This document shows positions 1-64,000 of a stretch of DNA of 64,000 bases, one piece after another; the stretch's first letter is position 1; the number at the start of each line of letters is the position of its first letter. Origin of the DNA: Tepidibacillus decaturensis (lineage in GTDB: Bacteria; Bacillota; Bacilli; Tepidibacillales; Tepidibacillaceae); contig NZ_LSKU01000001.1 of NCBI RefSeq assembly GCF_001561915.1, positions 529,548 to 593,547 on the forward strand. The letters run 5' to 3'. The position numbers and the translations under genes were made by a program. Below the pieces are notes generated by a model that had not been told where the DNA came from, ran no database searches, and worked only from the letters and a program-made list of their open reading frames with translations.

Positions 1-1
1 T

Positions 2-712
2 TCTTATAATTTACATGTGATTAAGCAAAGTAGGATCTTGTCTAACTTTACAGGAAGCTTTAGTGATGTAACGACTTTGGCACATGAACTTGGACATGGC
101 TACCATGGATCATGTTTAATGGATCAAACCTTTTTGAATAGCCACTATCCAATGCCAATTGCCGAAACGGCTTCAATTTTTTGTGAAACGATTGTAAAAA
201 ATGCTGCTCTTCAAGAGGCGGAACCAGAGGAAGCTTTTGCGATATTAGAGAATGAACTATCTGATGCTGGCCAAGTCGTTGTAGATATTTATAGTCGCTT
301 TTTATTTGAGAGTGAAGTCTTTAAGCGTAGAAAAGAAGCCTCTCTATCAGTGAATGAACTAAAAGAAATCATGTTAAATGCCCAAAAAGAAGCTTATGGA
401 GATGGATTAGAACCTGATTTTTTACATCCGTACATGTGGGTTTGTAAGCCTCATTACTATTTCCCAGAGCGCCATTTCTATAATTTCCCTTATGCTTTTG
501 GGATGCTTTTTGCTAAGGGTCTTTATGCAGAATATTTAAAGAGGGGAGCAGATTTTGTTCCTGAGTATGACAAACTTCTTTCTGTTACAGGAAAAATGAA
601 CGTAGCAGATATCACAAAAACGATGGGGATTGATGTTCGTTCCCCAGAATTTTGGCGAAATTCCCTTAAATTAGTTGAGCAAGATATTGAGACCTTTATT
701 CATATGAAATAG
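2..712 (+). CDS. pepF: M3 family oligoendopeptidase, 3' part (PepF-like)
   Basis: This is the C-terminal ~236 residues of a zinc oligopeptidase. The reading frame is open to the window edge, so the true start lies upstream and the GTG at 17 is not a real start. The segment HELGHGYH carries the HExGH zinc/catalytic motif. It is preceded by RILSNFTGSFSDVTTLAHELGH, the usual context of M3 enzymes, and the long helical C-terminus with a PHYYFPERHFYNFPYAFG stretch also fits the PepF/M3 clan. Full members are near 600 residues, so roughly 60% is missing only because of the window boundary. It is a cytoplasmic peptidase that cuts short peptides. Family call is firm; the exact subfamily is inferred. 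Confidence 0.9.
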   Translation, partial: SYNLHVIKQSRILSNFTGSFSDVTTLAHELGHGYHGSCLMDQTFLNSHYPMPIAETASIFCETIVKNAALQEAEPEEAFAILENELSDAGQVVVDIYSRFLFESEVFKRRKEASLSVNELKEIMLNAQKEAYGDGLEPDFLHPYMWVCKPHYYFPERHFYNFPYAFGMLFAKGLYAEYLKRGADFVPEYDKLLSVTGKMNVADITKTMGIDVRSPEFWRNSLKLVEQDIETFIHMK

Positions 713-717
713 TAATT

Positions 718-745
718 TAAAAACGGAGCTACAAATGGCTCCGTT
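718..745 (-). terminator. Rho-independent terminator between convergent genes
   Basis: Perfect 8-bp stem AACGGAGC (722-729) / GCTCCGTT (738-745) with an 8-nt loop. Read on the minus strand the stem is followed by TTTAAATT, so it mainly terminates the HxlR-type gene. It may also serve the peptidase gene on the plus strand. Confidence 0.7.
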
Positions 746-747
746 GT

Positions 748-1062
748 CTATTTGATCCAAGTATCAGCCCATTTTTGAACCTCATCCATAACCGATTCTA
801 GAGCTTTTCCTTTTTCGGTCAATTCATATTCAATGCGAACAGGGGTCTCAGGATAAACTTTTCGAACAATGATTCCTGCTTCTTCTAATTGTTTTAAACG
901 ATCCACAAGCATCTTATCACTCATATTGGGAATGACTTCGGATATATCTTTAAATCTTTTTGCTCCATGAAGGAGAACACGAATAATTAAACCTGTCCAA
1001 CGTTTTCCTAAAAGTTCAAAGGCAAATTCGAATTTTGGGCATAAATGTAAATTTTCCATCAT
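748..1062 (-). CDS. HxlR family winged-helix transcriptional regulator
   Basis: Small DNA-binding regulator of the HxlR/MarR-like class (PF01638). The core FELLGKRWTGLIIRVLLHGAKRF, then MSDKMLVDRLKQLEEAGIIVRKVYPETPVRIEYELTEKG, is the typical helix-turn-helix plus wing. A conserved N-terminal cysteine (ENLHLCPKFEFAF) is the residue that senses oxidants or electrophiles in HypR/YodB-type members. The start is placed at the ATG preceded by AAGGAG with 6 nt spacing; ATG 1059 is an alternative, and the in-frame ATG at 1104 has no ribosome binding site. It is transcribed divergently from a DoxX gene whose promoter carries an inverted repeat, so it probably regulates that gene and itself. The inducer cannot be read from the sequence. 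Confidence 0.88.
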   Translation of the reverse strand: MMENLHLCPKFEFAFELLGKRWTGLIIRVLLHGAKRFKDISEVIPNMSDKMLVDRLKQLEEAGIIVRKVYPETPVRIEYELTEKGKALESVMDEVQKWADTWIK

Positions 1063-1097
1063 CACCATCTCCTTAAAAATAATTTTAACATATATAC

Positions 1098-1133
1098 TTG
1101 ACAAAAGTAAGTAACTGATCTATTATTACTTAC
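1098..1133 (+). promoter_or_regulatory. Sigma-A promoter of the DoxX gene with overlapping inverted-repeat operator
   Basis: TTGACA (1098-1103), 17-nt spacer, TATTAT (1121-1126). A perfect 8-bp inverted repeat GTAAGTAA (1107-1114) / TTACTTAC (1126-1133) sits in the spacer and on the -10. This geometry suits a repressor that blocks RNA polymerase, and the divergent HxlR protein is the obvious candidate. Promoter is read directly; the regulator assignment is inferred. Confidence 0.7.
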
Positions 1134-1191
1134 ATAAAGTTAGCTAATAACTTTTTTAAATGAATTTTACAAATTAAAGGAGATGAGAAAA

Positions 1192-1587
1192 ATGAATTTA
1201 GGTTTACTTATTATTCGTTTAGTGGTTGGACTAACATTTGCAGGTCATGGTTCTCAAAAACTTTTTGGTTGGTTTGGAGGATACGGATTAAAGGGAACTG
1301 GAGGTTGGATGGAATCGATTGGTGTGAAACCAGGCGTGTTGATGGCATTTGCTGCAGGAGCAAGTGAATTGGTTGGTGGACTCTTATTTACATTTGGTTT
1401 ATATATTCCCTTTGCAGCTTTACTTATTGTCATTACGATGTTAGTCGCAATCTTTACAGTTCACGGTAAAAATGGTTATTGGGCTACAGCAAACGGTTTT
1501 GAATACAATTTTATTTTGATTGCAGTAGCCATCGGCGTTGCATTGATTGGCCCTGGTGCATATACAGTAAGTGCTTTGTTAGGTTAA
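1192..1587 (+). CDS. DoxX family membrane protein
   Basis: A 131-residue integral membrane protein of the DoxX family with about four hydrophobic helices. The N-terminus has the family signature [35 protein letters not shown]. The start is ATG 1192 because AAAGGAG (1176-1182) lies 9 nt ahead; the in-frame ATG at 1183 abuts that motif and is unlikely. DoxX relatives include the thiosulfate:quinone oxidoreductase subunit and MhqP/CatD-like proteins. In Bacillus such genes are often induced by quinones or thiol stress under MarR/HxlR-type repressors, which matches the divergent regulator here. The biochemical role is not established. Confidence 0.85.
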
Positions 1588-1602
1588 ATGAACTACAAAC
1601 GA

Positions 1603-1640
1603 AAAGGCGTATCAAATATCGAAATTTGAACGCCTTTCTT
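1603..1640 (+). terminator. Rho-independent terminator after the DoxX gene
   Basis: Stem AAAGGCGT (1603-1610) / ACGCCTTT (1630-1637), extended by an inner TCAAAT/ATTTGA pairing after a one-base bulge, followed by a T-rich tract. Confidence 0.75.
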
Positions 1641-1644
1641 CTAC

Positions 1645-1683
1645 TTATCATTTAGGGGTTTGTATATCCCATAAGCAGCGACT
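1645..1683. repeat. Interspersed repeat copy with end motif GTTTGTATATCCC
   Basis: TTATCATTTAGGGGTTTGTA and the following bases to 1683 closely resemble 20012-20047. The core GTTTGTATATCCC is at 1658-1670, followed by a shared ATAAGCAGCGACT-type stretch. A hairpin GTACCCTT (1691-1698) / AAGGGTAC (1722-1729) follows. Related ends occur at 36627, 48543 and, inverted, at 48684. This copy appears truncated and non-coding. Confidence 0.55.
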
Positions 1684-1743
1684 TTCAGGAGTACCCTTTT
1701 TATCTTGTTTTTTATTCATAGAAGGGTACGGTAACCTTTATAA

Positions 1744-2754
1744 TTACTGTTCCATCGCTTTTTTCGCAAATTCTGTATTCACAATCGCTTCGTAAGGAAT
1801 CTTTTCTTTAAGTTCTCCAGCATATTCCATTACTTTTTCTAAATTACGATATTCCTCTTCATCCACAATGGGGTCAGTGGCCCAGGAACCTTGGGAACGA
1901 TATCGGTCTAATACTTTTAACATCACGTCTCGATTAAAGTCTTGGAATTGGGGGGTAATTACATCGGCGATTTCTTCTAAAGAAGCTTCGTTTACCCATT
2001 GTTGTGCCATATAGATTGCATTGGCGAATTTCTGCACGATCTCTGGATTTTTATCGATCAAACTTTGTTTTGTAATAAATACGGTATATGGAAGTTTTCC
2101 ACTTCCATGTCCAAAGGAAGCCACTACATGACCTTTTCCTTCTAATTCAATTTTCGAAGCAATGGGTTCAAAAAGTTGAACAAAATCACCTGTACCAGAT
2201 ACAAAGGCACTTCCTAAATTAGCATAATCTATGTTCTGAATGATCTCATTATCTACTTTAGGCTCAACCCCATTTAAATGCTGTACATATTCACTGACCA
2301 TTTCAGGCATCCCACCTTTTCTTTGGCCAAGGAGGGTTTTGCCTTTAAGCATATCCCAAGTGAAATTTTTGATTGGTTCTCTAGAGACTAAGAAGGAACC
2401 GTCTGTTTGTGTTAATTGAGCAAAGTTGATCGCAGGATCTTTGGGGTTTTGACTATACACATAAATTGTGGTTTCTGTTCCAACCAAAATCACATCTGCA
2501 CTTCCACTAACTAGAGCGGTCATCGTCTTATCTCCACCATTGGCATTGGTTAATTCTACATCTAATCCTTGATCTTTAAAAAAACCTTTTTCAATGGCGA
2601 CATAAAGAGGCGTGTAAAAGATAGAGTGTGTAACTTCAAATAACCTAACTTTATGATTTGTATCACTGTTTTTTGTATTGGAACACGCTATAGTAAAGGT
2701 TAGGGAAAATAGAACGATGACGATCAAACTGATTTTTAAACTTTTCTTAAACAT
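1744..2754 (-). CDS. Solitary ABC-type substrate-binding lipoprotein (NMT1/SsuA-like)
   Basis: A 336-residue secreted lipoprotein. A basic N-terminus and hydrophobic helix lead into the lipobox LTFTIAC, with Cys24 as the lipidation site. The mature part (RLFEVTHSIFYTPLYVAIEKGFFKDQGLDVELTNANGGDKTMTALVSGSADVILVG) is the NMT1/THI5-like fold used for sulfonates, taurine, nitrate, thiamine precursors and similar ligands. Start ATG 2754 has GGAGG 6 nt upstream; the longer start at 2769 overlaps that site. No permease or ATPase gene lies beside it, so it either uses a transporter encoded elsewhere or is an orphan. The ligand is unknown. Confidence 0.85.
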   Translation of the reverse strand: MFKKSLKISLIVIVLFSLTFTIACSNTKNSDTNHKVRLFEVTHSIFYTPLYVAIEKGFFKDQGLDVELTNANGGDKTMTALVSGSADVILVGTETTIYVYSQNPKDPAINFAQLTQTDGSFLVSREPIKNFTWDMLKGKTLLGQRKGGMPEMVSEYVQHLNGVEPKVDNEIIQNIDYANLGSAFVSGTGDFVQLFEPIASKIELEGKGHVVASFGHGSGKLPYTVFITKQSLIDKNPEIVQKFANAIYMAQQWVNEASLEEIADVITPQFQDFNRDVMLKVLDRYRSQGSWATDPIVDEEEYRNLEKVMEYAGELKEKIPYEAIVNTEFAKKAMEQ

Positions 2755-2843
2755 ATGACACCTCCGCATTTGCCTAATTCACTGCTATCATATGATTTAA
2801 ATAGGAAAATGGTTCAAAAAAAAGTGATGTAAACATCCTTCAA

Positions 2844-2852
2844 TGGTATAAT
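2844..2852 (+). promoter_or_regulatory. Probable extended -10 promoter of the hem operon
   Basis: TGGTATAAT is an extended -10 (TGn + TATAAT at 2847-2852), 55 nt before the hemA start. No good -35 is seen at 17 nt (GTGATG), which an extended -10 can tolerate. Confidence 0.5.
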
Positions 2853-2907
2853 TAAACATAAGGTTTTGCTATGATGAAAAACTTTTTTTGGGGGAGGGGG
2901 AAATCAT

Positions 2908-4239
2908 ATGTTGGTAATGGTTGTTGGACTCAATTACCGAACTACCCCTGTAGAGATTAGAGAGAAATTTACCTTTACAGAAGAAGATTTAGCTGAAGCT
3001 TTAGATAAATTAAAAAAGACAAAAAGTGTATTAGAAGCAGTCATTGTTGGTACATGTAACCGAATGGAGATTTATGCTGTTGTCGATCAAGTTCATACAG
3101 GGGAACATTTCATTAAAAAATTTTTAGCCGAATGGTTTGCCATTCCCAAAGAAGAATTCGTTCCTTTTCTTTACGTAAAAAAGGAGGCGGAGGCCACTGA
3201 ACATTTATTCCGGGTCATTACGGGTTTAGATTCCATGGTATTAGGAGAAACACAAATTTTAGGGCAAATCCGTGAAGCTTTTCTTTTTGCGCAAAAAGCT
3301 CAGGGAACAGGAACAATTTTTAATACCTTATTTAAACAGGCGATTACCTTTGGCAAAAAAGTTCATACGGAGACAGGTTTAGGTGAAAGCGCTGTATCCG
3401 TGAGTTATGCTGCAGTTGAATTAACCAAAAAAATCTTTTCCCGTTTAGATGACAAAGCGATCCTCATTATTGGAGCAGGTGAAATGAGTGAGTTGACGGC
3501 GATTCATTTTCATGCTCAGGGTGTAAAGCAAGTGATGGTTGTCAACCGTACCTATGAACATGCCTCTGCATTGGCAGAACCCTTTCATGGAACAGCCTAT
3601 ACACTGGAACAGTTACCATTGGCGTTAAATAAAGCAGATATCGTAATTAGCTCTACCGGAGCAGATTCATTTATTTTGAATAAAACCGAAGTAGAAAAGA
3701 TTATCCATGAGCGTAAAAATAGACCAATTTTCATGATCGATATTGCGGTTCCAAGAGATCTTGACCCAGAGATTAACCAATTAGATGGGGTTTACTTATT
3801 TGACATTGATGATTTACAGGGTCTTGTTGATGCCAATTTAAAAGAAAGACAAAGAATTGCTACACAAATAGAAGAATGGATCGATGAAGAAGTCTATAAG
3901 TTTTACCAATGGATCAATACACTAGGTGTGATTCCATTAATTGCTGCATTAAGAGAAAAAAGCTTCAAAATACAAGAAGAAACGATGAAATCGATTGAAA
4001 ATAAGTTACCACATTTATCTGAGCGAGAGAAAACGATCATTCGAAAACATACAAAAAGTATTGTCAACCAAATGCTAAAAGACCCGATTATGAGGGTGAA
4101 AGAAATGGCTGTTGAATCAAATGCAGAAGAGATGATGCAAGTTTTTTGTAAAATCTTTGATTTAAAGGTAGAAATAGAGAAGGATAAAATGAATGAGGAA
4201 CCTACTGCAACATATATCACGAGAAGAAGTAGGTCATAA
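2908..4239 (+). CDS. hemA: Glutamyl-tRNA reductase
   Basis: First committed enzyme of the C5 tetrapyrrole pathway: NADPH-dependent reduction of glutamyl-tRNA(Glu) to glutamate-1-semialdehyde. The 443 residues match the family length. The catalytic cysteine is Cys50 in GTCNRMEIY. Residues ~95-120 (FRVITGLDSMVLGETQILGQI) are the conserved substrate-recognition region. The NADPH Rossmann motif is AILIIGAGEMSELTA, and a long helical dimerisation domain ends the protein. GGGGAGGGGG precedes ATG 2908. It opens a tightly packed operon running to hemL, with hemX starting 2 nt after its stop. The order hemA-hemX is as in B. subtilis. Confidence 0.97.
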   Translation: MLVMVVGLNYRTTPVEIREKFTFTEEDLAEALDKLKKTKSVLEAVIVGTCNRMEIYAVVDQVHTGEHFIKKFLAEWFAIPKEEFVPFLYVKKEAEATEHLFRVITGLDSMVLGETQILGQIREAFLFAQKAQGTGTIFNTLFKQAITFGKKVHTETGLGESAVSVSYAAVELTKKIFSRLDDKAILIIGAGEMSELTAIHFHAQGVKQVMVVNRTYEHASALAEPFHGTAYTLEQLPLALNKADIVISSTGADSFILNKTEVEKIIHERKNRPIFMIDIAVPRDLDPEINQLDGVYLFDIDDLQGLVDANLKERQRIATQIEEWIDEEVYKFYQWINTLGVIPLIAALREKSFKIQEETMKSIENKLPHLSEREKTIIRKHTKSIVNQMLKDPIMRVKEMAVESNAEEMMQVFCKIFDLKVEIEKDKMNEEPTATYITRRSRS

Positions 4240-4241
4240 GT

Positions 4242-5051
4242 ATGAATACTGTGATTTTTATTCTCATTCTTCTTTATACGACTAGCTTCTGTTTTTACTT
4301 TATGTCAATCATCAAAGGAGTTACTCGTATTTCACCATGGTCTTATCGGTTTATCTTAGCGGGTAGTATAATCCAAGTCTTCGTCTTTAGTTTTAAAATG
4401 TTATCTGAACAATACTTTCCAATTATTACATTTTTTGATATTTTCTTTTTTTATTCATTACTTCTTATTTTATTGACTGTAATCACCCATTCCTTTTTCG
4501 AGTGGGAATGGTTTGAGATGGTGATGACATTTATTGCTATCATAATGCTGATGGGAGCGTTGTTGATTGGAGAAACATCACCCCAATTAAGTGATTCTTT
4601 TATCTCTAATTTATTATTTATTCATATTATCCTTTCTATTATCAGTTATGGCGCTTTTTCAATCTCTGCCATTTTCTCTTTGATGTATATTCTGCAAGAA
4701 TACTTACTAAAAAGGAAGATTTGGCATCGGTTTTCAAAAGGGCTGCCTAGTTTAGAAAGTTTAGACCGAAATGCTTATCTGTCTAATTTGATTGGAGTAC
4801 CATTATTGCTATTAGGATTGACATTTGGATCGATTTGGGCAGGAATTCTTTTTGATTGGAAAATTTTTGTAGATGCAAAAGTATTAACCTCTTTTTTTAT
4901 TTTATTGATGTATGGTTTATTTATTTTTAATCGGCAAAAAAGAAGATGGATGATGAAACAATTAGCCATCTGGAATTTGATGAGCTTTGTGATGCTGATC
5001 ATCAATTTTACCATCTCCAACCTTTTTGTTTCTTTTCACCGTTGGTTTTAG
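4242..5051 (+). CDS. hemX: HemX membrane protein (CcsA/ResC-like)
   Basis: A 269-residue polytopic membrane protein with about eight hydrophobic helices and the CcsA-type cytochrome assembly fold. Position directly after hemA identifies it as HemX, which in B. subtilis lowers the cellular amount of HemA. The stretch LLFIHIILSIISYGAFSISAIFSLMYILQEYLL is typical of this family. It begins 2 nt after the hemA stop, so the two are co-translated. It has no known enzymatic role. Confidence 0.88.
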   Translation: MNTVIFILILLYTTSFCFYFMSIIKGVTRISPWSYRFILAGSIIQVFVFSFKMLSEQYFPIITFFDIFFFYSLLLILLTVITHSFFEWEWFEMVMTFIAIIMLMGALLIGETSPQLSDSFISNLLFIHIILSIISYGAFSISAIFSLMYILQEYLLKRKIWHRFSKGLPSLESLDRNAYLSNLIGVPLLLLGLTFGSIWAGILFDWKIFVDAKVLTSFFILLMYGLFIFNRQKRRWMMKQLAIWNLMSFVMLIINFTISNLFVSFHRWF

Positions 5052-5064
5052 GAGGGTTGTGACC

Positions 5065-5730
5065 ATGAATCGTTATTACGCCATGATGGTAAATCTTACA
5101 AATCGTCCTTGTCTTGTGATTGGTGGAGGAAGGGTAGCAGAACGAAAGATTCTATCCCTTTTAAAAGCGAATGCAAAAGTGAAATTAATCAGCCCGGTAA
5201 TTACACCTTTGTTAGAGACATTGGTACAGGAAAATCGTATTTCCTGGGAAAAGCGTGAATATAAACGTCAAGATGTAAAGGGTTATTCGATCATCGTGGT
5301 TGCTACGGATCAAAAGGAATTAAACCAACAAATTTATCAAGAGATCGATCATCAGTACCAATGGGTTAATATTGTAGATGATCCAGAATTATCTACCTTT
5401 ATCGTTCCAGCTATGATAGATCGAGGACATTTACAAATAGCGGTTTCCACTAGTGGGGCAAGCCCTGGACTAGCAAAAAAGATCCGCCAAGAATTGGAAA
5501 AGCAATACGGTGTGGAATACGAAGAGTATACAACTTTCTTGGCAGAAATGAGAGAATGGATTTTACAGCAGGGTTTAACAAACGAAGAACGGAAAAACTT
5601 ATTTGAATATTTACTTGAACCAGACTTTTTGCGTAGGATCGAGAAAGGGGAAAGTAAAGACCTGCTGATTCTAAAGATCAAAGAAACCATAAAAGAGAAT
5701 ATCAATAAGGAAAGGGAATTGTTATCGTGA
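5065..5730 (+). CDS. sirC: Precorrin-2 dehydrogenase (SirC/Met8-like)
   Basis: Cytoplasmic NAD-dependent enzyme that oxidises precorrin-2 to sirohydrochlorin. The Rossmann motif CLVIGGGRVAERKILSLLKANAKVKLISP near the N-terminus and the later STSGASPGLAKKIRQELE segment are diagnostic of the Met8/SirC/CysG-N family. At 221 residues it is the short SirC type, without a methyltransferase domain. Start ATG 5065 has TAGGAGGG 8 nt upstream; the earlier in-frame start at 5026 lies inside hemX. It overlaps hemC by 4 nt (GTGA). Together with the methyltransferase-HemD fusion downstream it supplies the siroheme branch within the hem operon. Whether it also inserts iron (as Met8p does) cannot be judged here. 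Confidence 0.88.
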   Translation: MNRYYAMMVNLTNRPCLVIGGGRVAERKILSLLKANAKVKLISPVITPLLETLVQENRISWEKREYKRQDVKGYSIIVVATDQKELNQQIYQEIDHQYQWVNIVDDPELSTFIVPAMIDRGHLQIAVSTSGASPGLAKKIRQELEKQYGVEYEEYTTFLAEMREWILQQGLTNEERKNLFEYLLEPDFLRRIEKGESKDLLILKIKETIKENINKERELLS

Positions 5731-6656
5731 AGAATACATTCGTCGTTGGATCACGAAAAAGTCAGTTAGCTTTAACACAAACGGAATGGGTGATCGAAAA
5801 GCTAAAAAAACTTTATCCTAATATAAGGTTTGAGATTAAAGAGATCGTTACGAAAGGGGACAAAATTCTTGATGTTACCCTTTCAAAAGTAGGTGGCAAA
5901 GGACTATTTGTGAAAGAGATTGAGCAAGCTTTGTTAGATGGAGAGATTGATTTTGCCGTACATAGTATGAAGGATATGCCTGCTGAAATGGCAGAAGGGT
6001 TAACGATTGGTGCAGTACCGGAAAGGGAAGACCCAAGGGACTGCCTTATTTCAAACCAAGATTATACTATAGAAACATTGCCAATAGGTGCTAAAGTGGG
6101 AACAAGTAGTTTACGCAGAGCCGCTCAAATTGTTGCCTATCGTCCTGATCTAAAGATTGAGTCCATCAGAGGAAATGTTAACACCAGACTGTCAAAATTA
6201 GAAACTGATGGACTGAATGCAATTATCTTAGCGGCTGCAGGCCTTAAACGAATGAATTGGCAGGATCGGATTACGCAATATCTAGACGTGGATCTTTGTC
6301 TGCCTGCAGTTGGTCAAGGAGCCCTTGGCATTCAAGTGAGAGAGAATGACCAAGAAACCATACAAATGTTACAATACATCGATGATCAAGAGACAAGAAT
6401 GATCATTTCAGCTGAAAGGGCGTTACTACATCATTTACAAGGGGGCTGTCAGATCCCAATTGGAGCTTATGCGAGATGGCAAAACGATCAAATTCATTTA
6501 GTTGGAATGGTTGCCGCAGTTGATGGCAAGCGTATTCTTAAAGCAGAAGCAACTGGTTCAAAGGAAGAAGCCGTTTCTTTAGGAATTAAGGTAGCAAACC
6601 AGCTTTTACAACAAGGAGCAGATCAAATATTAGCAGAGGTGAAGGAGGGGAAATAA
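5727..6656 (+). CDS. hemC: Hydroxymethylbilane synthase (porphobilinogen deaminase)
   Basis: Condenses four porphobilinogen units into hydroxymethylbilane. Family length (309 residues). The N-terminal VGSRKSQLALTQT motif, catalytic aspartate in HSMKDMP (Asp83), the GTSSLRRAAQ and RGNVNTRL substrate-binding segments, and Cys241 in LQGGCQIPIGAY, which carries the dipyrromethane cofactor, are all present. The start is GTG 5727, overlapping the sirC stop by 4 nt. The next gene starts at the last base of its stop codon, indicating translational coupling. Confidence 0.97.
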   Translation: MKNTFVVGSRKSQLALTQTEWVIEKLKKLYPNIRFEIKEIVTKGDKILDVTLSKVGGKGLFVKEIEQALLDGEIDFAVHSMKDMPAEMAEGLTIGAVPEREDPRDCLISNQDYTIETLPIGAKVGTSSLRRAAQIVAYRPDLKIESIRGNVNTRLSKLETDGLNAIILAAAGLKRMNWQDRITQYLDVDLCLPAVGQGALGIQVRENDQETIQMLQYIDDQETRMIISAERALLHHLQGGCQIPIGAYARWQNDQIHLVGMVAAVDGKRILKAEATGSKEEAVSLGIKVANQLLQQGADQILAEVKEGK

Positions 6657-8170
6657 TGAAGGTAGGGAAAGTATTTTTAGTGGGTGCTGGACCAGGAGAT
6701 CCCAAATTAATCACAGTGAAAGGCATAGAAGCGATTCAAAAAGCAGATGTGATTGTATATGATCGTTTGGCCCATCCTTCCCTGTTAAAGTATGGGAGAA
6801 GGGATGCGGAAAAAATCTATGTAGGCAAATCTCCAAATCGTCATACTCTGCAACAAGAAGAGATCAATCAACTCCTTGTTCAGTTAGCCTTAGAAGGAAA
6901 ACTGGTCACCAGACTAAAGGGCGGAGACCCTACGATTTTCGGTCGAGTAGGAGAAGAGGCTCTTTTATTAGCTGAACATGGGATTTCCTTTGAAATTGTA
7001 CCTGGAATTACTTCGGCAATTGCTGTCCCTGCTTATGCAGGCATTCCTGTCACCCATCGCGATTTTACCTCATCGATCGCTATTGTAACAGGACATGAGG
7101 ATCCAACTAAAAATGAATCCAATATCAACTGGGAAAAGCTTGCAACTGCTACTGGAACTTTGATTTTCCTCATGGGGGTTTCTAACTTAAAACTGATTCG
7201 TGATAAGTTAATCGAAAACGGCCGAGATTCAAGTACTCCTGTTGCACTTGTTCGAATGGGAACGAGAGTGGAGCAAAAAACGGTTACTGGAACATTAGAA
7301 AATATCGTACAGGTGGTAGAAGAAACAAAACTTACCTCTCCAGCGATCATTATTATTGGTGAAGTGGTAAAATTACGAGAGCAGTTAGCTTGGTTTGAGA
7401 AAAAGCCTCTTTTTGGAAAGAGAGTCCTTGTTACTAGAGCTAGAAATCAAGCAAGTGAATTATCTGCCTTAATTGAAGAATTAGGCGGAGAAACTGTCGA
7501 ATTCCCTGTCATCAAAATTGTTCCACCAAAGCATACAAAGGAATATCAACAGGCTTTTCAACAGTTAGACCAATATGATTGGATCATGTTTACAAGTGTC
7601 AACGGAGTTCAATCCTTTTTCCAAACGTTAAAAGAACAACGTATTGATATTCGTAAAATGGCAAAGGCGCGGATTGCTGCCATTGGCCCTAAAACTGCAG
7701 CATTATTAGAAGAAAAAGGTCTGATAGTCGATGTGCTACCACAGGAGTTCCGTGCAGAAGGGCTTCTTGATGCTTTGACAGGCGAATTAAAGGTTGGACA
7801 AAAGGTATTACTTCCTCGTGCAGATATTGCTCGAAAGATCCTACCTGATCAACTAAAGGAAAAAGGATTAGAAGTAGTAGAAATCAATGCATATGAAACG
7901 GTGATTGATGCGGAAAACAAAGATGAAATCATTAAGATGCTAAAAGAGAAGCAGATTCAAATCATTACCTTTACTAGCTCATCTACCGTTAAGAATTTTT
8001 ATGAGGCTCTTCAAGGGGAATCTTTAGAAAAATTGTTAAAAGGGGTTACTTTAGCTAGTATCGGACCAATTACAACAGATACCGCTCAACAATTGGGCTT
8101 AAACATAGATATTACAGCTTCAGAATATACGATTCCTGGATTAGTTAAAGCTATTTCAAAATCAAAGTAG
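6656..8170 (+). CDS. cobA-hemD: Fused uroporphyrinogen-III C-methyltransferase / uroporphyrinogen-III synthase
   Basis: Two-domain, 504-residue protein. Residues ~1-245 are SUMT (CobA): [18 protein letters not shown], the [15 protein letters not shown] loop, [21 protein letters not shown], and a LIFLMGV segment. Residues ~255-504 are the HemD synthase, starting [24 protein letters not shown] and containing the FTSVNGV and [10 protein letters not shown] elements. HemD closes hydroxymethylbilane into uroporphyrinogen III, and SUMT methylates it with two SAM to precorrin-2. B. subtilis has a stand-alone hemD here, so the fusion diverts product toward siroheme. Such fusions are known in clostridia and other Firmicutes. 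It sits 26 nt before hemB. Confidence 0.95.
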
Positions 8171-8196
8171 AGAGAGTTAGGGAAGGAGAGGCAGAT

Positions 8197-9174
8197 ATGG
8201 ATTTACAATTTACTCGTCATCGCAGATTAAGACAAAATCCCGCAATCCGAAATTTGATTAGAGAACATCATTTACATGTACATGATTTAATATATCCTTT
8301 ATTTGTCATTCATGGTCATAACGTAAGAAATGAGATTTCTTCCATGCCTGGAGTATTTCAGCTTTCTTTAGATCAATTAGAGCAAGAGATTAAGGAAATT
8401 GTGATGCTTGGGATTCAAGGTGTTATTCTATTTGGTATCCCAGAAGACAAAGATGAAATTGGAAGTGGTGCATATCACGACCATGGAATTGTTCAAGAGG
8501 CAACACGTTTGATCAAACAAATCGCTCCCAAACTTTTAGTTATTGCTGATACTTGCTTATGTGAATTTACCGACCATGGCCATTGTGGTGTCATTCATGA
8601 GGGTAAGGTATTGAATGACCCATCTTTAGATCTACTGGCAAGAACCGCTATTTCTCAAGCTAGAGCAGGCGCAGATATGATTGCACCATCCAATATGATG
8701 GATGGTTTTGTAGCAGCCATACGTAAAGGATTGGATGAAGCAGGGTTTGAGGATGTACCGATTATGTCTTATGCAGTAAAATATGCTTCTTCCTTTTACG
8801 GACCATTTCGCGATGCAGCTCATTCTGCACCACAATTTTGGGATCGCAAAACCTACCAAATGGATCCTGCCAATGGAAGAGAGGCTTTAAGAGAAGCCTA
8901 TTCTGATGTGGTAGAAGGGGCAGATATCTTGATGGTTAAACCTGCTTTAGCTTACATGGATATTATTTATCAAGTGAAGCAGCAATTTAATCTACCCCTA
9001 GCAGCCTACAATGTGAGTGGAGAATATGCCATGATTAAGGCGGCAGCTCAAAATGGCTGGGTTGATGAAAAGAAAATCGTGATAGAAATGTTAACAGGGA
9101 TGAAACGTGCTGGTGCAGATATCATCATCACCTATTTTGCAAAAGATGTAGCCAAATGGTTAAAGGAGGAATGA
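8197..9174 (+). CDS. hemB: Delta-aminolevulinic acid dehydratase (porphobilinogen synthase)
   Basis: Condenses two 5-aminolevulinate molecules to porphobilinogen. Length 325 is typical. Schiff-base lysines are Lys195 ([18 protein letters not shown]) and Lys248 ([13 protein letters not shown]). The metal site [14 protein letters not shown] has Cys120, Cys122 and Cys130, the zinc-dependent variant. The [15 protein letters not shown] stretch is also conserved. GGAAGGAGAGG precedes the ATG. Its terminal codons contain the ribosome binding site of the next gene. Confidence 0.97.
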
Positions 9175-9176
9175 AA

Positions 9177-10229
9177 ATGAGTGTAGAGCAGATGGATCTA
9201 ATCAATCAGGAGCTATTAAACCGAATTCAAAAAGATTTTCCTTTGCAAGAACGTCCTTTCCTCGTCATGGCAGAGGATTTGAATCTATCAGAACAAGAAG
9301 TGATTGAACGCCTTCAAGCTTTGAAGGGAACGGTGATTCGCCAAATCTCTGCTATTTTTGATACCAGAAGCTTAGGCTATCAATCAAGTTTGGTGGCTGC
9401 GAAGATTGCCCCAGAACACCTTGACCAAGCGGCAGCAATTATCAATCAACATCCTGGTGTGACTCATAACTATAAACGCAATCATGACTTTAATCTTTGG
9501 TTTACCATTGCTGTTCCTCCAAACAGTAAATTAGGATTAGAAAAAACAGTAGAATTATTGGGTGAGATGGCAGATGTAGAATCTATTCGCATTTTGCCAA
9601 CTCTTAAGCTTTATAAAATTGGTGTGCAATTGGATTTAACAGGGAAAGAGACAAAAAGTAAAACGGAATCCCCAGTTTACAGTGAAAAAAAGCGGCAAAC
9701 CCCTCAAGCCTTATCGGAAAAAGAGATTGCATTGATTCGAGTTTTACAAAAAGATTTACCGATCATTGCTAGACCTTTTGATGCCTTTGCAGAAGAAGCA
9801 GGGGTTAATCTTGATGAATTATTTACAGCGATGAAGGAGTTTAAAGAAAAAGGACAAATGCGTCGTTTTGCGGCGGTCTTGCACCACCGTAAAGCAGGTT
9901 TTACAGCAAACGGCATGGGTGTATGGCAAGTACCTGAAGACAAGACAGAAGAGATCGGAACGAATTTTGCTGCTTATCAAGCTGTCAGTCATTGCTATTT
10001 ACGTCCTACGTATGAAGATTGGCATTATAATATCTTCACCATGGTACATGGTCGTAATGTAGAAGAAGTGGAGGAAATACTTAGTCTCATGTCTAAAGAA
10101 ACAGGCATAACGAAAAGAGCCGTGCTTTACTCTACTAAGGAATACAAGAAAACAAGGGTAAAATATTTTACACCAGAAATGGAAGAATGGGAAAATCAAG
10201 TCATAGAACAATTCGGAATAAAGGGGTAA
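9177..10229 (+). CDS. ahbAB: Fused siroheme decarboxylase, AhbA-AhbB type (NirD-L/NirG-H family)
   Basis: A 350-residue protein with two tandem AsnC/Lrp-like halves joined by a polar linker (~155-178). Each half starts with a winged-helix segment ([16 protein letters not shown] and [16 protein letters not shown]) followed by a ferredoxin-like half with an [14 protein letters not shown] or [14 protein letters not shown] motif. [15 protein letters not shown] and [19 protein letters not shown] match the substrate-binding part of siroheme decarboxylases. AhbA/AhbB convert siroheme to 12,18-didecarboxysiroheme, the first step of siroheme-dependent haem synthesis; relatives NirDLGH act in haem d1 synthesis. 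Start ATG 9177 has AAAGGAGG 7 nt upstream, lying inside the end of hemB; earlier starts would abut it. Its place between hemB and hemL argues for haem, but haem d1 is the alternative. Confidence 0.85.
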
Positions 10230-10234
10230 GGAAG

Positions 10235-11524
10235 ATGGATCGTTATCAGAAATCTATCAAACTATTTGCGGAGGCAAAAGAACTGTTGCCTGGGGGAGTA
10301 AATAGTCCTGTAAGAGCATTTAAAAATGTAGATCGAAACCCTGTCTATATGGATCATGGAATAGGTTCCAAACTATATGATGTAGACGGTAATGAATATA
10401 TTGATTATGTCCTCTCTTGGGGACCATTGATAGTGGGTCATGCCCATCCAGAAGTGATCGATCTTGTTCAACAAACCCTTGTCAAAGGAACAAGCTTTGG
10501 TACCCCTACCGAACTAGAATCAGAGATTGCAAAACTTATAATCAAAACGGTTCCATCTATTGAAATCGTGAGAATGGTCAACTCTGGTACGGAAGCAACG
10601 ATGAGTGCCATCCGTTTAGCAAGAGGATATACAGGAAGAAGTAAAATTTTGAAATTTGAAGGAAGCTATCATGGGCATAGTGATAGTTTATTGATCAAGG
10701 CAGGATCTGGAATTGCCACTTTAGGTTTACCAGATAGTCCTGGTGTTCCTCAAAGTATTGCTTCTCAAACAATTACTGTTCCTTACAATGATATGGATGG
10801 TGTTCGTATAGCCTTTAAAAAGTTCGGCGAAGATATCGCTGCTGTAATTGTAGAGCCTGTAGCAGGTAATATGGGAGTGGTTCCACCAAAACCAGGCTTT
10901 TTGGAAGGATTACGGGAAATCACGAAACAATATGGAACCCTTCTTATATTCGATGAAGTCATGACTGGCTTCCGAGTAGGACCAAATAGTGCTCAAGGTC
11001 GCTTCGGTGTCACTCCTGATTTAACAACTTTAGGCAAAGTGATCGGCGGAGGCTTACCCGTTGGTGCCTATGGTGGAAAAAGGGAAATCATGGAGAACAT
11101 CGCTCCAGTAGGGAAAATCTATCAAGCAGGGACTTTATCAGGAAACCCTGTGGCCATGGCTGCAGGTCTTTCCACACTTAGACTTTTACAACAGCCAGGT
11201 GTTTATGATGAATTAGAGCGCAAGTCTAAACTTCTAGCAGAAGGTTTAGGTAAAAATGCGAAGGAACTAGACATTCCTCATCATATCAACCAAGTAGGAG
11301 CAATGATCGGCTTTTTCTTCACAGGTGAGCAAGTCGTTAACTTTGAAACAGCCAAAACCTCTAATTTAGAATACTTTAAACATTATCACGGTTATATGCT
11401 TGATCATGGCATCTATCTTCCACCATCTCAATTTGAAGGCTTGTTCATGTCTACTGTCCATACAGATGAAGATATTGAAAGAACATTAGAAGTACAATAT
11501 AAAGCATTAAAGGCGTTGAGGTAG
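10235..11524 (+). CDS. hemL: Glutamate-1-semialdehyde 2,1-aminomutase
   Basis: PLP-dependent aminomutase that converts glutamate-1-semialdehyde to 5-aminolevulinate. The 429 residues fit the family. PLP lysine is Lys268 in [36 protein letters not shown] and the YHGHSD element are conserved. The start is ATG 10235, 8 nt after AAGGGG; the longer in-frame start at 10187 lies inside ahbAB. It closes the hem operon, 5 nt after ahbAB. Confidence 0.96.
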
Positions 11525-11536
11525 GAGTTGAAATAA

Positions 11537-12484
11537 ATGGATCATCAAACATTTTCACCTTATCTTTCTTTTGATCGTGAGGAATGGGCTGCTCTAAAGC
11601 TCTCTACTCCACTCACGCTTACCGAAGATGACTTGAATAATCTTCATAGTATCAACGAACGCATTTCATTAGAAGAAGTGTGTAAAATCTATCTTCCTCT
11701 TTCAAGACTTTTAAACTTGTATGTATCTGGAACTCAAAGTCTTTTTGAAGTGACCCAAACCTTTCTTGGTTCTATGTCTAGGAAAGTTCCTTATATTATT
11801 GGGATCGCTGGCAGTGTTGCGGTTGGCAAAAGTACAACAGCTCGGATTATTCAAGCACTACTTGCACGATGGCCAAATCATCCCAAAGTAGATTTAATTA
11901 CGACAGATGGTTTTTTATACCCAAATGAGCTATTAGAGCAACGTGGGATCATGAATAGAAAGGGTTTTCCAGAAAGCTATGATACTCGCCGTTTAATATC
12001 ATTTCTAAGGGATGTCAAATCAGGTGTACCAGAGGTAATTGCTCCTGTCTATTCTCACTTGTCTTATAATATCATCCCTAATGAGTATCATGTCGTGAAT
12101 CAACCGGATATCTTAATTGTTGAAGGCTTGAACGTTTTGCAAACTTCAAAAGAAACCCGTTTAGATCATAAACCACAGCTTCATATATCCGATTTTTTTG
12201 ATTTTACGATTTATGTTCACTCTGAAGAAGAATACATCAAAAGCTGGTATCTTGAACGTTTTCAGCTATTACGTCAAACTGCTTTTAAAGATAAAAACTC
12301 CTTTTTTCATCGCTATTCTGAATTAACCGATCAGGAAGCAAATGACTTTGCAGAACAAGTATGGCATGAAATCAATGAAATTAATCTGAGAGAGAATATC
12401 TATCCGACCCAACAACGAGCCCGATTGATTCTTGAAAAAGGATCTGATCATTCGGTACAAAAAGTTAGATTACGCAAGTTATGA
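11537..12484 (+). CDS. coaA: Type I pantothenate kinase
   Basis: ATP-dependent phosphorylation of pantothenate, the first step of coenzyme A synthesis. The 315-residue length, P-loop [17 protein letters not shown] (about residues 90-105), [18 protein letters not shown] and the [11 protein letters not shown] segment identify the bacterial CoaA (PanK-I) class rather than CoaX. It follows hemL by 12 nt with AGGAG before the ATG, so it may ride on hem operon transcripts. Confidence 0.95.
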
Positions 12485-12584
12485 TCATTGAAATATGATT
12501 CTGATTTCATAAGTTGTAGGTAGTTCAAGGGAATTATTGTATAATAATATTTAAAAATAATTCCTTTAGCATCGAGGTGTACCT

Positions 12585-13042
12585 ATGATTGATATAAAAA
12601 ATATGTTAGAGACTGAATTTGAGAATTATCTACATGAACGGATTCCAATTACCGAAGAGATGAGTTTTAAAGTCGAAGAATTTAAACTAAATAAAGTAAG
12701 GATTGGCGCGAAGTTAAAACCAAACATCAATCACAAATCAACCGCTTTTGGGGAAGTATCAATAGTTTAACAACAGTATGTGGGTGGGCATTGGTTTTTA
12801 ATAATATGTTAGATATAGATCCGAACGCACATATTGTAATACAAAAAAGTTCAATTCAATATTTAAAGCCTATCGAAACAGATTTTGTCGCTGAGTGTGA
12901 ATTGACAGATGAAAGAAAAAAAGAGAAGTTTGTAAATACGTTTAGAAAATTAGGGAAGGCAAGGATTGAAGTAGATGTTATCATTCGTGATGGGGAAGAG
13001 ATATTTGCTCAATTTAAAGGATATTATGTGGTATTTAGATAA
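12585..13042 (+). pseudogene. YiiD-type thioesterase-domain protein gene with a single-base frameshift
   Basis: The reading frame breaks at a GGGG run (12750-12753). The upstream part ends ...NHKSTAFGEVSIV-stop. One extra G would give STAFGGSINSLTTVCGWALVFNN and run on into the downstream part, yielding 152 residues. The joined product matches the thioesterase (hotdog) domain of the YiiD C-terminal family (PF09500), with its TAFGGS...GWA core and IVIQKSSIQYLKPIETDF segment. GAGGTG lies 5 nt before ATG 12585. Either the gene is genuinely inactivated or one G was lost in sequencing. The physiological substrate is unknown. Confidence 0.8.
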
Positions 13043-13074
13043 AACAGTTAGTCATCTAACTAAAAATAGGATCG

Positions 13075-13101
13075 CAGCCACCTTTAATGGTGGTTGTTTT
13101 A
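13075..13101 (+). terminator. Rho-independent terminator after the thioesterase gene
   Basis: Stem AGCCACC (13076-13082) / GGTGGTT (13089-13095), loop TTTAAT, followed by GTTTTATT. Confidence 0.7.
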
Positions 13102-13139
13102 TTACATGCATACTACTTTTGTTTTTGGACAAAAAGGTA

Positions 13140-13167
13140 TTGTCATATGGAATCTGAATAGTATAAT
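13140..13167 (+). promoter_or_regulatory. Sigma-A promoter of the glucosidase gene
   Basis: TTGTCA (13140-13145), 16-nt spacer, TATAAT (13162-13167), 73 nt before the ATG. Confidence 0.6.
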
Positions 13168-13178
13168 AATAATAGTAG

Positions 13179-13215
13179 TGCAATCGTTTTCACAACTTCT
13201 TTGTAAACGGTTAAA
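13179..13215 (+). promoter_or_regulatory. Two tandem LacI/CcpA-type operators
   Basis: TGCAATCGTTTTCA (13179-13192) and TGTAAACGGTTAAA (13202-13215) both resemble the LacI-family/cre consensus TGNNARCGNWWWCA, each with small deviations. They start 23 bp apart and lie just downstream of the promoter, where a bound repressor would block transcription. This suggests carbon-source control (CcpA or a MalR-like protein) of the glucosidase. No LacI-type regulator gene is in the window. Confidence 0.5.
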
Positions 13216-13239
13216 TATTCAAAACACTAGGAGGCTGTC

Positions 13240-15615
13240 ATGCAAGATACAAGTTTCGCCATTCATCCGGGAAATAAAAAGAAACTAGAAAATACACCAT
13301 ACCATGATATTGGTGATTTAAAAGAATTTGTCCAAGAGCATAACCTATACCGTTTTACTTGTGAACAAGGTTTTGTGAATATCTTGTTCTATCGTGATGA
13401 TATTGTTCGTATTGTGATGAATCCATTTCATAAGCCAACTATGAAAAGTAGCTTTGCAGTAGTTGCAGAACCAGAAATAGTAAAGGTTAAAATTGAAGAT
13501 AAAGAAGACAGCTTTTCTCTTTCTAGTTCAAAGCTTCAAGTTATGATACAAAAATCACCATTCCGTGTTAACTTCTATGATCAGGAAGGAAGACTACTTG
13601 TAAGTGAATCAGAAAAAGGCATGGGATTTAAAGAAAGCAAAGAAGTGGTTTGCTTTAAAGAAATGGATCCTGAGGACCATTTTTATGGTTTTGGTGAAAA
13701 AGCTGGATTCTTGGACAAACGTGGGGAAAAACTCACAATGTGGAATACCGATGTTTATGCACCACATAATCAAGAAACCGATCCATTATATCAATCACAT
13801 CCATATTTCATGACATTAAGAAATGGTAAAGCCCATGGAATCTTCTTTGATAATACATTTAAAACTACCTTTGATATGAAAAAGGAGAAAGAATACTCTT
13901 TTGCTGCTGAAGGTGGTCAAATCGATTACTATGTAATGGCAGGGCCTTCTCCAAAACAGGTTCTTGAACAGTATACATGGATTACAGGGCGTATGCCATT
14001 ACCTGCTAAATGGGTGATTGGTTACCATCAATCCCGATACAGCTATGAAAGTGAACAAGAGGTTCGTGAATTAGTGAACTCCTTTATCCAAAAAGAGATT
14101 CCTTTAGATGCGGTCTACTTAGATATTCATTATATGAATGAGTATCGTGTCTTTACCTTTGATCGCGATCGATTCCCTAACCCAGAAAAAATGATGAAAG
14201 ATTTAAAATCTGTAGGTAAGAGGATCGTTCCGATAGTTGATCCAGGTGTTAAAGTGGATCCAGAGTATTCCATTTATCAAGAAGGAATTCGCCAAAACCA
14301 TTTCTCTAAATATATTGAAGGCGATATTTTCTATGGAAACGTTTGGCCTGGAAAAAGTGCTTTCCCTGACTTCACAAAATCAGAAACAAGAAAATGGTGG
14401 GGAGAAAAACATCGTTTCTATACTGATTTAGGGATTGAAGGTATATGGAATGATATGAACGAACCAGCTGTATTTAACGAAACAAAAACCATGGATGTAA
14501 ACGTGGTTCACGAGAATGATGGTGATCCCAAAACCCATCGAGAAATGCACAATCTCTATGGCTTATTAATGGGGGAAGCGACTTACTATGGAATGAAAAA
14601 ACTACTTCATGGAAAACGGCCTTTTTTATTAACACGAGCAGGTTACTCTGGTGTTCAACGTTATGCAGCCGTATGGACAGGAGATAATCGTAGTTTCTGG
14701 GAGCATCTAGCATTATCCATTCCAATGTGTATGAATCTAGGACTTTCTGGCGTTGCGTTATCAGGACCAGACATAGGTGGTTTTGCCCATGATACAACTG
14801 GCGAATTGCTTGCACGTTGGACACAAGTAGGAGCTTTCACTCCTTATTTCCGTAACCATAGTGCCATTGGAACTGCACGTCAAGAGCCATGGTCATTTGG
14901 CCCAGAAATTGAAAAAATCATTAAGAAATATATTCAATTGCGTTACCAGTGGTTGCCACACTTATATAGTCTTTTTGCACAAACAAGCAAAACAGGAATT
15001 CCTGTGATGAGACCATTGTTTATAGAATATCCAGAAGATCGTCATACTTTTAATTTATCTGATCAATTTATGATTGGAGAAAATGTAATCATTGCCCCTA
15101 TCATAAAACCAGATACCTACCATCGTGTTGTCTATTTACCTGAGGGTACATGGGTTGACTATTGGACAGATCAAATCTATGAAGGTGGAAAACATATCTT
15201 GGTCGAGTCAAACCTTGAAACATTACCTATTTTTATTAAAGTAGGAACAATGATTAGCCACGGTTCGATCAAACAATCAACTACTATACCAGAAAAGGAT
15301 ATGACTATCCATCTTTATCAATCAGAAAGTGGGGAATCCCATTATACTTTATATGATGATGATGGTGAAACCTTTGCTTATGAAAAAGGAGAATATCTAG
15401 AAAAACAAATCCGTTATCAAGCAAATGGAAATGTCATCAAATTGACGATTGAAAATTCTGTAACGGGTTATCAACCTACATGGAAGCATTGGACATTAAA
15501 GGTTCATCACGCAACTCCCTATCTAAAACTCATCATCAACGGTAAAGAAGTAGATGCAAAAGATATAAACTTCAATACAGAAAGTAATATTGCGTCAATA
15601 AGAATAAATCTATAA
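13240..15615 (+). CDS. Glycoside hydrolase family 31 alpha-glucosidase
   Basis: A 791-residue cytoplasmic (no signal peptide) retaining alpha-glucosidase or alpha-xylosidase. The catalytic nucleophile is Asp405 in GIWNDMNEPAVF and the acid/base Asp482 in WTGDNRSFWEH. The GH31 barrel also shows IPLDAVYLDIHYMNEYRVFTFDRDRFPNP and GPDIGGF. N-terminal beta-sandwich, (beta/alpha)8 barrel and C-terminal beta domains are in the usual order. AGGAGG lies 5 nt before ATG. It stands alone between two terminators with its own regulated promoter and likely releases glucose from malto- or isomalto-oligosaccharides. Exact substrate is not readable. Confidence 0.93.
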   Translation: MQDTSFAIHPGNKKKLENTPYHDIGDLKEFVQEHNLYRFTCEQGFVNILFYRDDIVRIVMNPFHKPTMKSSFAVVAEPEIVKVKIEDKEDSFSLSSSKLQVMIQKSPFRVNFYDQEGRLLVSESEKGMGFKESKEVVCFKEMDPEDHFYGFGEKAGFLDKRGEKLTMWNTDVYAPHNQETDPLYQSHPYFMTLRNGKAHGIFFDNTFKTTFDMKKEKEYSFAAEGGQIDYYVMAGPSPKQVLEQYTWITGRMPLPAKWVIGYHQSRYSYESEQEVRELVNSFIQKEIPLDAVYLDIHYMNEYRVFTFDRDRFPNPEKMMKDLKSVGKRIVPIVDPGVKVDPEYSIYQEGIRQNHFSKYIEGDIFYGNVWPGKSAFPDFTKSETRKWWGEKHRFYTDLGIEGIWNDMNEPAVFNETKTMDVNVVHENDGDPKTHREMHNLYGLLMGEATYYGMKKLLHGKRPFLLTRAGYSGVQRYAAVWTGDNRSFWEHLALSIPMCMNLGLSGVALSGPDIGGFAHDTTGELLARWTQVGAFTPYFRNHSAIGTARQEPWSFGPEIEKIIKKYIQLRYQWLPHLYSLFAQTSKTGIPVMRPLFIEYPEDRHTFNLSDQFMIGENVIIAPIIKPDTYHRVVYLPEGTWVDYWTDQIYEGGKHILVESNLETLPIFIKVGTMISHGSIKQSTTIPEKDMTIHLYQSESGESHYTLYDDDGETFAYEKGEYLEKQIRYQANGNVIKLTIENSVTGYQPTWKHWTLKVHHATPYLKLIINGKEVDAKDINFNTESNIASIRINL

Positions 15616-15618
15616 TGA

Positions 15619-15664
15619 GAAAGCACCTAGGAACTGAATGAATCAGTCAACTAGGTGCTTTTTG
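15619..15664 (+). terminator. Rho-independent terminator after the glucosidase gene
   Basis: 10-bp perfect stem AAGCACCTAG (15621-15630) / CTAGGTGCTT (15651-15660) with an inner ACTGA/TCAGT pairing in the loop, then TTT. The rest of the ~200-bp gap before the next gene is AT-rich, with TATAAT at 15800-15805 as a possible -10 for the next gene. Confidence 0.8.
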
Positions 15665-15859
15665 GGTTGTATATATTATTTTATATCGTCTTTATTGAAA
15701 AAACTAGTATCATTTATATTTATTCACAAGTACGTCATAAATTTTTTGCAAAAATATGAAAAACGTGATAAGGATATGTTTAAATTTGTAAGAACTTAAT
15801 ATAATGATCTTGTAGTAAGGGCCCTTTATTAAATAATAATTTAAGGAGGTAGGAATCAT

Positions 15860-16375
15860 ATGGTTTTTAAGTGGTTACGAGAAAATTTGTATGCAAGTTT
15901 TGGTCTTTTAGTTTTACGTTTATACCTTGGTTACGATTGGTTAACTGCAGGTTGGGGAAAGATTACTGGTGAAAAACCTTTTAGTGCAGCAGGATTAATA
16001 AACAGAGCAATCGAAAATCCTGTAACAAGTCATGATGCGGTTGTATACCCTACTTATACTGCATTTCTAAAAGGATTTGCCTTACCAAATGTTGGACTTT
16101 TCAGTTTCTTAGTTGAATATGGCGAATTCCTTGTAGGTCTTGGTTTAATTCTTGGATGCTTAACTCAAGCTGCAATGTTCTTTGGTGTATTTATGAACTT
16201 CATGTTCATGTTTGCTGGTACAGTTTCTTCCAACCCTTGGATGGCTCTTCTCGGTTTCATCGTATTAGTTGGTGGAGCTAACTCTGGAAGAATTGGTTTA
16301 GATCGTTGGGTACTTCCATACATCAGACAATATTACAATAAAACCTTTAAGAAAAACAACCCTGTTTCTGCCTAA
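15860..16375 (+). CDS. DoxX/DoxD-like membrane protein (TQO small-subunit type)
   Basis: A 171-residue membrane protein with about four helices and the DoxX-type start LLVLRLYLGYDWLTAGWGKITG. It is longer than the DoxX protein at 1.2 kb and carries the extra loop found in the DoxD/thiosulfate:quinone oxidoreductase-like branch. AAGGAGG precedes ATG 15860 by 10 nt. It is a single-gene unit between terminators. The electron-transfer or redox-stress role of such proteins is inferred from relatives. Confidence 0.82.
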   Translation: MVFKWLRENLYASFGLLVLRLYLGYDWLTAGWGKITGEKPFSAAGLINRAIENPVTSHDAVVYPTYTAFLKGFALPNVGLFSFLVEYGEFLVGLGLILGCLTQAAMFFGVFMNFMFMFAGTVSSNPWMALLGFIVLVGGANSGRIGLDRWVLPYIRQYYNKTFKKNNPVSA

Positions 16376-16411
16376 TAAATATAATAATAAAATAATAAAA
16401 TGATAAATGGT

Positions 16412-16445
16412 AAAACCTCTCCAAGAATCTGGAGAGGTTTTACGT
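16412..16445 (+). terminator. Rho-independent terminator after the second DoxX gene
   Basis: 12-bp perfect stem AAAACCTCTCCA (16412-16423) / TGGAGAGGTTTT (16430-16441) with a 6-nt loop. Confidence 0.8.
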
Positions 16446-16612
16446 GTTTCACCCATTCTTTTTCAACAATTTCTTGAAAATGCAAAAAGGTTTCTTAAAA
16501 AAATTAACCGTGTAAGTTCTAAAGTAGGCTGATAAGGTCTACTTTTTTGTCATAACAAGGACGAAGTTAAAATATATTTAATCGAAGAAGACCTTTATAA
16601 GGGGTGAGTAAA

Positions 16613-17806
16613 TTGACAGACCAACCATTTATGAGATTTGAGATTAGGGAAAAGGTAAAACATTTTAAGGAAAATCAGAGTTTTCAGTCGCTATCTAGTT
16701 TAGAATTACATCCGATAGTAAAAGTTTATGATTCTAAACATCACATAGATATCACAGGACATTTGGTATTAAATGGAGAATTTGAAAGAACTCCACTCGA
16801 TAATAATTGGCAAGAAGAAGCAGATCAGGCAGACGCTATTCATCATGGATCATTTTTTACAGAAAATGAAATTGCTGATACATTCCAATATCAAATCCCT
16901 ATCTCAATTCAAATTCAACATGAAAGAGTAAACGATCCAAACGATGTGTTTGTAACGGTAGAATTTTTTGATTATGAAGTCCTTTCAGATCAAGAAATTG
17001 AGATCGTTGCCCAGGTTCAGTTACTAGGCGTCCATCCTGATCCAAAACAAGAGACTCCAGTCGATGTGACAGAAGAATTCGAAACAGAATATCCTGTGGA
17101 TGTTACCTTCGAAAATGATGCCAATATCATGAAAGAAGAAGAAACCGAAGTAGAACAAGTTCAAGCAAATCCGGTTGATGATAATGTTGATGAGGTTGAA
17201 GCAAAAGAAGTGATAGATGAGAAAGTAGACGAAACAACAGAAAATTCAGAAACTATTGAAACTGTCGAGACGGTAGAGACTCCTCTACCTGCTCCTACAA
17301 TGAAGATAGGCATCCAAGGCAAAAATCGAGAATCTAACGATGATCAGAAGAGTTCAACAAATCCGCTATACTCCCTATTGAAAAAAGAGAAAAGGGAAGA
17401 AACTAATGTTATGAAAGAAGAACAGGTCGTCGAAGAAAAGGCAGAAGAAGTGATTGAAGAAAAGGAATTAGCAGCCAATATTACGGAAGAAGAGTCCAAG
17501 CAGAAGTTAAATACAGAAGACGTTGAAACGGATATCAATCCAGCAATTGAGAAAGTAGAACAGGAGGTAACCGAAGAAATCGGTGAAGATTCTGAAGAAC
17601 AATCAACGAAAGATATGCTCTTTAGTTTGTTAAAAGGAAATGAAGAGAATAAATATACGTTAAAAATATACTTTGTACAAAAGGAAGATACACTTGAACA
17701 AATAGCAGAGAAATATCAGCTTCGTACTGCTGATTTAATGAACCATAATCATTTGCAAAGTGATGAATTAGAAGAAGGACAGATTCTTTTTCTTCCGATC
17801 CGTTAG
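16613..17806 (+). CDS. spoVID: Stage VI sporulation protein D (spore coat morphogen with LysM domain)
   Basis: N-terminal ~130 residues form the SPOCS-type beta domain of SpoVID (RFEIREKVKHFKENQSFQSLSSLELHPIVKVYD...). A long, very acidic low-complexity middle (~150-345, rich in E, V, D) follows. A C-terminal LysM domain (YFVQKEDTLEQIAEKYQLRTADLMNHNHLQSDELEEGQILFLP) ends the protein. SpoVID sits on the forespore surface and drives coat encasement with SafA. The start is probably TTG 16613, 8 nt after AAGGGG; GTG 16604 lies within that motif. Position after the hem operon and before ysxE is exactly as in B. subtilis. Confidence 0.92.
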   Translation: MTDQPFMRFEIREKVKHFKENQSFQSLSSLELHPIVKVYDSKHHIDITGHLVLNGEFERTPLDNNWQEEADQADAIHHGSFFTENEIADTFQYQIPISIQIQHERVNDPNDVFVTVEFFDYEVLSDQEIEIVAQVQLLGVHPDPKQETPVDVTEEFETEYPVDVTFENDANIMKEEETEVEQVQANPVDDNVDEVEAKEVIDEKVDETTENSETIETVETVETPLPAPTMKIGIQGKNRESNDDQKSSTNPLYSLLKKEKREETNVMKEEQVVEEKAEEVIEEKELAANITEEESKQKLNTEDVETDINPAIEKVEQEVTEEIGEDSEEQSTKDMLFSLLKGNEENKYTLKIYFVQKEDTLEQIAEKYQLRTADLMNHNHLQSDELEEGQILFLPIR

Positions 17807-17824
17807 ACAAAGGGAGTTTTTAAT

Positions 17825-18805
17825 ATGATTGATTATCCTGTAATAGATGATGTTCTAAAAAACTATAATCTACAAGTAGAGGAAATAGAAGAATACTCCT
17901 CCTTCTATAAATTAAAAACAAACCGAGGAACAAAAATATTAAGAGCTTGGAATGATGTAGAAACTCTAGATTTTGCCTTTCAATTTAGAGAATCTCTGGC
18001 GCATGAAGGGTTTCGAAAGATTGATCGCTTTATTCGAACCAATGATGGGCAACCCTATATTTTAAATGAGGATCAGGGATTTGTTTTAACAGATTGGATC
18101 GAAGGAAAAATCCCTGTCTCCTCTAACCCACAACACATGAAAACGATTGGGAAAACATTAGCAGAGTTTCATCAGGCGATGGTAAAAATAAAGACAAACC
18201 AAACGTTTGAACCTTGGTCTCATCATTTTAAACGGGGATTAGGACATTTAATGCAAATAGAAAAGGTAGTCTCACAAAAGCAAAGAAAAACACCCTTAGA
18301 TGATATTGTATTAAAATATATCCCTAGTCAACAAGCACAAATGAGAAGAAGTATAGAAATGTCTGAAAAGTTGGAACGAAATTATTTTCGAAATGAAAAA
18401 GAACCCGGATGGTGCTTAGGAAATGTCCAACTGAACCGATTTAGAATCGATCGATTTGAAGAGGGATGGATTTTTGATCTAGGGTTACCAATCTATGATC
18501 TTCCAGCTTATGACTTGGCTAAGATGGTTGCACATGTTTATCAAAGAAATGGATTTCAAGAAGATATCATCTATAAGCTGCTCGATGCTTACCAAGAAAA
18601 GAATCCTTTAGAAATAGACGATAAAAAGTGGATTTTAACCTACTTGTCCTATCCGCATGATCTATGGAAATTTCTTTATATCTATTTTATTGCAAAGGTG
18701 CCTCAAAAGGGATACTCTTTAGAGATGCAATATCAACAATTAGTAGGGTTGCAGATCAATACTGAGCAACTTTATCAGGTCTTGTATGTTTATTTTCAAC
18801 TTTAA
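17825..18805 (+). CDS. ysxE: Spore coat kinase-like protein YsxE (CotS family)
   Basis: A 326-residue CotS/YsxE-type protein with the aminoglycoside-phosphotransferase-like fold. N-terminal SSFYKLKTNRGTKILRAWN is the degenerate nucleotide-binding lobe. The catalytic loop is lost: where active members have an HGD/HRD and a DFD, this one reads GWCLGNVQLNRF and WIFDLGLPIYD. It is therefore probably a pseudokinase with a structural coat role. It lies 18 nt after spoVID, as ysxE does in B. subtilis, so it is presumably expressed in the mother cell with it. Confidence 0.85.
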   Translation: MIDYPVIDDVLKNYNLQVEEIEEYSSFYKLKTNRGTKILRAWNDVETLDFAFQFRESLAHEGFRKIDRFIRTNDGQPYILNEDQGFVLTDWIEGKIPVSSNPQHMKTIGKTLAEFHQAMVKIKTNQTFEPWSHHFKRGLGHLMQIEKVVSQKQRKTPLDDIVLKYIPSQQAQMRRSIEMSEKLERNYFRNEKEPGWCLGNVQLNRFRIDRFEEGWIFDLGLPIYDLPAYDLAKMVAHVYQRNGFQEDIIYKLLDAYQEKNPLEIDDKKWILTYLSYPHDLWKFLYIYFIAKVPQKGYSLEMQYQQLVGLQINTEQLYQVLYVYFQL

Positions 18806-18832
18806 GTTGACGTAATTAGGGAGGATCATATC

Positions 18833-19837
18833 ATGGCCCTTACCCAAGAATGGTTTGAATTTGATATACATCCCCACGTAATCGATGAGTATGATTTTCA
18901 GGTAAGTCAGATAAAATGGTATGGTTCAGTAGCGAAAATAGAAACCCAACTAGGTGTTTTTGCCGTTAAAAAAGCAAATATGAGTGGGTCGCAAGCCATA
19001 CGGATGAATGAGATTTTACAATTCTTACAGGAACATAGATGGAATACTTCTACAATTGTTTCTAATAAATTTGCTGAACCGTTTGTACCAGTCAAAAATG
19101 GGATTGTTTATGTGACAAAGTGGGTTGAAGGTGAACACTTAACTTTGAATCATCGGCCTCATTTCTTGGTCATGGTAAAGGTGATGGCTCATCTTCATAA
19201 GCTGGGGTTTGAATATAACCCCGAACCATTTTCTTATCATTTTGTTGATGAAACGTATCTTCGCAATTCATGGGAAGAACGCTTAAAGTGGTTAAAAAAA
19301 TACCAAAAGAAATTAACGAGAAAAGAATCTTTAACCACCTTTGAACATGTCATTTTAAGTTATCTACCATTTCTCAAGGAATGGTCTGAAGAAGCTTTAG
19401 AACATTTAACTCAATGGGTCATACAATATAACTCGATTGGTGATTTACGGAAAACCATCTGCCACGGCAAATTCTATCACCGGAATATGCTACTTAAACC
19501 AAATGGTAAAATGGTATTGATTGACTTTGACCATGTAAGTCTTGATACGCCTGTTAGAGATTTGGCTAATTTTATCCGAAAATATATTTTAAACAAAGAA
19601 CACCGTTTTTGGGCGCAAGAGTGGTTTGATCGCTATCAAAAAATTATTTCCTTGACAGAACCGGAAAAGAAATTATTAGCAATATACCTTCTTTTTCCAG
19701 AACGAATTTTCACCTTAGCAAAAAAATACGAGGAAAAGCAACAGTATGGATTAGAAGAACAGTATTTAAAAAAACTTCAAATTCGTTGGGGTCAAATGAA
19801 AGAAATCATATGGTTTATTGACCAACAATTTATATAA
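18833..19837 (+). CDS. CotS family spore coat kinase-like protein
   Basis: A 334-residue paralogue of the preceding gene. It keeps more of the kinase-like core: CHGKFYHRNMLL for the catalytic loop and MVLIDFDHVSLDTPVRDLANFI for the metal-binding DFD motif. The N-terminal lobe reads WYGSVAKIETQLGVFAVKKAN. GGGAGG precedes the ATG and the gene starts 27 nt after ysxE, so the three sporulation genes form one unit. Members of this family (CotS, CotI, YutH) are coat proteins. Enzymatic activity of this one is possible but unproven. Confidence 0.85.
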   Translation: MALTQEWFEFDIHPHVIDEYDFQVSQIKWYGSVAKIETQLGVFAVKKANMSGSQAIRMNEILQFLQEHRWNTSTIVSNKFAEPFVPVKNGIVYVTKWVEGEHLTLNHRPHFLVMVKVMAHLHKLGFEYNPEPFSYHFVDETYLRNSWEERLKWLKKYQKKLTRKESLTTFEHVILSYLPFLKEWSEEALEHLTQWVIQYNSIGDLRKTICHGKFYHRNMLLKPNGKMVLIDFDHVSLDTPVRDLANFIRKYILNKEHRFWAQEWFDRYQKIISLTEPEKKLLAIYLLFPERIFTLAKKYEEKQQYGLEEQYLKKLQIRWGQMKEIIWFIDQQFI

Positions 19838-19991
19838 TATTCATCATAAAACCAATATAAGCAATGAAAAGAATGAATAAAATGAACACATCAAACGGAG
19901 TCGGGAAAAATAAGGTTCTCAAAAATTGCAAAACAATAAGAGGAAAGAGGATTGTACGAAGGATTAAACGAAACCTTTTCAACCCATCCAT
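19830..19991 (-). CDS. Small hydrophobic membrane protein, 53 aa
   Basis: A short minus-strand frame that overlaps the convergent coat gene by 8 nt. It starts MDGLKRFRLILRTILFPLIV and ends FMMNII, with a basic N-terminus and two likely membrane helices (about 9-28 and 33-52) around an FFPTPFD turn. AAAGGA lies 11 nt before the ATG. Positive-inside charge layout and the compact hydrophobic pattern support a real gene, but no family is recognised. Confidence 0.5.
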   Translation of the reverse strand: MDGLKRFRLILRTILFPLIVLQFLRTLFFPTPFDVFILFILFIAYIGFMMNII

Positions 19992-20009
19992 ATGACCACA
20001 CATCCTTTA

Positions 20010-20049
20010 CGTTATCATTTGGGTTTGTATATTCCTTAATCAGCAACTA
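20010..20049. repeat. Interspersed repeat copy with end motif GTTTGTATATTCC
   Basis: GTTTGTATATTCC (20023-20035) followed by TTAATCAGCAACTA. The stretch from TTATCATTT onward matches the copy at 1645-1683 with a few changes. It lies between the small membrane protein gene and the riboswitch promoter. It looks like one end of an element, with no inverted partner seen nearby. Confidence 0.55.
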
Positions 20050-20128
20050 CCTTATTTTATATCTTCTATACTTTATGTAGTAAAGATCCATTTGGTTAAT
20101 ATCAGAACTTTTAAAAAATATTCCAATT

Positions 20129-20162
20129 TTATATTGATATGCGATATAAATATCAATATAAT
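20129..20162 (+). promoter_or_regulatory. Promoter of the acetyltransferase leader, covered by a 12-bp perfect inverted repeat
   Basis: TTGATA (20134-20139), 17-nt spacer, TATAAT (20157-20162). A perfect 12-bp inverted repeat TTATATTGATAT (20129-20140) / ATATCAATATAA (20150-20161) with a 9-nt spacer covers both promoter boxes. It therefore resembles an operator as well as a promoter. Transcription should start near 20169, right before the riboswitch-like element. No regulator gene is adjacent. Confidence 0.6.
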
Positions 20163-20165
20163 AAT

Positions 20166-20315
20166 TTCTAACAATGGAAGGGAAACTAGGGTTCCGTTTG
20201 CAAAGGCAAAGACAGGTCCGAGCGATTCCAAGCTTTTTGCTACACCGTGGGGATAAAAGACTCGTGCGGTAAGTTCCAATGGCGAACTTATCAGGAACGA
20301 GTCTTTTTTGTTTTA
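20166..20315 (+). ncRNA. ykkC-class riboswitch-like leader with terminator
   Basis: Conserved ykkC elements occur in order: AAACTAGGGTTCCG (20183-20196), a TTTGC/GCAAA hairpin, ACAGGTCCGAG (20212-20222), a variable hairpin, then ACACC (20242-20246) and GTGGGGATAAAAG (20247-20259). The usual GCCCGGGAGA that follows GGGATAAAAG is not seen; ACTCGTGCGG stands there instead. The terminator stem AAAAGACTCGT (20255-20265) / ACGAGTCTTTT (20297-20307), with inner GGTAAGTTC/GAACTTATC, shares bases with the GGGATAAAAG core, so ligand binding would compete with termination (an ON switch). ykkC classes bind guanidine, ppGpp, PRPP or nucleoside diphosphates; the class here is uncertain. Confidence 0.65.
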
Positions 20316-20354
20316 CCATGATAAAGAATTAAATCAAAAAGGGGGAGGGTTATG

Positions 20355-20924
20355 ATGTTAAAAGGAAAGCTGGTTCAATTAAAAGCGGTAGAAAGAGAAA
20401 ATCTATCCAAATACCTAGAATGGGTGAATGATCCAGAAGTCACCCAATATTTATCACCACAAACACGTTTTCCAAAGACGCTTGCAGAGGAACATCGTTG
20501 GTACGATAACCTTTTAAAGCAGGATGATAAGTTTGTCTTTTCCATTTATACGCGAGCAGATGATCGAATGATTGGAAGTGTTGGTTTACATTCTATTAGT
20601 TGGAAAAATCAATGGGCAATCGCAGGGATTTTTATAGGAGATAAAGATTATTGGGGGAAAGGATATGGAACAGAGGCTTTTCGTTTATGTCTCTATATAG
20701 GGTTTCAAGAATTAGGATTACAGCGAGTTGAATTAGGGGTTTATGCTTTTAACGAAAGAGCGATCAAAAGCTATCAAAAGCTTGGCTTTGTTGAAGAAGG
20801 TAGAAGAAGAAGATTTTTGTACCGCAATGGTCAATTTTACGATGAAGTGATGATGTCTATTCTTCGAGAAGAGTACCTTGAACGCTACCAAAAGGAGGAT
20901 GAAGAGAGATGGAAAACCTTTTAA
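20355..20924 (+). CDS. GNAT family N-acetyltransferase (RimJ/RimL type), first of pair
   Basis: A 189-residue acetyl-CoA-dependent acetyltransferase. GSVGLHSISWKNQWAIAGIFIGDKDYWGKGYGTEAFRLCLYIGF contains the GNAT acetyl-CoA pyrophosphate loop (WGKGYGTEA). The VYAFNERAIKSYQKLGFVEEGRRRRFLYRNGQFYDEVMMSIL tail is typical of the RimL branch. ATG 20355 has GGAGG 6 nt upstream; ATG 20352 is too close to it. It begins 45 nt after the leader terminator, so it should be controlled by the ykkC-like element. The substrate is unknown. Confidence 0.88.
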   Translation: MLKGKLVQLKAVERENLSKYLEWVNDPEVTQYLSPQTRFPKTLAEEHRWYDNLLKQDDKFVFSIYTRADDRMIGSVGLHSISWKNQWAIAGIFIGDKDYWGKGYGTEAFRLCLYIGFQELGLQRVELGVYAFNERAIKSYQKLGFVEEGRRRRFLYRNGQFYDEVMMSILREEYLERYQKEDEERWKTF

Positions 20925-21466
20925 AAGGAAAGAGAGTTCAGCTTAAGACCATCGATCCAGAAAAGGCACCATTATTTAACCAATGGTTTAATGATCCTCA
21001 CATTACGGAAAATTTGCAATGGGGTACCCTTCCTATGCCAATGGAGTTATCCAAGAATTTTGGGGATCAGGCTCAACAACCCTCAAAAACAGATCAACAC
21101 TTTTCTATCCATGCACTAGATCTTCCTGAGGGAGAGGAATCCTATATCGGCCATATTAGCTTACATCATATCGATTGGCGGAATCGAGTCGCTGAATTAG
21201 GAATTGTGATAGGCGATCAGAAGCACTTAAGTAAAGGTTATGGAACTGATGCAATCAAAACGCTACTTCACTTCACTTTTATGGAAATGAACTTAAACAA
21301 AGTGATGTTACGTCATTATCAATTTAATGAAAGGGGACATCGAGCCTATCTTAAAGCCGGTTTTAAAGAAGAGGGACGCTTACGTCTGCAGCTTTACCGT
21401 CATGGTAGGTTTTGGGATGTGATCTATATGGGTATATTAAAAGAAGAGTTCATGAACAACCAATGA
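20909..21466 (+). CDS. GNAT family N-acetyltransferase (RimJ/RimL type), second of pair
   Basis: A 185-residue paralogue of the upstream gene, overlapping it by 16 nt. The order of motifs is the same: GHISLHHIDWRNRVAELGIVIGDQKHLSKGYGTDAIKTLLHFTF, then HYQFNERGHRAYLKAGFKEEGRLRLQLYRHGRFWDVIYMGIL. It carries an insertion near residues 55-75 (AQQPSKTDQHF...LPEGEES). AAAGGAGG lies 11 nt before ATG. The two may form a heterodimer or act on related substrates; that is inference from pairing only. Confidence 0.88.
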   Translation: MENLLKGKRVQLKTIDPEKAPLFNQWFNDPHITENLQWGTLPMPMELSKNFGDQAQQPSKTDQHFSIHALDLPEGEESYIGHISLHHIDWRNRVAELGIVIGDQKHLSKGYGTDAIKTLLHFTFMEMNLNKVMLRHYQFNERGHRAYLKAGFKEEGRLRLQLYRHGRFWDVIYMGILKEEFMNNQ

Positions 21467-21498
21467 CCTACTTTCATAGAATAATTGTAAAAAGAAAT

Positions 21499-21527
21499 TT
21501 GACTTTATCTTTTGTTGTGATTACAAT
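21499..21527 (+). promoter_or_regulatory. Sigma-A promoter of valS
   Basis: TTGACT (21499-21504), 17-nt spacer, TACAAT (21522-21527). Confidence 0.65.
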
Positions 21528-21534
21528 ATAGTTA

Positions 21535-21835
21535 AATATTTTGTCGGTTAACATGTAAATAGAGGAATAACCATGAAAGGGAGGAGTAAGTAACCTTACC
21601 TTCAAGAGAGGGAAACCATTAGCTGTAAGGTTTCCTAAGGCAGAAGTTACTGAAGGTCGCCCTGAAGTTGTCCATTTGAAATGATGTAGAATGGACCGGA
21701 TCATCAACCGTTACTGATTGAGTGCATGAACACACAAATAGAGCTAGGTCTAAGCTAGTTGTGTTTCATGAACAAAGGTGGCACCGCGAAAACAAACTCT
21801 TTTCGTCCTTTGGGATGGAAAGGGTTTTTTATATT
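21535..21835 (+). ncRNA. T-box leader with valine (GUC) specifier
   Basis: The T-box bulge GGTGGCACCGCG is at 21777-21788. Specifier loop: lower stem AGGG (21578-21581) / CCCT (21660-21663), S-turn AGTA (21585-21588), upper stem GTAAC (21590-21594) / GTTAC (21646-21650), and the codon GTC at 21656-21658. GTC encodes valine, as expected upstream of valS. A terminator with arms near 21796-21810 and 21814-21827, followed by TTTTTT, ends the leader. Uncharged tRNA(Val) would favour the antiterminator. Confidence 0.9.
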
Positions 21836-21865
21836 TTATGGGTATTATGAATAGGAGGAAAATCA

Positions 21866-24526
21866 ATGGCTGAACAACTTGAATTACAAATCCCAACTCA
21901 ATACGATCCGAAGGATATTGAGAAAAAGTGGTATGAATATTGGTTAGAGCACGAATTTTTTAAAGCAGGCAAAGATACATCAAAACAACCCTATAGTATT
22001 GTGATTCCACCACCCAATGTGACAGGGATGTTGCATATTGGTCATGCATTGGACTTCTCTTTACAGGATATCATCATTCGGATGAAGCGAATGCAGGGAT
22101 ATGACGCTTTATGGTTACCAGGAACAGATCACGCTGGAATAGCGACGCAAGCCAAAGTAGAGGCAAAGCTTCGAGAAGAAGGGATTAGCCGCTATGATCT
22201 TGGGCGGGAAAAATTTCTTGAGCACGCATGGGAATGGAAAGAAAAGTATGCTAATCGAATTCATGAACAATGGGCCAAATTAGGACTCTCTTTAGATTAT
22301 TCTAGAGAGCGTTTTACCCTTGATGAAGGCTTATCCCAAGCAGTTCGTAAGGTTTTTGTTAGTTTTTATGAAAAAGGACTCATCTATCGTGGAAAATATA
22401 TTATTAACTGGGATCCAGAAGCAAGAACCGCTTTATCAGATATTGAAGTAGAATATAAAGAAATCATGGGTGCTTTATATCATATGAAATACCCACTGAA
22501 GGATGGAAGTGGTCATATTGTCGTTGCCACTACTCGTCCTGAAACCATGTTAGGGGATACTGCGGTTGCTGTGCATCCAAATGATGAACGTTACCAACAT
22601 TTAATCGGCAAAACGGTAGTCTTACCTATTACAGACCGTGAGGTTCCAATTATTGCAGACGAATATGTTGAAAAAGAGTTTGGAAGTGGTGCAGTAAAAA
22701 TAACACCTGCCCATGATCCGAATGACTTTGAAATTGGCTTACGTCATCAACTTCCACAGGTTTTAGTGATGGATGAATCAGGACATATGAACGAGAATGC
22801 TGGAAAATATCAAGGCATGGATCGTTTTGAATGTCGTAAACAAATTGTCAAAGATCTTCAGGAACAAGGGATTCTTTTTAAAATTGAAGAACATCTTCAT
22901 TCTGTTGGACATAGTCAACGAACAGGGGCGGTTGTTGAACCCTATTTATCTACCCAATGGTTTGTGAAGATGAAGCCTCTGGCAGAAAAAGCAATTCAAC
23001 AACAAAAAAGCGGTAATGGTGTTCACTTTGTACCAGAACGTTTTGAAAAGATCTATCTAAATTGGATTGAAAATATTCGCGACTGGTGTATTTCCAGACA
23101 ATTATGGTGGGGTCATCGTATACCTGCTTGGTACTGTGAAGATTGTGGCGAAACGATCGTCCAAATGGAAGAGCCAAAATCATGTTTAAACTGTGGCCAC
23201 ACCCATCTTAAACAAGATGAAGATGTTTTAGACACTTGGTTTAGTTCTGGTTTATGGCCATTTTCAACGATGGGTTGGCCAGAGCGAACGGAAGATTTAC
23301 AAAGATTTTATCCAACAAATGTATTGGTAACTGGATATGACATCATCTTCTTTTGGGTGGCAAGAATGATCTTCACTGCCCTAGAATTTACTGGAGAAAA
23401 TCCATTTAAAAATGTCTATATTCACGGCTTGGTTCGTGATAGTGAAGGAAGAAAAATGTCCAAATCCCTAGGAAATGGAATTGATCCAATCGAAGTGATT
23501 GATCAATATGGCGCAGATGCCCTACGTTTCATGCTGGCAACAGGGGGTACGCCTGGGCAAGACTTAAGATTCCATTTTGAAAGGGTAGAAGCTGCCCGTA
23601 ATTTTGCAAATAAAATTTGGAATGCTTCCCGTTTTACCATCATGAACTTAGGCGATTTTTCTGTAAAAGATATTGATTTATCAGGTACATTAACGACTGC
23701 GGATCAATGGATTTTACATCGTTTTAATGAAACAGTAAAAGCTGTCACAAGACTGTTAGAACAATATGAATTTGGTGAGGCTGGAAGAATGTTGACCAAC
23801 TTCATTTGGGATGAATTTTGTGACTGGTATATTGAATTAGCCAAACTTCCTTTATATGGTGACCATGAGCAAGCGAAGAAAACGACGAAATCGGTTCTTA
23901 CCTATGTCTTAGATCGTACCTTACGTTTGTTACACCCTTATATGCCATTTATTACAGAAGAGATTTGGCAACACCTTCCACATGAAGGGGAAAGTATTAC
24001 TCTAGCAAGCTGGCCAGAATATCGTGAAGAATTTGTTAATGAACAAGCAGCAAAAGAAATGGTATTATTAATGGATGTGATCCGCTCTGTTCGTAATATC
24101 CGTGCAGAAGTCAACGTGCCATTAAGCAAAAAAATTCAGCTTCTCATTAAACCAGTGAATAAAACCAATGAAGAGATTTTACTCAAAGGAATCTCATATA
24201 TTAAAAAGTTCTGTAATCCAGAAATCTTAGAAATCTCTACAGAGGTTACTTCACCTGAAAAAGCAATGTCCGCAATTGTGACAGGAGCAGAGATTTATTT
24301 GCCTTTAACTGGCTTAATTGACATTAGTCAAGAAATAAGCAGATTGGAAAAAGAATTAGAGACCCTTAATTTTGAAGTAGAACGAGTTCAAAAGAAATTA
24401 GCTAATAAAGGTTTTGTAGATAAAGCACCTGCTGACGTTATAGCCAAAGAAAAAGAAAAAGAGCAAGACTATCTTGAAAAAAGAGACAAAGTATTAGCAA
24501 GAATCAAAGAGCTAAAAATGTCATAG
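21866..24526 (+). CDS. valS: Valine--tRNA ligase
   Basis: Class I aminoacyl-tRNA synthetase of 886 residues. HIGH motif is HIGH at 57-60 in [21 protein letters not shown] is at 530-534. The editing (CP1) domain and a four-cysteine zinc knuckle ([10 protein letters not shown]...[10 protein letters not shown]) lie between them. The C-terminal coiled coil typical of ValRS ([28 protein letters not shown]) is complete. GGAGG precedes the ATG. It is controlled by the T-box upstream and followed 25 nt later by folC, as in B. subtilis. Confidence 0.98.
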
Positions 24527-24551
24527 TATATTTTGAGAGTGGTGGATTGTC

Positions 24552-25883
24552 ATGGGGTTAGGTAAAGTGAGAACAAAGGAAGAAGCAATTGAATGGATTC
24601 ACAGTTTAAAAACATTAGGGATTAAACCAGGACTAGATCGTATGGAATGGATGTTAGAGAGATTAGACCATCCTGAACGAAGGGTTAAATTTGTCCATGT
24701 TGCAGGGACGAACGGTAAAGGGTCAACAGTAAGCTTTATTAGCCAAGTCTTAAGGAAATCTGGTTATAAAGTAGGTACCTTTACCTCTCCTTATTTAATT
24801 GAATTTACCAATCGAATTCAAGTAAATGGCAAGGATATTTCAGGCGAGGACTTAGTTAAGACCTTAAATCAGGTGATCCCTTTAGCTGAAGAGCTCTCCC
24901 ATATGGAATTGGGGACGCCAACTGAATTTGAAGTGGTAACAGTGATCGCTATTCAATATTATGCGACCATAGCCTATCCTGATGTAGTGGTTTGGGAAAC
25001 AGGGCTTGGAGGAAGATTAGATTCCACCAATGTGGTTCACCCTATTGTATCTGTGATCACTAATGTGGGATACGATCATATGAATCTATTAGGAGATACC
25101 ATCAAAGAAATTGCATGGGAAAAGGCGGGGATTATCAAACCAGGAGTTCCAGTTATTTCTGGAGTTGAAGATGAAGAGGCTTTACAAGTGATCAAGGAAA
25201 TGGCTGCGTCTAAAAAAGCCCCAATTTATCAGTTAAATGAACACTTTACTTTTACTGCCAATAAAATAAATCAAGAGGGAAGTTCCTTTGATTTTACAGA
25301 CCCTTTTTTGACCATGCCTGAGATTCAGATTAGAATGTTAGGCCCACACCAAGTGAAAAATGCGGCTGTCTCACTTATGGCATTAGATGTTTTGCGGCAG
25401 TTCTATGCTTTCTATATAGATGAAGAGGCATTTTATTCAGGGATGAAAAGCACGTTTTGGCCAGGCCGATTAGAAGTGCTTTCTGAACAGCCTAAAATCG
25501 TGATCGATGGTGCTCATAATCCTGAAGGGGCTAAAAGCTTAGCAGAGACCATTTCTCTATTTTCTTATCAGCGCTGTATCATGGTTACAGGGATTTTAGC
25601 AGATAAAGCGATTAGCAACTTTTATCAAGCGATACTTCCCATTGCTGATCTGCTGATTGTGACAGAACCTGATTTTCCAAGAGCAGCAAAAACAGAAGAC
25701 GTAAGAAATAAGATTCATTCTATTGATCAACAAAAAGAAGTGATAGAGATTTCTAATTGGCAACAAGCTGTTGATCGGGCGATTCAAATGGCTGACCCTG
25801 ATGATCTAGTGATCATTACTGGGTCATTGTATATGATTTCTGATGTTCGTCGATTTCTTTTAAACGAACGTGAAAAGAATTGA
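24552..25883 (+). CDS. folC: Bifunctional folylpolyglutamate synthase / dihydrofolate synthase
   Basis: Mur-ligase-family enzyme that joins glutamate to dihydropteroate and extends the polyglutamate tail. The ATP loop is AGTNGKGST (about 51-59); FTSPYLIEFTNRIQVNG, ETGLGGRLDSTN and VIDGAHNPEG are family signatures. Length 443 is usual. It follows valS closely and precedes murC by a few nucleotides. B. subtilis has valS-folC here as well. Confidence 0.96.
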   Translation: MGLGKVRTKEEAIEWIHSLKTLGIKPGLDRMEWMLERLDHPERRVKFVHVAGTNGKGSTVSFISQVLRKSGYKVGTFTSPYLIEFTNRIQVNGKDISGEDLVKTLNQVIPLAEELSHMELGTPTEFEVVTVIAIQYYATIAYPDVVVWETGLGGRLDSTNVVHPIVSVITNVGYDHMNLLGDTIKEIAWEKAGIIKPGVPVISGVEDEEALQVIKEMAASKKAPIYQLNEHFTFTANKINQEGSSFDFTDPFLTMPEIQIRMLGPHQVKNAAVSLMALDVLRQFYAFYIDEEAFYSGMKSTFWPGRLEVLSEQPKIVIDGAHNPEGAKSLAETISLFSYQRCIMVTGILADKAISNFYQAILPIADLLIVTEPDFPRAAKTEDVRNKIHSIDQQKEVIEISNWQQAVDRAIQMADPDDLVIITGSLYMISDVRRFLLNEREKN

Positions 25884-25898
25884 AGGTTGGTGAATAAG

Positions 25899-27287
25899 GT
25901 GAATAAAACACAACATGTTCATTTTATTGGGATTGGTGGCTATGGAATGAGTGCCATTGCTCGCGTCATGCTTGATTTAGGATATCAAGTAAGCGGTTCT
26001 GATGTCACTCGTAAGGATTTAACAGATAAGTTAGGTGCTAGGGGAGCAAATATTTTTATTGGCCATCACGAATCCAATATTGACGGTGCGGAATTAGTTG
26101 TCTATTCCACAGATATCCCAAAAAACAATGTCGAATTGCTAGCAGCGGAGAAACAGAATATTCCTCTTATTCACAGATCTGAAATGTTGGCAAGACTTTT
26201 AAATGAAAAGAAAGGGGTTGCTGTTGCTGGAGCTCATGGAAAAACAACAACCTCCTCAATGATAGCTTTAGTCATGGAATATAATCAATTAGACCCAACC
26301 TTTGTAATCGGTGGAGAGGTTTTGAATATTGGCAGTAATGCTAAAGCTGGGAAAGGTGAATATGTGGTTGCTGAAGCCGATGAAAGCGATGGGACTTTTC
26401 TGCAATACTTTCCATCAATTGCTGTTGTAACCAATATTGAAGCCGATCATTTAGAAAACTATGATGGAAATTTTGATAATTTAAAAGAAGCTTATTGCAA
26501 ATTTCTTAATCAAGTTAAACATGACGGGATCGCTGTCGTGTGCTACGATGATTCTTACATACAAGAGCTTCTTCCAGACTTAAAAGGTAAAGTGATCACA
26601 TTTGGATTTGATCCAAAGGCAGATATGTATGCAAAAGAGCTTACTTTTATCGATCGAACGGTTTCTTTTACTGCTGTTTATCATGGAAAAGAGTTAGGGC
26701 AAGTGCAATTATCAATTCCCGGAAAGCATAATGTTTTAAATGCATTGGCTACCCTGATTGTTGGTCTTGAAGCAGACATTTCCTTTGAAGGAATTGCTCG
26801 GGCTTTACATGAATTCACAGGAGCAAAAAGAAGATTCCAAGTGATTGGGGAATATAATGGAATGACAGTTGTTGATGACTATGCCCATCATCCTACAGAA
26901 ATTCAAGCGACGATTAGTGCTGCCAAAGCAACTGAAAAGAGAATTGTAGCTGTATTTCAACCTCAACGTTATACACGCACCTTTTTCCTTTTAGATCAAT
27001 TTAGCCGTGCTTTTGCAGAAGCAGACGAAGTAATCATCACCAATATCTATTCTCCTGCGGGTGATAATAAGATTGAAGGGGTTAATGCTCAAAAATTGGT
27101 GGAATTAATCCGCCAAAACAGTAATGGAAACGTGAAATTTTTTCCTACAAAAGAAGAAGTATTTGACTATTTAGTTGAATCATCAAGACCAAATGATCTG
27201 ATCCTAACGATGGGAGCAGGAGATATTTGGAAGGTAGCTTCCCAACTGGCAGAGGTTTGGAAGAGAAAGAAAAAAGAAATCGAATGA
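25899..27287 (+). CDS. murC: UDP-N-acetylmuramate--L-alanine ligase
   Basis: Adds L-alanine to UDP-MurNAc in peptidoglycan precursor synthesis. N-terminal Rossmann motif HFIGIGGYGMSAIARV, ATP loop GAHGKTTTSSM (~111-121), EADESDGTF and YAHHPTEI are the MurC set. GTG 25899, 5 nt after GGTGA, is the likely start and gives 462 residues; TTG 25887 and GTG 25890 are alternatives. In B. subtilis murC is elsewhere, so its place next to folC is a local rearrangement or an older arrangement. A terminator follows. Confidence 0.95.
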   Translation: MNKTQHVHFIGIGGYGMSAIARVMLDLGYQVSGSDVTRKDLTDKLGARGANIFIGHHESNIDGAELVVYSTDIPKNNVELLAAEKQNIPLIHRSEMLARLLNEKKGVAVAGAHGKTTTSSMIALVMEYNQLDPTFVIGGEVLNIGSNAKAGKGEYVVAEADESDGTFLQYFPSIAVVTNIEADHLENYDGNFDNLKEAYCKFLNQVKHDGIAVVCYDDSYIQELLPDLKGKVITFGFDPKADMYAKELTFIDRTVSFTAVYHGKELGQVQLSIPGKHNVLNALATLIVGLEADISFEGIARALHEFTGAKRRFQVIGEYNGMTVVDDYAHHPTEIQATISAAKATEKRIVAVFQPQRYTRTFFLLDQFSRAFAEADEVIITNIYSPAGDNKIEGVNAQKLVELIRQNSNGNVKFFPTKEEVFDYLVESSRPNDLILTMGAGDIWKVASQLAEVWKRKKKEIE

Positions 27288-27299
27288 TTGTGACCAATG

Positions 27300-27337
27300 A
27301 GGCATCCTTCTTGTTGTGAAGGGTGTCTTTTCTTTTG
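27300..27337 (+). terminator. Rho-independent terminator after murC
   Basis: 11-bp stem AGGCATCCTTC (27300-27310) / GAAGGGTGTCT (27318-27328) with two G-U pairs, then TTTCTTTT. Confidence 0.75.
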
Positions 27338-27473
27338 TCACAGTTTTTTAAAAAAATTTCCTTGATTAACAATTGAATCATTGCAGGGAAACGACTCCTT
27401 TTAACGAATATATAAAGATTAAGAATTATAGTTCAATAGTCCTATTTCGAGGTTTGAAGGGTGGATACTTTTT

Positions 27474-29128
27474 ATGGCAAAAAAACGGATCGGAGATATT
27501 TTAGTAGAAAGTGGTCTAATTACACAGGAGCAGTTAGAGGAAGCATTAAAGATCCAAAAGCAAACCAAAAAAAGATTAGGAGATACCCTGATTACAAATG
27601 GTTTTATTACAGAACAACAATTGATCGAAGTATTAGAATTCCAATTAGGAATCCCTCACGTTAGTTTATATAAATATCAGATCGATCGCTCAATTGCCCA
27701 GATTATTCCAGAATCGTTAGCTATTCGTTATCAAGTTATTCCAATTAAAAAAAAGGAAATAAACTTACTGTTGCCATGGCTGATCCTTTAGATTATTATG
27801 CAATTGATGATTTGAGAATGACCACCGGTTTTCAAATTGAACCTGTGATTGCAACCAAAGATGAATTATCAAAAACGATTGATCGCTTTTACGGGATGCA
27901 GGAAACAGTAAAAGAGATTATGCAACAACTTCCAAAAGAGGAATATGAAGATGAAGAGAATCAATCGGATGATGCACCGATTCGTCGAATGGTGAATCAA
28001 ATTATTCAAAATGCCGTTCAGCAACAAGCAAGTGACATCCATTTTGATCCGACAGATCATGAATTAAGGATTCGTTTTCGTGTCGATGGCGTCATTCGTA
28101 CGGAACAAACGGTATCCAAACATATGCAACCAATTGTAACAGCAAGACTAAAGGTGATGGCGAACCTTAATATTGCTGAAAAACGACTGCCTCAAGATGG
28201 CCGTATCCAAATGGTAATTGACCATCGTACCATAGATATTAGGGTTTCTACTCTACCTACCGTTAATGGTGAAAAAGTAGTGTTAAGATTATTAGATTTA
28301 AGTCAAGCAGTAAAACACATTGAACAACTTGGTTTTACAGAAGAGCATGCACAAAAATTTCGCCGAATGTTTAAAAAAGCATATGGATTGATCTTAATTA
28401 CAGGACCAACTGGTAGTGGGAAAACTTCCACACTCTATGCAGCACTTAATGAATTAAATCATGACGATGTAAATATCATCACTGTAGAAGATCCTGTGGA
28501 ATATCAACTGCAAGGAGTTAACCAAGTTCAAGTAAATGAAAAAATTGAACTAACGTTTGCTAAAGGTTTAAGATCTATTTTACGTCAAGATCCTAATATT
28601 ATCATGGTTGGGGAAATTCGTGATACAGAAACGGCAGAAATGGCAATCCGTTCAGCACTAACAGGACATCTGGTTTTAAGTACATTACATACCAATGATG
28701 CCGTATCAAGTATGACTCGGTTAATCGATATGGGAATAGAGCCCTTTCTTATCTCTTCTTCTGTAAGTGGCGTGGTTGCCCAAAGGCTAGTTAGAAGGGT
28801 TTGTACCGATTGTGCAGAAGAATATAGGCCAACTATTGAGGAACAATTGTTACTTGATCAATATCATATAGAAAAGCCCAAACTATTAAAAGGACGGGGC
28901 TGTTCTAAATGCAATCGTACTGGATATCGAGGTAGAATTGCCATTCATGAATTGTTAGAATTAGATGAGCAAATGAAACAAATGATTGTAGAGAAAAAGC
29001 CCGATTCAGCCTATAGAGAGTATTTTAAAGAAAAGGGTTTTGTCACGATGGTCGAAGATGGACTGAAAAAGGTACGCCTTGGGCTAACTACGATTTCAGA
29101 AGTAATGAGGGCGACGATGAATGATTGA
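27474..29128 (+). pseudogene. pilB: Type IV pilus assembly ATPase PilB, frameshifted at an A8 run
   Basis: Extension ATPase of the type IV pilus. The N-terminal part (MAKKRIGDILVESGLITQEQ..., 105 codons) ends ...IPIKKKEINLLLPWLIL-stop. The rest is in another frame from about 27758. One extra A in the run AAAAAAAA (27747-27754) would give IPIKKKGNKLTVAMADPLDYY and a 551-residue protein, the normal PilB/GspE length. Downstream parts are intact: Walker A GPTGSGKTSTLY, Asp box VEDPVEYQ, Walker B RQDPNIIMVGEIRDTETAE, His box HLVLSTLHTNDA, and the zinc tetracysteine CTDC...CSKC. Possible causes: sequencing error, slippage-restored expression, or real loss. It heads the pilus operon. Confidence 0.85.
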
Positions 29129-29139
29129 GGTGAATCGAT

Positions 29140-30177
29140 ATGTATTCGATTGAAGAGTTAATGCTAGAAGCATTTAACCGACAAGCTTCTGATTTACATA
29201 TTACAGTAGGGGCAAAACCTACCTTTCGCATTCATGGGAAACTCGTTTCGATGGGTGATACTGTGTTAACCCCTACGGACACGGTAGATTTTTTAAGATC
29301 AATTGTAACAGAAAGCCAATACCAAGAGTTTTTAGAAAAGAGAGAATTAGATTTTTCCTATGGAGTCCCTGGTATCTCAAGATTTAGAATCAATGCCTAT
29401 CAACAAAGAGGGACAGTAAGTTTGGCTGTTCGCGTCATTCCTACCAAAATTCCTGGTTTAGAAGAATTAGGGGCTCCTCCAATCTTGAAAACCTTTATTG
29501 AAAAACCGCAGGGGCTAATCTTGGTAACTGGACCAACAGGCAGTGGAAAATCAACAACTTTAGCATCCATGATCGATCTGATTAACCAGACTCAAGATAA
29601 GCATATTATTACGTTGGAGGATCCGATCGAATACTTACACCGCCATGGAAGAAGTTTAATTGACCAACGTGAGATCGGTGTTGATTCTTCTAGTTTTGCA
29701 ACTGCATTGCGCTCCTCCTTACGTCAAGACCCAGATGTTATTTTAGTAGGAGAAATGAGAGATTTAGAAACCATTTCAACCGCTATTACTGCAGCAGAAA
29801 CAGGCCATTTGGTTTTTGCTACCTTACATACGACTGATGCAGCGAATACGATCGACCGAATCATCGATGTATTTCCTGCCTACCAACAATCACAAATTCG
29901 TATTCAGCTTGCATCGGTTTTAGTAGGAATCATCTCACAAAGGCTAATACCAACGATTGATGAAAAAGGTCGAGTGGTGGCAATGGAGATTTTGGTGAAT
30001 ACACCTGCAGTAGCCAATCTGATACGCACGGAAAAGGTTCATCAAATTAAAACCGTGATGCAAACAGGAAAAGGGTTTGGTATGAAAACGATGGAAATGG
30101 CATTAAAGCAATTAGTTGCACAAGGGAAAATTAATGATGAGATAGCAAAAAAAGTGGTACTTAATTGGAATGTATAA
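29140..30177 (+). CDS. pilT: Type IV pilus retraction ATPase PilT
   Basis: Hexameric ATPase that depolymerises the pilus and powers twitching or DNA uptake. 345 residues, intact. Walker A GPTGSGKSTTLAS, Asp box LEDPIEYLH, Walker B RQDPDVILVGEMRDLET, His box HLVFATLHTTDAANTIDRIIDVFP, and a C-terminal LVNTPAVANLIRTEKVHQI element resembling the AIRNLIRE motif that marks retraction ATPases. It follows pilB by 11 nt. Its presence argues for a dynamic pilus rather than a simple secretion pseudopilus. Confidence 0.94.
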   Translation: MYSIEELMLEAFNRQASDLHITVGAKPTFRIHGKLVSMGDTVLTPTDTVDFLRSIVTESQYQEFLEKRELDFSYGVPGISRFRINAYQQRGTVSLAVRVIPTKIPGLEELGAPPILKTFIEKPQGLILVTGPTGSGKSTTLASMIDLINQTQDKHIITLEDPIEYLHRHGRSLIDQREIGVDSSSFATALRSSLRQDPDVILVGEMRDLETISTAITAAETGHLVFATLHTTDAANTIDRIIDVFPAYQQSQIRIQLASVLVGIISQRLIPTIDEKGRVVAMEILVNTPAVANLIRTEKVHQIKTVMQTGKGFGMKTMEMALKQLVAQGKINDEIAKKVVLNWNV

Positions 30178-30190
30178 GTAGGTGAGAAGG

Positions 30191-31402
30191 ATGGCCCAAT
30201 TTCAATATCTAGTCGTTGATCGAAAAGGAAATCGAATCAATGGGACCATCGAAAGCGATCGACGAGATATGGCGATTATGGAATTAAAAAATCAAGGCTT
30301 CTATATTCTACAAATTAAAAAATCGAGAACCAATGCTTTAAAAAGAGAAATTGAAATTGGAAAAATAGTCAAAGTGGAAGAATTAGTAGTATTCATTAGA
30401 CAGTTAGCTACCTTAATCAAAGCAGGGGTTACAATTATTGATGCCTTATTTGTTTTAACTGAACAGACAGAAAACAAAAAATTTCGTAAAATCCTACGAC
30501 AAATTGAAGCAGATGTGCGAAATGGAGAAACCTTCTCTTCAGCACTTTCCAACCACCCTAAAATTTTTCCTGTTTTAATCATCAACATGGTAAGAGCAGG
30601 GGAAATTTCCGGGAATTTAGATGAAACTTTAAATGGTGTTGCCATTTTTTTAGAGAAAGAGAGTAACACAAGGAAAAAGGTAAAATCGGCTTTAACCTAT
30701 CCAACAGTGGTCAGTATCTTTGCCGTTCTCGTAACCATCTTTTTACTAATTAAAGTAGTACCAGGGTTTGTGAATATGTATGCCGATTTTGGTGCGGAGC
30801 TTCCACTCCCAACGAGGATTGTGATTGGAATCAGTAACTTTTTTATCCATCAGTTGTATATGCTGATCGGATTTGTTCTTCTTATCGTTGGTTCTTTATA
30901 TATGGTTAGTAAAAACCTGAAATGGAAATACTATTTAGATTATGCGAAATTAAAAATTCCTGTATTTGGTAAGTTGATGCAAAAATCGGCTTTATCCAGA
31001 TTTTCAAGAACCTTTAGTACCTTATTAGCGAGTGCCGTACCGATTCTTCAGGCCTTAACGATGGTGAGTCAAGTGGTGAATAACGAAGCGATTGCAAAAC
31101 CAATTCGCGATGCAAGAGACCATTTGCGCCAAGGCAATCCTTTACACGAACCTTTGAAAAAAAATCCGCTTTTCCCACCATTATTAACACATATGATGGC
31201 GATTGGAGAAGAAACGGGTTCGATTGATGAAATGTTGAATAAAGTGGCGGATTTTTATGAAGCTGATGTAGAAACGATGACAGACCAATTAAAATCATTG
31301 ATTGAGCCATTGATGATCGTTTTTTTAACGGTGATTGTCGGTACAATAATACTGGCTGTTATTATGCCGATGTTTGGAATTTATAATCTGATTGGGAGTT
31401 AG
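30191..31402 (+). CDS. pilC: Type IV pilus inner-membrane platform protein PilC
   Basis: A 403-residue GspF/PilC protein with two copies of the T2SSF domain (FIRQLATLIKAGVTIIDALFVL... and FSRTFSTLLASAVPILQALTMVS...), each followed by membrane helices, three in total. It recruits PilB/PilT and anchors pilin assembly. ATG 30191 is preceded by AGGTGA with 5 nt spacing; GTG 30182 lies within it. A strong hairpin immediately follows the stop. Confidence 0.93.
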   Translation: MAQFQYLVVDRKGNRINGTIESDRRDMAIMELKNQGFYILQIKKSRTNALKREIEIGKIVKVEELVVFIRQLATLIKAGVTIIDALFVLTEQTENKKFRKILRQIEADVRNGETFSSALSNHPKIFPVLIINMVRAGEISGNLDETLNGVAIFLEKESNTRKKVKSALTYPTVVSIFAVLVTIFLLIKVVPGFVNMYADFGAELPLPTRIVIGISNFFIHQLYMLIGFVLLIVGSLYMVSKNLKWKYYLDYAKLKIPVFGKLMQKSALSRFSRTFSTLLASAVPILQALTMVSQVVNNEAIAKPIRDARDHLRQGNPLHEPLKKNPLFPPLLTHMMAIGEETGSIDEMLNKVADFYEADVETMTDQLKSLIEPLMIVFLTVIVGTIILAVIMPMFGIYNLIGS

Positions 31403-31434
31403 TGTGGCCGAGAGTGCGATCCTCAGTGGCCACA
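31403..31434 (+). other. Intercistronic hairpin between pilC and the major pilin gene
   Basis: Perfect stem TGTGGCC (31403-31409) / GGCCACA (31428-31434), starting at the first base after the pilC stop. No T-run follows, so it is not a simple terminator. Such hairpins can protect or process mRNA so that the downstream pilin message is more abundant; this role is inferred. Confidence 0.45.
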
Positions 31435-31487
31435 ACAAAGTTAATACTTTTATGTAAAGATAAAAAGAGAAATGGGAGGTGAGAACC

Positions 31488-31850
31488 ATGAGAGAAATGA
31501 TACGTAAACATGTAAAGAATCAACGCGGTGTTACTTTAATTGAGTTACTGGCTGTTATTGTGATCTTAGGTATTATTGCAGCAGTGGCTGTTCCGGTAGT
31601 TGTTAATCAGATCTCTGATGCTGGCAAGAATACTGACGAAGCATCAATAGCAATTATAGCAGATGCTGTTCAAAGGGCAGCTATTAAGGGAGACATTACA
31701 ACTCCAACTTCAGAAACTGAACCGGTTCAATTAAGTGTATTAGTTGACAAGGGATATTTAAAAGAAGTTCCCGTACCAAAAGAAAAAGGTAAGACTAATT
31801 TTAGTGCTACAATTGATTCTAATGGAAAAGTGACTGTAACTGCAAACTAA
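31488..31850 (+). CDS. Type IV major pilin (prepilin)
   Basis: A 120-residue prepilin. The leader MREMIRKHVKNQRG ends at the PilD cleavage site; the mature part begins VTLIELLAVIVILGIIAAVAVP with Glu5 and the hydrophobic N-terminal helix. The C-terminal part is small, hydrophilic and rich in T and K, with no cysteine pair. GGGAGGTGAG gives 8 nt spacing to ATG 31488. Its place after pilBTC and the strong ribosome binding site suit the main structural subunit. Confidence 0.9.
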   Translation: MREMIRKHVKNQRGVTLIELLAVIVILGIIAAVAVPVVVNQISDAGKNTDEASIAIIADAVQRAAIKGDITTPTSETEPVQLSVLVDKGYLKEVPVPKEKGKTNFSATIDSNGKVTVTAN

Positions 31851-31932
31851 AATAAACTTATACTCAATTATCTTCAGGTGCCAACTTTCCTGAGTTGGCA
31901 CTTCCCTATTTTTTAAAAATCGAGGGATCTCT

Positions 31933-32684
31933 ATGAATTTACTATTTTGGACAATCTATATTCTCTTAACCTTATTTATCGGCTCATTTTTAAATGTAGT
32001 CGCTTTACGCATACCCAAAAATGAATCGATTATTTATCCACCTTCCCATTGCCCATCTTGTCAACATCGTTTATCTGTACTAGATTTAATTCCTGTTTTA
32101 AGCTACATCGGGTTAAAGGGAAAGTGTCGATATTGTCGGGTTAAGATTTCTCCTATTTATCCATTAGGAGAGCTTTTGACTCTTGTTCTATTTTTTTGAT
32201 TCAGTTTTCTTTTGGTTTTTCTAAGGAGCTTATCATCGCTTATCCTTTTGCTATGATCATGATCGCCGCTACCTTAAGCGATCTTAAGTATCAAGTGATT
32301 CCTAACCGTATTACTTATTTTGGGATCGCCTTATTTTTGATTCTTCGTTTTTGGATTCATCCATTATCGATTTGGAATTATTGGATTGGCGCAGTTTTAG
32401 GTGGAGGGTTACTCTTACTAATTGCTATTTTAAGTCGAGGTGGAATGGGTGGTGGGGATATTAAGTTATTCTTCCTCATTGGCTTGGTCTTAGGATGGCA
32501 AAACACCTTGCTGGCACTCTTTTTGTCGACAGGGATCGGTGCCGTGATTGGTGGAATCCTGATGTTATTAGGGGTTGTAAAACAAAAGCAATTGATTCCT
32601 TTTGGACCTTTTATTTTTATTGGAACAATGATTACTTATTTCCTTGGAAATCAAATCTGGCAGTGGTATCTTGGGTTATATTAA
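31933..32684 (+). pseudogene. pilD: Prepilin peptidase PilD/ComC, frameshifted at a T7 run
   Basis: Membrane aspartic protease that cuts and N-methylates prepilins. The first part (88 codons) has GSFLNVVALRIP and the methyltransferase zinc cysteines CPSC...CRYC, and stops at TTTTTTTGA (run 32191-32197). One extra T would give LGELLTLVLFFLIQFSFGF and join the second part, which has SDLKYQVIPN and GGMGGGDIKLF with the catalytic aspartates. The joined protein would be 250 residues, the usual PilD length. B. subtilis comC occupies the same map position between folC and spoIIB. Same three explanations as for pilB. Confidence 0.85.
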
Positions 32685-32707
32685 CAATTCAAAAGGAGGT
32701 AGTACCT

Positions 32708-33070
32708 TTGAAAAATCAATATATACAGAATCAAAAGGGGATTACCCTGATTGAATTACTTGCTGCCATTACTATTTTAGCAATCATCATTATTCCTGTT
32801 TTTCAGCTATTGGGGTATAGTTATTCCTCCTACATCGATGATCTAAGAAAAGTAAAAGCTATTTCGCTTGCTCAAAAGTATATGGAAGAAGCAAAGATCG
32901 ATTCAAAAATGGCTGGGGTTTATACAGACGAGTCATATAAAACACAAGTAGAAGTAAGTAAAAATAATCAATCGAAATTGGATCAAATCAAAGTAAGTGT
33001 CTATTGGCAAAATATTGATCCAAATCAACGTTTGACCTTTTTAATGACAGAAGTAAGGGATCCAAAATGA
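32708..33070 (+). CDS. Minor prepilin (PilV-like)
   Basis: A 120-residue prepilin with leader LKNQYIQNQKG and mature start ITLIELLAAITILAIIIIP (Glu5 present). The rest has a short SLAQKYMEEAKID helix as in PilV/GspI-like minor pilins. TTG 32708 is 8 nt after AAAGGAGGT, much stronger than any other start; the longer frame from 32495 is inside pilD. It overlaps the next gene by 4 nt. Confidence 0.82.
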   Translation: MKNQYIQNQKGITLIELLAAITILAIIIIPVFQLLGYSYSSYIDDLRKVKAISLAQKYMEEAKIDSKMAGVYTDESYKTQVEVSKNNQSKLDQIKVSVYWQNIDPNQRLTFLMTEVRDPK

Positions 33071-33558
33071 TGAGAAAATACTTTAGGAATCAAAAAGGGG
33101 TTACATTAATTGAACTATTAGCTGTGATTATGATCCTAAGTGTGATTATTTTGGCGATCTCTTCTGTTCAACTTTACTTTCTAAAAAGTCATAAAGAAAT
33201 CAATGAAGGCTCTTTTAAAAATGATGAGTCCGCTTTTTTTATTCAATGGTTTTCCAATCAAGTCCGAGATGCTAGTGACATAACTATTCAGACAGATTTC
33301 TTAGGAAATGCCATATCAGTCACGATTACAAAAAATATTGAACCATCCATTTCAATTGAATATGATCAAGTTACGAAAAAAATCAAAATGAAAGACTCTG
33401 AACTTACCTTGTTGAAAGATGTTTCTTCCTTTCAAGTTGTAAAAAGAATACAAGGGAACAGAATAGGTGTTAACCTTTCAATAGAATTTATGAATCAAAA
33501 TCAATCTGCTCCTATTGAAATAACCATTTTTTCTCAAGTAGATGATAAAAAGAATTAA
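33067..33558 (+). CDS. Minor prepilin (PilW/GspJ-like)
   Basis: A 163-residue prepilin. Leader MMRKYFRNQKG, mature VTLIELLAVIMILSVIILAIS with Glu5. The C-terminal part (ASDITIQTDFLGNAISVTI..., SFQVVKRIQGNRIGVNLSIEF) is beta-rich, as in PilW/GspJ proteins that cap the pilus tip. The ATGATG start overlaps the upstream stop (translational coupling). Confidence 0.82.
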   Translation: MMRKYFRNQKGVTLIELLAVIMILSVIILAISSVQLYFLKSHKEINEGSFKNDESAFFIQWFSNQVRDASDITIQTDFLGNAISVTITKNIEPSISIEYDQVTKKIKMKDSELTLLKDVSSFQVVKRIQGNRIGVNLSIEFMNQNQSAPIEITIFSQVDDKKN

Positions 33559-33569
33559 GGATGAGATCG

Positions 33570-34268
33570 ATGTGCCAAATCAAGAATCAATTGAATAAAG
33601 AGAATGGTTCTGCACTCATCATGGTCCTATTATTCACAACGATCATTGGTATATTAGGGACAAGCTTGCTATATGTTTTATTTACACATCATCAAAATGT
33701 ATTAAAAGAAGAATTAAAAATGCAAGCATATTACGCTGCAGAGGCAGGGATAGCGAGGGGAATTGATCTTATTGGTCTATTTGCTGGACAAGAAGAAGAT
33801 GAAGTAGATGGTGAGAAAAATAATAATGGAAATGGGAATGAAAATGGGAACGGGAACGGTAAGAAAATAGGACTTAAAAACCGTGATACGATCTCTGAAT
33901 TCCCGTTAACTGATACGATATTATCTGAAGATAAGATAAAATTAGAGTTTCAAGTCGTTCAAGATGGAGAACACTTAATTTCCACAGGAACGGCGACAAA
34001 CGGCAATCTAGTTTATTCCACAAAGATCACCGTTGAGTTTGATTTCACCGCGACAAATGGCAACCATTATGGTTGGTATAAGTGGCTTGATGAAATTGAC
34101 AAACAAAAGAAGGAAAAAGATAAAGACAAAGACAAAGACAAAGACAAAGACAAAGACAAAGACAAAGAAAACATACAAGATGAAGGCAATGATAACGGAA
34201 ACCACAATGGTTGGAATAAAGGGTACAAGGTAAAGGGGCTAAGCATTATAAGCTGGAAAGTAGATTAA
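33570..34268 (+). CDS. PilX-like minor pilus component with low-complexity Asn/Gly and Lys/Asp tracts
   Basis: A 232-residue protein beginning with a PilX/GspK-type N-terminus (KENGSALIMVLLFTTIIGILGTSLLYVLFTHHQN), without a conserved Glu5. It has YYAAEAGIARGID, a hallmark of PilX_N proteins. Two low-complexity tracts stand out: NNNGNGNENGNGNGK (about 90-103) and an alternating K-D run of eight repeats (about 184-200), the latter from a GACAAA hexamer array. The C-terminus is NGNHNGWNKGYKVKGLS. ATG 33570 is 9 nt after AAGG. It is probably a tip or assembly component, and the charged repeat may bind surfaces or ions. Confidence 0.75.
   Translation: MCQIKNQLNKENGSALIMVLLFTTIIGILGTSLLYVLFTHHQNVLKEELKMQAYYAAEAGIARGIDLIGLFAGQEEDEVDGEKNNNGNGNENGNGNGKKIGLKNRDTISEFPLTDTILSEDKIKLEFQVVQDGEHLISTGTATNGNLVYSTKITVEFDFTATNGNHYGWYKWLDEIDKQKKEKDKDKDKDKDKDKDKDKENIQDEGNDNGNHNGWNKGYKVKGLSIISWKVD
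34119..34166 (+). repeat. In-frame hexanucleotide microsatellite (GACAAA)7 within the pilX-like gene
   Basis: After one GATAAA at 34119-34124 there are seven perfect GACAAA units (34125-34166), encoding Asp-Lys repeats. Unit changes are a multiple of three, so slippage alters length but not frame. Confidence 0.95.
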
Positions 34269-34326
34269 GCATCTTATTATCATTTGAACAAGATATTGTT
34301 TTTGACGGGGAGGAGGTAGGATCAAC

Positions 34327-35367
34327 ATGAGAAATATTTTTTCAAAAAAACAACGGCTATTATCGATTGTATTTGAAGAGCACAAGATTCGTTTTTTAGA
34401 AGCTTCGATAATAGAAAGGGAAATCTCTACCGTTCATCAAGTATTTTCCATAGAAAATTCCATCGTAGATGAAGGTGGGATACTAGATAAAAAGAAATGG
34501 ACGGAGTTGTTAAAAACTCAAGTAAAACAATATAAGATTAAAGCTAAATCGGTACATCTTGTGATTCCAAGTTCATTCATTATTGTCCGACAGCTTACTT
34601 TGCCTGACGTGCAAGAAAAAGATTTAAAGCAAATGGTACAATTCGAAATAGGGAGTACTATCCATCTTCCGTTTGAACAACCGATTATAGACCTAGTAAA
34701 AATAAAAACAAAAGAACCAATATTGAATGAAGAAGGGGAATTGGCTGCCCAAGTCGTATTAGTAGCTGCACCAGGTCAACTCATTTATCCACTAGTTGAA
34801 GGGCTGCAAGAAAACCGTTTGAAAGCAAAAATCATCGATATTCCAGCCTTAAGCCTTTATCGTTTGTTTAAACAGCTACATCCACAACTAAAGGATGAAC
34901 CGATCCTTCTGTCATATGTAACAAAAGAAGGCATCGATATTCATATCTTAGATGAAGGAATTGTTTGGTTTACTCGGCATATTCCCATGGTTATTACATC
35001 GTTTTTATCTGATTTGTCGGTTGAAGAAGTTTTGGATGCAAAAACCTTGTTGGAAAGAATTCAAAAGAAGGAGAATTACCAATCCTATGTCTTCGACTTA
35101 GGAAATGAAATAGAGCGGGCCATCAATTTCTTCCAATATACCTTAAACAAGAGGGACAAACGAATGAAAGGATGTTGGATTGCTACTGATCTTCCTTTTA
35201 CGGATAGTTTCTACCAATACTTACAAGAGCGAATTGATGTTACTGTTCATCAGTTGACTTGTCAGCCTAAACAAATCACTGTTCCTATGACTAATGAACA
35301 ATTATTGGGATATGAAGTGGCTGCTGGTATGCTTTTTAAAGAGGTGAGACATGGCCATGGAAATTAA
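34327..35367 (+). CDS. pilM: Type IV pilus biogenesis protein PilM
   Basis: A 346-residue actin-like cytoplasmic protein that binds the PilN tail. VHLVIPSSFIIVRQLTLPDVQEKDLKQMVQFEIGSTIHLPFEQPIIDLV is the PilM (Competence_A) signature. GGGAGGAGG precedes ATG 34327. It overlaps pilN by 17 nt, and pilM-N-O is the normal order of the alignment subcomplex. The nucleotide-binding motifs are weaker than in proteobacterial PilM. Confidence 0.85.
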   Translation: MRNIFSKKQRLLSIVFEEHKIRFLEASIIEREISTVHQVFSIENSIVDEGGILDKKKWTELLKTQVKQYKIKAKSVHLVIPSSFIIVRQLTLPDVQEKDLKQMVQFEIGSTIHLPFEQPIIDLVKIKTKEPILNEEGELAAQVVLVAAPGQLIYPLVEGLQENRLKAKIIDIPALSLYRLFKQLHPQLKDEPILLSYVTKEGIDIHILDEGIVWFTRHIPMVITSFLSDLSVEEVLDAKTLLERIQKKENYQSYVFDLGNEIERAINFFQYTLNKRDKRMKGCWIATDLPFTDSFYQYLQERIDVTVHQLTCQPKQITVPMTNEQLLGYEVAAGMLFKEVRHGHGN

Positions 35368-36007
35368 TTTATTACCACAGGTGCCGACAACTAAAAAATT
35401 TCTTTGGCCGATAGCAGTTGTAATAGGTTTGATTGTCATTGTCTATAGTTCCTTTGTAGGGCTACAAATCTGGAGTAAATCTAACCAGTTAACGAGTCAA
35501 ACGCAGATTTTAGAGCAACTAAAAAAAGAACGTAAGGCTTCTACAAATCAATTAAATCAAATGAGGCAAGAACGTCAATTGCCTGCTCTTTATTTAGAAA
35601 CCATAAAACAGTTAGATTCGGCTCATATCAATTGGATATCATTAGTAGATGAGATTAGCAAAAAATTACCAAAAGATGGAAATATTATTAGCATGAGCTG
35701 GAAAAATAATGGGAAAATAGAGATGATCGGTTATTTTCATTCATTAGAAAGAGTGGGACAATATATTCAATGGTTAAATCAAATCGAATGGATAAAGGAA
35801 GCTAATTTTATTAACACACAGGAAACAACGACACAGGAAACGTATATCCAAGACATATTGGTTTCTGAAAGCAATCTTACAATAACAAAGGAACCTACAG
35901 AAACGTTGATACAACCACCTGAAATAGACGTTTATCAAATTACAATTCAAATCGATCTTAATCTTCCATCCTTAGCCATAAAGGAGGGGAATTATAAGAA
36001 TGAATGA
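35351..36007 (+). CDS. pilN: Type IV pilus protein PilN
   Basis: A 218-residue bitopic membrane protein. The N-terminus MAMEINLLPQVP contains the INLLP motif that docks into PilM. One membrane helix (~20-40) precedes a coiled coil and a periplasm-side (here extracytoplasmic) ferredoxin-like domain. GAGGTGAG lies just before ATG. It overlaps pilO by 8 nt. Confidence 0.88.
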   Translation: MAMEINLLPQVPTTKKFLWPIAVVIGLIVIVYSSFVGLQIWSKSNQLTSQTQILEQLKKERKASTNQLNQMRQERQLPALYLETIKQLDSAHINWISLVDEISKKLPKDGNIISMSWKNNGKIEMIGYFHSLERVGQYIQWLNQIEWIKEANFINTQETTTQETYIQDILVSESNLTITKEPTETLIQPPEIDVYQITIQIDLNLPSLAIKEGNYKNE

Positions 36008-36626
36008 AGGTAAAAAAGCATTACTTCTCCTCTTCGCCTTTTTTGTATTGATGGGAAGCTTTTACTTTTATAAAGTGAATCGGTTAGATAAACAAATCGA
36101 CCAGATCGTAAATGAGATTAAGCAAGAAAAAGAACTATCCACCTTGACATCAGAGCAAATAGCCAAAATAAAAAAACAACCGATCTCTAAGGAAGTTACT
36201 AATTATTCTGTCCATTTACCTGCGAATAAAGGGGTACCTCAGATTTTGTTGTATTTAAATCAAATAGCAGACAAGAATGATATCGATATACTCACGATTA
36301 ATATGGATGAAATGCAAAGACAGTCGAATCAAGCTAAAAGTTCGGAGCAACCAACTAATGGATTGCAAACTCTAGCAATTCAGTTAAAGCTAGAGGGAGA
36401 TTATGATAGAATGAGAGCTTTTATTCAAGATGTTTATGAATCGGAGCGATTGATTGATTTAGTCAATTGGAAATGGGAAGTAAGTGGAGAAAGCGAAGCA
36501 AGCACTAAACTGACAGCAGAATTAACGTTATATACCTATTTTTACCCTGAGCTGAAAGACTTGATTCCAAACCTTCCAGCCATCCCAACTTACAAACCTG
36601 AAAATCGAACAAATCCAATAAAATAA
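36000..36626 (+). CDS. pilO: Type IV pilus protein PilO
   Basis: A 208-residue bitopic protein with a short cytoplasmic tail, one helix (ALLLLFAFFVLMGSFYFYKV), a coiled coil and a C-terminal domain with LAIQLKLEGDYDRMRAFIQDVYESERLIDLVNWKWEV, typical of PilO. It partners PilN. It is the last gene of the operon and is followed by a partial repeat copy. Confidence 0.85.
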   Translation: MNEGKKALLLLFAFFVLMGSFYFYKVNRLDKQIDQIVNEIKQEKELSTLTSEQIAKIKKQPISKEVTNYSVHLPANKGVPQILLYLNQIADKNDIDILTINMDEMQRQSNQAKSSEQPTNGLQTLAIQLKLEGDYDRMRAFIQDVYESERLIDLVNWKWEVSGESEASTKLTAELTLYTYFYPELKDLIPNLPAIPTYKPENRTNPIK

Positions 36627-36666
36627 GTTTGTACATTCCAACGCGCTGCGTTGTCCGTGTATTTCT
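36625..36666. repeat. Partial copy of the MITE-like repeat
   Basis: 42 bp match the left end of the element at 48541-48582 with three mismatches. They include GTTTGTACATTCC (36627-36639) and a small hairpin AACGC/GCGTT (36640-36652). The right end is missing. It lies between pilO and spoIIB. Confidence 0.75.
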
Positions 36667-36752
36667 TTCTACTTTTTTTGTTCTCCATGTTCTATTAATC
36701 TTCTAAATACATATATATGGGATTAAGAGATTAGGACAAGGAGTGTTTGAGG

Positions 36753-37862
36753 ATGGACAAACCAAAAGTAAATGTAAGAGCATGGAAACCTCTTGATAAA
36801 AGAAATAAGGAAACGATTACCTGGAATATGGAAAAAGAACTAACGATACCAAGTGTAAAACCCACCCTATCGAAAAAAGAACCTACAGAATCCCTATTAT
36901 TACCTATCGAATTACTAAATCAAAATACAAAAAACGAAAAGCAAAGCGAAAAGAAAAGTGAAAAAAAAGATGAAAACATCTTGGAAAAAGAACATTCGAA
37001 ACCTAAATATGATATTGAAATTGATGAACAATTAGAAAATCGCCAAATGTATAATGATCAACTACTACCTAGGAATAGTTCAAAGAGAAAAAGAAATTCC
37101 TCCCACTCGAATTTACTTTGGCTAAAAACGTTTGCAGCAGGAGTAAGTGCCATTGCAACTGGGTTATTATTTGGTTGGATCGTTCTTCAATATTTTGTTT
37201 ATCCAATGATGAATGGTGATGCGGCCCCTACTACCCCTCCGATCAATGAAATTTCTGTGGTGAATAATCCTGAACAGAATCAAGGAGCTATTGCATTGGT
37301 TCCAGAGCAATTCATGTATATGATTCAAGCTGGGGTATTTTCTGACCAAACTGGGGCGCAAAATGTGATCAATACGCTTGTGAATAAAGGGAAAGTAGGT
37401 GTGGTAACAAATAGCGCACCTTACCGGGTATTTATGGGGATTGCAATAAGAAAAGAAAACGCAGATAAGTTAAAAGAAATCTTAACAGAAAGCGGTATGG
37501 AAGCCTATGTAAAAGAGTATGTGATCCCTGCTTTTAACGGTAATATGTCAAAGCAAACAGCTGAAAGCTTCACAAAATGGATCAATACAGGCGAACAACT
37601 AGTCATTCTTTTAACCGACCAATCAGTAAAAATGTTAACTAATCTAAACGAGAAGGTAGAAGATGCTACAATCATTAAAAGCCACCAAGAATTTATCAAT
37701 GAGGGTCAAGTATTAACTGGTTTACTTACACAGCATAATCAATTAAACGAACAAAATATAGTACAAAAAATGACGGAGCAGATGAACTATGCGATAACCG
37801 CACTGAATGCATACAAAAAAATCCCAATCCTCAATATGCCTGGAAAATTCAAGAGGCATTGA
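36753..37862 (+). CDS. spoIIB: Stage II sporulation protein B-like, SPOR-domain membrane protein
   Basis: A 369-residue bitopic protein: charged cytoplasmic N-terminus (~1-120), one membrane helix (LWLKTFAAGVSAIATGLLFGWIVLQYFV), then a SPOR domain (FMYMIQAGVFSDQTGAQNVINTLVNKGKVGVVTNSAPYRVFMGIAI...). SpoIIB localises to the division septum and speeds septal thinning at engulfment. ATG 36753 is 9 nt after AAGGAG; TTG 36747 is closer. Gene order (pilD/comC region, spoIIB, maf, radC, mreB) supports the name more than sequence similarity alone. Confidence 0.8.
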   Translation: MDKPKVNVRAWKPLDKRNKETITWNMEKELTIPSVKPTLSKKEPTESLLLPIELLNQNTKNEKQSEKKSEKKDENILEKEHSKPKYDIEIDEQLENRQMYNDQLLPRNSSKRKRNSSHSNLLWLKTFAAGVSAIATGLLFGWIVLQYFVYPMMNGDAAPTTPPINEISVVNNPEQNQGAIALVPEQFMYMIQAGVFSDQTGAQNVINTLVNKGKVGVVTNSAPYRVFMGIAIRKENADKLKEILTESGMEAYVKEYVIPAFNGNMSKQTAESFTKWINTGEQLVILLTDQSVKMLTNLNEKVEDATIIKSHQEFINEGQVLTGLLTQHNQLNEQNIVQKMTEQMNYAITALNAYKKIPILNMPGKFKRH

Positions 37863-37994
37863 TGAATTATAAAATGAATTATCAGTCCATCTTTCCTAAA
37901 GTAAGTTAAAAAAATTGAATATTGATTGTTTTTCTACTGCCTCAGTGAGATAATAAGGATGGTAAATTTTGAAATTACATGGGGGTAACCTTAG

Positions 37995-39410
37995 ATGAGT
38001 GAATTTCGCCTAGAAAAAGACCTGTTAGGCACAAAAGAAGTACCAAAAGATGCTTATTATGGAATTCAAACCATGCGTGCAGTAGAAAACTTTCCCATTA
38101 CGGGATATCCTCCACACAAGGAATTAATTCGGGCTTTTGGCTATGTAAAAAAAGCGGCTGCAATGGCTAACTCAGAGGTAGGGGTATTAAACAAAAAAAT
38201 AGCTGGTGCGATTATTCAAGCGGCTGAAGAAGTAATAGAAGGTAAATTGCATGAACATTTTATTGTTGATTCTATTCAAGGTGGAGCAGGAACTTCATTT
38301 AATATGAATGCGAATGAAGTAATTGCCAACCGTGCTATTGAAATCATGGGTGGGGAAAAAGGAAATTACCTATTAGTAAGCCCTAATACCCATGTCAATA
38401 TGGCTCAATCCACCAATGATGCCTTTCCAACTGCTATACATATTGCTGTTTTCAACTTATCCAAGGGGTTGATTGAAGCATTAAAGGAACTACATCAATC
38501 ATTGGAGAAGAAAACGCAAGAATTTGACGATGTAATTAAAATGGGTAGAACTCATCTTCAAGATGCAGTGCCTATTCGTTTAGGGCAAGAATTTAGCGCA
38601 TATGGCAATGTGATTAGCCGTGATATCACTCGGATTCAACAATCCGTTCAACACCTTGGAGAAGTGAACATGGGAGCAACAGCTGTTGGAACTGGATTAA
38701 ATGCCATGCCTCAATATATTAAGCGAGTTGTAGAAATTTTAGCTGAAATTACGGGTCTACCTTTAAAAAATGCCAAAAATCTTGTGGATGCAACTCAAAA
38801 TACAGATGCTTACACAGAAGTCTCATCTTCACTTAAAATATTAGCGATTAACCTTTCGAAAATGGCTAATGACTTGCGATTGATGGCCTCTGGTCCTCGC
38901 ACTGGATTCAATGAAATCAATTTACCGCCTCGGCAACCTGGATCATCTATTATGCCTGGTAAGGTGAATCCTGTTATGGCAGAAGTGATTAACCAGATAG
39001 CTTTCCAAGTCATTGGCAATGATCATACTATTTCCTTAGCTTCAGAGGCAGGCCAATTAGAGTTAAATGTAATGGAGCCAGTATTGGTTTTTAATCTTTT
39101 GCAATCATTAAGTATTCTTCAAAATGGTATTCGTGTTTTCACCCAATATTTAATTGATGGAATAACGGCAAATGTGGAACGTTGTAAACAATTGGTTGAA
39201 AATAGTGTGGGCATTGTAACCGCGATTAATCCGCATGTGGGATATGAGATTGCAACACAGGTGGCAAAGGAAGCATTAACAACAGGCAAACCTGTAAGGG
39301 AAATTTGTTTAGAAAGAGGTTTACTCACAGAAGAGGAACTAGAACTGATTTTAGATACCAAAGAAATGACTGCTCCAGGCATTGCTGGAGCCCAACTGAT
39401 TCTTAGATGA
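37995..39410 (+). CDS. aspA: Aspartate ammonia-lyase
   Basis: Converts aspartate to fumarate and ammonia. 471 residues; the fumarase/aspartase signature GSSIMPGKVNPV (around 316-327) is intact, with GRTHLQDAVP and STNDAFPTA as further active-site regions. The start EFRLEKDLLGTKEVPKDAYYGIQTMRAVENFPI is the aspartase rather than fumarase type. It is a single-gene unit, inserted between spoIIB and maf relative to B. subtilis. A GATAAT box with TGA upstream (37946-37954) may be its promoter. Confidence 0.94.
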   Translation: MSEFRLEKDLLGTKEVPKDAYYGIQTMRAVENFPITGYPPHKELIRAFGYVKKAAAMANSEVGVLNKKIAGAIIQAAEEVIEGKLHEHFIVDSIQGGAGTSFNMNANEVIANRAIEIMGGEKGNYLLVSPNTHVNMAQSTNDAFPTAIHIAVFNLSKGLIEALKELHQSLEKKTQEFDDVIKMGRTHLQDAVPIRLGQEFSAYGNVISRDITRIQQSVQHLGEVNMGATAVGTGLNAMPQYIKRVVEILAEITGLPLKNAKNLVDATQNTDAYTEVSSSLKILAINLSKMANDLRLMASGPRTGFNEINLPPRQPGSSIMPGKVNPVMAEVINQIAFQVIGNDHTISLASEAGQLELNVMEPVLVFNLLQSLSILQNGIRVFTQYLIDGITANVERCKQLVENSVGIVTAINPHVGYEIATQVAKEALTTGKPVREICLERGLLTEEELELILDTKEMTAPGIAGAQLILR

Positions 39411-39427
39411 ACCTTAAAGATTTACTT

Positions 39428-39458
39428 AAGACTGTTAGGAGTTCTAGCAGTCTTTTTT
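39428..39458 (+). terminator. Rho-independent terminator after aspA
   Basis: 11-bp stem AAGACTGTTAG (39428-39438) / CTAGCAGTCTT (39444-39454) with one G-U pair, 5-nt loop, then TTTT. Confidence 0.8.
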
Positions 39459-39614
39459 ACATTCTCCCCACAAAAGTGACGACTCCCTTCGAATTTTGTA
39501 AGGAAACTTCTGTTGTTTTGCTTGTCACCTTATGATACTTTTGCTACACTTAAATTGACATATCATGACAATTTTAAACAAAAAATATATTGTTTAGGGG
39601 AGAAATAGAAACAG

Positions 39615-39857
39615 ATGAAGGCACCGCAGACATTGATATTTGTTATTATTCTCATTAGTGGATTGCTCTTAGGAAGTTTAATTGGACAAATCCTAGGAGA
39701 ATGGCTTCCAATTTTGAAGGAAAGTCAACAAATTGTTTGGCACCCACGCGCAGATTTAAATATTTTGAAGTATGATTTCAATGTTCAGGTTAAACTAAAC
39801 TTAGCTAGTTTTATTGGTCTAGGCCTAGCATTCTGGTTATATCGAAAATATAGGTGA
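39615..39857 (+). CDS. DUF4321 small membrane protein
   Basis: An 80-residue protein with two membrane helices (IFVIILISGLLLGSLIGQIL and LNLASFIGLGLAFWLY) and a positively charged C-terminus. It matches DUF4321 proteins that sit before maf in many Bacillales and Clostridia. It is probably co-transcribed with maf, whose start overlaps its stop region. Function is unknown. Confidence 0.8.
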   Translation: MKAPQTLIFVIILISGLLLGSLIGQILGEWLPILKESQQIVWHPRADLNILKYDFNVQVKLNLASFIGLGLAFWLYRKYR

Positions 39858-39862
39858 TTTCA

Positions 39863-40468
39863 ATGGAAAAAATCATTTTAGCTTCTTCATCTCCTCGGCG
39901 TAGAGAGATATTAGAATTAATTGGAATCTCCTTTTTGGTTCATCCAAGTGATGTAGATGAAAGTTATAATGAGTCAAATTCCCCTGAAGATATAGTGAAA
40001 CAGCTGGCAACAAGAAAGGCTATGGATATTGCTTCCTATTATCAAGAGGGAATCATCATTGGTGCTGACACAATTGTTGTATTGGATGGGCAAATTTTAG
40101 GAAAACCCAAGGATGAAGAAGACGCTTTTCAAATGTTAAACAGACTACAAGGTAGATCCCATCAGGTATTTAGTGGAGTTGCAGTCGTTGATGCAAAAAC
40201 AAGGGAAGTGAAGGCATCTTATCAAATGACAAAAGTATATATGGATCCCTTATCAGAAGAAGAGATTCGTTTGTACATTGCGACGAAGGAACCGATGGAT
40301 AAGGCCGGTTCTTATGGGATTCAAGGCTTTGGTGCCATATTTATTGAAAAAATTGAGGGAGATTATTTCAATGTGGTTGGGCTCCCTGTTGCTTTATTAT
40401 CTACTTTATTAAAAGATTTTGGTATACAAATTTTAAAGGATATGATCCATCCTAAAAGCATAGTCTAA
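39863..40468 (+). CDS. maf: Maf family nucleotide pyrophosphatase
   Basis: A 201-residue house-cleaning enzyme that hydrolyses dTTP, UTP and modified nucleotides. ILASSSPRRREIL at the N-terminus, GADTIVVLDGQILGKPKD, and YMDKAGSYGIQGFGAIFIEKIEGDYFNVVGLP-like segments (here MDKAGSYGIQG) are diagnostic. ATG 39863 follows AGGTGA; GTG 39854 is too close to it. Order maf-radC-mreB as in B. subtilis. Confidence 0.95.
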   Translation: MEKIILASSSPRRREILELIGISFLVHPSDVDESYNESNSPEDIVKQLATRKAMDIASYYQEGIIIGADTIVVLDGQILGKPKDEEDAFQMLNRLQGRSHQVFSGVAVVDAKTREVKASYQMTKVYMDPLSEEEIRLYIATKEPMDKAGSYGIQGFGAIFIEKIEGDYFNVVGLPVALLSTLLKDFGIQILKDMIHPKSIV

Positions 40469-40518
40469 ACCTCTATGTATCCTCTAACGCTTCGGATGTG
40501 ATGTTTGGAGGAACTCAC

Positions 40519-41214
40519 ATGGAACAGATGAAACAAATAATGGTTAAGGACATTCCTGTAGATGAACGTCCGCGGGAACGAATGATCTATTATGGTGCTG
40601 ACAGTTTAAGTAATGTTGAATTGTTAGCGATCCTGTTGCGAACGGGGAGTAGTAATGAATCTGTTTTTCAACTTGCCCAAAAAATTTTATCAGAAATGGA
40701 AACATTACAGAACCTATTAGACGTTACTATAGAGGAACTTACTAAAATTAGAGGGATAGGTCCGGCTAAAGCTGTGCAATTAAAAGCAGCGATTGAGTTG
40801 GGTAAAAGAATAGCAAAACATTCTCCTCAAGATAAAGTGACAATTCGTTCCCCAAAGGATGTTGCTGATTATTTAATGGAAGATATGAGATATCTTAAAC
40901 AAGAACAATTTGTTGCTTTATTGTTAGATACCAAGAATCAAATCTTGGCAAAAGAGGTAATCACCATTGGAACATTAAATTCTTCGATTGTTCATCCTCG
41001 TGAAGTATTTAAACCGGCAATTAAGAAAAGTGTTTCGGCGATAATTGTTGCACATAACCATCCAAGTGGTGATCCAACACCTAGTCGTGAAGACATTGAT
41101 GTGACAAAGCGTTTAGCACAAGCAGGTGAGATTTTGGGGATTGATCTGTTAGATCATCTTGTAATTGGTGATGGACGATATACATCGTTAAAAGATAAAG
41201 GATTTTTTACCTAA
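40519..41214 (+). CDS. radC: RadC family protein (JAB/MPN metalloprotease-like)
   Basis: 231 residues. N-terminal helix-hairpin-helix region (ELTKIRGIGPAKAVQLKAAIELGKR) and C-terminal JAB domain with the zinc motif HNHPSGDPTPSREDID. ATG 40519 is 7 nt after GGAGG; the earlier GTG at 40498 is not supported. The role in DNA repair is historical and unsettled. Confidence 0.94.
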   Translation: MEQMKQIMVKDIPVDERPRERMIYYGADSLSNVELLAILLRTGSSNESVFQLAQKILSEMETLQNLLDVTIEELTKIRGIGPAKAVQLKAAIELGKRIAKHSPQDKVTIRSPKDVADYLMEDMRYLKQEQFVALLLDTKNQILAKEVITIGTLNSSIVHPREVFKPAIKKSVSAIIVAHNHPSGDPTPSREDIDVTKRLAQAGEILGIDLLDHLVIGDGRYTSLKDKGFFT

Positions 41215-41292
41215 AAATGGTGATGGATTTATTTCTTTATTGAAGTATAATTTTAAATTAATTGGTAAACTTTTATGACATCATTTGTATAG

Positions 41293-42345
<1,053 letters not shown>

Positions 42346-42390
42346 GGGTAAGGTTTGACCGAACAAATAGAGAACGAGTAGGTGTTTGGA

Positions 42391-43293
42391 TTGTTTTCTA
42401 AGTTATTTAGTAATAAGCATCTGATTATTATTTTGTTTAGTTTAATTATTTTGGTCATCGTAATGGGACTAACGCTTAATCATCGTGAATTAACATGGCC
42501 AGAGAAATTTTTAAAAGATACTATCTCGCTAACCCAAGGTATTTTATATAAACCCGCTAGCAAAATAGCGGGTTTCTTTGAAGATATCAACAATTACACC
42601 TTGACTTACAAAGAAAATAAGTCACTTAAAAAGATATTACATCAATATTCACAAGTCGTTGCAGAATTAAATCAGCTGCGAGACGAAAATAAACGATTAA
42701 AAGAAATGCTAGATTACAAGGAGAAGGCAGTCAACCAGTACCAACTTAAAGTAGGACAGGTTATTGCCAGATCTCCTGACCGCTGGAATAATATGCTTAT
42801 CATAGATCAAGGTTCAAACGATGGGATCAAAAAAGATATGGCAGTTATTACGACCCAAGGTTTGATTGGGAAAGTATATAGTGTGTCTAGTTTTTCTTCT
42901 ACCGTCCAATTGGTCTCTAGTAGCACAGATGGTGGCTTTATCTTTGCTGCTATTCAAAGTGAACCTATGACATATGGTGTGGTTGAGGGTTATGACAAAA
43001 AGAGAAATGAATTGCAAATAAAAAAAATTGACCTCGATGCTGTGATCGAGCCTGGACAATTGGTTACTACCTCAAATTTAGGTGGCGTATTTCCTTCAGG
43101 GATAGTGATCGGAAAAGTGGTTAGGGTAGAAGAAGGAGAAAATGGAGGTTTAACCAAAACAGCATATGTTCAACCTGCAGCAGATCTGTACCATATAAAT
43201 GAAGTATATATTGTGATGAAAACCAATGTTCAATCGATTAACAGTGGAACAGTACAAGAATCTGAAGAGACACCATCGAAGGAGGTAAAGTAA
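42391..43293 (+). CDS. mreC: Rod shape-determining protein MreC
   Basis: About 300 residues: N-terminal membrane helix (LIIILFSLIILVIVMGLTL), coiled coil (~65-115, LKKILHQYSQVVAELNQLRDENKRLKEML), and a beta-rich extracytoplasmic domain (VIARSPDRWNNMLIIDQGSNDGIKKDMAVITTQGLIGKV). The start is TTG 42391 (6 nt after TAGGTG) or GTG 42382. It bridges MreB and penicillin-binding proteins. The reading frame contains a perfect 10-bp hairpin (42550-42575). Confidence 0.93.
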   Translation: MFSKLFSNKHLIIILFSLIILVIVMGLTLNHRELTWPEKFLKDTISLTQGILYKPASKIAGFFEDINNYTLTYKENKSLKKILHQYSQVVAELNQLRDENKRLKEMLDYKEKAVNQYQLKVGQVIARSPDRWNNMLIIDQGSNDGIKKDMAVITTQGLIGKVYSVSSFSSTVQLVSSSTDGGFIFAAIQSEPMTYGVVEGYDKKRNELQIKKIDLDAVIEPGQLVTTSNLGGVFPSGIVIGKVVRVEEGENGGLTKTAYVQPAADLYHINEVYIVMKTNVQSINSGTVQESEETPSKEVK

Positions 43294-43802
43294 TGGGGAA
43301 AGGTTGGATCAATGGTTTACTTTTTCTTCTTTTCCTTTTTGAAGGTACAATTTTCCAATTCCTGACCGCTGATCGATATGGTTCTTCATATGGGATTGTT
43401 CCTCGTTTTGTTCTAGCCACAATCATTTTCATCTCAATTTTTAAAGGTAAAACTTATGGCTTGTATGTAGGACTTTTTTTTGGATTTCTTCAAGACATTG
43501 TCTATGGAAATGTAATTGGGGTCTATACGATTGGAATGGCTGCTATTGGTTATTTTAGTGGATGGTTAATTCAATATTTTCATCCTTCTTTATCAATCTA
43601 TGTTTTGTTTCAACTTTTTAGCCAGCTCCTTTTTGAACTCTATCTATATGGAATGTTACGTCTATTTCATCTGATTGATATATCTATAGAATGGTCAATG
43701 TTACACTTAATGATCCCATCTGTTGTTGTGAATGTTGCTTTTGCTATATTGGTGTATAAACCATATTTCAGACTTATACAAGAAAAAAGAAAAGATGGCT
43801 AG
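43293..43802 (+). CDS. mreD: Rod shape-determining protein MreD
   Basis: A 169-residue protein with about five membrane helices. The ATG overlaps the last base of the mreC stop codon. GLYVGLFFGFLQDIVYGNVIGVYTIGMAAIGYFSGWL is the conserved centre. Works with MreC in the elongasome. Identification rests on topology, length and position. Confidence 0.9.
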   Translation: MGKGWINGLLFLLFLFEGTIFQFLTADRYGSSYGIVPRFVLATIIFISIFKGKTYGLYVGLFFGFLQDIVYGNVIGVYTIGMAAIGYFSGWLIQYFHPSLSIYVLFQLFSQLLFELYLYGMLRLFHLIDISIEWSMLHLMIPSVVVNVAFAILVYKPYFRLIQEKRKDG

Positions 43803-43822
43803 TATAGAGTGAGGTGATGACA

Positions 43823-45769
43823 ATGAAGAAAAAAACCAAAGAAAAGAAACCCATTTCTTTAATACGGATCAATATCTTATTTTTTATTGTGTTTCTTTTG
43901 TTTGCTGTCATTATCTTCCGCCTATCTTTTGTGCAATTAGTAGAAGGGGCTAAATATAAAGCTTTAGCTGATACAAATCGAGTTAAAGAGATTCCTTTTA
44001 CTGCACCGCGTGGATTGATTATGGATGCGAACCATGAGGTGCTTGTGAATAACAAAACAGTTTGGACGATTACGTTCCAAATCAATGAAAACCAAAAACA
44101 AGATTACGAACAAATTGCAGCCTATTTAGCAGATATTCTTGTTAAGCCTGATGAAGACAAGCAAAAATTAAAAGAAACGATTTTAAATGATATGGATGTG
44201 GGTCCTTTTTTTAGGGCTTCAAAATATATTCCTAGAACGATTCGCGTAGATATTGATGAAAAAACCAGAGCTTTTATTGAAGAACATAAGTCGGAATTAC
44301 CTGGAATTGAAGTGATTCCAGACCAGATGCGCAATTATATCAATGGGGATTTTATGGGTCATGTCTTAGGATATACCCGTAATATTCCTAGTTCTGAATT
44401 GGACTACTACCTTGCCTTAGGTTATAAATTAAACGATCGCATTGGGCGATATGGATTAGAAAAGCAATATGAGGAAGTCTTGCATGGAAAAGATGGGGAA
44501 TATGTTGTTGAAGTTAACAGTAATTATGAAACAGTGGAGCAAAAATCGTTTACGAACCCTGTTCCGGGTAATAACCTCATTTTAAGTATTGATAAAAGGT
44601 TTCAAGATGAAGTAGAAAAGGCATTAGAAAAACAAGTCAATGAAATTAAAAATAGGCCTATAAAACCGGCAAAAGATGTCGAAATTGCTACGGCTGTGGT
44701 GATGAACCCGAAAACGGGAGCTATTTTGGCAATGGGAAACTATCCCCGGTTTGATCCCAATTGGTATAATGGCTCAATTTCCACTGAACTTTATAAAGAA
44801 AAAATTATGCCTTATGAGGCAAATACGGCTATACGCGGTCGTTTTCCAATGGGTTCTACCATGAAGCCATTAACAGTTCTTATGGGATTACAAGAAGGCG
44901 TGATTACTCCAAATACGTATATTTTTGACAATGGTAGAATTCAATATGATAAGGATCCATTGGGTAATCCAATCTATATGAGAAATGCGCAAGGTCACGC
45001 CTACGGCAACTTAAATCCTCAAACTGCTTTACAAAAATCAAGTAATATTTTTATGACTGAAGTCGTCATGAGAATGAGAGCAAAATATGGTCTTTCAAAA
45101 ACCATGGAAAAGATGCGGTATTATGATCAAATGTTTGGCCTAGGGAGTGTAAATACAGGGATTGACCTTCCTGAAGAACTACCAGGAATGATTGCAACGA
45201 GTTCTAAAACAATCAAAGTGAATGGAAAAGAAAAAAGAACTACTTTCCCAAATAGCAACTATGTTCAACAATCGATTGGGCAGAATGACACTTTTACGCC
45301 ATTACAATTAGCTCAATATGTAAGTACAATTGCTAATGGGGGTTACCGTATGCAACCTTACCTCGTGCAAGCGATTGAAGAAGGAACCCCATCAGGAACA
45401 AGCGGAAAAATATTATTTAAACGAGAACCTAAGGTGTTAAATAAAGTAGAAATATCACCCGAAAATTTAAAAACCGTACAAGAAGGAATGCTTTTGGTAA
45501 CCCAGCCAGGAGGAACAGCTTATAGCAGCTTAGGAAATCTCCCTATAAGAGTTGCTGCAAAAACGGGTACGGCTCAGTCCTCGGATCGAAGAAAAGAAGA
45601 TAATGCTGTATTGATTGGATATGCACCATATGAGGATCCAGAAATTGCTTTTGCCATTATTGTCCCTCATGGTGGTTATGGTGGCTCAACTGCAGGGCCG
45701 ATTGCGAGAGAGATCGTAAAGGCCTATTTAGAAATCTATAAAAATGGATCGAATCTTAAGCAGGAATAA
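43823..45769 (+). CDS. Class B penicillin-binding protein 2 (elongation transpeptidase)
   Basis: A 648-residue bitopic PBP. N-terminal membrane helix (INILFFIVFLLFAVIIFRLSFVQL), PBP dimer domain (FTAPRGLIMDANHEVLV), and a transpeptidase domain with Ser345 in GSTMK, the second motif SSN, and KTG in AAKTGTAQSS. ATG 43823 is 6 nt after GAGGTGA. It occupies a slot between mreD and minC that is empty in B. subtilis and groups with mreBCD and rodA, pointing to sidewall elongation (MrdA/PbpH-like) rather than division or spore cortex. Confidence 0.92.
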   Translation: MKKKTKEKKPISLIRINILFFIVFLLFAVIIFRLSFVQLVEGAKYKALADTNRVKEIPFTAPRGLIMDANHEVLVNNKTVWTITFQINENQKQDYEQIAAYLADILVKPDEDKQKLKETILNDMDVGPFFRASKYIPRTIRVDIDEKTRAFIEEHKSELPGIEVIPDQMRNYINGDFMGHVLGYTRNIPSSELDYYLALGYKLNDRIGRYGLEKQYEEVLHGKDGEYVVEVNSNYETVEQKSFTNPVPGNNLILSIDKRFQDEVEKALEKQVNEIKNRPIKPAKDVEIATAVVMNPKTGAILAMGNYPRFDPNWYNGSISTELYKEKIMPYEANTAIRGRFPMGSTMKPLTVLMGLQEGVITPNTYIFDNGRIQYDKDPLGNPIYMRNAQGHAYGNLNPQTALQKSSNIFMTEVVMRMRAKYGLSKTMEKMRYYDQMFGLGSVNTGIDLPEELPGMIATSSKTIKVNGKEKRTTFPNSNYVQQSIGQNDTFTPLQLAQYVSTIANGGYRMQPYLVQAIEEGTPSGTSGKILFKREPKVLNKVEISPENLKTVQEGMLLVTQPGGTAYSSLGNLPIRVAAKTGTAQSSDRRKEDNAVLIGYAPYEDPEIAFAIIVPHGGYGGSTAGPIAREIVKAYLEIYKNGSNLKQE

Positions 45770-45807
45770 TCAATAACTTGGCGAATTGTAAAAGAACGAG
45801 GTGATCT

Positions 45808-46464
45808 TTGGCGATGACTATGAAACAAAATGTAATCATCAAAGGGACCAAAGATGGCCTAATGTTCCTTTTAAATGATGATTGTTTATTTGACGATGTC
45901 ATTGAAGAAATAAAGGAAAAATTAGAACATAGCCATCAAGCGATTTTAACAGGTCCAATCATGAGAGTCACAGTAAAAACAGGAAATCGAAAGTTGACAC
46001 CCTTTCAAAAGGAATTGATCAAGGATGTAGTAAAAATTCAGGGGAATTTATATATCCATTCTTTTGAAAGCGAAGAAGATGAATTAAAAAAACAACCGGA
46101 AGATCAGGTTCAATTGATCTCAGGGACGATACGTTCAGGACAGGTATATCGATTTGAGGGAAATGTACTTTTTGTCGGTGATGTAAATCCTGGCGGGAAT
46201 ATAATAGCGACTGGGGATATTTATATCCTTGGTTCGTTACGTGGGTTGGCGCATGCTGGTTTTGGGGGGAATAAAGATGCGGTTATTGCAGCATCCGTGA
46301 TGAAACCAACACAATTACGAATTGCTGATGTGGTGAGTCGATCTCCTGATCAATGGGAAAAACATGCAATCCAAGAATATGCTTATGTAAAAGATGATCA
46401 GGTTGTCATCGATCCAATACAGTATTTTACTAAGTTTAAAAAGATTATGAATTCGGTGATTTAG
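45808..46464 (+). CDS. minC: Septum site-determining protein MinC
   Basis: Inhibitor of FtsZ ring formation at poles. ~218 residues: N-terminal domain (VIIKGTKDGLMFLLNDDCLFDDVIEEIKEKL) and the right-handed beta-helix C-terminal domain (SGTIRSGQVYRFEGNVLFVGDVNPGGNIIATGDIYILGSLRGLAHAG). The start is TTG 45808, 6 nt after GAGG in a long GAGGTGATC match to 16S; ATG 45814 is an alternative. It pairs with minD 13 nt downstream. Confidence 0.95.
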   Translation: MAMTMKQNVIIKGTKDGLMFLLNDDCLFDDVIEEIKEKLEHSHQAILTGPIMRVTVKTGNRKLTPFQKELIKDVVKIQGNLYIHSFESEEDELKKQPEDQVQLISGTIRSGQVYRFEGNVLFVGDVNPGGNIIATGDIYILGSLRGLAHAGFGGNKDAVIAASVMKPTQLRIADVVSRSPDQWEKHAIQEYAYVKDDQVVIDPIQYFTKFKKIMNSVI

Positions 46465-46477
46465 GGGAGGGGTTAAA

Positions 46478-47275
46478 ATGGGAGAAGCAATCGTCATTAC
46501 TTCTGGAAAAGGTGGAGTTGGTAAAACCACAACAACCGCTAATATTGGAACGGCCCTTGCTTTATCTGGAAAAAAAGTATGCTTGGTCGATACAGATATC
46601 GGTTTAAGGAATTTAGATGTAGTGATGGGACTGGAACATCGAATTATCTACGATTTGGTTGATGTGATTGATGGTTCCTGTCGATTACAGCAGGCCCTTA
46701 TCAAAGATAAACGATTTGATCACCTCTTTCTATTACCAGCAGCACAAACCAAAGATAAAAATGCTATTTATCCAGAACAGATGAAAGAGATCGTGAATGA
46801 ATTAAAGAAAGACTTTGATTATATTCTAATCGATTGTCCAGCGGGAATTGAACAAGGGTTTAAAAACGCAGTGGCAGGTGCAGATCATGCTGTTGTTGTT
46901 GCAACGCCTGAAACAGCATCAGTCCGTGACGCAGATCGAGTGATTGGCTTATTGGAGGCTGAACGTCATATTAGCTCTCCCAAATTAGTGATCAATCGGA
47001 TACGTCCTCACATGATGAAAAAGGGAGACATGCTAGATGTGGAAGAGATTGTTTCCATTTTAGCTATAGATCTATTGGGCATTGTTCCAGATGATGAGCA
47101 TGTGATTAAATCTTCTAATCATGGTGAGCCGATTGCCTTAAATCCCGAGACCTTTGCAGGAATCGCTTATCGTAATATTGCCCGTCGGATTTTAGGGGAA
47201 ACTGTTCCTTTAATCAATCTAGAGGAAAAACAAGGATTATTTTATAAAATGAAAAAATTACTTGGCATGAAATAG
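46478..47275 (+). CDS. minD: Septum site-determining ATPase MinD
   Basis: Deviant Walker A ATPase, 265 residues. SGKGGVGKTTTTANIGTALA at the N-terminus, VDTDIGLRNLDVVMGLE, and DCPAGIEQGFKNA. The C-terminal FYKMKKLLGMK is the amphipathic membrane-targeting helix. Recruits MinC. Followed by a terminator overlapping its stop codon. Confidence 0.97.
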   Translation: MGEAIVITSGKGGVGKTTTTANIGTALALSGKKVCLVDTDIGLRNLDVVMGLEHRIIYDLVDVIDGSCRLQQALIKDKRFDHLFLLPAAQTKDKNAIYPEQMKEIVNELKKDFDYILIDCPAGIEQGFKNAVAGADHAVVVATPETASVRDADRVIGLLEAERHISSPKLVINRIRPHMMKKGDMLDVEEIVSILAIDLLGIVPDDEHVIKSSNHGEPIALNPETFAGIAYRNIARRILGETVPLINLEEKQGLFYKMKKLLGMK

Positions 47276-47306
47276 CAGGCCTTTTAAGGGTTCCTGCTAT
47301 TTTTTC
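47272..47306 (+). terminator. Rho-independent terminator after minD
   Basis: Stem ATAGCAGG (47272-47279) / CCTGCTAT (47293-47300), then TTTTT. It starts within the minD stop codon. A TATAAT at 47323-47328 shortly after may be the rodA promoter -10. Confidence 0.85.
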
Positions 47307-47377
47307 GGTGTGCTTTGTAGGTTATAATAGTAGTGTGCTTGGCATAGGCCGAGCTTTCTTTTAGGGAGGCTTCAAGG

Positions 47378-48505
47378 ATGGATTTTTCAAAAAAATATCT
47401 CAAATATATTGATTATTGGATCATTATGATCGTTATTGGCTTAGGTGTATTTAGTTATTTTGGGATTTCTAGTGCAAAACCAGATAGTTCTTTTGCAACA
47501 AAACAATTGATTTGGTTTGTGTTAGGTTTCTTTGTCTTGATCATGGTCTTGTTGATTGATTATGAACTATTAAGCCAATACGCGTACTTTCTATATGGAA
47601 TTGGAATGGTTCTATTACTAGGGCTATTATTTTTTGCAGACGAAACAAAAGGTATTACGGGGTGGTACGAAATTGCTGGGATAAAATTTCAGCCGTCAGA
47701 GCCGATGAAAATTTTTACGATTATCACCCTAGCAAGGTACCTTCATAAACGAGAAGAACGGCCTTTTAATCGATTTATTGATCTTTATCCTATTTTTTTG
47801 ATCATTGGTGCTCCTCTCCTTTTAATTCTTTTACAACCTGACTTAGGGACTGGATTAGTCTTTATTACGATCATGGTTAGTATGATGTTAGTCTACGGAG
47901 TAAAAATCAAACATTTTGCCATCTTAGGTAGTATAGGAGCAACAGGGATTGCATTCTTAACGTATCTTTATTATTTTCAGGAAAAAATCTTCTTCAAAAT
48001 CATCGCTAAATACCAGTGGCTTCGATTAACTTCCTTTTTAGATCCTAGTAAGGATCCAGTAGGCAGTGGATATCAAGTGATCCAGTCGCTAATCGCTGTT
48101 GGCTCAGGAATGTTAAAAGGAGTTGGCTTATATCAGGGAAAACAGGGGAAGAATAACTGGGTACCTGAGGCCCATACAGACTTCATCTTTTCTGTGATTG
48201 CAGAGGAGCATGGCTTTATAGGGGCTAGTTTATTGATCTTACTCTTTTTTCTCTTGATTTATCGTATTGTTCGGATTGGGATGGAATCAAAAGACCGCTT
48301 TGGTACTTATGTAGCTGCTGGAATGGTCGGCATGTGGGTCTTTACCATCTATGAGAATGTGGGCATGACCATTAGTTTAATGCCGATTACAGGGATTCCG
48401 TTACCTTTTATTAGTTATGGGGGAAGTTCTTTATTGGCCAATTTTATTTCATTAGGAATTATTTTAAATATAGGGATGAGAAGAAAAACATTAATGTTTG
48501 AATAA
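47378..48505 (+). CDS. rodA: RodA, SEDS-family peptidoglycan glycosyltransferase
   Basis: A 375-residue polytopic protein (about ten helices) of the FtsW/RodA/SpoVE family. KGITGWYEIAGIKFQPSEPMKIFTI, LLLQPDLGTGLVF, WVPEAHTDFIFSVIAEEHGFIG and ITGIPLPFISYGGSSLLANF are conserved, with the catalytic Asp in the VPEAHTDF region's partner loop. RodA works with a class B PBP such as the one at 43.8 kb. RodA rather than FtsW is favoured by context (mre genes) and by the PSEPMK variant. Confidence 0.92.
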   Translation: MDFSKKYLKYIDYWIIMIVIGLGVFSYFGISSAKPDSSFATKQLIWFVLGFFVLIMVLLIDYELLSQYAYFLYGIGMVLLLGLLFFADETKGITGWYEIAGIKFQPSEPMKIFTIITLARYLHKREERPFNRFIDLYPIFLIIGAPLLLILLQPDLGTGLVFITIMVSMMLVYGVKIKHFAILGSIGATGIAFLTYLYYFQEKIFFKIIAKYQWLRLTSFLDPSKDPVGSGYQVIQSLIAVGSGMLKGVGLYQGKQGKNNWVPEAHTDFIFSVIAEEHGFIGASLLILLFFLLIYRIVRIGMESKDRFGTYVAAGMVGMWVFTIYENVGMTISLMPITGIPLPFISYGGSSLLANFISLGIILNIGMRRKTLMFE

Positions 48506-48542
48506 GGTATATATTCCTTTGGCTTGTCATATCTTTTATTAA

Positions 48543-48696
48543 GTTTGTATATTCCAACGCGCTCCGTTGTCCGTATATTTCTATGACAGAAAAAAAGGTG
48601 AGAAATACATTCCCAAAGTACACAAAGTGTACAAGTGACGCTACACAGCTAAAGCTGCTAGTCGTCCTACGATCGCTGTTTTTGGAATATACAAAC
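48543..48696. mobile_element. MITE-like element with 13-bp terminal inverted repeats
   Basis: GTTTGTATATTCC (48543-48555) is matched in inverse orientation by GGAATATACAAAC (48684-48696), giving perfect 13-bp ends and a 154-bp non-coding element. Inside are hairpins GTACAC-AAA-GTGTAC (48618-48632) and CAGCT/AGCTG (48646-48657). A partial copy is at 36625-36666, and shorter related ends lie at 1658 and 20023. No transposase is encoded. It fills most of the rodA-spoIVFA gap. Confidence 0.7.
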
Positions 48697-48767
48697 CTCC
48701 AATGATGAGAGGAAGAAAGTTACACTTTCTTTACTTTTAAATAAGACAAGCCGAAAGGATGAGAAGT

Positions 48768-49418
48768 GTGAGGGGGCCGCAAAAACCTAGTCGTATCCCA
48801 TTTCCAACCAAAAAGAAAACCTATCCCTATTCAACCCAAGTAGAGAATAAAGATCATTTTAAGTCTGTATTTAGGATTTTTTTATCGCTGGTGCTAATTA
48901 CCGCCCTTTATTTTGTATTTCAATCAAACCATCCTGTTGCTCAAATGATCCAAAACTTTACAAAAGAGGCTTTAACAAAGGAATATAATTTTGCTGGTGT
49001 GAATCGTTGGTATCACGAAACATTTGCAGGGAACCCAGCGATTTTACCTACCTTCGCCATCAAAGAAAAATCATCCGAGACTCAAGTTTTTGGGTCCCCT
49101 ATCAACACTCCACCTATTGATGTAAAAGGAGCAGATCAGGGAATCCTGATCCAAACCAATTCAGCTGAAACCGTTGTTGCGGTAGACAGAGGATTAGTTA
49201 AATTTGTAGGGGAAGACCAAAAGCTAGGACAGACCATCATAATTCGTCATACCAATGGAATTGAAAGTATTTATGGAAGACTTAGCAAAATTGAAGTAAC
49301 TACAAATGATTGGATTGAAGCAGGTCAAATGGTTGGAAGAACAGAACGAATCTTGTTTTTTGCTATGAAAAACCAAGACAAATACATCAATCCTTTGGGT
49401 GTGATACCGTTTGATTAA
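48768..49418 (+). CDS. spoIVFA: Stage IV sporulation protein FA (SpoIVFA)
   Basis: A bitopic protein of ~216 residues: basic N-terminus, membrane helix (VFRIFLSLVLITALYFVFQ), and a C-terminal LytM/M23-like domain (VVAVDRGLVKFVGEDQKLGQTIIIRHTNGIESIYGRLSKIEVTTNDWIEAGQMVGRT) without the metal ligands HxxxD...HxH. SpoIVFA tethers and inhibits SpoIVFB until SpoIVB cleaves it. GTG 48768 lies 9 nt after AAAGG; ATG 48759 abuts it. It overlaps spoIVFB by 8 nt. Confidence 0.9.
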   Translation: MRGPQKPSRIPFPTKKKTYPYSTQVENKDHFKSVFRIFLSLVLITALYFVFQSNHPVAQMIQNFTKEALTKEYNFAGVNRWYHETFAGNPAILPTFAIKEKSSETQVFGSPINTPPIDVKGADQGILIQTNSAETVVAVDRGLVKFVGEDQKLGQTIIIRHTNGIESIYGRLSKIEVTTNDWIEAGQMVGRTERILFFAMKNQDKYINPLGVIPFD

Positions 49419-50274
49419 CATCCTATCTGAAACCAAAATCGCTATTAATCCTTTTTTTTGGCTTGTGATTGTAGGGGCAATTCTTACAGGGCAGTTTTTA
49501 GAAATCATTACCCTATTTGGAATTGTGATTATTCATGAACTTGGACATGTCTTTGCAGCAAGAAGTTATGACTGGAAAGTAACGGAGATTCAGCTATTGC
49601 CCTTTGGTGGAGTAGCCAAAGTAGAACAAGCAACAGATTCACTCTGGCAAGAGTTTATTGTAGCGATTGCAGGGCCATTTCAAAATCTAATGATGATTTT
49701 GGTCGCGATCGTTTTTGAGAGATTACATTTGTGGTCAAATGATTGGACCACTTTTTTTATTCAAGCAAATACTTGGATTGGTTTATTTAATCTTTTACCT
49801 ATTTCTCCCCTTGATGGGGGCAAACTTATGAAGATCTTTTTTTACATCTTTTTGTCATTTAGAAAAGCGATCCATACCTCCATTTTTTTAAGTCTTTTTT
49901 TATCCGTGATTTTTCTTATTTGGGGAAGTGGGTTTGGATTTAGTGAGAAAATGAATATCAATGGTCTTTTTCTAGCGATCTTTTTTATCTACATCAATTG
50001 GATGGATGCAAAGCAATTACCTTATCATTTTTGGCAATTTCTCTTGATGAAGGTACAAATGGAACCAATGAGAAATGTAGCTGCTATTCCTATTATCGTC
50101 CATCAAGACACTACTGTGATGCAGGCTTTACGTTTATTAAGAAAACAACGTTATCATCTTTTTTATCTATTATCCAATAATGGTGAGGTGATTCGTGTAC
50201 TCCCCGAAGAAAAAGTACTACAAACCATTTATCAGGGAAAAGAATTGTATCAACCCATTCATCATATACTCTGA
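49411..50274 (+). CDS. spoIVFB: SpoIVFB, intramembrane metalloprotease for pro-sigma-K
   Basis: Site-2 protease family (M50B), 287 residues. Zinc motif HELGH (His42, Glu43, His46), third ligand Asp135 in LLPISPLDGGK; several membrane helices and a C-terminal CBS-like domain (~220-287, PIIVHQDTTVMQALRLLRKQRYHLFYLLSNNGE). Cleaves pro-sigma-K in the outer forespore membrane. The start is TTG 49411, inside the end of spoIVFA. Confidence 0.95.
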   Translation: MINILSETKIAINPFFWLVIVGAILTGQFLEIITLFGIVIIHELGHVFAARSYDWKVTEIQLLPFGGVAKVEQATDSLWQEFIVAIAGPFQNLMMILVAIVFERLHLWSNDWTTFFIQANTWIGLFNLLPISPLDGGKLMKIFFYIFLSFRKAIHTSIFLSLFLSVIFLIWGSGFGFSEKMNINGLFLAIFFIYINWMDAKQLPYHFWQFLLMKVQMEPMRNVAAIPIIVHQDTTVMQALRLLRKQRYHLFYLLSNNGEVIRVLPEEKVLQTIYQGKELYQPIHHIL

Positions 50275-50331
50275 CTATCAGGATATGATAAAATAAATTA
50301 AATAGAATTTGGACGGGAAGGAAGGGAAACG

Positions 50332-51795
50332 ATGAGAAAGATCATTGTCCATGTGACACAGCATGATTCAAGAGCAGCCATACTAGAAGATGAACGACTT
50401 GTGGAATTTTATGTTCAAAAACTTGATGATGAACAACTAGCTGGAAATATCTACCTAGGAAAGGTAGTTAACGTGTTGCCAGGAATGCAGGCTGCTTTTG
50501 TCGATATTGGCCTTGACCGAAATGCTTTTTTGTATGTGGATGATGCTGTCCCTTCCAAAAAGCAAGAAGAGCGAGGAAAGAAAGTGCTACCAACAATAAA
50601 AGAAGTTTTGCAAGTAGGGCAGGAAGTGCTCGTACAGGTCAAAAAAGAATCCTTTGGCAATAAAGGGCCAAGGGTGACAAGTCATATTTCTATCCCTGGA
50701 AGATATCTTGTTTACATTCCAGACGGGGATTATATTGGCGTATCAAGAAAAATAGAGAGTGAAGAAGAACGAAATCGATTAAAAACGATTGGAGAATCTT
50801 TGAAGCAAGCTAATGATGGAATGATTATTCGTACAGTAGCTGAAGGGGCTAGCGAAGAACAGCTAAAAAGAGATTTTCAATTTTTACGAATGATTTGGAC
50901 AAAAGTATTAGAACAAAGTTGGAAGAGCCATTCACCAATGTTATTATATAAAGATTTGGATTTAGTCCCCCGTTTAGTTAGAGATTTATTATCTGAGGAT
51001 GTCGTTCAATTCATGATCGACGATGGCTTCCAATATCGTAAAATACGTGAGATGATTCAATATTCCGCACCCGAATTAACAGAACGTCTTTATTTATATA
51101 CAGAAAAAGAATCGGTATTCGATGCTTTTCATATCACAGCTGAGATCGAAAAAGCGATGAAAAGAAAAGTATGGTTAAAAAGTGGAGGATATTTGATCAT
51201 TGACAGGACAGAGGCACTCACTTCAATCGATGTGAATACTGGTAAATATATCGGCCACACTAATTTGGAAGAAACCGTCCTTAAAACAAATATGGAAGCA
51301 GCGGTAGAAATTGCTCGTCAGTTAAGATTAAGGGACATTGGCGGGATTATTATTATTGATTTTATTGATATGGTACAGGAAGAACATAGAGAAAAAACGC
51401 TTCATATCTTACAAGAAGAAATGAAGAAGGATCGAACTAAATCCAATATCTTAGGTTATACTCAGCTAGGTCTAGTTGAAATGACGAGGAAAAAAGTACG
51501 CCAAAATTTGGAGAGTACTTTATTAAGGACTTGCCCCATGTGTGATGGAATAGGTAAAGTGATTTCAGAAGAGGAAATGAGTCGGAAGATCGAGAAGGAG
51601 CTTGTAACCTACCAAGATTACACGACTATTCAAAGTCTGCTAGTTGAGGCTCATCCCTATGTCACATCTTATTTAATTGGGATAAATGGAGAGAACCTAC
51701 ATCGTTTAGAAAAACAACTAGGAATGAAGGTTCAAGTGAAAGGAAATCCAGCTTTTCATCTTCACCAATTCGAGATCCATCACAAGGTGGATTAG
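50332..51795 (+). CDS. rng: Ribonuclease G/E family endoribonuclease
   Basis: A 487-residue Rne/Rng-type RNase. N-terminal S1-like domain (LAGNIYLGKVVNVLPGMQAAFVDIGLDRNAFLYVDD), RNase H/catalytic region with LIIDRTEALTSIDVNTGKY and GGIIIIDFIDM, and the zinc-link CPMC (TCPMCDGIGKV). It begins 57 nt after spoIVFB with GGAAGG before ATG. Many Bacillales have rng just before rplU. B. subtilis itself lacks it and uses RNase Y/J. Confidence 0.94.
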   Translation: MRKIIVHVTQHDSRAAILEDERLVEFYVQKLDDEQLAGNIYLGKVVNVLPGMQAAFVDIGLDRNAFLYVDDAVPSKKQEERGKKVLPTIKEVLQVGQEVLVQVKKESFGNKGPRVTSHISIPGRYLVYIPDGDYIGVSRKIESEEERNRLKTIGESLKQANDGMIIRTVAEGASEEQLKRDFQFLRMIWTKVLEQSWKSHSPMLLYKDLDLVPRLVRDLLSEDVVQFMIDDGFQYRKIREMIQYSAPELTERLYLYTEKESVFDAFHITAEIEKAMKRKVWLKSGGYLIIDRTEALTSIDVNTGKYIGHTNLEETVLKTNMEAAVEIARQLRLRDIGGIIIIDFIDMVQEEHREKTLHILQEEMKKDRTKSNILGYTQLGLVEMTRKKVRQNLESTLLRTCPMCDGIGKVISEEEMSRKIEKELVTYQDYTTIQSLLVEAHPYVTSYLIGINGENLHRLEKQLGMKVQVKGNPAFHLHQFEIHHKVD

Positions 51796-51825
51796 TTCCA
51801 TATTAAGAGATTTTGATTGGATTTG

Positions 51826-51854
51826 TTGACACTTCCCTTCAATTATGTTACTAT
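51826..51854 (+). promoter_or_regulatory. Sigma-A promoter of rplU
   Basis: TTGACA (51826-51831), 17-nt spacer, TACTAT (51849-51854) with an upstream TGT (extended -10). Confidence 0.75.
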
Positions 51855-51859
51855 TCTTA

Positions 51860-51957
51860 AAGTATGTGTTAAATACACGAGTACCGCACAAAATGGGTTA
51901 AAGCATCTTGTTGCACCTAATTTTGGCGAGTCCCTAAAAAGAGGAGGTTCAGCATTC
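51860..51957 (+). ncRNA. Probable L21 ribosomal-protein leader
   Basis: A ~95-nt untranslated leader with AGTACCGCAC, TTGTTGCACC and TGGCGAGTCCC segments that resemble the L21 leader preceding rplU in Bacillales. Such leaders bind L21 for feedback control. Folding was not computed. An in-frame extension of rplU to 51817 is not used because the promoter lies across it. Confidence 0.5.
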
Positions 51958-52269
51958 ATGTATGCAATTATTAAAACAGGTGGTAAACAGTACAAGGTTC
52001 AAGAAGGCGATGTCATTTACATTGAGAAATTGTCAGCAAATGAAGGGGAAACTGTTGAATTTGATCAAGTTTTAGTTGTTTCCAAAGACAATGGTATAGT
52101 CGTAGGTAACCCAACAGTTGCAGGTGCAAAAGTAACAGGTAAAGTAGAAAAACACGGTAGAGGTAAAAAAATTATCGTCTTTAAGTACAAGGCGAAGAAG
52201 AACTACCATAAAAAACAAGGACATCGTCAACCATTTACTAAAGTAGTTATTGAAAAAATCAATGCTTAA
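51958..52269 (+). CDS. rplU: 50S ribosomal protein L21
   Basis: 103 residues beginning [25 protein letters not shown] and ending in the basic [25 protein letters not shown] segment, the standard L21. GAGGAGG precedes ATG 51958. First gene of rplU-prp-rpmA. Confidence 0.98.
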
Positions 52270-52277
52270 TTAAAACG

Positions 52278-52622
52278 ATGATTCAAGTTAAAGTAATAAA
52301 ATCGAGCGATGAACAACGGATTTTACAAGTTACTATTCACGGGCACGCTAATTTTGGCAAGCTTGGTCAAGATATCGTCTGTTCAGCGGTTTCAGCTTTG
52401 GCTTTAGGAGCAGTCAATTCTGTAGAAATTTTACTAGGAATAGACTTAAAGCCAGAGGAAAATCCTAAACAGGGTGGTTATTTATTTTGGAACGTCCCGC
52501 AAATGGATGACCCTATAACAGATGATCGATTACAGTTGCTGATGAAAGCACTTGTTGAATCGTTGTTAATGATTGAAAAAGAATATGGTCGCTATATACG
52601 AGTCAATATACAAACATCCTAA
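52278..52622 (+). CDS. prp: Ribosomal-processing cysteine protease Prp
   Basis: A 114-residue protease (YsxB). The catalytic dyad is His23 in IHGHANFGKLGQD and Cys35 in DIVCSAVSALALGAVN. Prp removes the N-terminal extension of L27 in Firmicutes. The rpmA gene 15 nt downstream carries that extension, so substrate and protease are co-encoded. Confidence 0.94.
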   Translation: MIQVKVIKSSDEQRILQVTIHGHANFGKLGQDIVCSAVSALALGAVNSVEILLGIDLKPEENPKQGGYLFWNVPQMDDPITDDRLQLLMKALVESLLMIEKEYGRYIRVNIQTS

Positions 52623-52637
52623 CAGGAGGTGGACATT

Positions 52638-52928
52638 ATGTTAAAAATGAACTTACAACTCTTTGCTTCTAAAAAGGGAGTAGGTAGTACTAAAAACGGT
52701 CGTGATAGTATTGCAAAACGTCTTGGTGTAAAACGTGCTGACGGACAACACGTTTCTGCTGGTAGCATTTTAGTTCGCCAACGTGGTACTAAAATTTATC
52801 CAGGTGTAAATGTGGGTATCGGTGGCGATGACACTTTGTTTGCTAAAGTAGAAGGCGTTGTGAAATTTGAACGTCTTGGACGTGACCGTAAAAAAGTAAG
52901 TGTTTATCCTGTAGCTGCTGAAGCTTAA
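52638..52928 (+). CDS. rpmA: 50S ribosomal protein L27, with Prp-cleaved leader
   Basis: 96 residues. N-terminal MLKMNLQLF followed by [15 protein letters not shown]: cleavage after Phe9 by Prp exposes the ASKKG N-terminus that reaches the peptidyl-transferase centre. ATG 52638 follows AGGAGGT by 7 nt; the GTG at 52629 overlaps that site. Followed by a strong terminator. Confidence 0.97.
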
Positions 52929-52960
52929 GAGTTTGATTTAAATCTGATTAGATTAAAGCG

Positions 52961-52991
52961 ATTCCCAGTCAATAGGCTGGGAATTTTTTTT
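52961..52991 (+). terminator. Rho-independent terminator after rpmA
   Basis: 8-bp stem ATTCCCAG (52961-52968) / CTGGGAAT (52977-52984), then eight T. Confidence 0.9.
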
Positions 52992-53054
52992 GCCAAAACC
53001 ATAACCTTTGATATACTATATGGATGATAGGAATTAGAAAGTGGAGTTGAGTAC

Positions 53055-54951
<1,897 letters not shown>

Positions 54952-54984
54952 CTTAAAGGAATAGAATCATTTAGTGAAGACCAG

Positions 54985-55010
54985 CTTAGGGGAAACCCTA
55001 AGTTTTTTTT
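54985..55010 (+). terminator. Rho-independent terminator after obg
   Basis: 7-bp stem CTTAGGG (54985-54991) / CCCTAAG (54996-55002) with a GAAA tetraloop, then eight T. Confidence 0.9.
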
Positions 55011-55029
55011 ATTCCCTTAAAAATTTTAC

Positions 55030-55058
55030 TTGTTTAAAGTGAAAAGAAGGATTACAAT
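55030..55058 (+). promoter_or_regulatory. Sigma-A promoter of the pheB-hom-thrCB unit
   Basis: TTGTTT (55030-55035), 17-nt spacer, TACAAT (55053-55058), 43 nt before the pheB start. Confidence 0.6.
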
Positions 55059-55100
55059 GTCTATTATAAACAAACAAATGTTTATTTCAGGGGGACAATA

Positions 55101-55553
55101 ATGAGTAAACGAAAAAGTGAAGAAATCTATTATTTAGTGCGGTCAGACATTTTACCTGAAGCGATTTTAAAAACGATTGAAGCAAAAAAGTTACTGGATA
55201 GTCATGAAGTAGAAACCGTGTATGAAGCGGTAGAAAAAGTTGGCTTAAGTCGAAGTGCCTATTATAAATACAAAGATGGGGTCTTTCCCTTTAATGCAAT
55301 GATGAAAGAAAAGATCGTGACCATTTCGATGGATCTTGAACATAAATCAGGAATTTTGTCCAAGGTTTTAACCTATATTGCTCAGATTGGTGGGAATATT
55401 TTAACGATCAACCAAACCATCCCTTTGCAAGAGACGGCGAATGTAATTCTATCAATCGATACCGTCTATATGGAATTAAGTGTTACCGATTTACTAGATA
55501 CTTTAAAAAAAATGCCGGGAGTACGCAAAACACAAATATTAGGAAGAGGATAG
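55101..55553 (+). CDS. pheB: ACT domain-containing protein PheB (UPF0735)
   Basis: A 150-residue UPF0735 protein: N-terminal helical region (YYLVRSDILPEAILKTIEAKKLLDS) with a short helix-turn-helix-like stretch (AVEKVGLSRSAYYKYKDGVFPF) and a C-terminal ACT domain (ISMDLEHKSGILSKVLTYIAQIGGNILTINQTIP). Sits after obg as in B. subtilis, but is followed here by threonine genes and not pheA. Likely an amino-acid-binding regulator; function unproven. Confidence 0.88.
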   Translation: MSKRKSEEIYYLVRSDILPEAILKTIEAKKLLDSHEVETVYEAVEKVGLSRSAYYKYKDGVFPFNAMMKEKIVTISMDLEHKSGILSKVLTYIAQIGGNILTINQTIPLQETANVILSIDTVYMELSVTDLLDTLKKMPGVRKTQILGRG

Positions 55554-55565
55554 GAGAGAGAAAAG

Positions 55566-56873
55566 ATGAGTGGGGAAAAAGAGATTAAAGTCGGATTGCT
55601 TGGATTAGGTACGGTGGGCACTGGTGTGGCAAAACTGATTGAAGGCCATCAAGAGGATTTAATCAAGCAAACTGGAAATCGTATTACGATTCAAAAGATT
55701 TTAGTGCAAGATAAGGATAAAAAAAGGGAGATCTCTATCGATAAACAATTAGTGACAGATGATCCATGGGAAGTATTAAAAGACTCAGAAATTGATGTAA
55801 TTATTGAAGTGATGGGGAATATCCATCCTACCTATGAATATCTGATGTTTGCTTTAGAGAAAGGGAAGCATGTGGTTACAGCAAATAAAGACCTAATGGC
55901 TCTTCATGGAGCAGAACTCTTGGCGATGGCAAGTGAGCACCATTGCGACCTATATTACGAAGCAAGTGTTGCAGGGGGAATCCCAATTATTCGTGCATTG
56001 GTTGAAGGCTTTGCCTCCGATCGTATTACTAAGGTGGTTGGAATCGTTAATGGAACGACCAACTATATTTTATCGAAGATGAGTGAAGAAGGACTACCAT
56101 TTGATGAAGTTTTGGTAAAGGCTCAAGAATTGGGTTATGCCGAAGCAGATCCTACCTCTGATGTAGAAGGTTATGATGCTGCAAGAAAAATGGCGATTTT
56201 AAGCAATCTTGCCTTTCACATGGATGTGAATGTTCATGATGTAGAAGTCAAAGGGATCACTAAAGTGACCGAAGAGGATATTCGATTTGGTAAACAACTT
56301 GGTTACGAAATTAAACTCCTAGGTATTGCCAAACAAAATGATAATCTTCTTGAAGTAAGCATCCAACCTACCATGGTTAACAAACACCATCCTTTAGCAA
56401 AAGTAAGTGGGGTATACAATGCGATCTATGTATATGGGGAAGCGGTAGGGGAAACGATGTTTTATGGTCCAGGAGCAGGTCAACTTCCCACCGCTACAGC
56501 CGTTGTCTCTGACCTTGTCACTGTGATAAAGCAAATGAATTTGGGGGTTAATGGTAGAGGGGTCGTTGCTCCGTACCGGCCAAAACAATTAAAATCCGAC
56601 GATTTAATTACCTCTCGTTACTTTATCCGTCTGAGGGTTCTTGATCAAATTGGAGTTCTTGCAAAGATTACCCAACATATGGCTGAACACATGATTAGCT
56701 TGCAAGAGATTCTCCAGTTACCTGATACAGAAGAACAAAAAGCTCAATTAATCTTAATCACCCATGAAACATCAAAAGCACAGTTAAATAAATTTTTAGC
56801 ATTGATGGAAAAATTAGAAATTATTGATCAAATCAGTAGTGTTTATCCAGTTGAGGAGGGGGAAATCGCATGA
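55566..56873 (+). CDS. hom: Homoserine dehydrogenase
   Basis: Reduces aspartate semialdehyde to homoserine. 435 residues: Rossmann motif [16 protein letters not shown], catalytic domain ([48 protein letters not shown]), and a C-terminal ACT domain ([29 protein letters not shown]) for threonine feedback. Starts 12 nt after pheB and overlaps thrC by 4 nt. Confidence 0.96.
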
Positions 56874-57937
56874 GTTGGCAGCCATTATTAAGAAAATATC
56901 AAGAATTTTTACCAATCAATGAACAGACACCTATATTATCTCTTCATGAAGGAAATACTCCTTTAATTGAAGCAAAACAGCTTTCTAAAGAGTTAGGGAT
57001 TCGCTTATTTTTAAAATTTGAAGGGATGAATCCAACTGGATCATTTAAAGACAGGGGCATGGTTTTAGCTGTAACTAAAGCCCTTGAGGAAGGAAACAAA
57101 ACAGTCATCTGTGCTTCTACTGGAAATACATCTGCAGCAGCAAGCGCCTATGCAGCAAGTGCCGGAATGGACAGTATTGTTGTCATTCCAGACGCTAATA
57201 TTGCTCTAGGAAAATTAGCGCAAGCCCTCACATATGGTGCAAAGGTCATCTCTATTAAAGGGAATTTTGACGATGCCTTAGATATTGTTCGGGAGATTTC
57301 CAAACAAGAAGCCTATACTCTAGTTAACTCTGTGAACCCCTATCGGATTGAAGGACAAAAAACGGCAGCTTTTGAAATTGTGGATGAACTTGGGTTTGCA
57401 CCAGATTATTTGGCCATTCCTGTAGGAAATGCAGGCAATATAACAGCTTATTGGAAAGGATTTAAAGAATACAAAGAGGCAGGAAAAATGTCTTCTTTAC
57501 CAAAAATGTTAGGCTTTGAAGCAGAAGGAGCAGCTGCTCTTGTCAAGGGGGAACCGATTTTACATCCTGAGACGATTGCAACAGCCATTCGAATTGGCCG
57601 TCCAGCAAGCTGGAATGGGGCTATGAACGCCGTTCAAGAATCTCAAGGGGTTATCGATTCTGTAACAGATGATGAAATTTTAGAAGCGTATCAATTGGTT
57701 GCTAGAAAAGAAGGTGTTTTTGTCGAGCCAGGTTCAGCAGCTTCTTTAGCAGGTATCTTTAAAAAGTGGAGGGAAGGATATTTGCCTAAAGGATCTACTG
57801 TCGTAAGCGTCTTAACAGGCCATGGACTAAAGGATCCGAACATTGCAGTACAGACGGTAAATACCAAGCCAACGATCGTTGAGAATAACTATGATGCCGT
57901 CCTACAAGCGATTCAATCTTTAACAGAGAGAGGTTAA
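56870..57937 (+). CDS. thrC: Threonine synthase
   Basis: PLP enzyme that makes threonine from O-phosphohomoserine. 355 residues of the short Bacillus-type. PLP lysine is Lys60 in [25 protein letters not shown] and VPVGNAGN-like [15 protein letters not shown] are phosphate-binding loops. The ATG overlaps the hom stop (ATGA). Confidence 0.96.
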
Positions 57938-57942
57938 GCAAT

Positions 57943-58875
57943 ATGAATGCACAGATGTTTGAAGTGAAGGTTCCTGGAAGTACAGCTAATCTAGGACCAG
58001 GGTTTGACTCCTTGGGGCTTGCTTTGCCACTGTATTTAATCATTCGTCTTAAACCAGCAGCAAAGACCTCGATCAAGATTATTGGAGATCATTTATCCTC
58101 ATTACCAAGGGATCGAAGCAATTTGATTTATCAGGTTATGGAGCATTTATTTCACTTAGAAGAACAAAAATTGCCTCCAATTTCCCTTGAAGTTGAAAGT
58201 GAAATTCCATTATCACGAGGATTAGGTAGCAGTGGTTCAGCCATCGTTGGAGGATTATTAGCGGCAAATGAACTATTAGAAAGGAAAAAGTCGAAAGAAG
58301 AGCTTTTTCAAATTGCTTCCCAACTAGAGGGTCATTCAGATAATGTTGGTGCTTCATTGTTTGGTGGATTTGTTGCCACATCCTTTGATGGAAAAAGAGC
58401 AATGATCACACATTTTCCATTTGCTGAAAACCTTCGCTTAATGTTAGCTATCCCCACTTATACATTATCGACTGAATCGGCGAGAAAAGAAATTCCAAAC
58501 CATATTCCAGTTAAAGATGCTGCTTACAATATAGGTCAAACGGCTTTACTCATCTCTTTTTTAATGACTGGGCAAATCGAAAAGCTTGCTACTGCAATGA
58601 ACGATCGAATTCATCAGCCATATAGGCAAAACGTGGTAAAAGGGTTAAAGCGAATTTTGGATGATATGGAACAGATGGGCATTTACGGTGCTGCTTTAAG
58701 TGGGGCTGGGCCAACTATTCTACTTTTTGTCAATGAACAACAAATTTCTACGATGGAAAATTACTTGAAAAATGTAGCTATGGACGAGCAAATAGACTTT
58801 CAAATTAAAACATTATCCATTGAAAAAGAAGGGGCAATAGTATACCACTCTACGGCTAATCGACAGATTATTTAA
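57943..58875 (+). CDS. thrB: Homoserine kinase
   Basis: GHMP-family kinase, 310 residues. PGSTANLGPGFDSLGLAL at the N-terminus, ATP loop PLSRGLGSSGSAIVGGLLAANEL, and a C-terminal GAALSGAGPTILLFV. Ends the hom-thrC-thrB operon; all three steps from aspartate semialdehyde to threonine are therefore together. Confidence 0.96.
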   Translation: MNAQMFEVKVPGSTANLGPGFDSLGLALPLYLIIRLKPAAKTSIKIIGDHLSSLPRDRSNLIYQVMEHLFHLEEQKLPPISLEVESEIPLSRGLGSSGSAIVGGLLAANELLERKKSKEELFQIASQLEGHSDNVGASLFGGFVATSFDGKRAMITHFPFAENLRLMLAIPTYTLSTESARKEIPNHIPVKDAAYNIGQTALLISFLMTGQIEKLATAMNDRIHQPYRQNVVKGLKRILDDMEQMGIYGAALSGAGPTILLFVNEQQISTMENYLKNVAMDEQIDFQIKTLSIEKEGAIVYHSTANRQII

Positions 58876-58884
58876 AATTTTATA

Positions 58885-58913
58885 TTGACTTCATTTCTTT
58901 AACTCTTTATAAT
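58885..58913 (+). promoter_or_regulatory. Sigma-A promoter of ilvE
   Basis: TTGACT (58885-58890), 17-nt spacer, TATAAT (58908-58913). Transcription would start near 58920, which rules out the upstream in-frame ATG at 58912 as the ilvE start. Confidence 0.8.
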
Positions 58914-58968
58914 GATGGTTAATTACAGTCATGTATTTTCAAAAAAATGGAAAGGGGATCTGGGGAGA

Positions 58969-59886
58969 ATGGGAGAGAACTCAGAGGAAAAACGATATAT
59001 TTACATGAATGGGGAGTATGTAACGGAAGAAGAGGCAAAAGTATCTGTTTTTGATCATGGTTTTTTGTATGGTGATGGTATCTTTGAAGGAATCCGTGTC
59101 TATTCGGGGAACGTTTTCCGATTAAAGGAACATATAGACCGACTATATGATTCTGCAAAATCGATCCTACTAGATATTCCAATGTCAAAGGAAGAAATGA
59201 TCGAAAGCGTTGTAAATACAGTAAGGAAGAATAACCTTAAGGATGCCTATATTCGTTTAGTGATTTCAAGAGGAAAAGGTAATTTAAGTTTAGATCCATT
59301 TACATGCCATCATCCTCAAGTGATTATTATTGTTGATAAAATTAAATTATTTAATGAGGAAATGCATGAAAAGGGTCTAAAAATTATTACCGTACCGACA
59401 AGAAGAAATACTCCAGATGCTCTGAATCCCAAGATTAAATCTCTTAACTATTTAAATAATATATTGGTAAAAATAGAAGCTCATTTAGCTGGGGTAAGTG
59501 AGGCTTTAATGTTAAATGGTGAAGGTTATGTGGCCGAAGGATCAGGGGATAATATTTTCATTATAAAGAATGGAAAGCTTTATACCCCACCAAGCTATTT
59601 AGGTGCCTTAGAGGGAATTACCCGTCAAGCCATTATGGATATTGCTAGACGTTTGGGATTTGAAGTATTGGAACAGCCTTTCACTCGTCACGATGTTTTT
59701 GTAGCGGATGAGGTCTTTTTAACGGGAACAGCAGCAGAAGTGATTGCTGTTTCTGAAGTAGATGGGCGTATGATTGGAAATGGTTCACGTGGTCCAATTA
59801 CCAAAGCCTTACTCAATGAGTTCCAAAAGTTAGTGAAAGAGGATGGCATTCAAGTTTATCCAGAAGTTCATCAAACAGCAATCTAA
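58969..59886 (+). CDS. ilvE: Branched-chain amino acid aminotransferase
   Basis: Fold-type IV PLP aminotransferase, 305 residues. SVFDHGFLYGDGIFEGIRVYSGNVFRL is the IlvE signature; PLP lysine is Lys157 in KIKSLNYLNNILVK; the EALMLNGEGYVAEGSGDNIF segment is conserved. ATG 58969 is 11 nt after AAAGGGG and lies downstream of the predicted transcription start. It may also act as a D-amino-acid-type aminotransferase, but the sequence favours branched-chain substrates. Confidence 0.9.
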   Translation: MGENSEEKRYIYMNGEYVTEEEAKVSVFDHGFLYGDGIFEGIRVYSGNVFRLKEHIDRLYDSAKSILLDIPMSKEEMIESVVNTVRKNNLKDAYIRLVISRGKGNLSLDPFTCHHPQVIIIVDKIKLFNEEMHEKGLKIITVPTRRNTPDALNPKIKSLNYLNNILVKIEAHLAGVSEALMLNGEGYVAEGSGDNIFIIKNGKLYTPPSYLGALEGITRQAIMDIARRLGFEVLEQPFTRHDVFVADEVFLTGTAAEVIAVSEVDGRMIGNGSRGPITKALLNEFQKLVKEDGIQVYPEVHQTAI

Positions 59887-59920
59887 ACGATAAGAAAACC
59901 TAAAAAAGGAATAAACGATG

Positions 59921-59955
59921 AAACTCGCTTCTTTAATAAGAAGGCGAGTTTTTTT
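59921..59955 (+). terminator. Rho-independent terminator after ilvE
   Basis: Long stem AAACTCGCTTCTT (59921-59933) pairing with AAGAAGGCGAGTT (59938-59950), loop TAAT, then TTTTT. Confidence 0.9.
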
Positions 59956-60024
59956 GTGCCCAAATCATTAGCAAAATACTCATAGGCGCATATGATGTAG
60001 TGTATTTAGCAAGGAGGGTAGACA

Positions 60025-60759
60025 ATGAAGATTTATATTGTCAAAAAAGGAGATACTCTTTGGAAAATTGCGCAAAGACATAATGTGGATTTGCAAACCT
60101 TAATCGATGCGAATCCTCAAATTACAAATCCTGATGTCATTGATGTTGGGATGAAAATTATGATACCAACAGGAGGAATGCCAATGGAACCGAAGCGTCC
60201 AACACCAAAGATGCCTGTTCCACAACCACCGGTCATACCAGAGCCGGAGACCCCAGCTCCACCAGCACCACAATTACTACCACAAATGCCTATGATGCCC
60301 ATGCCAATGATGCCACCTCATCATAAGCATAAAAAACACAAACATCATCATCACCACCATTATATGCCGATGATGCCAGAAATGCCGATGCCGATGCTAC
60401 CGACGATGCCAATGCAACCACAAATGCCGATGTCACCCTATGTATCACCATGGCAAATGGGTCCAAGGCCTAGAATTCCAAGAAGAATGCCGATGAGACC
60501 ACAAATGCCATATGAACAAATTCCGTATATGATGGATCCATGTCTACAAATGCCAATGGGAATGTATCCAGCCTATGAATGGGATGGAAGCTCAAGCTAT
60601 GGCTCTAGCAGTTCTATGGAAAGCAGTTCAAGTATGGGTTCTAGCTCGGATGGGAGCAGTTCAAGCTCATCAAGCCCAAGCTCCAGCAGTTCGATGGGGA
60701 GTAGCTCTCATGGTAGCCATCGGGCTCCTTTTCCTCAGAGACCTCGTCCATTCTTCTAA
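60025..60759 (+). CDS. safA: SafA-like LysM spore coat assembly protein with Met-Pro, His and Ser-rich regions
   Basis: A 244-residue protein. An N-terminal LysM domain (YIVKKGDTLWKIAQRHNVDLQTLIDANPQITNPDVIDVGMKIMIP, 4-48) as in SafA. Then a Pro-rich linker (~50-85), a Met-Pro repeat region (MPMMPMPMMPP..., MPMPMLPTMPMQPQMPM), a basic histidine cluster (HHKHKKHKHHHHHH, ~98-112), and a Ser-Gly-Met tail (~191-231). B. subtilis SafA is longer and Tyr-rich. Order with a CotS-like gene, nadE, bofC and ruvC resembles the safA-bofC-ruv region. A SafA partner, SpoVID, is at 16.6 kb. AAGGAGGG precedes the ATG. Confidence 0.75.
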   Translation: MKIYIVKKGDTLWKIAQRHNVDLQTLIDANPQITNPDVIDVGMKIMIPTGGMPMEPKRPTPKMPVPQPPVIPEPETPAPPAPQLLPQMPMMPMPMMPPHHKHKKHKHHHHHHYMPMMPEMPMPMLPTMPMQPQMPMSPYVSPWQMGPRPRIPRRMPMRPQMPYEQIPYMMDPCLQMPMGMYPAYEWDGSSSYGSSSSMESSSSMGSSSDGSSSSSSSPSSSSSMGSSSHGSHRAPFPQRPRPFF

Positions 60760-60787
60760 ACAGGATGACTAATTACAAATGCATACC

Positions 60788-60820
60788 TGCTATCCCTTAA
60801 TTTTTAGGGGATAGCATTTT
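60788..60820 (+). terminator. Rho-independent terminator after the safA-like gene
   Basis: Stem TGCTATCCCT (60788-60797) / AGGGGATAGCA (60806-60816), one-base bulge, then TTTT. Confidence 0.8.
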
Positions 60821-60850
60821 ATTTCACTTGAATATTAGGAGGTTTTTACA

Positions 60851-61831
60851 ATGGAAGAATGGCTAAGTCAAGAGCTTATTAATAACTATGGGATAGAACC
60901 TACCCAGATCAAATCATTATATCATTTGTGGCAAGTCGAATCGAACCAAGGAACATGGATTATAAAGGCGTATCCTAAACAGGCTATTCTGATTCATTGG
61001 TTATATGATATGACTCAAGCACTAAAAAGAAAAGGGTTTGCTCATTTTTCGCAAATTGTAGCAAATCGTTATCAAATTCCCTGGTTTGGCACATTCGAGC
61101 ATCCTTTTATGGTGATGGAATATGTTGAAGGTCGACATGCAGATTATCATTGTTTAGAAGACCTATCTCTAGTATTAAATGTTCTTGCAGAATTTCATCA
61201 TCATGGATCATGGATTCAGACGAAAGCCCAGCCTAAAAAACGCTCTACAATCCAAGAAAAATGGATGGATCGCCTGAATGAATTTAAACAACTGTATCAG
61301 AATCTTCTTTTTAAAACAAATCTAGATCCTTTTGAGCAACAAATTATAACCTTAGGGCCTGATATGATTCATTTTGCAGAAAGAGCACTAGAAACGTTAG
61401 ATGGCCAATGGATGAATCGCTTGCAGCAAGAAGCAATAGACAATCGAATGTTAGCCCACAGGGATGTAGCTAGTCACAACTTTTTAATTGGAGAAAAAAC
61501 ATCGATGATTGATTTTGATTTAGCTGGTTATGAAGTACAGATATTAGATGTTTGGCAGTTATTCAATCGAGCGATGGTTGAGTGGGAATGGGATTTGAAT
61601 ATATTTCAACAGATGGAAGAACAATACCAACAGAATCATAAACTAAGGGATCAGGAGAAAAAATTGATTCATCAATTATCTTTATATCCTAATGAATTTT
61701 TTCGTGAAAGTCTTGGTGTATATAAAAGACCAGAAAAATATAGAAGAAAGAATGTTAGCAAAATGATGAACCATTATATGGAGGAATGGGATCGTTTTAC
61801 ACAATATCAAAAAGAAATTGTAAGGATTTGA
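60851..61831 (+). CDS. CotS family spore coat kinase-like protein
   Basis: A 326-residue CotS-family protein with the best preserved kinase-like motifs of the three in the window: catalytic loop LAHRDVASHNFLIG and metal-binding SMIDFDLAGYE. The N-lobe has LYHLWQVESNQGTWIIKAYP and hinge MVMEYVEGRHADYH. Gene follows the safA-like coat gene by 91 nt, with its own TTAGGAGG before ATG. Probably spore-coat associated; a phosphotransferase activity is plausible given intact motifs. Confidence 0.83.
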   Translation: MEEWLSQELINNYGIEPTQIKSLYHLWQVESNQGTWIIKAYPKQAILIHWLYDMTQALKRKGFAHFSQIVANRYQIPWFGTFEHPFMVMEYVEGRHADYHCLEDLSLVLNVLAEFHHHGSWIQTKAQPKKRSTIQEKWMDRLNEFKQLYQNLLFKTNLDPFEQQIITLGPDMIHFAERALETLDGQWMNRLQQEAIDNRMLAHRDVASHNFLIGEKTSMIDFDLAGYEVQILDVWQLFNRAMVEWEWDLNIFQQMEEQYQQNHKLRDQEKKLIHQLSLYPNEFFRESLGVYKRPEKYRRKNVSKMMNHYMEEWDRFTQYQKEIVRI

Positions 61832-61927
61832 TTAGCAATAAAAGAATTTGATTTGAAACAAGCTACAAACTTGTGTATGATTTTGGTAATGAATAAAAGA
61901 CAAGCCTAAACAAAAGGAGGAAGTTCC

Positions 61928-62680
61928 ATGGATATTTTTCAACAAAAACTAGAAGCCTACCTAGAAAATATCGAAGAAGATGTAAAAAAAAGAACAGATT
62001 TTATCCGTGAGTATATCGAAAGTGCTCATGCAAAAGGAGCAGTTGTCGGGATTTCCGGTGGGATCGATAGTGCGGTGTCTGCAGCATTATGTATAAAAGC
62101 CTTAGGAAAAGAGAATGTGCTTGGAATCTGGATGCCTGCCTATTCTAGTCCTGTACATGAAAAGGATGCAAAGGCACTAGTAGAAGCGATCAATTTAAAG
62201 TTGGTTACGGTGGATGTAGGCCCTGCCTTCGATGCCATTACAAAGGAAATGGAAAAGATAGAAAAACTAAATGATTTGGCAAAGGGGAATACAAAAGCTA
62301 GACTCCGAATGACCACTCTTTATGGAATCGCAGGACAATTAGGATACCTTGTTTCTGATACCTGTAACTATTCAGAGATCTATGTGGGCTATATGACAAA
62401 GGGTGGCGATGGATTAGCAGATTTTAACCCAGTTTCTAGTTTGACCAAACATCAAATTCGAATTTTAGCAGAATATATAGGTATTCCTAAGCAAATTATC
62501 ACCAAGGCCCCTTCAGCAGATTTATGGGCAGGTCAAACCGATGAACAAGAGATGGGCTTTACATATGAAGACTTAGATCGATATTTGTTAACTGGGAAAG
62601 GAAAACCAGAAGTGATTGAGGAAATCGAACGACTCCATCGTAATAGTGAGCATAAACGGTTACTGATGCCTGGCATTTAA
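61928..62680 (+). CDS. nadE: NAD+ synthase, ammonia-dependent
   Basis: Final step of NAD synthesis from nicotinate adenine dinucleotide. 250 residues; ATP-pyrophosphatase P-loop SGGIDSAV at 43-50, RMTTLYGIAGQLGYLVSDTCNYSEIYVGYMTKGGDG, and SADLWAGQTDEQEMGFTYEDLD. It lacks a glutaminase domain, so it uses ammonia. AAAGGAGGAAG precedes ATG. Confidence 0.95.
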   Translation: MDIFQQKLEAYLENIEEDVKKRTDFIREYIESAHAKGAVVGISGGIDSAVSAALCIKALGKENVLGIWMPAYSSPVHEKDAKALVEAINLKLVTVDVGPAFDAITKEMEKIEKLNDLAKGNTKARLRMTTLYGIAGQLGYLVSDTCNYSEIYVGYMTKGGDGLADFNPVSSLTKHQIRILAEYIGIPKQIITKAPSADLWAGQTDEQEMGFTYEDLDRYLLTGKGKPEVIEEIERLHRNSEHKRLLMPGI

Positions 62681-62714
62681 CTAATTTTCTAATTACATTC
62701 ACATTGTAGGTATA

Positions 62715-62769
62715 AACTCCTTATTTTTTGGTTATGAATAAAAAAAAGACCAAAAAAGGAGTTTTTTTC
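62715..62769 (+). terminator. Terminator-like hairpin between nadE and bofC that includes the bofC ribosome binding site
   Basis: AACTCC + TTTTTTGGT (62715-62732, bulged) pairs with ACCAAAAAAGGAGTT (62749-62763), followed by TTTTTT. The 3' arm contains AAGGAG (62756-62761), the bofC Shine-Dalgarno sequence. The hairpin would thus end nadE transcripts and hide the bofC site in read-through RNA. Confidence 0.7.
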
Positions 62770-62770
62770 T

Positions 62771-63349
62771 ATGTTTTTCGGGAATCATAAAACAAAATAT
62801 TCATATTTGATTACATTACTTCTTATTGCATTGGCCATTGGCTTTTATCCTCTTTTAACTGAAAAGGGTGAAGAACCAAACAGTGATGCAACTGAACCAC
62901 TGGCTCAAGAGGTAACCTCACCGATTAACACAAAACTAGTGATGGTCACTCACTATGTTGTAGGTGAAGATTTGGTAGAAACGAAAAATGAAAGTTATAC
63001 TTCACTCACAGAATTAGAACAAAAATATGCTGGTTGGAAAATCATTGCAAAAACAGATCAGGAAATCAAGATGGAGAGGTACCTTGAAGATTTATCGCCA
63101 AAGATTAAGAATGGTGCTTATTTTGGTCTAAGCCCAGATGGTTATTTTACCTTATATCAAGGTACTCCAAATGAGAATGAAGTGATCGAAACTTTTTTCC
63201 GAATTGATATTGATAGTTTGGAAAGTGCGCTTCCTTCTGAACCGATCGAACAATTACATCAAGGAATTCCAATTCGAGATTTAGCAGAATATAATAGTAT
63301 TTTATCGACCTACAGTGAATTTTCAATGGATGATAACGAAAGCCGCTAA
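62771..63349 (+). CDS. bofC: BofC (bypass-of-forespore C)
   Basis: A 192-residue secreted or membrane-anchored forespore protein. N-terminal hydrophobic segment (SYLITLLLIALAIGFYPLL), then a BofC N-domain and C-domain (AYFGLSPDGYFTLYQGTPNENEVIETFFRIDIDSLESALPSEPIEQLHQGIPIRD). BofC restrains SpoIVB and so the sigma-K checkpoint; its targets SpoIVFA/FB are encoded at 48.8-50.3 kb. AAGGAG is 9 nt before ATG. Neighbour ruvC-ruvA matches the B. subtilis bofC-ruvAB locality. Confidence 0.88.
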   Translation: MFFGNHKTKYSYLITLLLIALAIGFYPLLTEKGEEPNSDATEPLAQEVTSPINTKLVMVTHYVVGEDLVETKNESYTSLTELEQKYAGWKIIAKTDQEIKMERYLEDLSPKIKNGAYFGLSPDGYFTLYQGTPNENEVIETFFRIDIDSLESALPSEPIEQLHQGIPIRDLAEYNSILSTYSEFSMDDNESR

Positions 63350-63366
63350 TAAGTGGCTTTTTTTGT
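63340..63366 (+). terminator. Rho-independent terminator overlapping the bofC stop
   Basis: Stem AAGCCGC (63341-63347) / GTGGCTT (63354-63360), one G-U pair, then TTTTT. Confidence 0.75.
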
Positions 63367-63377
63367 TTGCTTTTTTC

Positions 63378-63386
63378 TGATATAAT
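63378..63386 (+). promoter_or_regulatory. Probable extended -10 promoter of ruvC
   Basis: TGATATAAT (TGn + TATAAT at 63381-63386), 47 nt before the ruvC start; no clear -35. Confidence 0.5.
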
Positions 63387-63432
63387 CAGCATATGAAAAT
63401 ATATGTTCGTATACATTTATGGGGGAAATAGT

Positions 63433-63936
63433 GTGATTATATTAGGTTTTGACCCAGGAATTGCGATCGTCGGCTTTGGTGTGATCAAAAAAGAGGGAAA
63501 TCAGATTCGTCCTCTTCAATATGGTAGTATCCAAACCAAAGCAGGTTTAGATACAGGAATTCGTTTAAAACAGGTTTATGATGCAGCAAAAGAAATTATT
63601 CAGAACTATCAACCAGAGGCTGTTTCGATTGAAAAACTATATTTTAATAAAAACGTAACGACAGCTTTTACAGTTGGCCAAGCTAGAGGTGTTCTTATGC
63701 TTGCTGCCGTGGAAGCAAATCTTCCAATTTTTGAGTATACACCATTACAAATAAAACAAGCGATTGTTGGATATGGGAGAGCAGAAAAGAAACAGATACA
63801 AGAAATGGTTAGGATGTATCTTAGTCTAAAGGAAGTACCTAAGCCAGATGATGTAGCCGATGCTTTGGCTATTGCCATCTGCCATGTTCATTCTGCAAAA
63901 ATGACAGCAATCATCAATAAGGGGAATAGCAAATGA
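63433..63936 (+). CDS. ruvC: Crossover junction endodeoxyribonuclease RuvC
   Basis: Holliday-junction resolvase, 167 residues. First metal-binding Asp in ILGFDPGIAIVGFG, then VSIEKLYFNKNVTTAFTVGQARGVL and C-terminal PDDVADALAIAICH with the catalytic acidic residues. GTG 63433 is 6 nt after GGGGGA; the earlier start at 63403 has none. Most Bacilli such as B. subtilis lack ruvC and use RecU, so its presence is a taxonomic hint. It overlaps ruvA by 4 nt. Confidence 0.94.
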   Translation: MIILGFDPGIAIVGFGVIKKEGNQIRPLQYGSIQTKAGLDTGIRLKQVYDAAKEIIQNYQPEAVSIEKLYFNKNVTTAFTVGQARGVLMLAAVEANLPIFEYTPLQIKQAIVGYGRAEKKQIQEMVRMYLSLKEVPKPDDVADALAIAICHVHSAKMTAIINKGNSK

Positions 63937-64000
63937 TCGATTTTATTCAAGGAATTTTGGTTGGAATTGAAGAGGATTACATTGTAATCAATGTGAATGG
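63933..64000 (+). CDS. ruvA: Holliday junction branch migration protein RuvA, 5' end only
   Basis: The frame from ATG 63933 (overlapping the ruvC stop, ATGA) reads MIDFIQGILVGIEEDYIVIN and continues past the window. This matches the RuvA N-terminal OB-fold start. Only 22 codons are visible. Confidence 0.85.
   Translation, partial: MIDFIQGILVGIEEDYIVINVN

Follow-up and report, generated by a model that had tools for sequence, protein, structure and literature searches.

A predicted ppGpp-type ykkC riboswitch upstream of a tandem acetyltransferase gene pair in Tepidibacillus decaturensis

A ykkC-class leader upstream of two acetyltransferase genes

The analysed stretch of the Tepidibacillus decaturensis genome (64,000 nucleotides, hereafter the window) contains a leader at 20166–20315, followed by two overlapping GNAT acetyltransferase genes and, behind a separate T-box leader, by valS (Table 1). 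Two APH-fold kinase genes (CotS/YsxE-like, 17825–19837) lie 5′ of the leader and the GNAT pair, and kinase, kinase, valS and folC follow one another much as in the spoVID-ysxE-valS-folC region of B. subtilis. The likely specifier of the valS T-box is GTC (Val) at 21656–21658.

The initial annotation had proposed a ykkC-class leader controlling tandem acetyltransferase genes, and both the leader and the gene pair were confirmed. The motifs it had quoted were read in the right order, with CTAGGGTTCCG at 20186–20196, GGTCCGAG at 20215–20222 and GGGGATAAAAG at 20249–20259. The element GCCCGGGAGA is absent, as had been noted, and from 20260 its place is taken by ACTCGTGCGGTAAGTTCCA, the 5′ arm of a predicted terminator ending in TTTTTT.

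At the Rfam gathering level nothing was found at the leader, and the valS T-box was the only hit of the window. With a relaxed threshold, RF00442 (Guanidine-I; gathering cut-off 63 bits) covered 20175–20270 end to end at 44.7 bits, with an E value of 5.5e-7 for the stretch and of 1.1e-6 genome-wide, and no other match of this kind occurred in the genome of 2.96 Mb. In addition, the subtype 2a model described below recovered the leader genome-wide with an E value of 2.8e-20, the runner-up in the genome reaching just 19.9 bits. The leader match is well above chance, and the feature is real. The whole genome (G000) contains no ykkC element besides the GNAT leader; PRPP-type leaders before pur genes were seen in three relatives of the family.

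Table 1. Features of the leader, the acetyltransferase pair and the adjoining valS locus (window coordinates)
Feature	Position	Strand	Basis or remark
Sigma-70-type promoter-like site, TTGATA-17-TATAAT	20134–20162	+	11/12 consensus bases; predicted start ~20168–20170
ykkC subtype 2a (ppGpp-type) aptamer, predicted	20171–20279	+	R1 84.8, R2 59.1, R3 66.9, RF00442 44.7 bits; unconstrained fold gives ykkC helices
P0, 5′ strand UGGAA	20175–20179	+	pairs with 20274–20278 UUCCA
P1, 5′ strand	20181–20186	+	pairs with 20224–20229, one A-A mismatch
C20223, position 49 of PMC6031431	20223	+	A in guanidine-I, pyrimidine in ppGpp/PRPP aptamers
ACACC, in which C20243 is C75	20242–20246	+	sequence; PMC6031431
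P4 hairpin CCG-U-GGGG-AUAAAAG-ACUC-GU-GCGG	20245–20269	+	U20265 is the position-96 equivalent
Intrinsic terminator and U tract, predicted	20255–20312	+	overlaps 3′ strands of P4 and P0; −23.2 kcal/mol alone
P0, 3′ strand UUCCA	20274–20278	+	folding; also within terminator 5′ arm
GNAT acetyltransferase 1 (RimJ/RimL/SpeG-like, Acetyltransf_3)	20352–20924	+	domain searches
GNAT acetyltransferase 2	20909–21466	+	overlaps end of GNAT 1; ~40% identical to GNAT 1
Promoter-like site before valS T-box, TTGACT-17-TACAAT	21499–21527	+	consensus match
valS T-box leader, separate neighbouring switch	21564–21813	+	120.1 bits
valS, valyl-tRNA synthetase	21866–24526	+	preceded by its own T-box

Assignment of the aptamer to a subtype

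ykkC-type leaders were collected from 100 relatives, and those below the Guanidine-I cut-off were examined together with their downstream genes. They were sorted into subtype 2b (pur and xanthine-permease genes), 2a (ilvB, ilvD, ilvE or gltB) and 2c (NUDIX/HAD). A 2a model (R1) was trained on 21 ilv/gltB leaders and a 2b, PRPP-type model (R2) on 15 pur-type leaders, with the window and all GNAT leaders left out of both. In the covariance-model comparison that the initial annotation had suggested, the window leader scored 84.8 bits with R1 and 59.1 bits with R2, a difference of +25.7, next to 44.7 bits with RF00442; a natA-type 2a model (R3) fitted it more poorly than R1, at 66.9 bits.

The R1–R2 difference was calibrated on 100 loci outside the R1 and R2 training sets, taken from Bacilli and other classes of the phylum. 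It was above zero in 67 loci, all non-purine (ilv, leu, gltB, natA-type, livK-type, peptide or amino-acid transport and a few other genes), and −4.9 or lower in 31, all with purine, nucleobase or nucleoside genes, the borderline exceptions being two gltB loci at −1.1 and −4.1. The value of +25.7 lies beyond any purine locus and deep on the ppGpp side of a calibration that, because the 2a and 2b training labels are gene contexts rather than aptamers of known ligand, tests consistency with the published classes and not binding.

The diagnostic bases pointed in the same direction. By published rules, a pyrimidine at position 49 marks subtype 2, and G96 marks PRPP aptamers while a non-G marks ppGpp aptamers (PMC6031431, PMC5912903); C75 pairs with the guanine of ppGpp (PMC6031431). 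The leader has C49 (C20223), C75 (C20243) and U96 (U20265), all as in the ppGpp type. Subtype 2a is further indicated by the core motifs together with P1–P4, by P0 and by the best score with the 2a model, and the terminator competing with P0 and P4, the ON layout of this subtype, was found by folding alone. These features, namely the helices including P0, C49, C75, a non-G at 96 and a terminator over the 3′ strands of P0 and P4, are shared with the ppGpp riboswitches of D. hafniense ilvE and Clostridiales natA.

The scaffold, C49, C75 and P0 are equally those of the PRPP riboswitches of subtype 2b, whose model still gave 59.1 bits, and Vulcanibacillus and two other relatives of the family carry 2b leaders before pur genes. 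Even so, we regard a PRPP riboswitch as very improbable here. The 2b score is 25.7 bits below that of the 2a model, U stands where PRPP aptamers conserve G96, the 5′ part reads GGAAGGG instead of the PRPP-side element GAAAGTG, and no purine gene lies downstream of the leader.

A guanidine-I riboswitch (subtype 1, RF00442), with GNATs acting on guanidine or related compounds, is scarcely credible. Its core CTAGGGTTCCG, GGTCCGAG and GATAAAAG is shared, RF00442 does match, and GNATs occur under guanidine-IV riboswitches, one of them acetylating canavanine (PMC9788692). However, the match stays under the 63-bit gathering score, C20223 occupies the position of A46 of guanidine-I, and the window has a conserved P0, which guanidine-I lacks. 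Moreover, ACTCGTGCGGT, a 2a sequence, replaces the GCCCGGG part (GCCCGGGAGA), and the guanidine-I leaders scored with R1 reach only 36–56 bits, yet such leaders in relatives exceed 80 with RF00442. The guanidine-acetylating role suggested initially is unsupported, given the C at the guanidine-I A position, the score below the RF00442 cut-off and RimJ/RimL/SpeG-like GNATs to which no substrate is assigned.

Subtype 2c fitted less well: it carries GCACCTATTGGCAYAAAA before NUDIX genes where the window has ACACCGTGGGGATAAAAG, and 2c loci scored only 35–43 bits with R1. The orphan subtype 2d is associated with an EamA/TauE transporter gene downstream and a near-guanidine-I consensus; on these two points the window shows a GNAT target and a low RF00442 score of 44.7 bits.

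The 3′ ends were also placed side by side. The 2b group reads CCCAGGCGGGTAGGTTTC, the 2a group CCTC-TGCGGCAGGTTCTGA or ACCCGGCGGACAGGTTCC, and the window ACTCGTGCGGTAAGTTCCA; in an ilvE leader (L065), CTCGTGCGG is identical to the sequence of the window. Since the same 3′ sequence occurs in subtype 2a RNAs before ilv and natA-type genes, ppGpp is the expected ligand, and the initial proposal that an altered 3′ part signals altered specificity did not hold. What stands of that proposal is a ykkC-scaffold riboswitch, other than guanidine-I, with a terminator; what does not is the reading of the lost GCCCGGGAGA, whose absence is a mark of known ykkC subtypes, here 2a, and by itself no sign of novelty.

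A 2a-like scaffold could nevertheless have drifted to a new ligand tied to the GNAT substrate, for example some toxic aminoacyl-nucleotide or a different guanine-like compound, and so represent a further ykkC specificity class. The target gene is unfamiliar, positions 95–96 are GU, A stands in place of G at position 104, and one mutation can change the ligand of the ykkC scaffold (PMC6031431). We consider this very improbable: GU at 95–96 and A at 104 each also occur in leaders before ordinary ilv or natA-type genes, the same AAG being common in other 2a leaders, and no pocket residue is private to the GNAT leaders.

Predicted structure and mode of switching

Unconstrained folding of the aptamer segment alone formed P0, P1, P2, P3 and P4, whereas in the full leader the terminator was favoured (−40.6 vs −25.2 kcal/mol). 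A simple consensus terminator scan missed the leader terminator because its stem is bulged. In the 21 training leaders of R1, 23 of the 33 P0–P4 pairs had changed on both sides, P0 being among the covarying helices, and 93.1% of cells were paired, compared with 78.8% in shuffled and at most 46.8% in slid alignments. P0 was also kept in leader L034, in which an A-U pair has become G-U. In the folding model, the terminator overlaps the 3′ strands of both P0 and P4, which is the layout of an ON switch. The same layout is found in another ppGpp riboswitch, for which the folding has been mapped by experiment: there, ppGpp favours the closing helix over the terminator by stabilising it and thereby switches expression on (PMC10687018).

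Taken on sequence and folding, the leader is with good confidence a ykkC subtype 2a riboswitch, most likely sensing (p)ppGpp and acting as a transcriptional ON switch. Transcription would start just 5′ of the aptamer. Without ligand, the terminator would capture the 3′ halves of P4 and P0, and the RNA would end at ~20312. Under amino-acid shortage, RelA would make ppGpp, which may hold P0 and P4 together so that no terminator forms and the GNAT pair is transcribed. A RelA/SpoT gene is present in the genome and encodes a full protein (860 bits).

The switch is ordinary and its target is unusual, a GNAT pair in place of the usual amino-acid genes. ppGpp riboswitches have been reported with branched-chain amino acid, glutamate (glutamate synthase) and transport genes, the last including natA-type transporters (PMC7266159, PMC5912903, PMC10687018), and also in tandem with T-boxes (PMC9481103). 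The initial remark that GNAT genes are not standard targets is supported. The literature covered on ykkC or ppGpp riboswitches together with acetyltransferases, a scope outside which the founding 2018 ppGpp paper lies, yielded only unrelated guanidine-IV/Gd4v work on GNATs; there, too, an RNA switch precedes GNAT genes, but the scaffold of the Gd4v motif and guanidine-IV riboswitches differs from that of the window (PMC9788692). The range of genes that may be switched on by an alarmone-sensing RNA would now extend to acetyltransferases.

The acetyltransferase pair and its linkage to the leader

Both proteins are members of the RimJ/RimL/SpeG-like group, with GNAT domains and the acetyl-CoA loop GKGYGT/SKGYGT, and the two may form a heterodimer. 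Neither protein scored above the cut-off of any curated model; GNAT2 reached 26 bits with the curated RimL model (cut-off 184). A substrate was also sought by homology, and the best solved matches were aminoglycoside 6′-N-acetyltransferases and spermidine acetyltransferases; with no curated model at its cut-off, neither was adopted.

RimL and MccE of E. coli are reported to N-acetylate, and so to inactivate, a wide variety of aminoacyl adenylates (PMC3817062). They share with the window proteins the GNAT fold of the RimJ/RimL-like group and an aminoacyl-tRNA synthetase gene as neighbour, but the window GNATs lie so far below the curated RimL cut-off that the comparison is one of analogy only. 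Adjacency to valS carries little weight, since valS is served by a promoter-like site and a T-box of its own. By this analogy, a tentative working guess, possible rather than probable, is that the GNATs may N-acetylate toxic aminoacyl-nucleotides, or inhibitors resembling amino acids, and thereby inactivate them. We would further guess that induction by ppGpp, a sign of uncharged tRNA, would suit a protective role of the RimL/MccE kind. Should the GNATs protect tRNA charging or modify parts of the translation machinery, a direct acetylation arm under RNA control would be added to the stringent response.

Conservation of the leader in relatives, proposed initially as a check, was found in Vulcanibacillus modesticaldus (L097), where leader, GNAT1, GNAT2 and valS follow in the order of the window. 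The GNATs are 65% and 64% identical to those of the window, the leader scored 93.5 bits, and the terminator is kept. In P0, G-U replaces A-U, and in P4 the G.A position reads U-A; both changes preserve the structure. The kinase-kinase-valS locus was present with neither leader nor GNATs in two other genera of the family (G001, G003); in a further relative (G002), the contig begins too near valS to show their presence. The joint presence in Vulcanibacillus modesticaldus and joint absence in G001 and G003 indicate that leader and GNATs come and go together, in the manner of a single cassette.

These relatives also bear on whether the leader is a decayed riboswitch, kept as a mere terminator or by chance, as one P1 mismatch and a short P3 might suggest. 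The chance of this appears negligible, since a second genus retains leader and terminator, with changes that compensate one another, and since the GNAT pair and the leader are either both there or both missing.

The exact leader-GNAT-GNAT arrangement was found in two genomes only. Among the 80 nearest GNAT1 homologues in GTDB genomes, none but that of Vulcanibacillus had such a leader, so the linkage is not general to the family of GNAT1. Among ~69 2a-type leaders examined with their downstream gene, one other lay directly before a GNAT gene (L222). GNAT targets of 2a leaders are rare but not unique.

L222 (G127:C5:111249-111367) is a natA-type 2a leader before a different RimJ/RimL-like GNAT, 30% identical to GNAT1 over 121 residues, and the next gene resembles tryptophan 2,3-dioxygenase. 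L083 (G067:C94:17665-17784), a natA-type 2a leader, was rejected as a second case: its GNAT gene lies ~500 bases downstream, the gap holds a C-terminal ABC ATPase remnant, and the original target was probably a natA-type gene that has since decayed. At L053 (G015:C5:479732-479838), a single GNAT with 40% identity to GNAT1 directly follows a ykkC leader that contains ACACTTC and CCTGGAGGATGAGTCTCA. This leader was likewise set aside as support, its ligand class not being callable from 69.9 (2a) vs 67.4 bits (2b) and GG at 95–96; it is possibly an unusual specificity variant.

Other targets were seen as well. Four 2a leaders (L242, L253, L272 and L292) precede the gene of a conserved integral membrane protein that begins with MQLTPILALSIVLTIFAVGD and by eye looks DUF819-like; we have not seen this target named. 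A natA-type 2a leader, L224 (G138:C18:69492-69615), precedes an MFS-like transporter.
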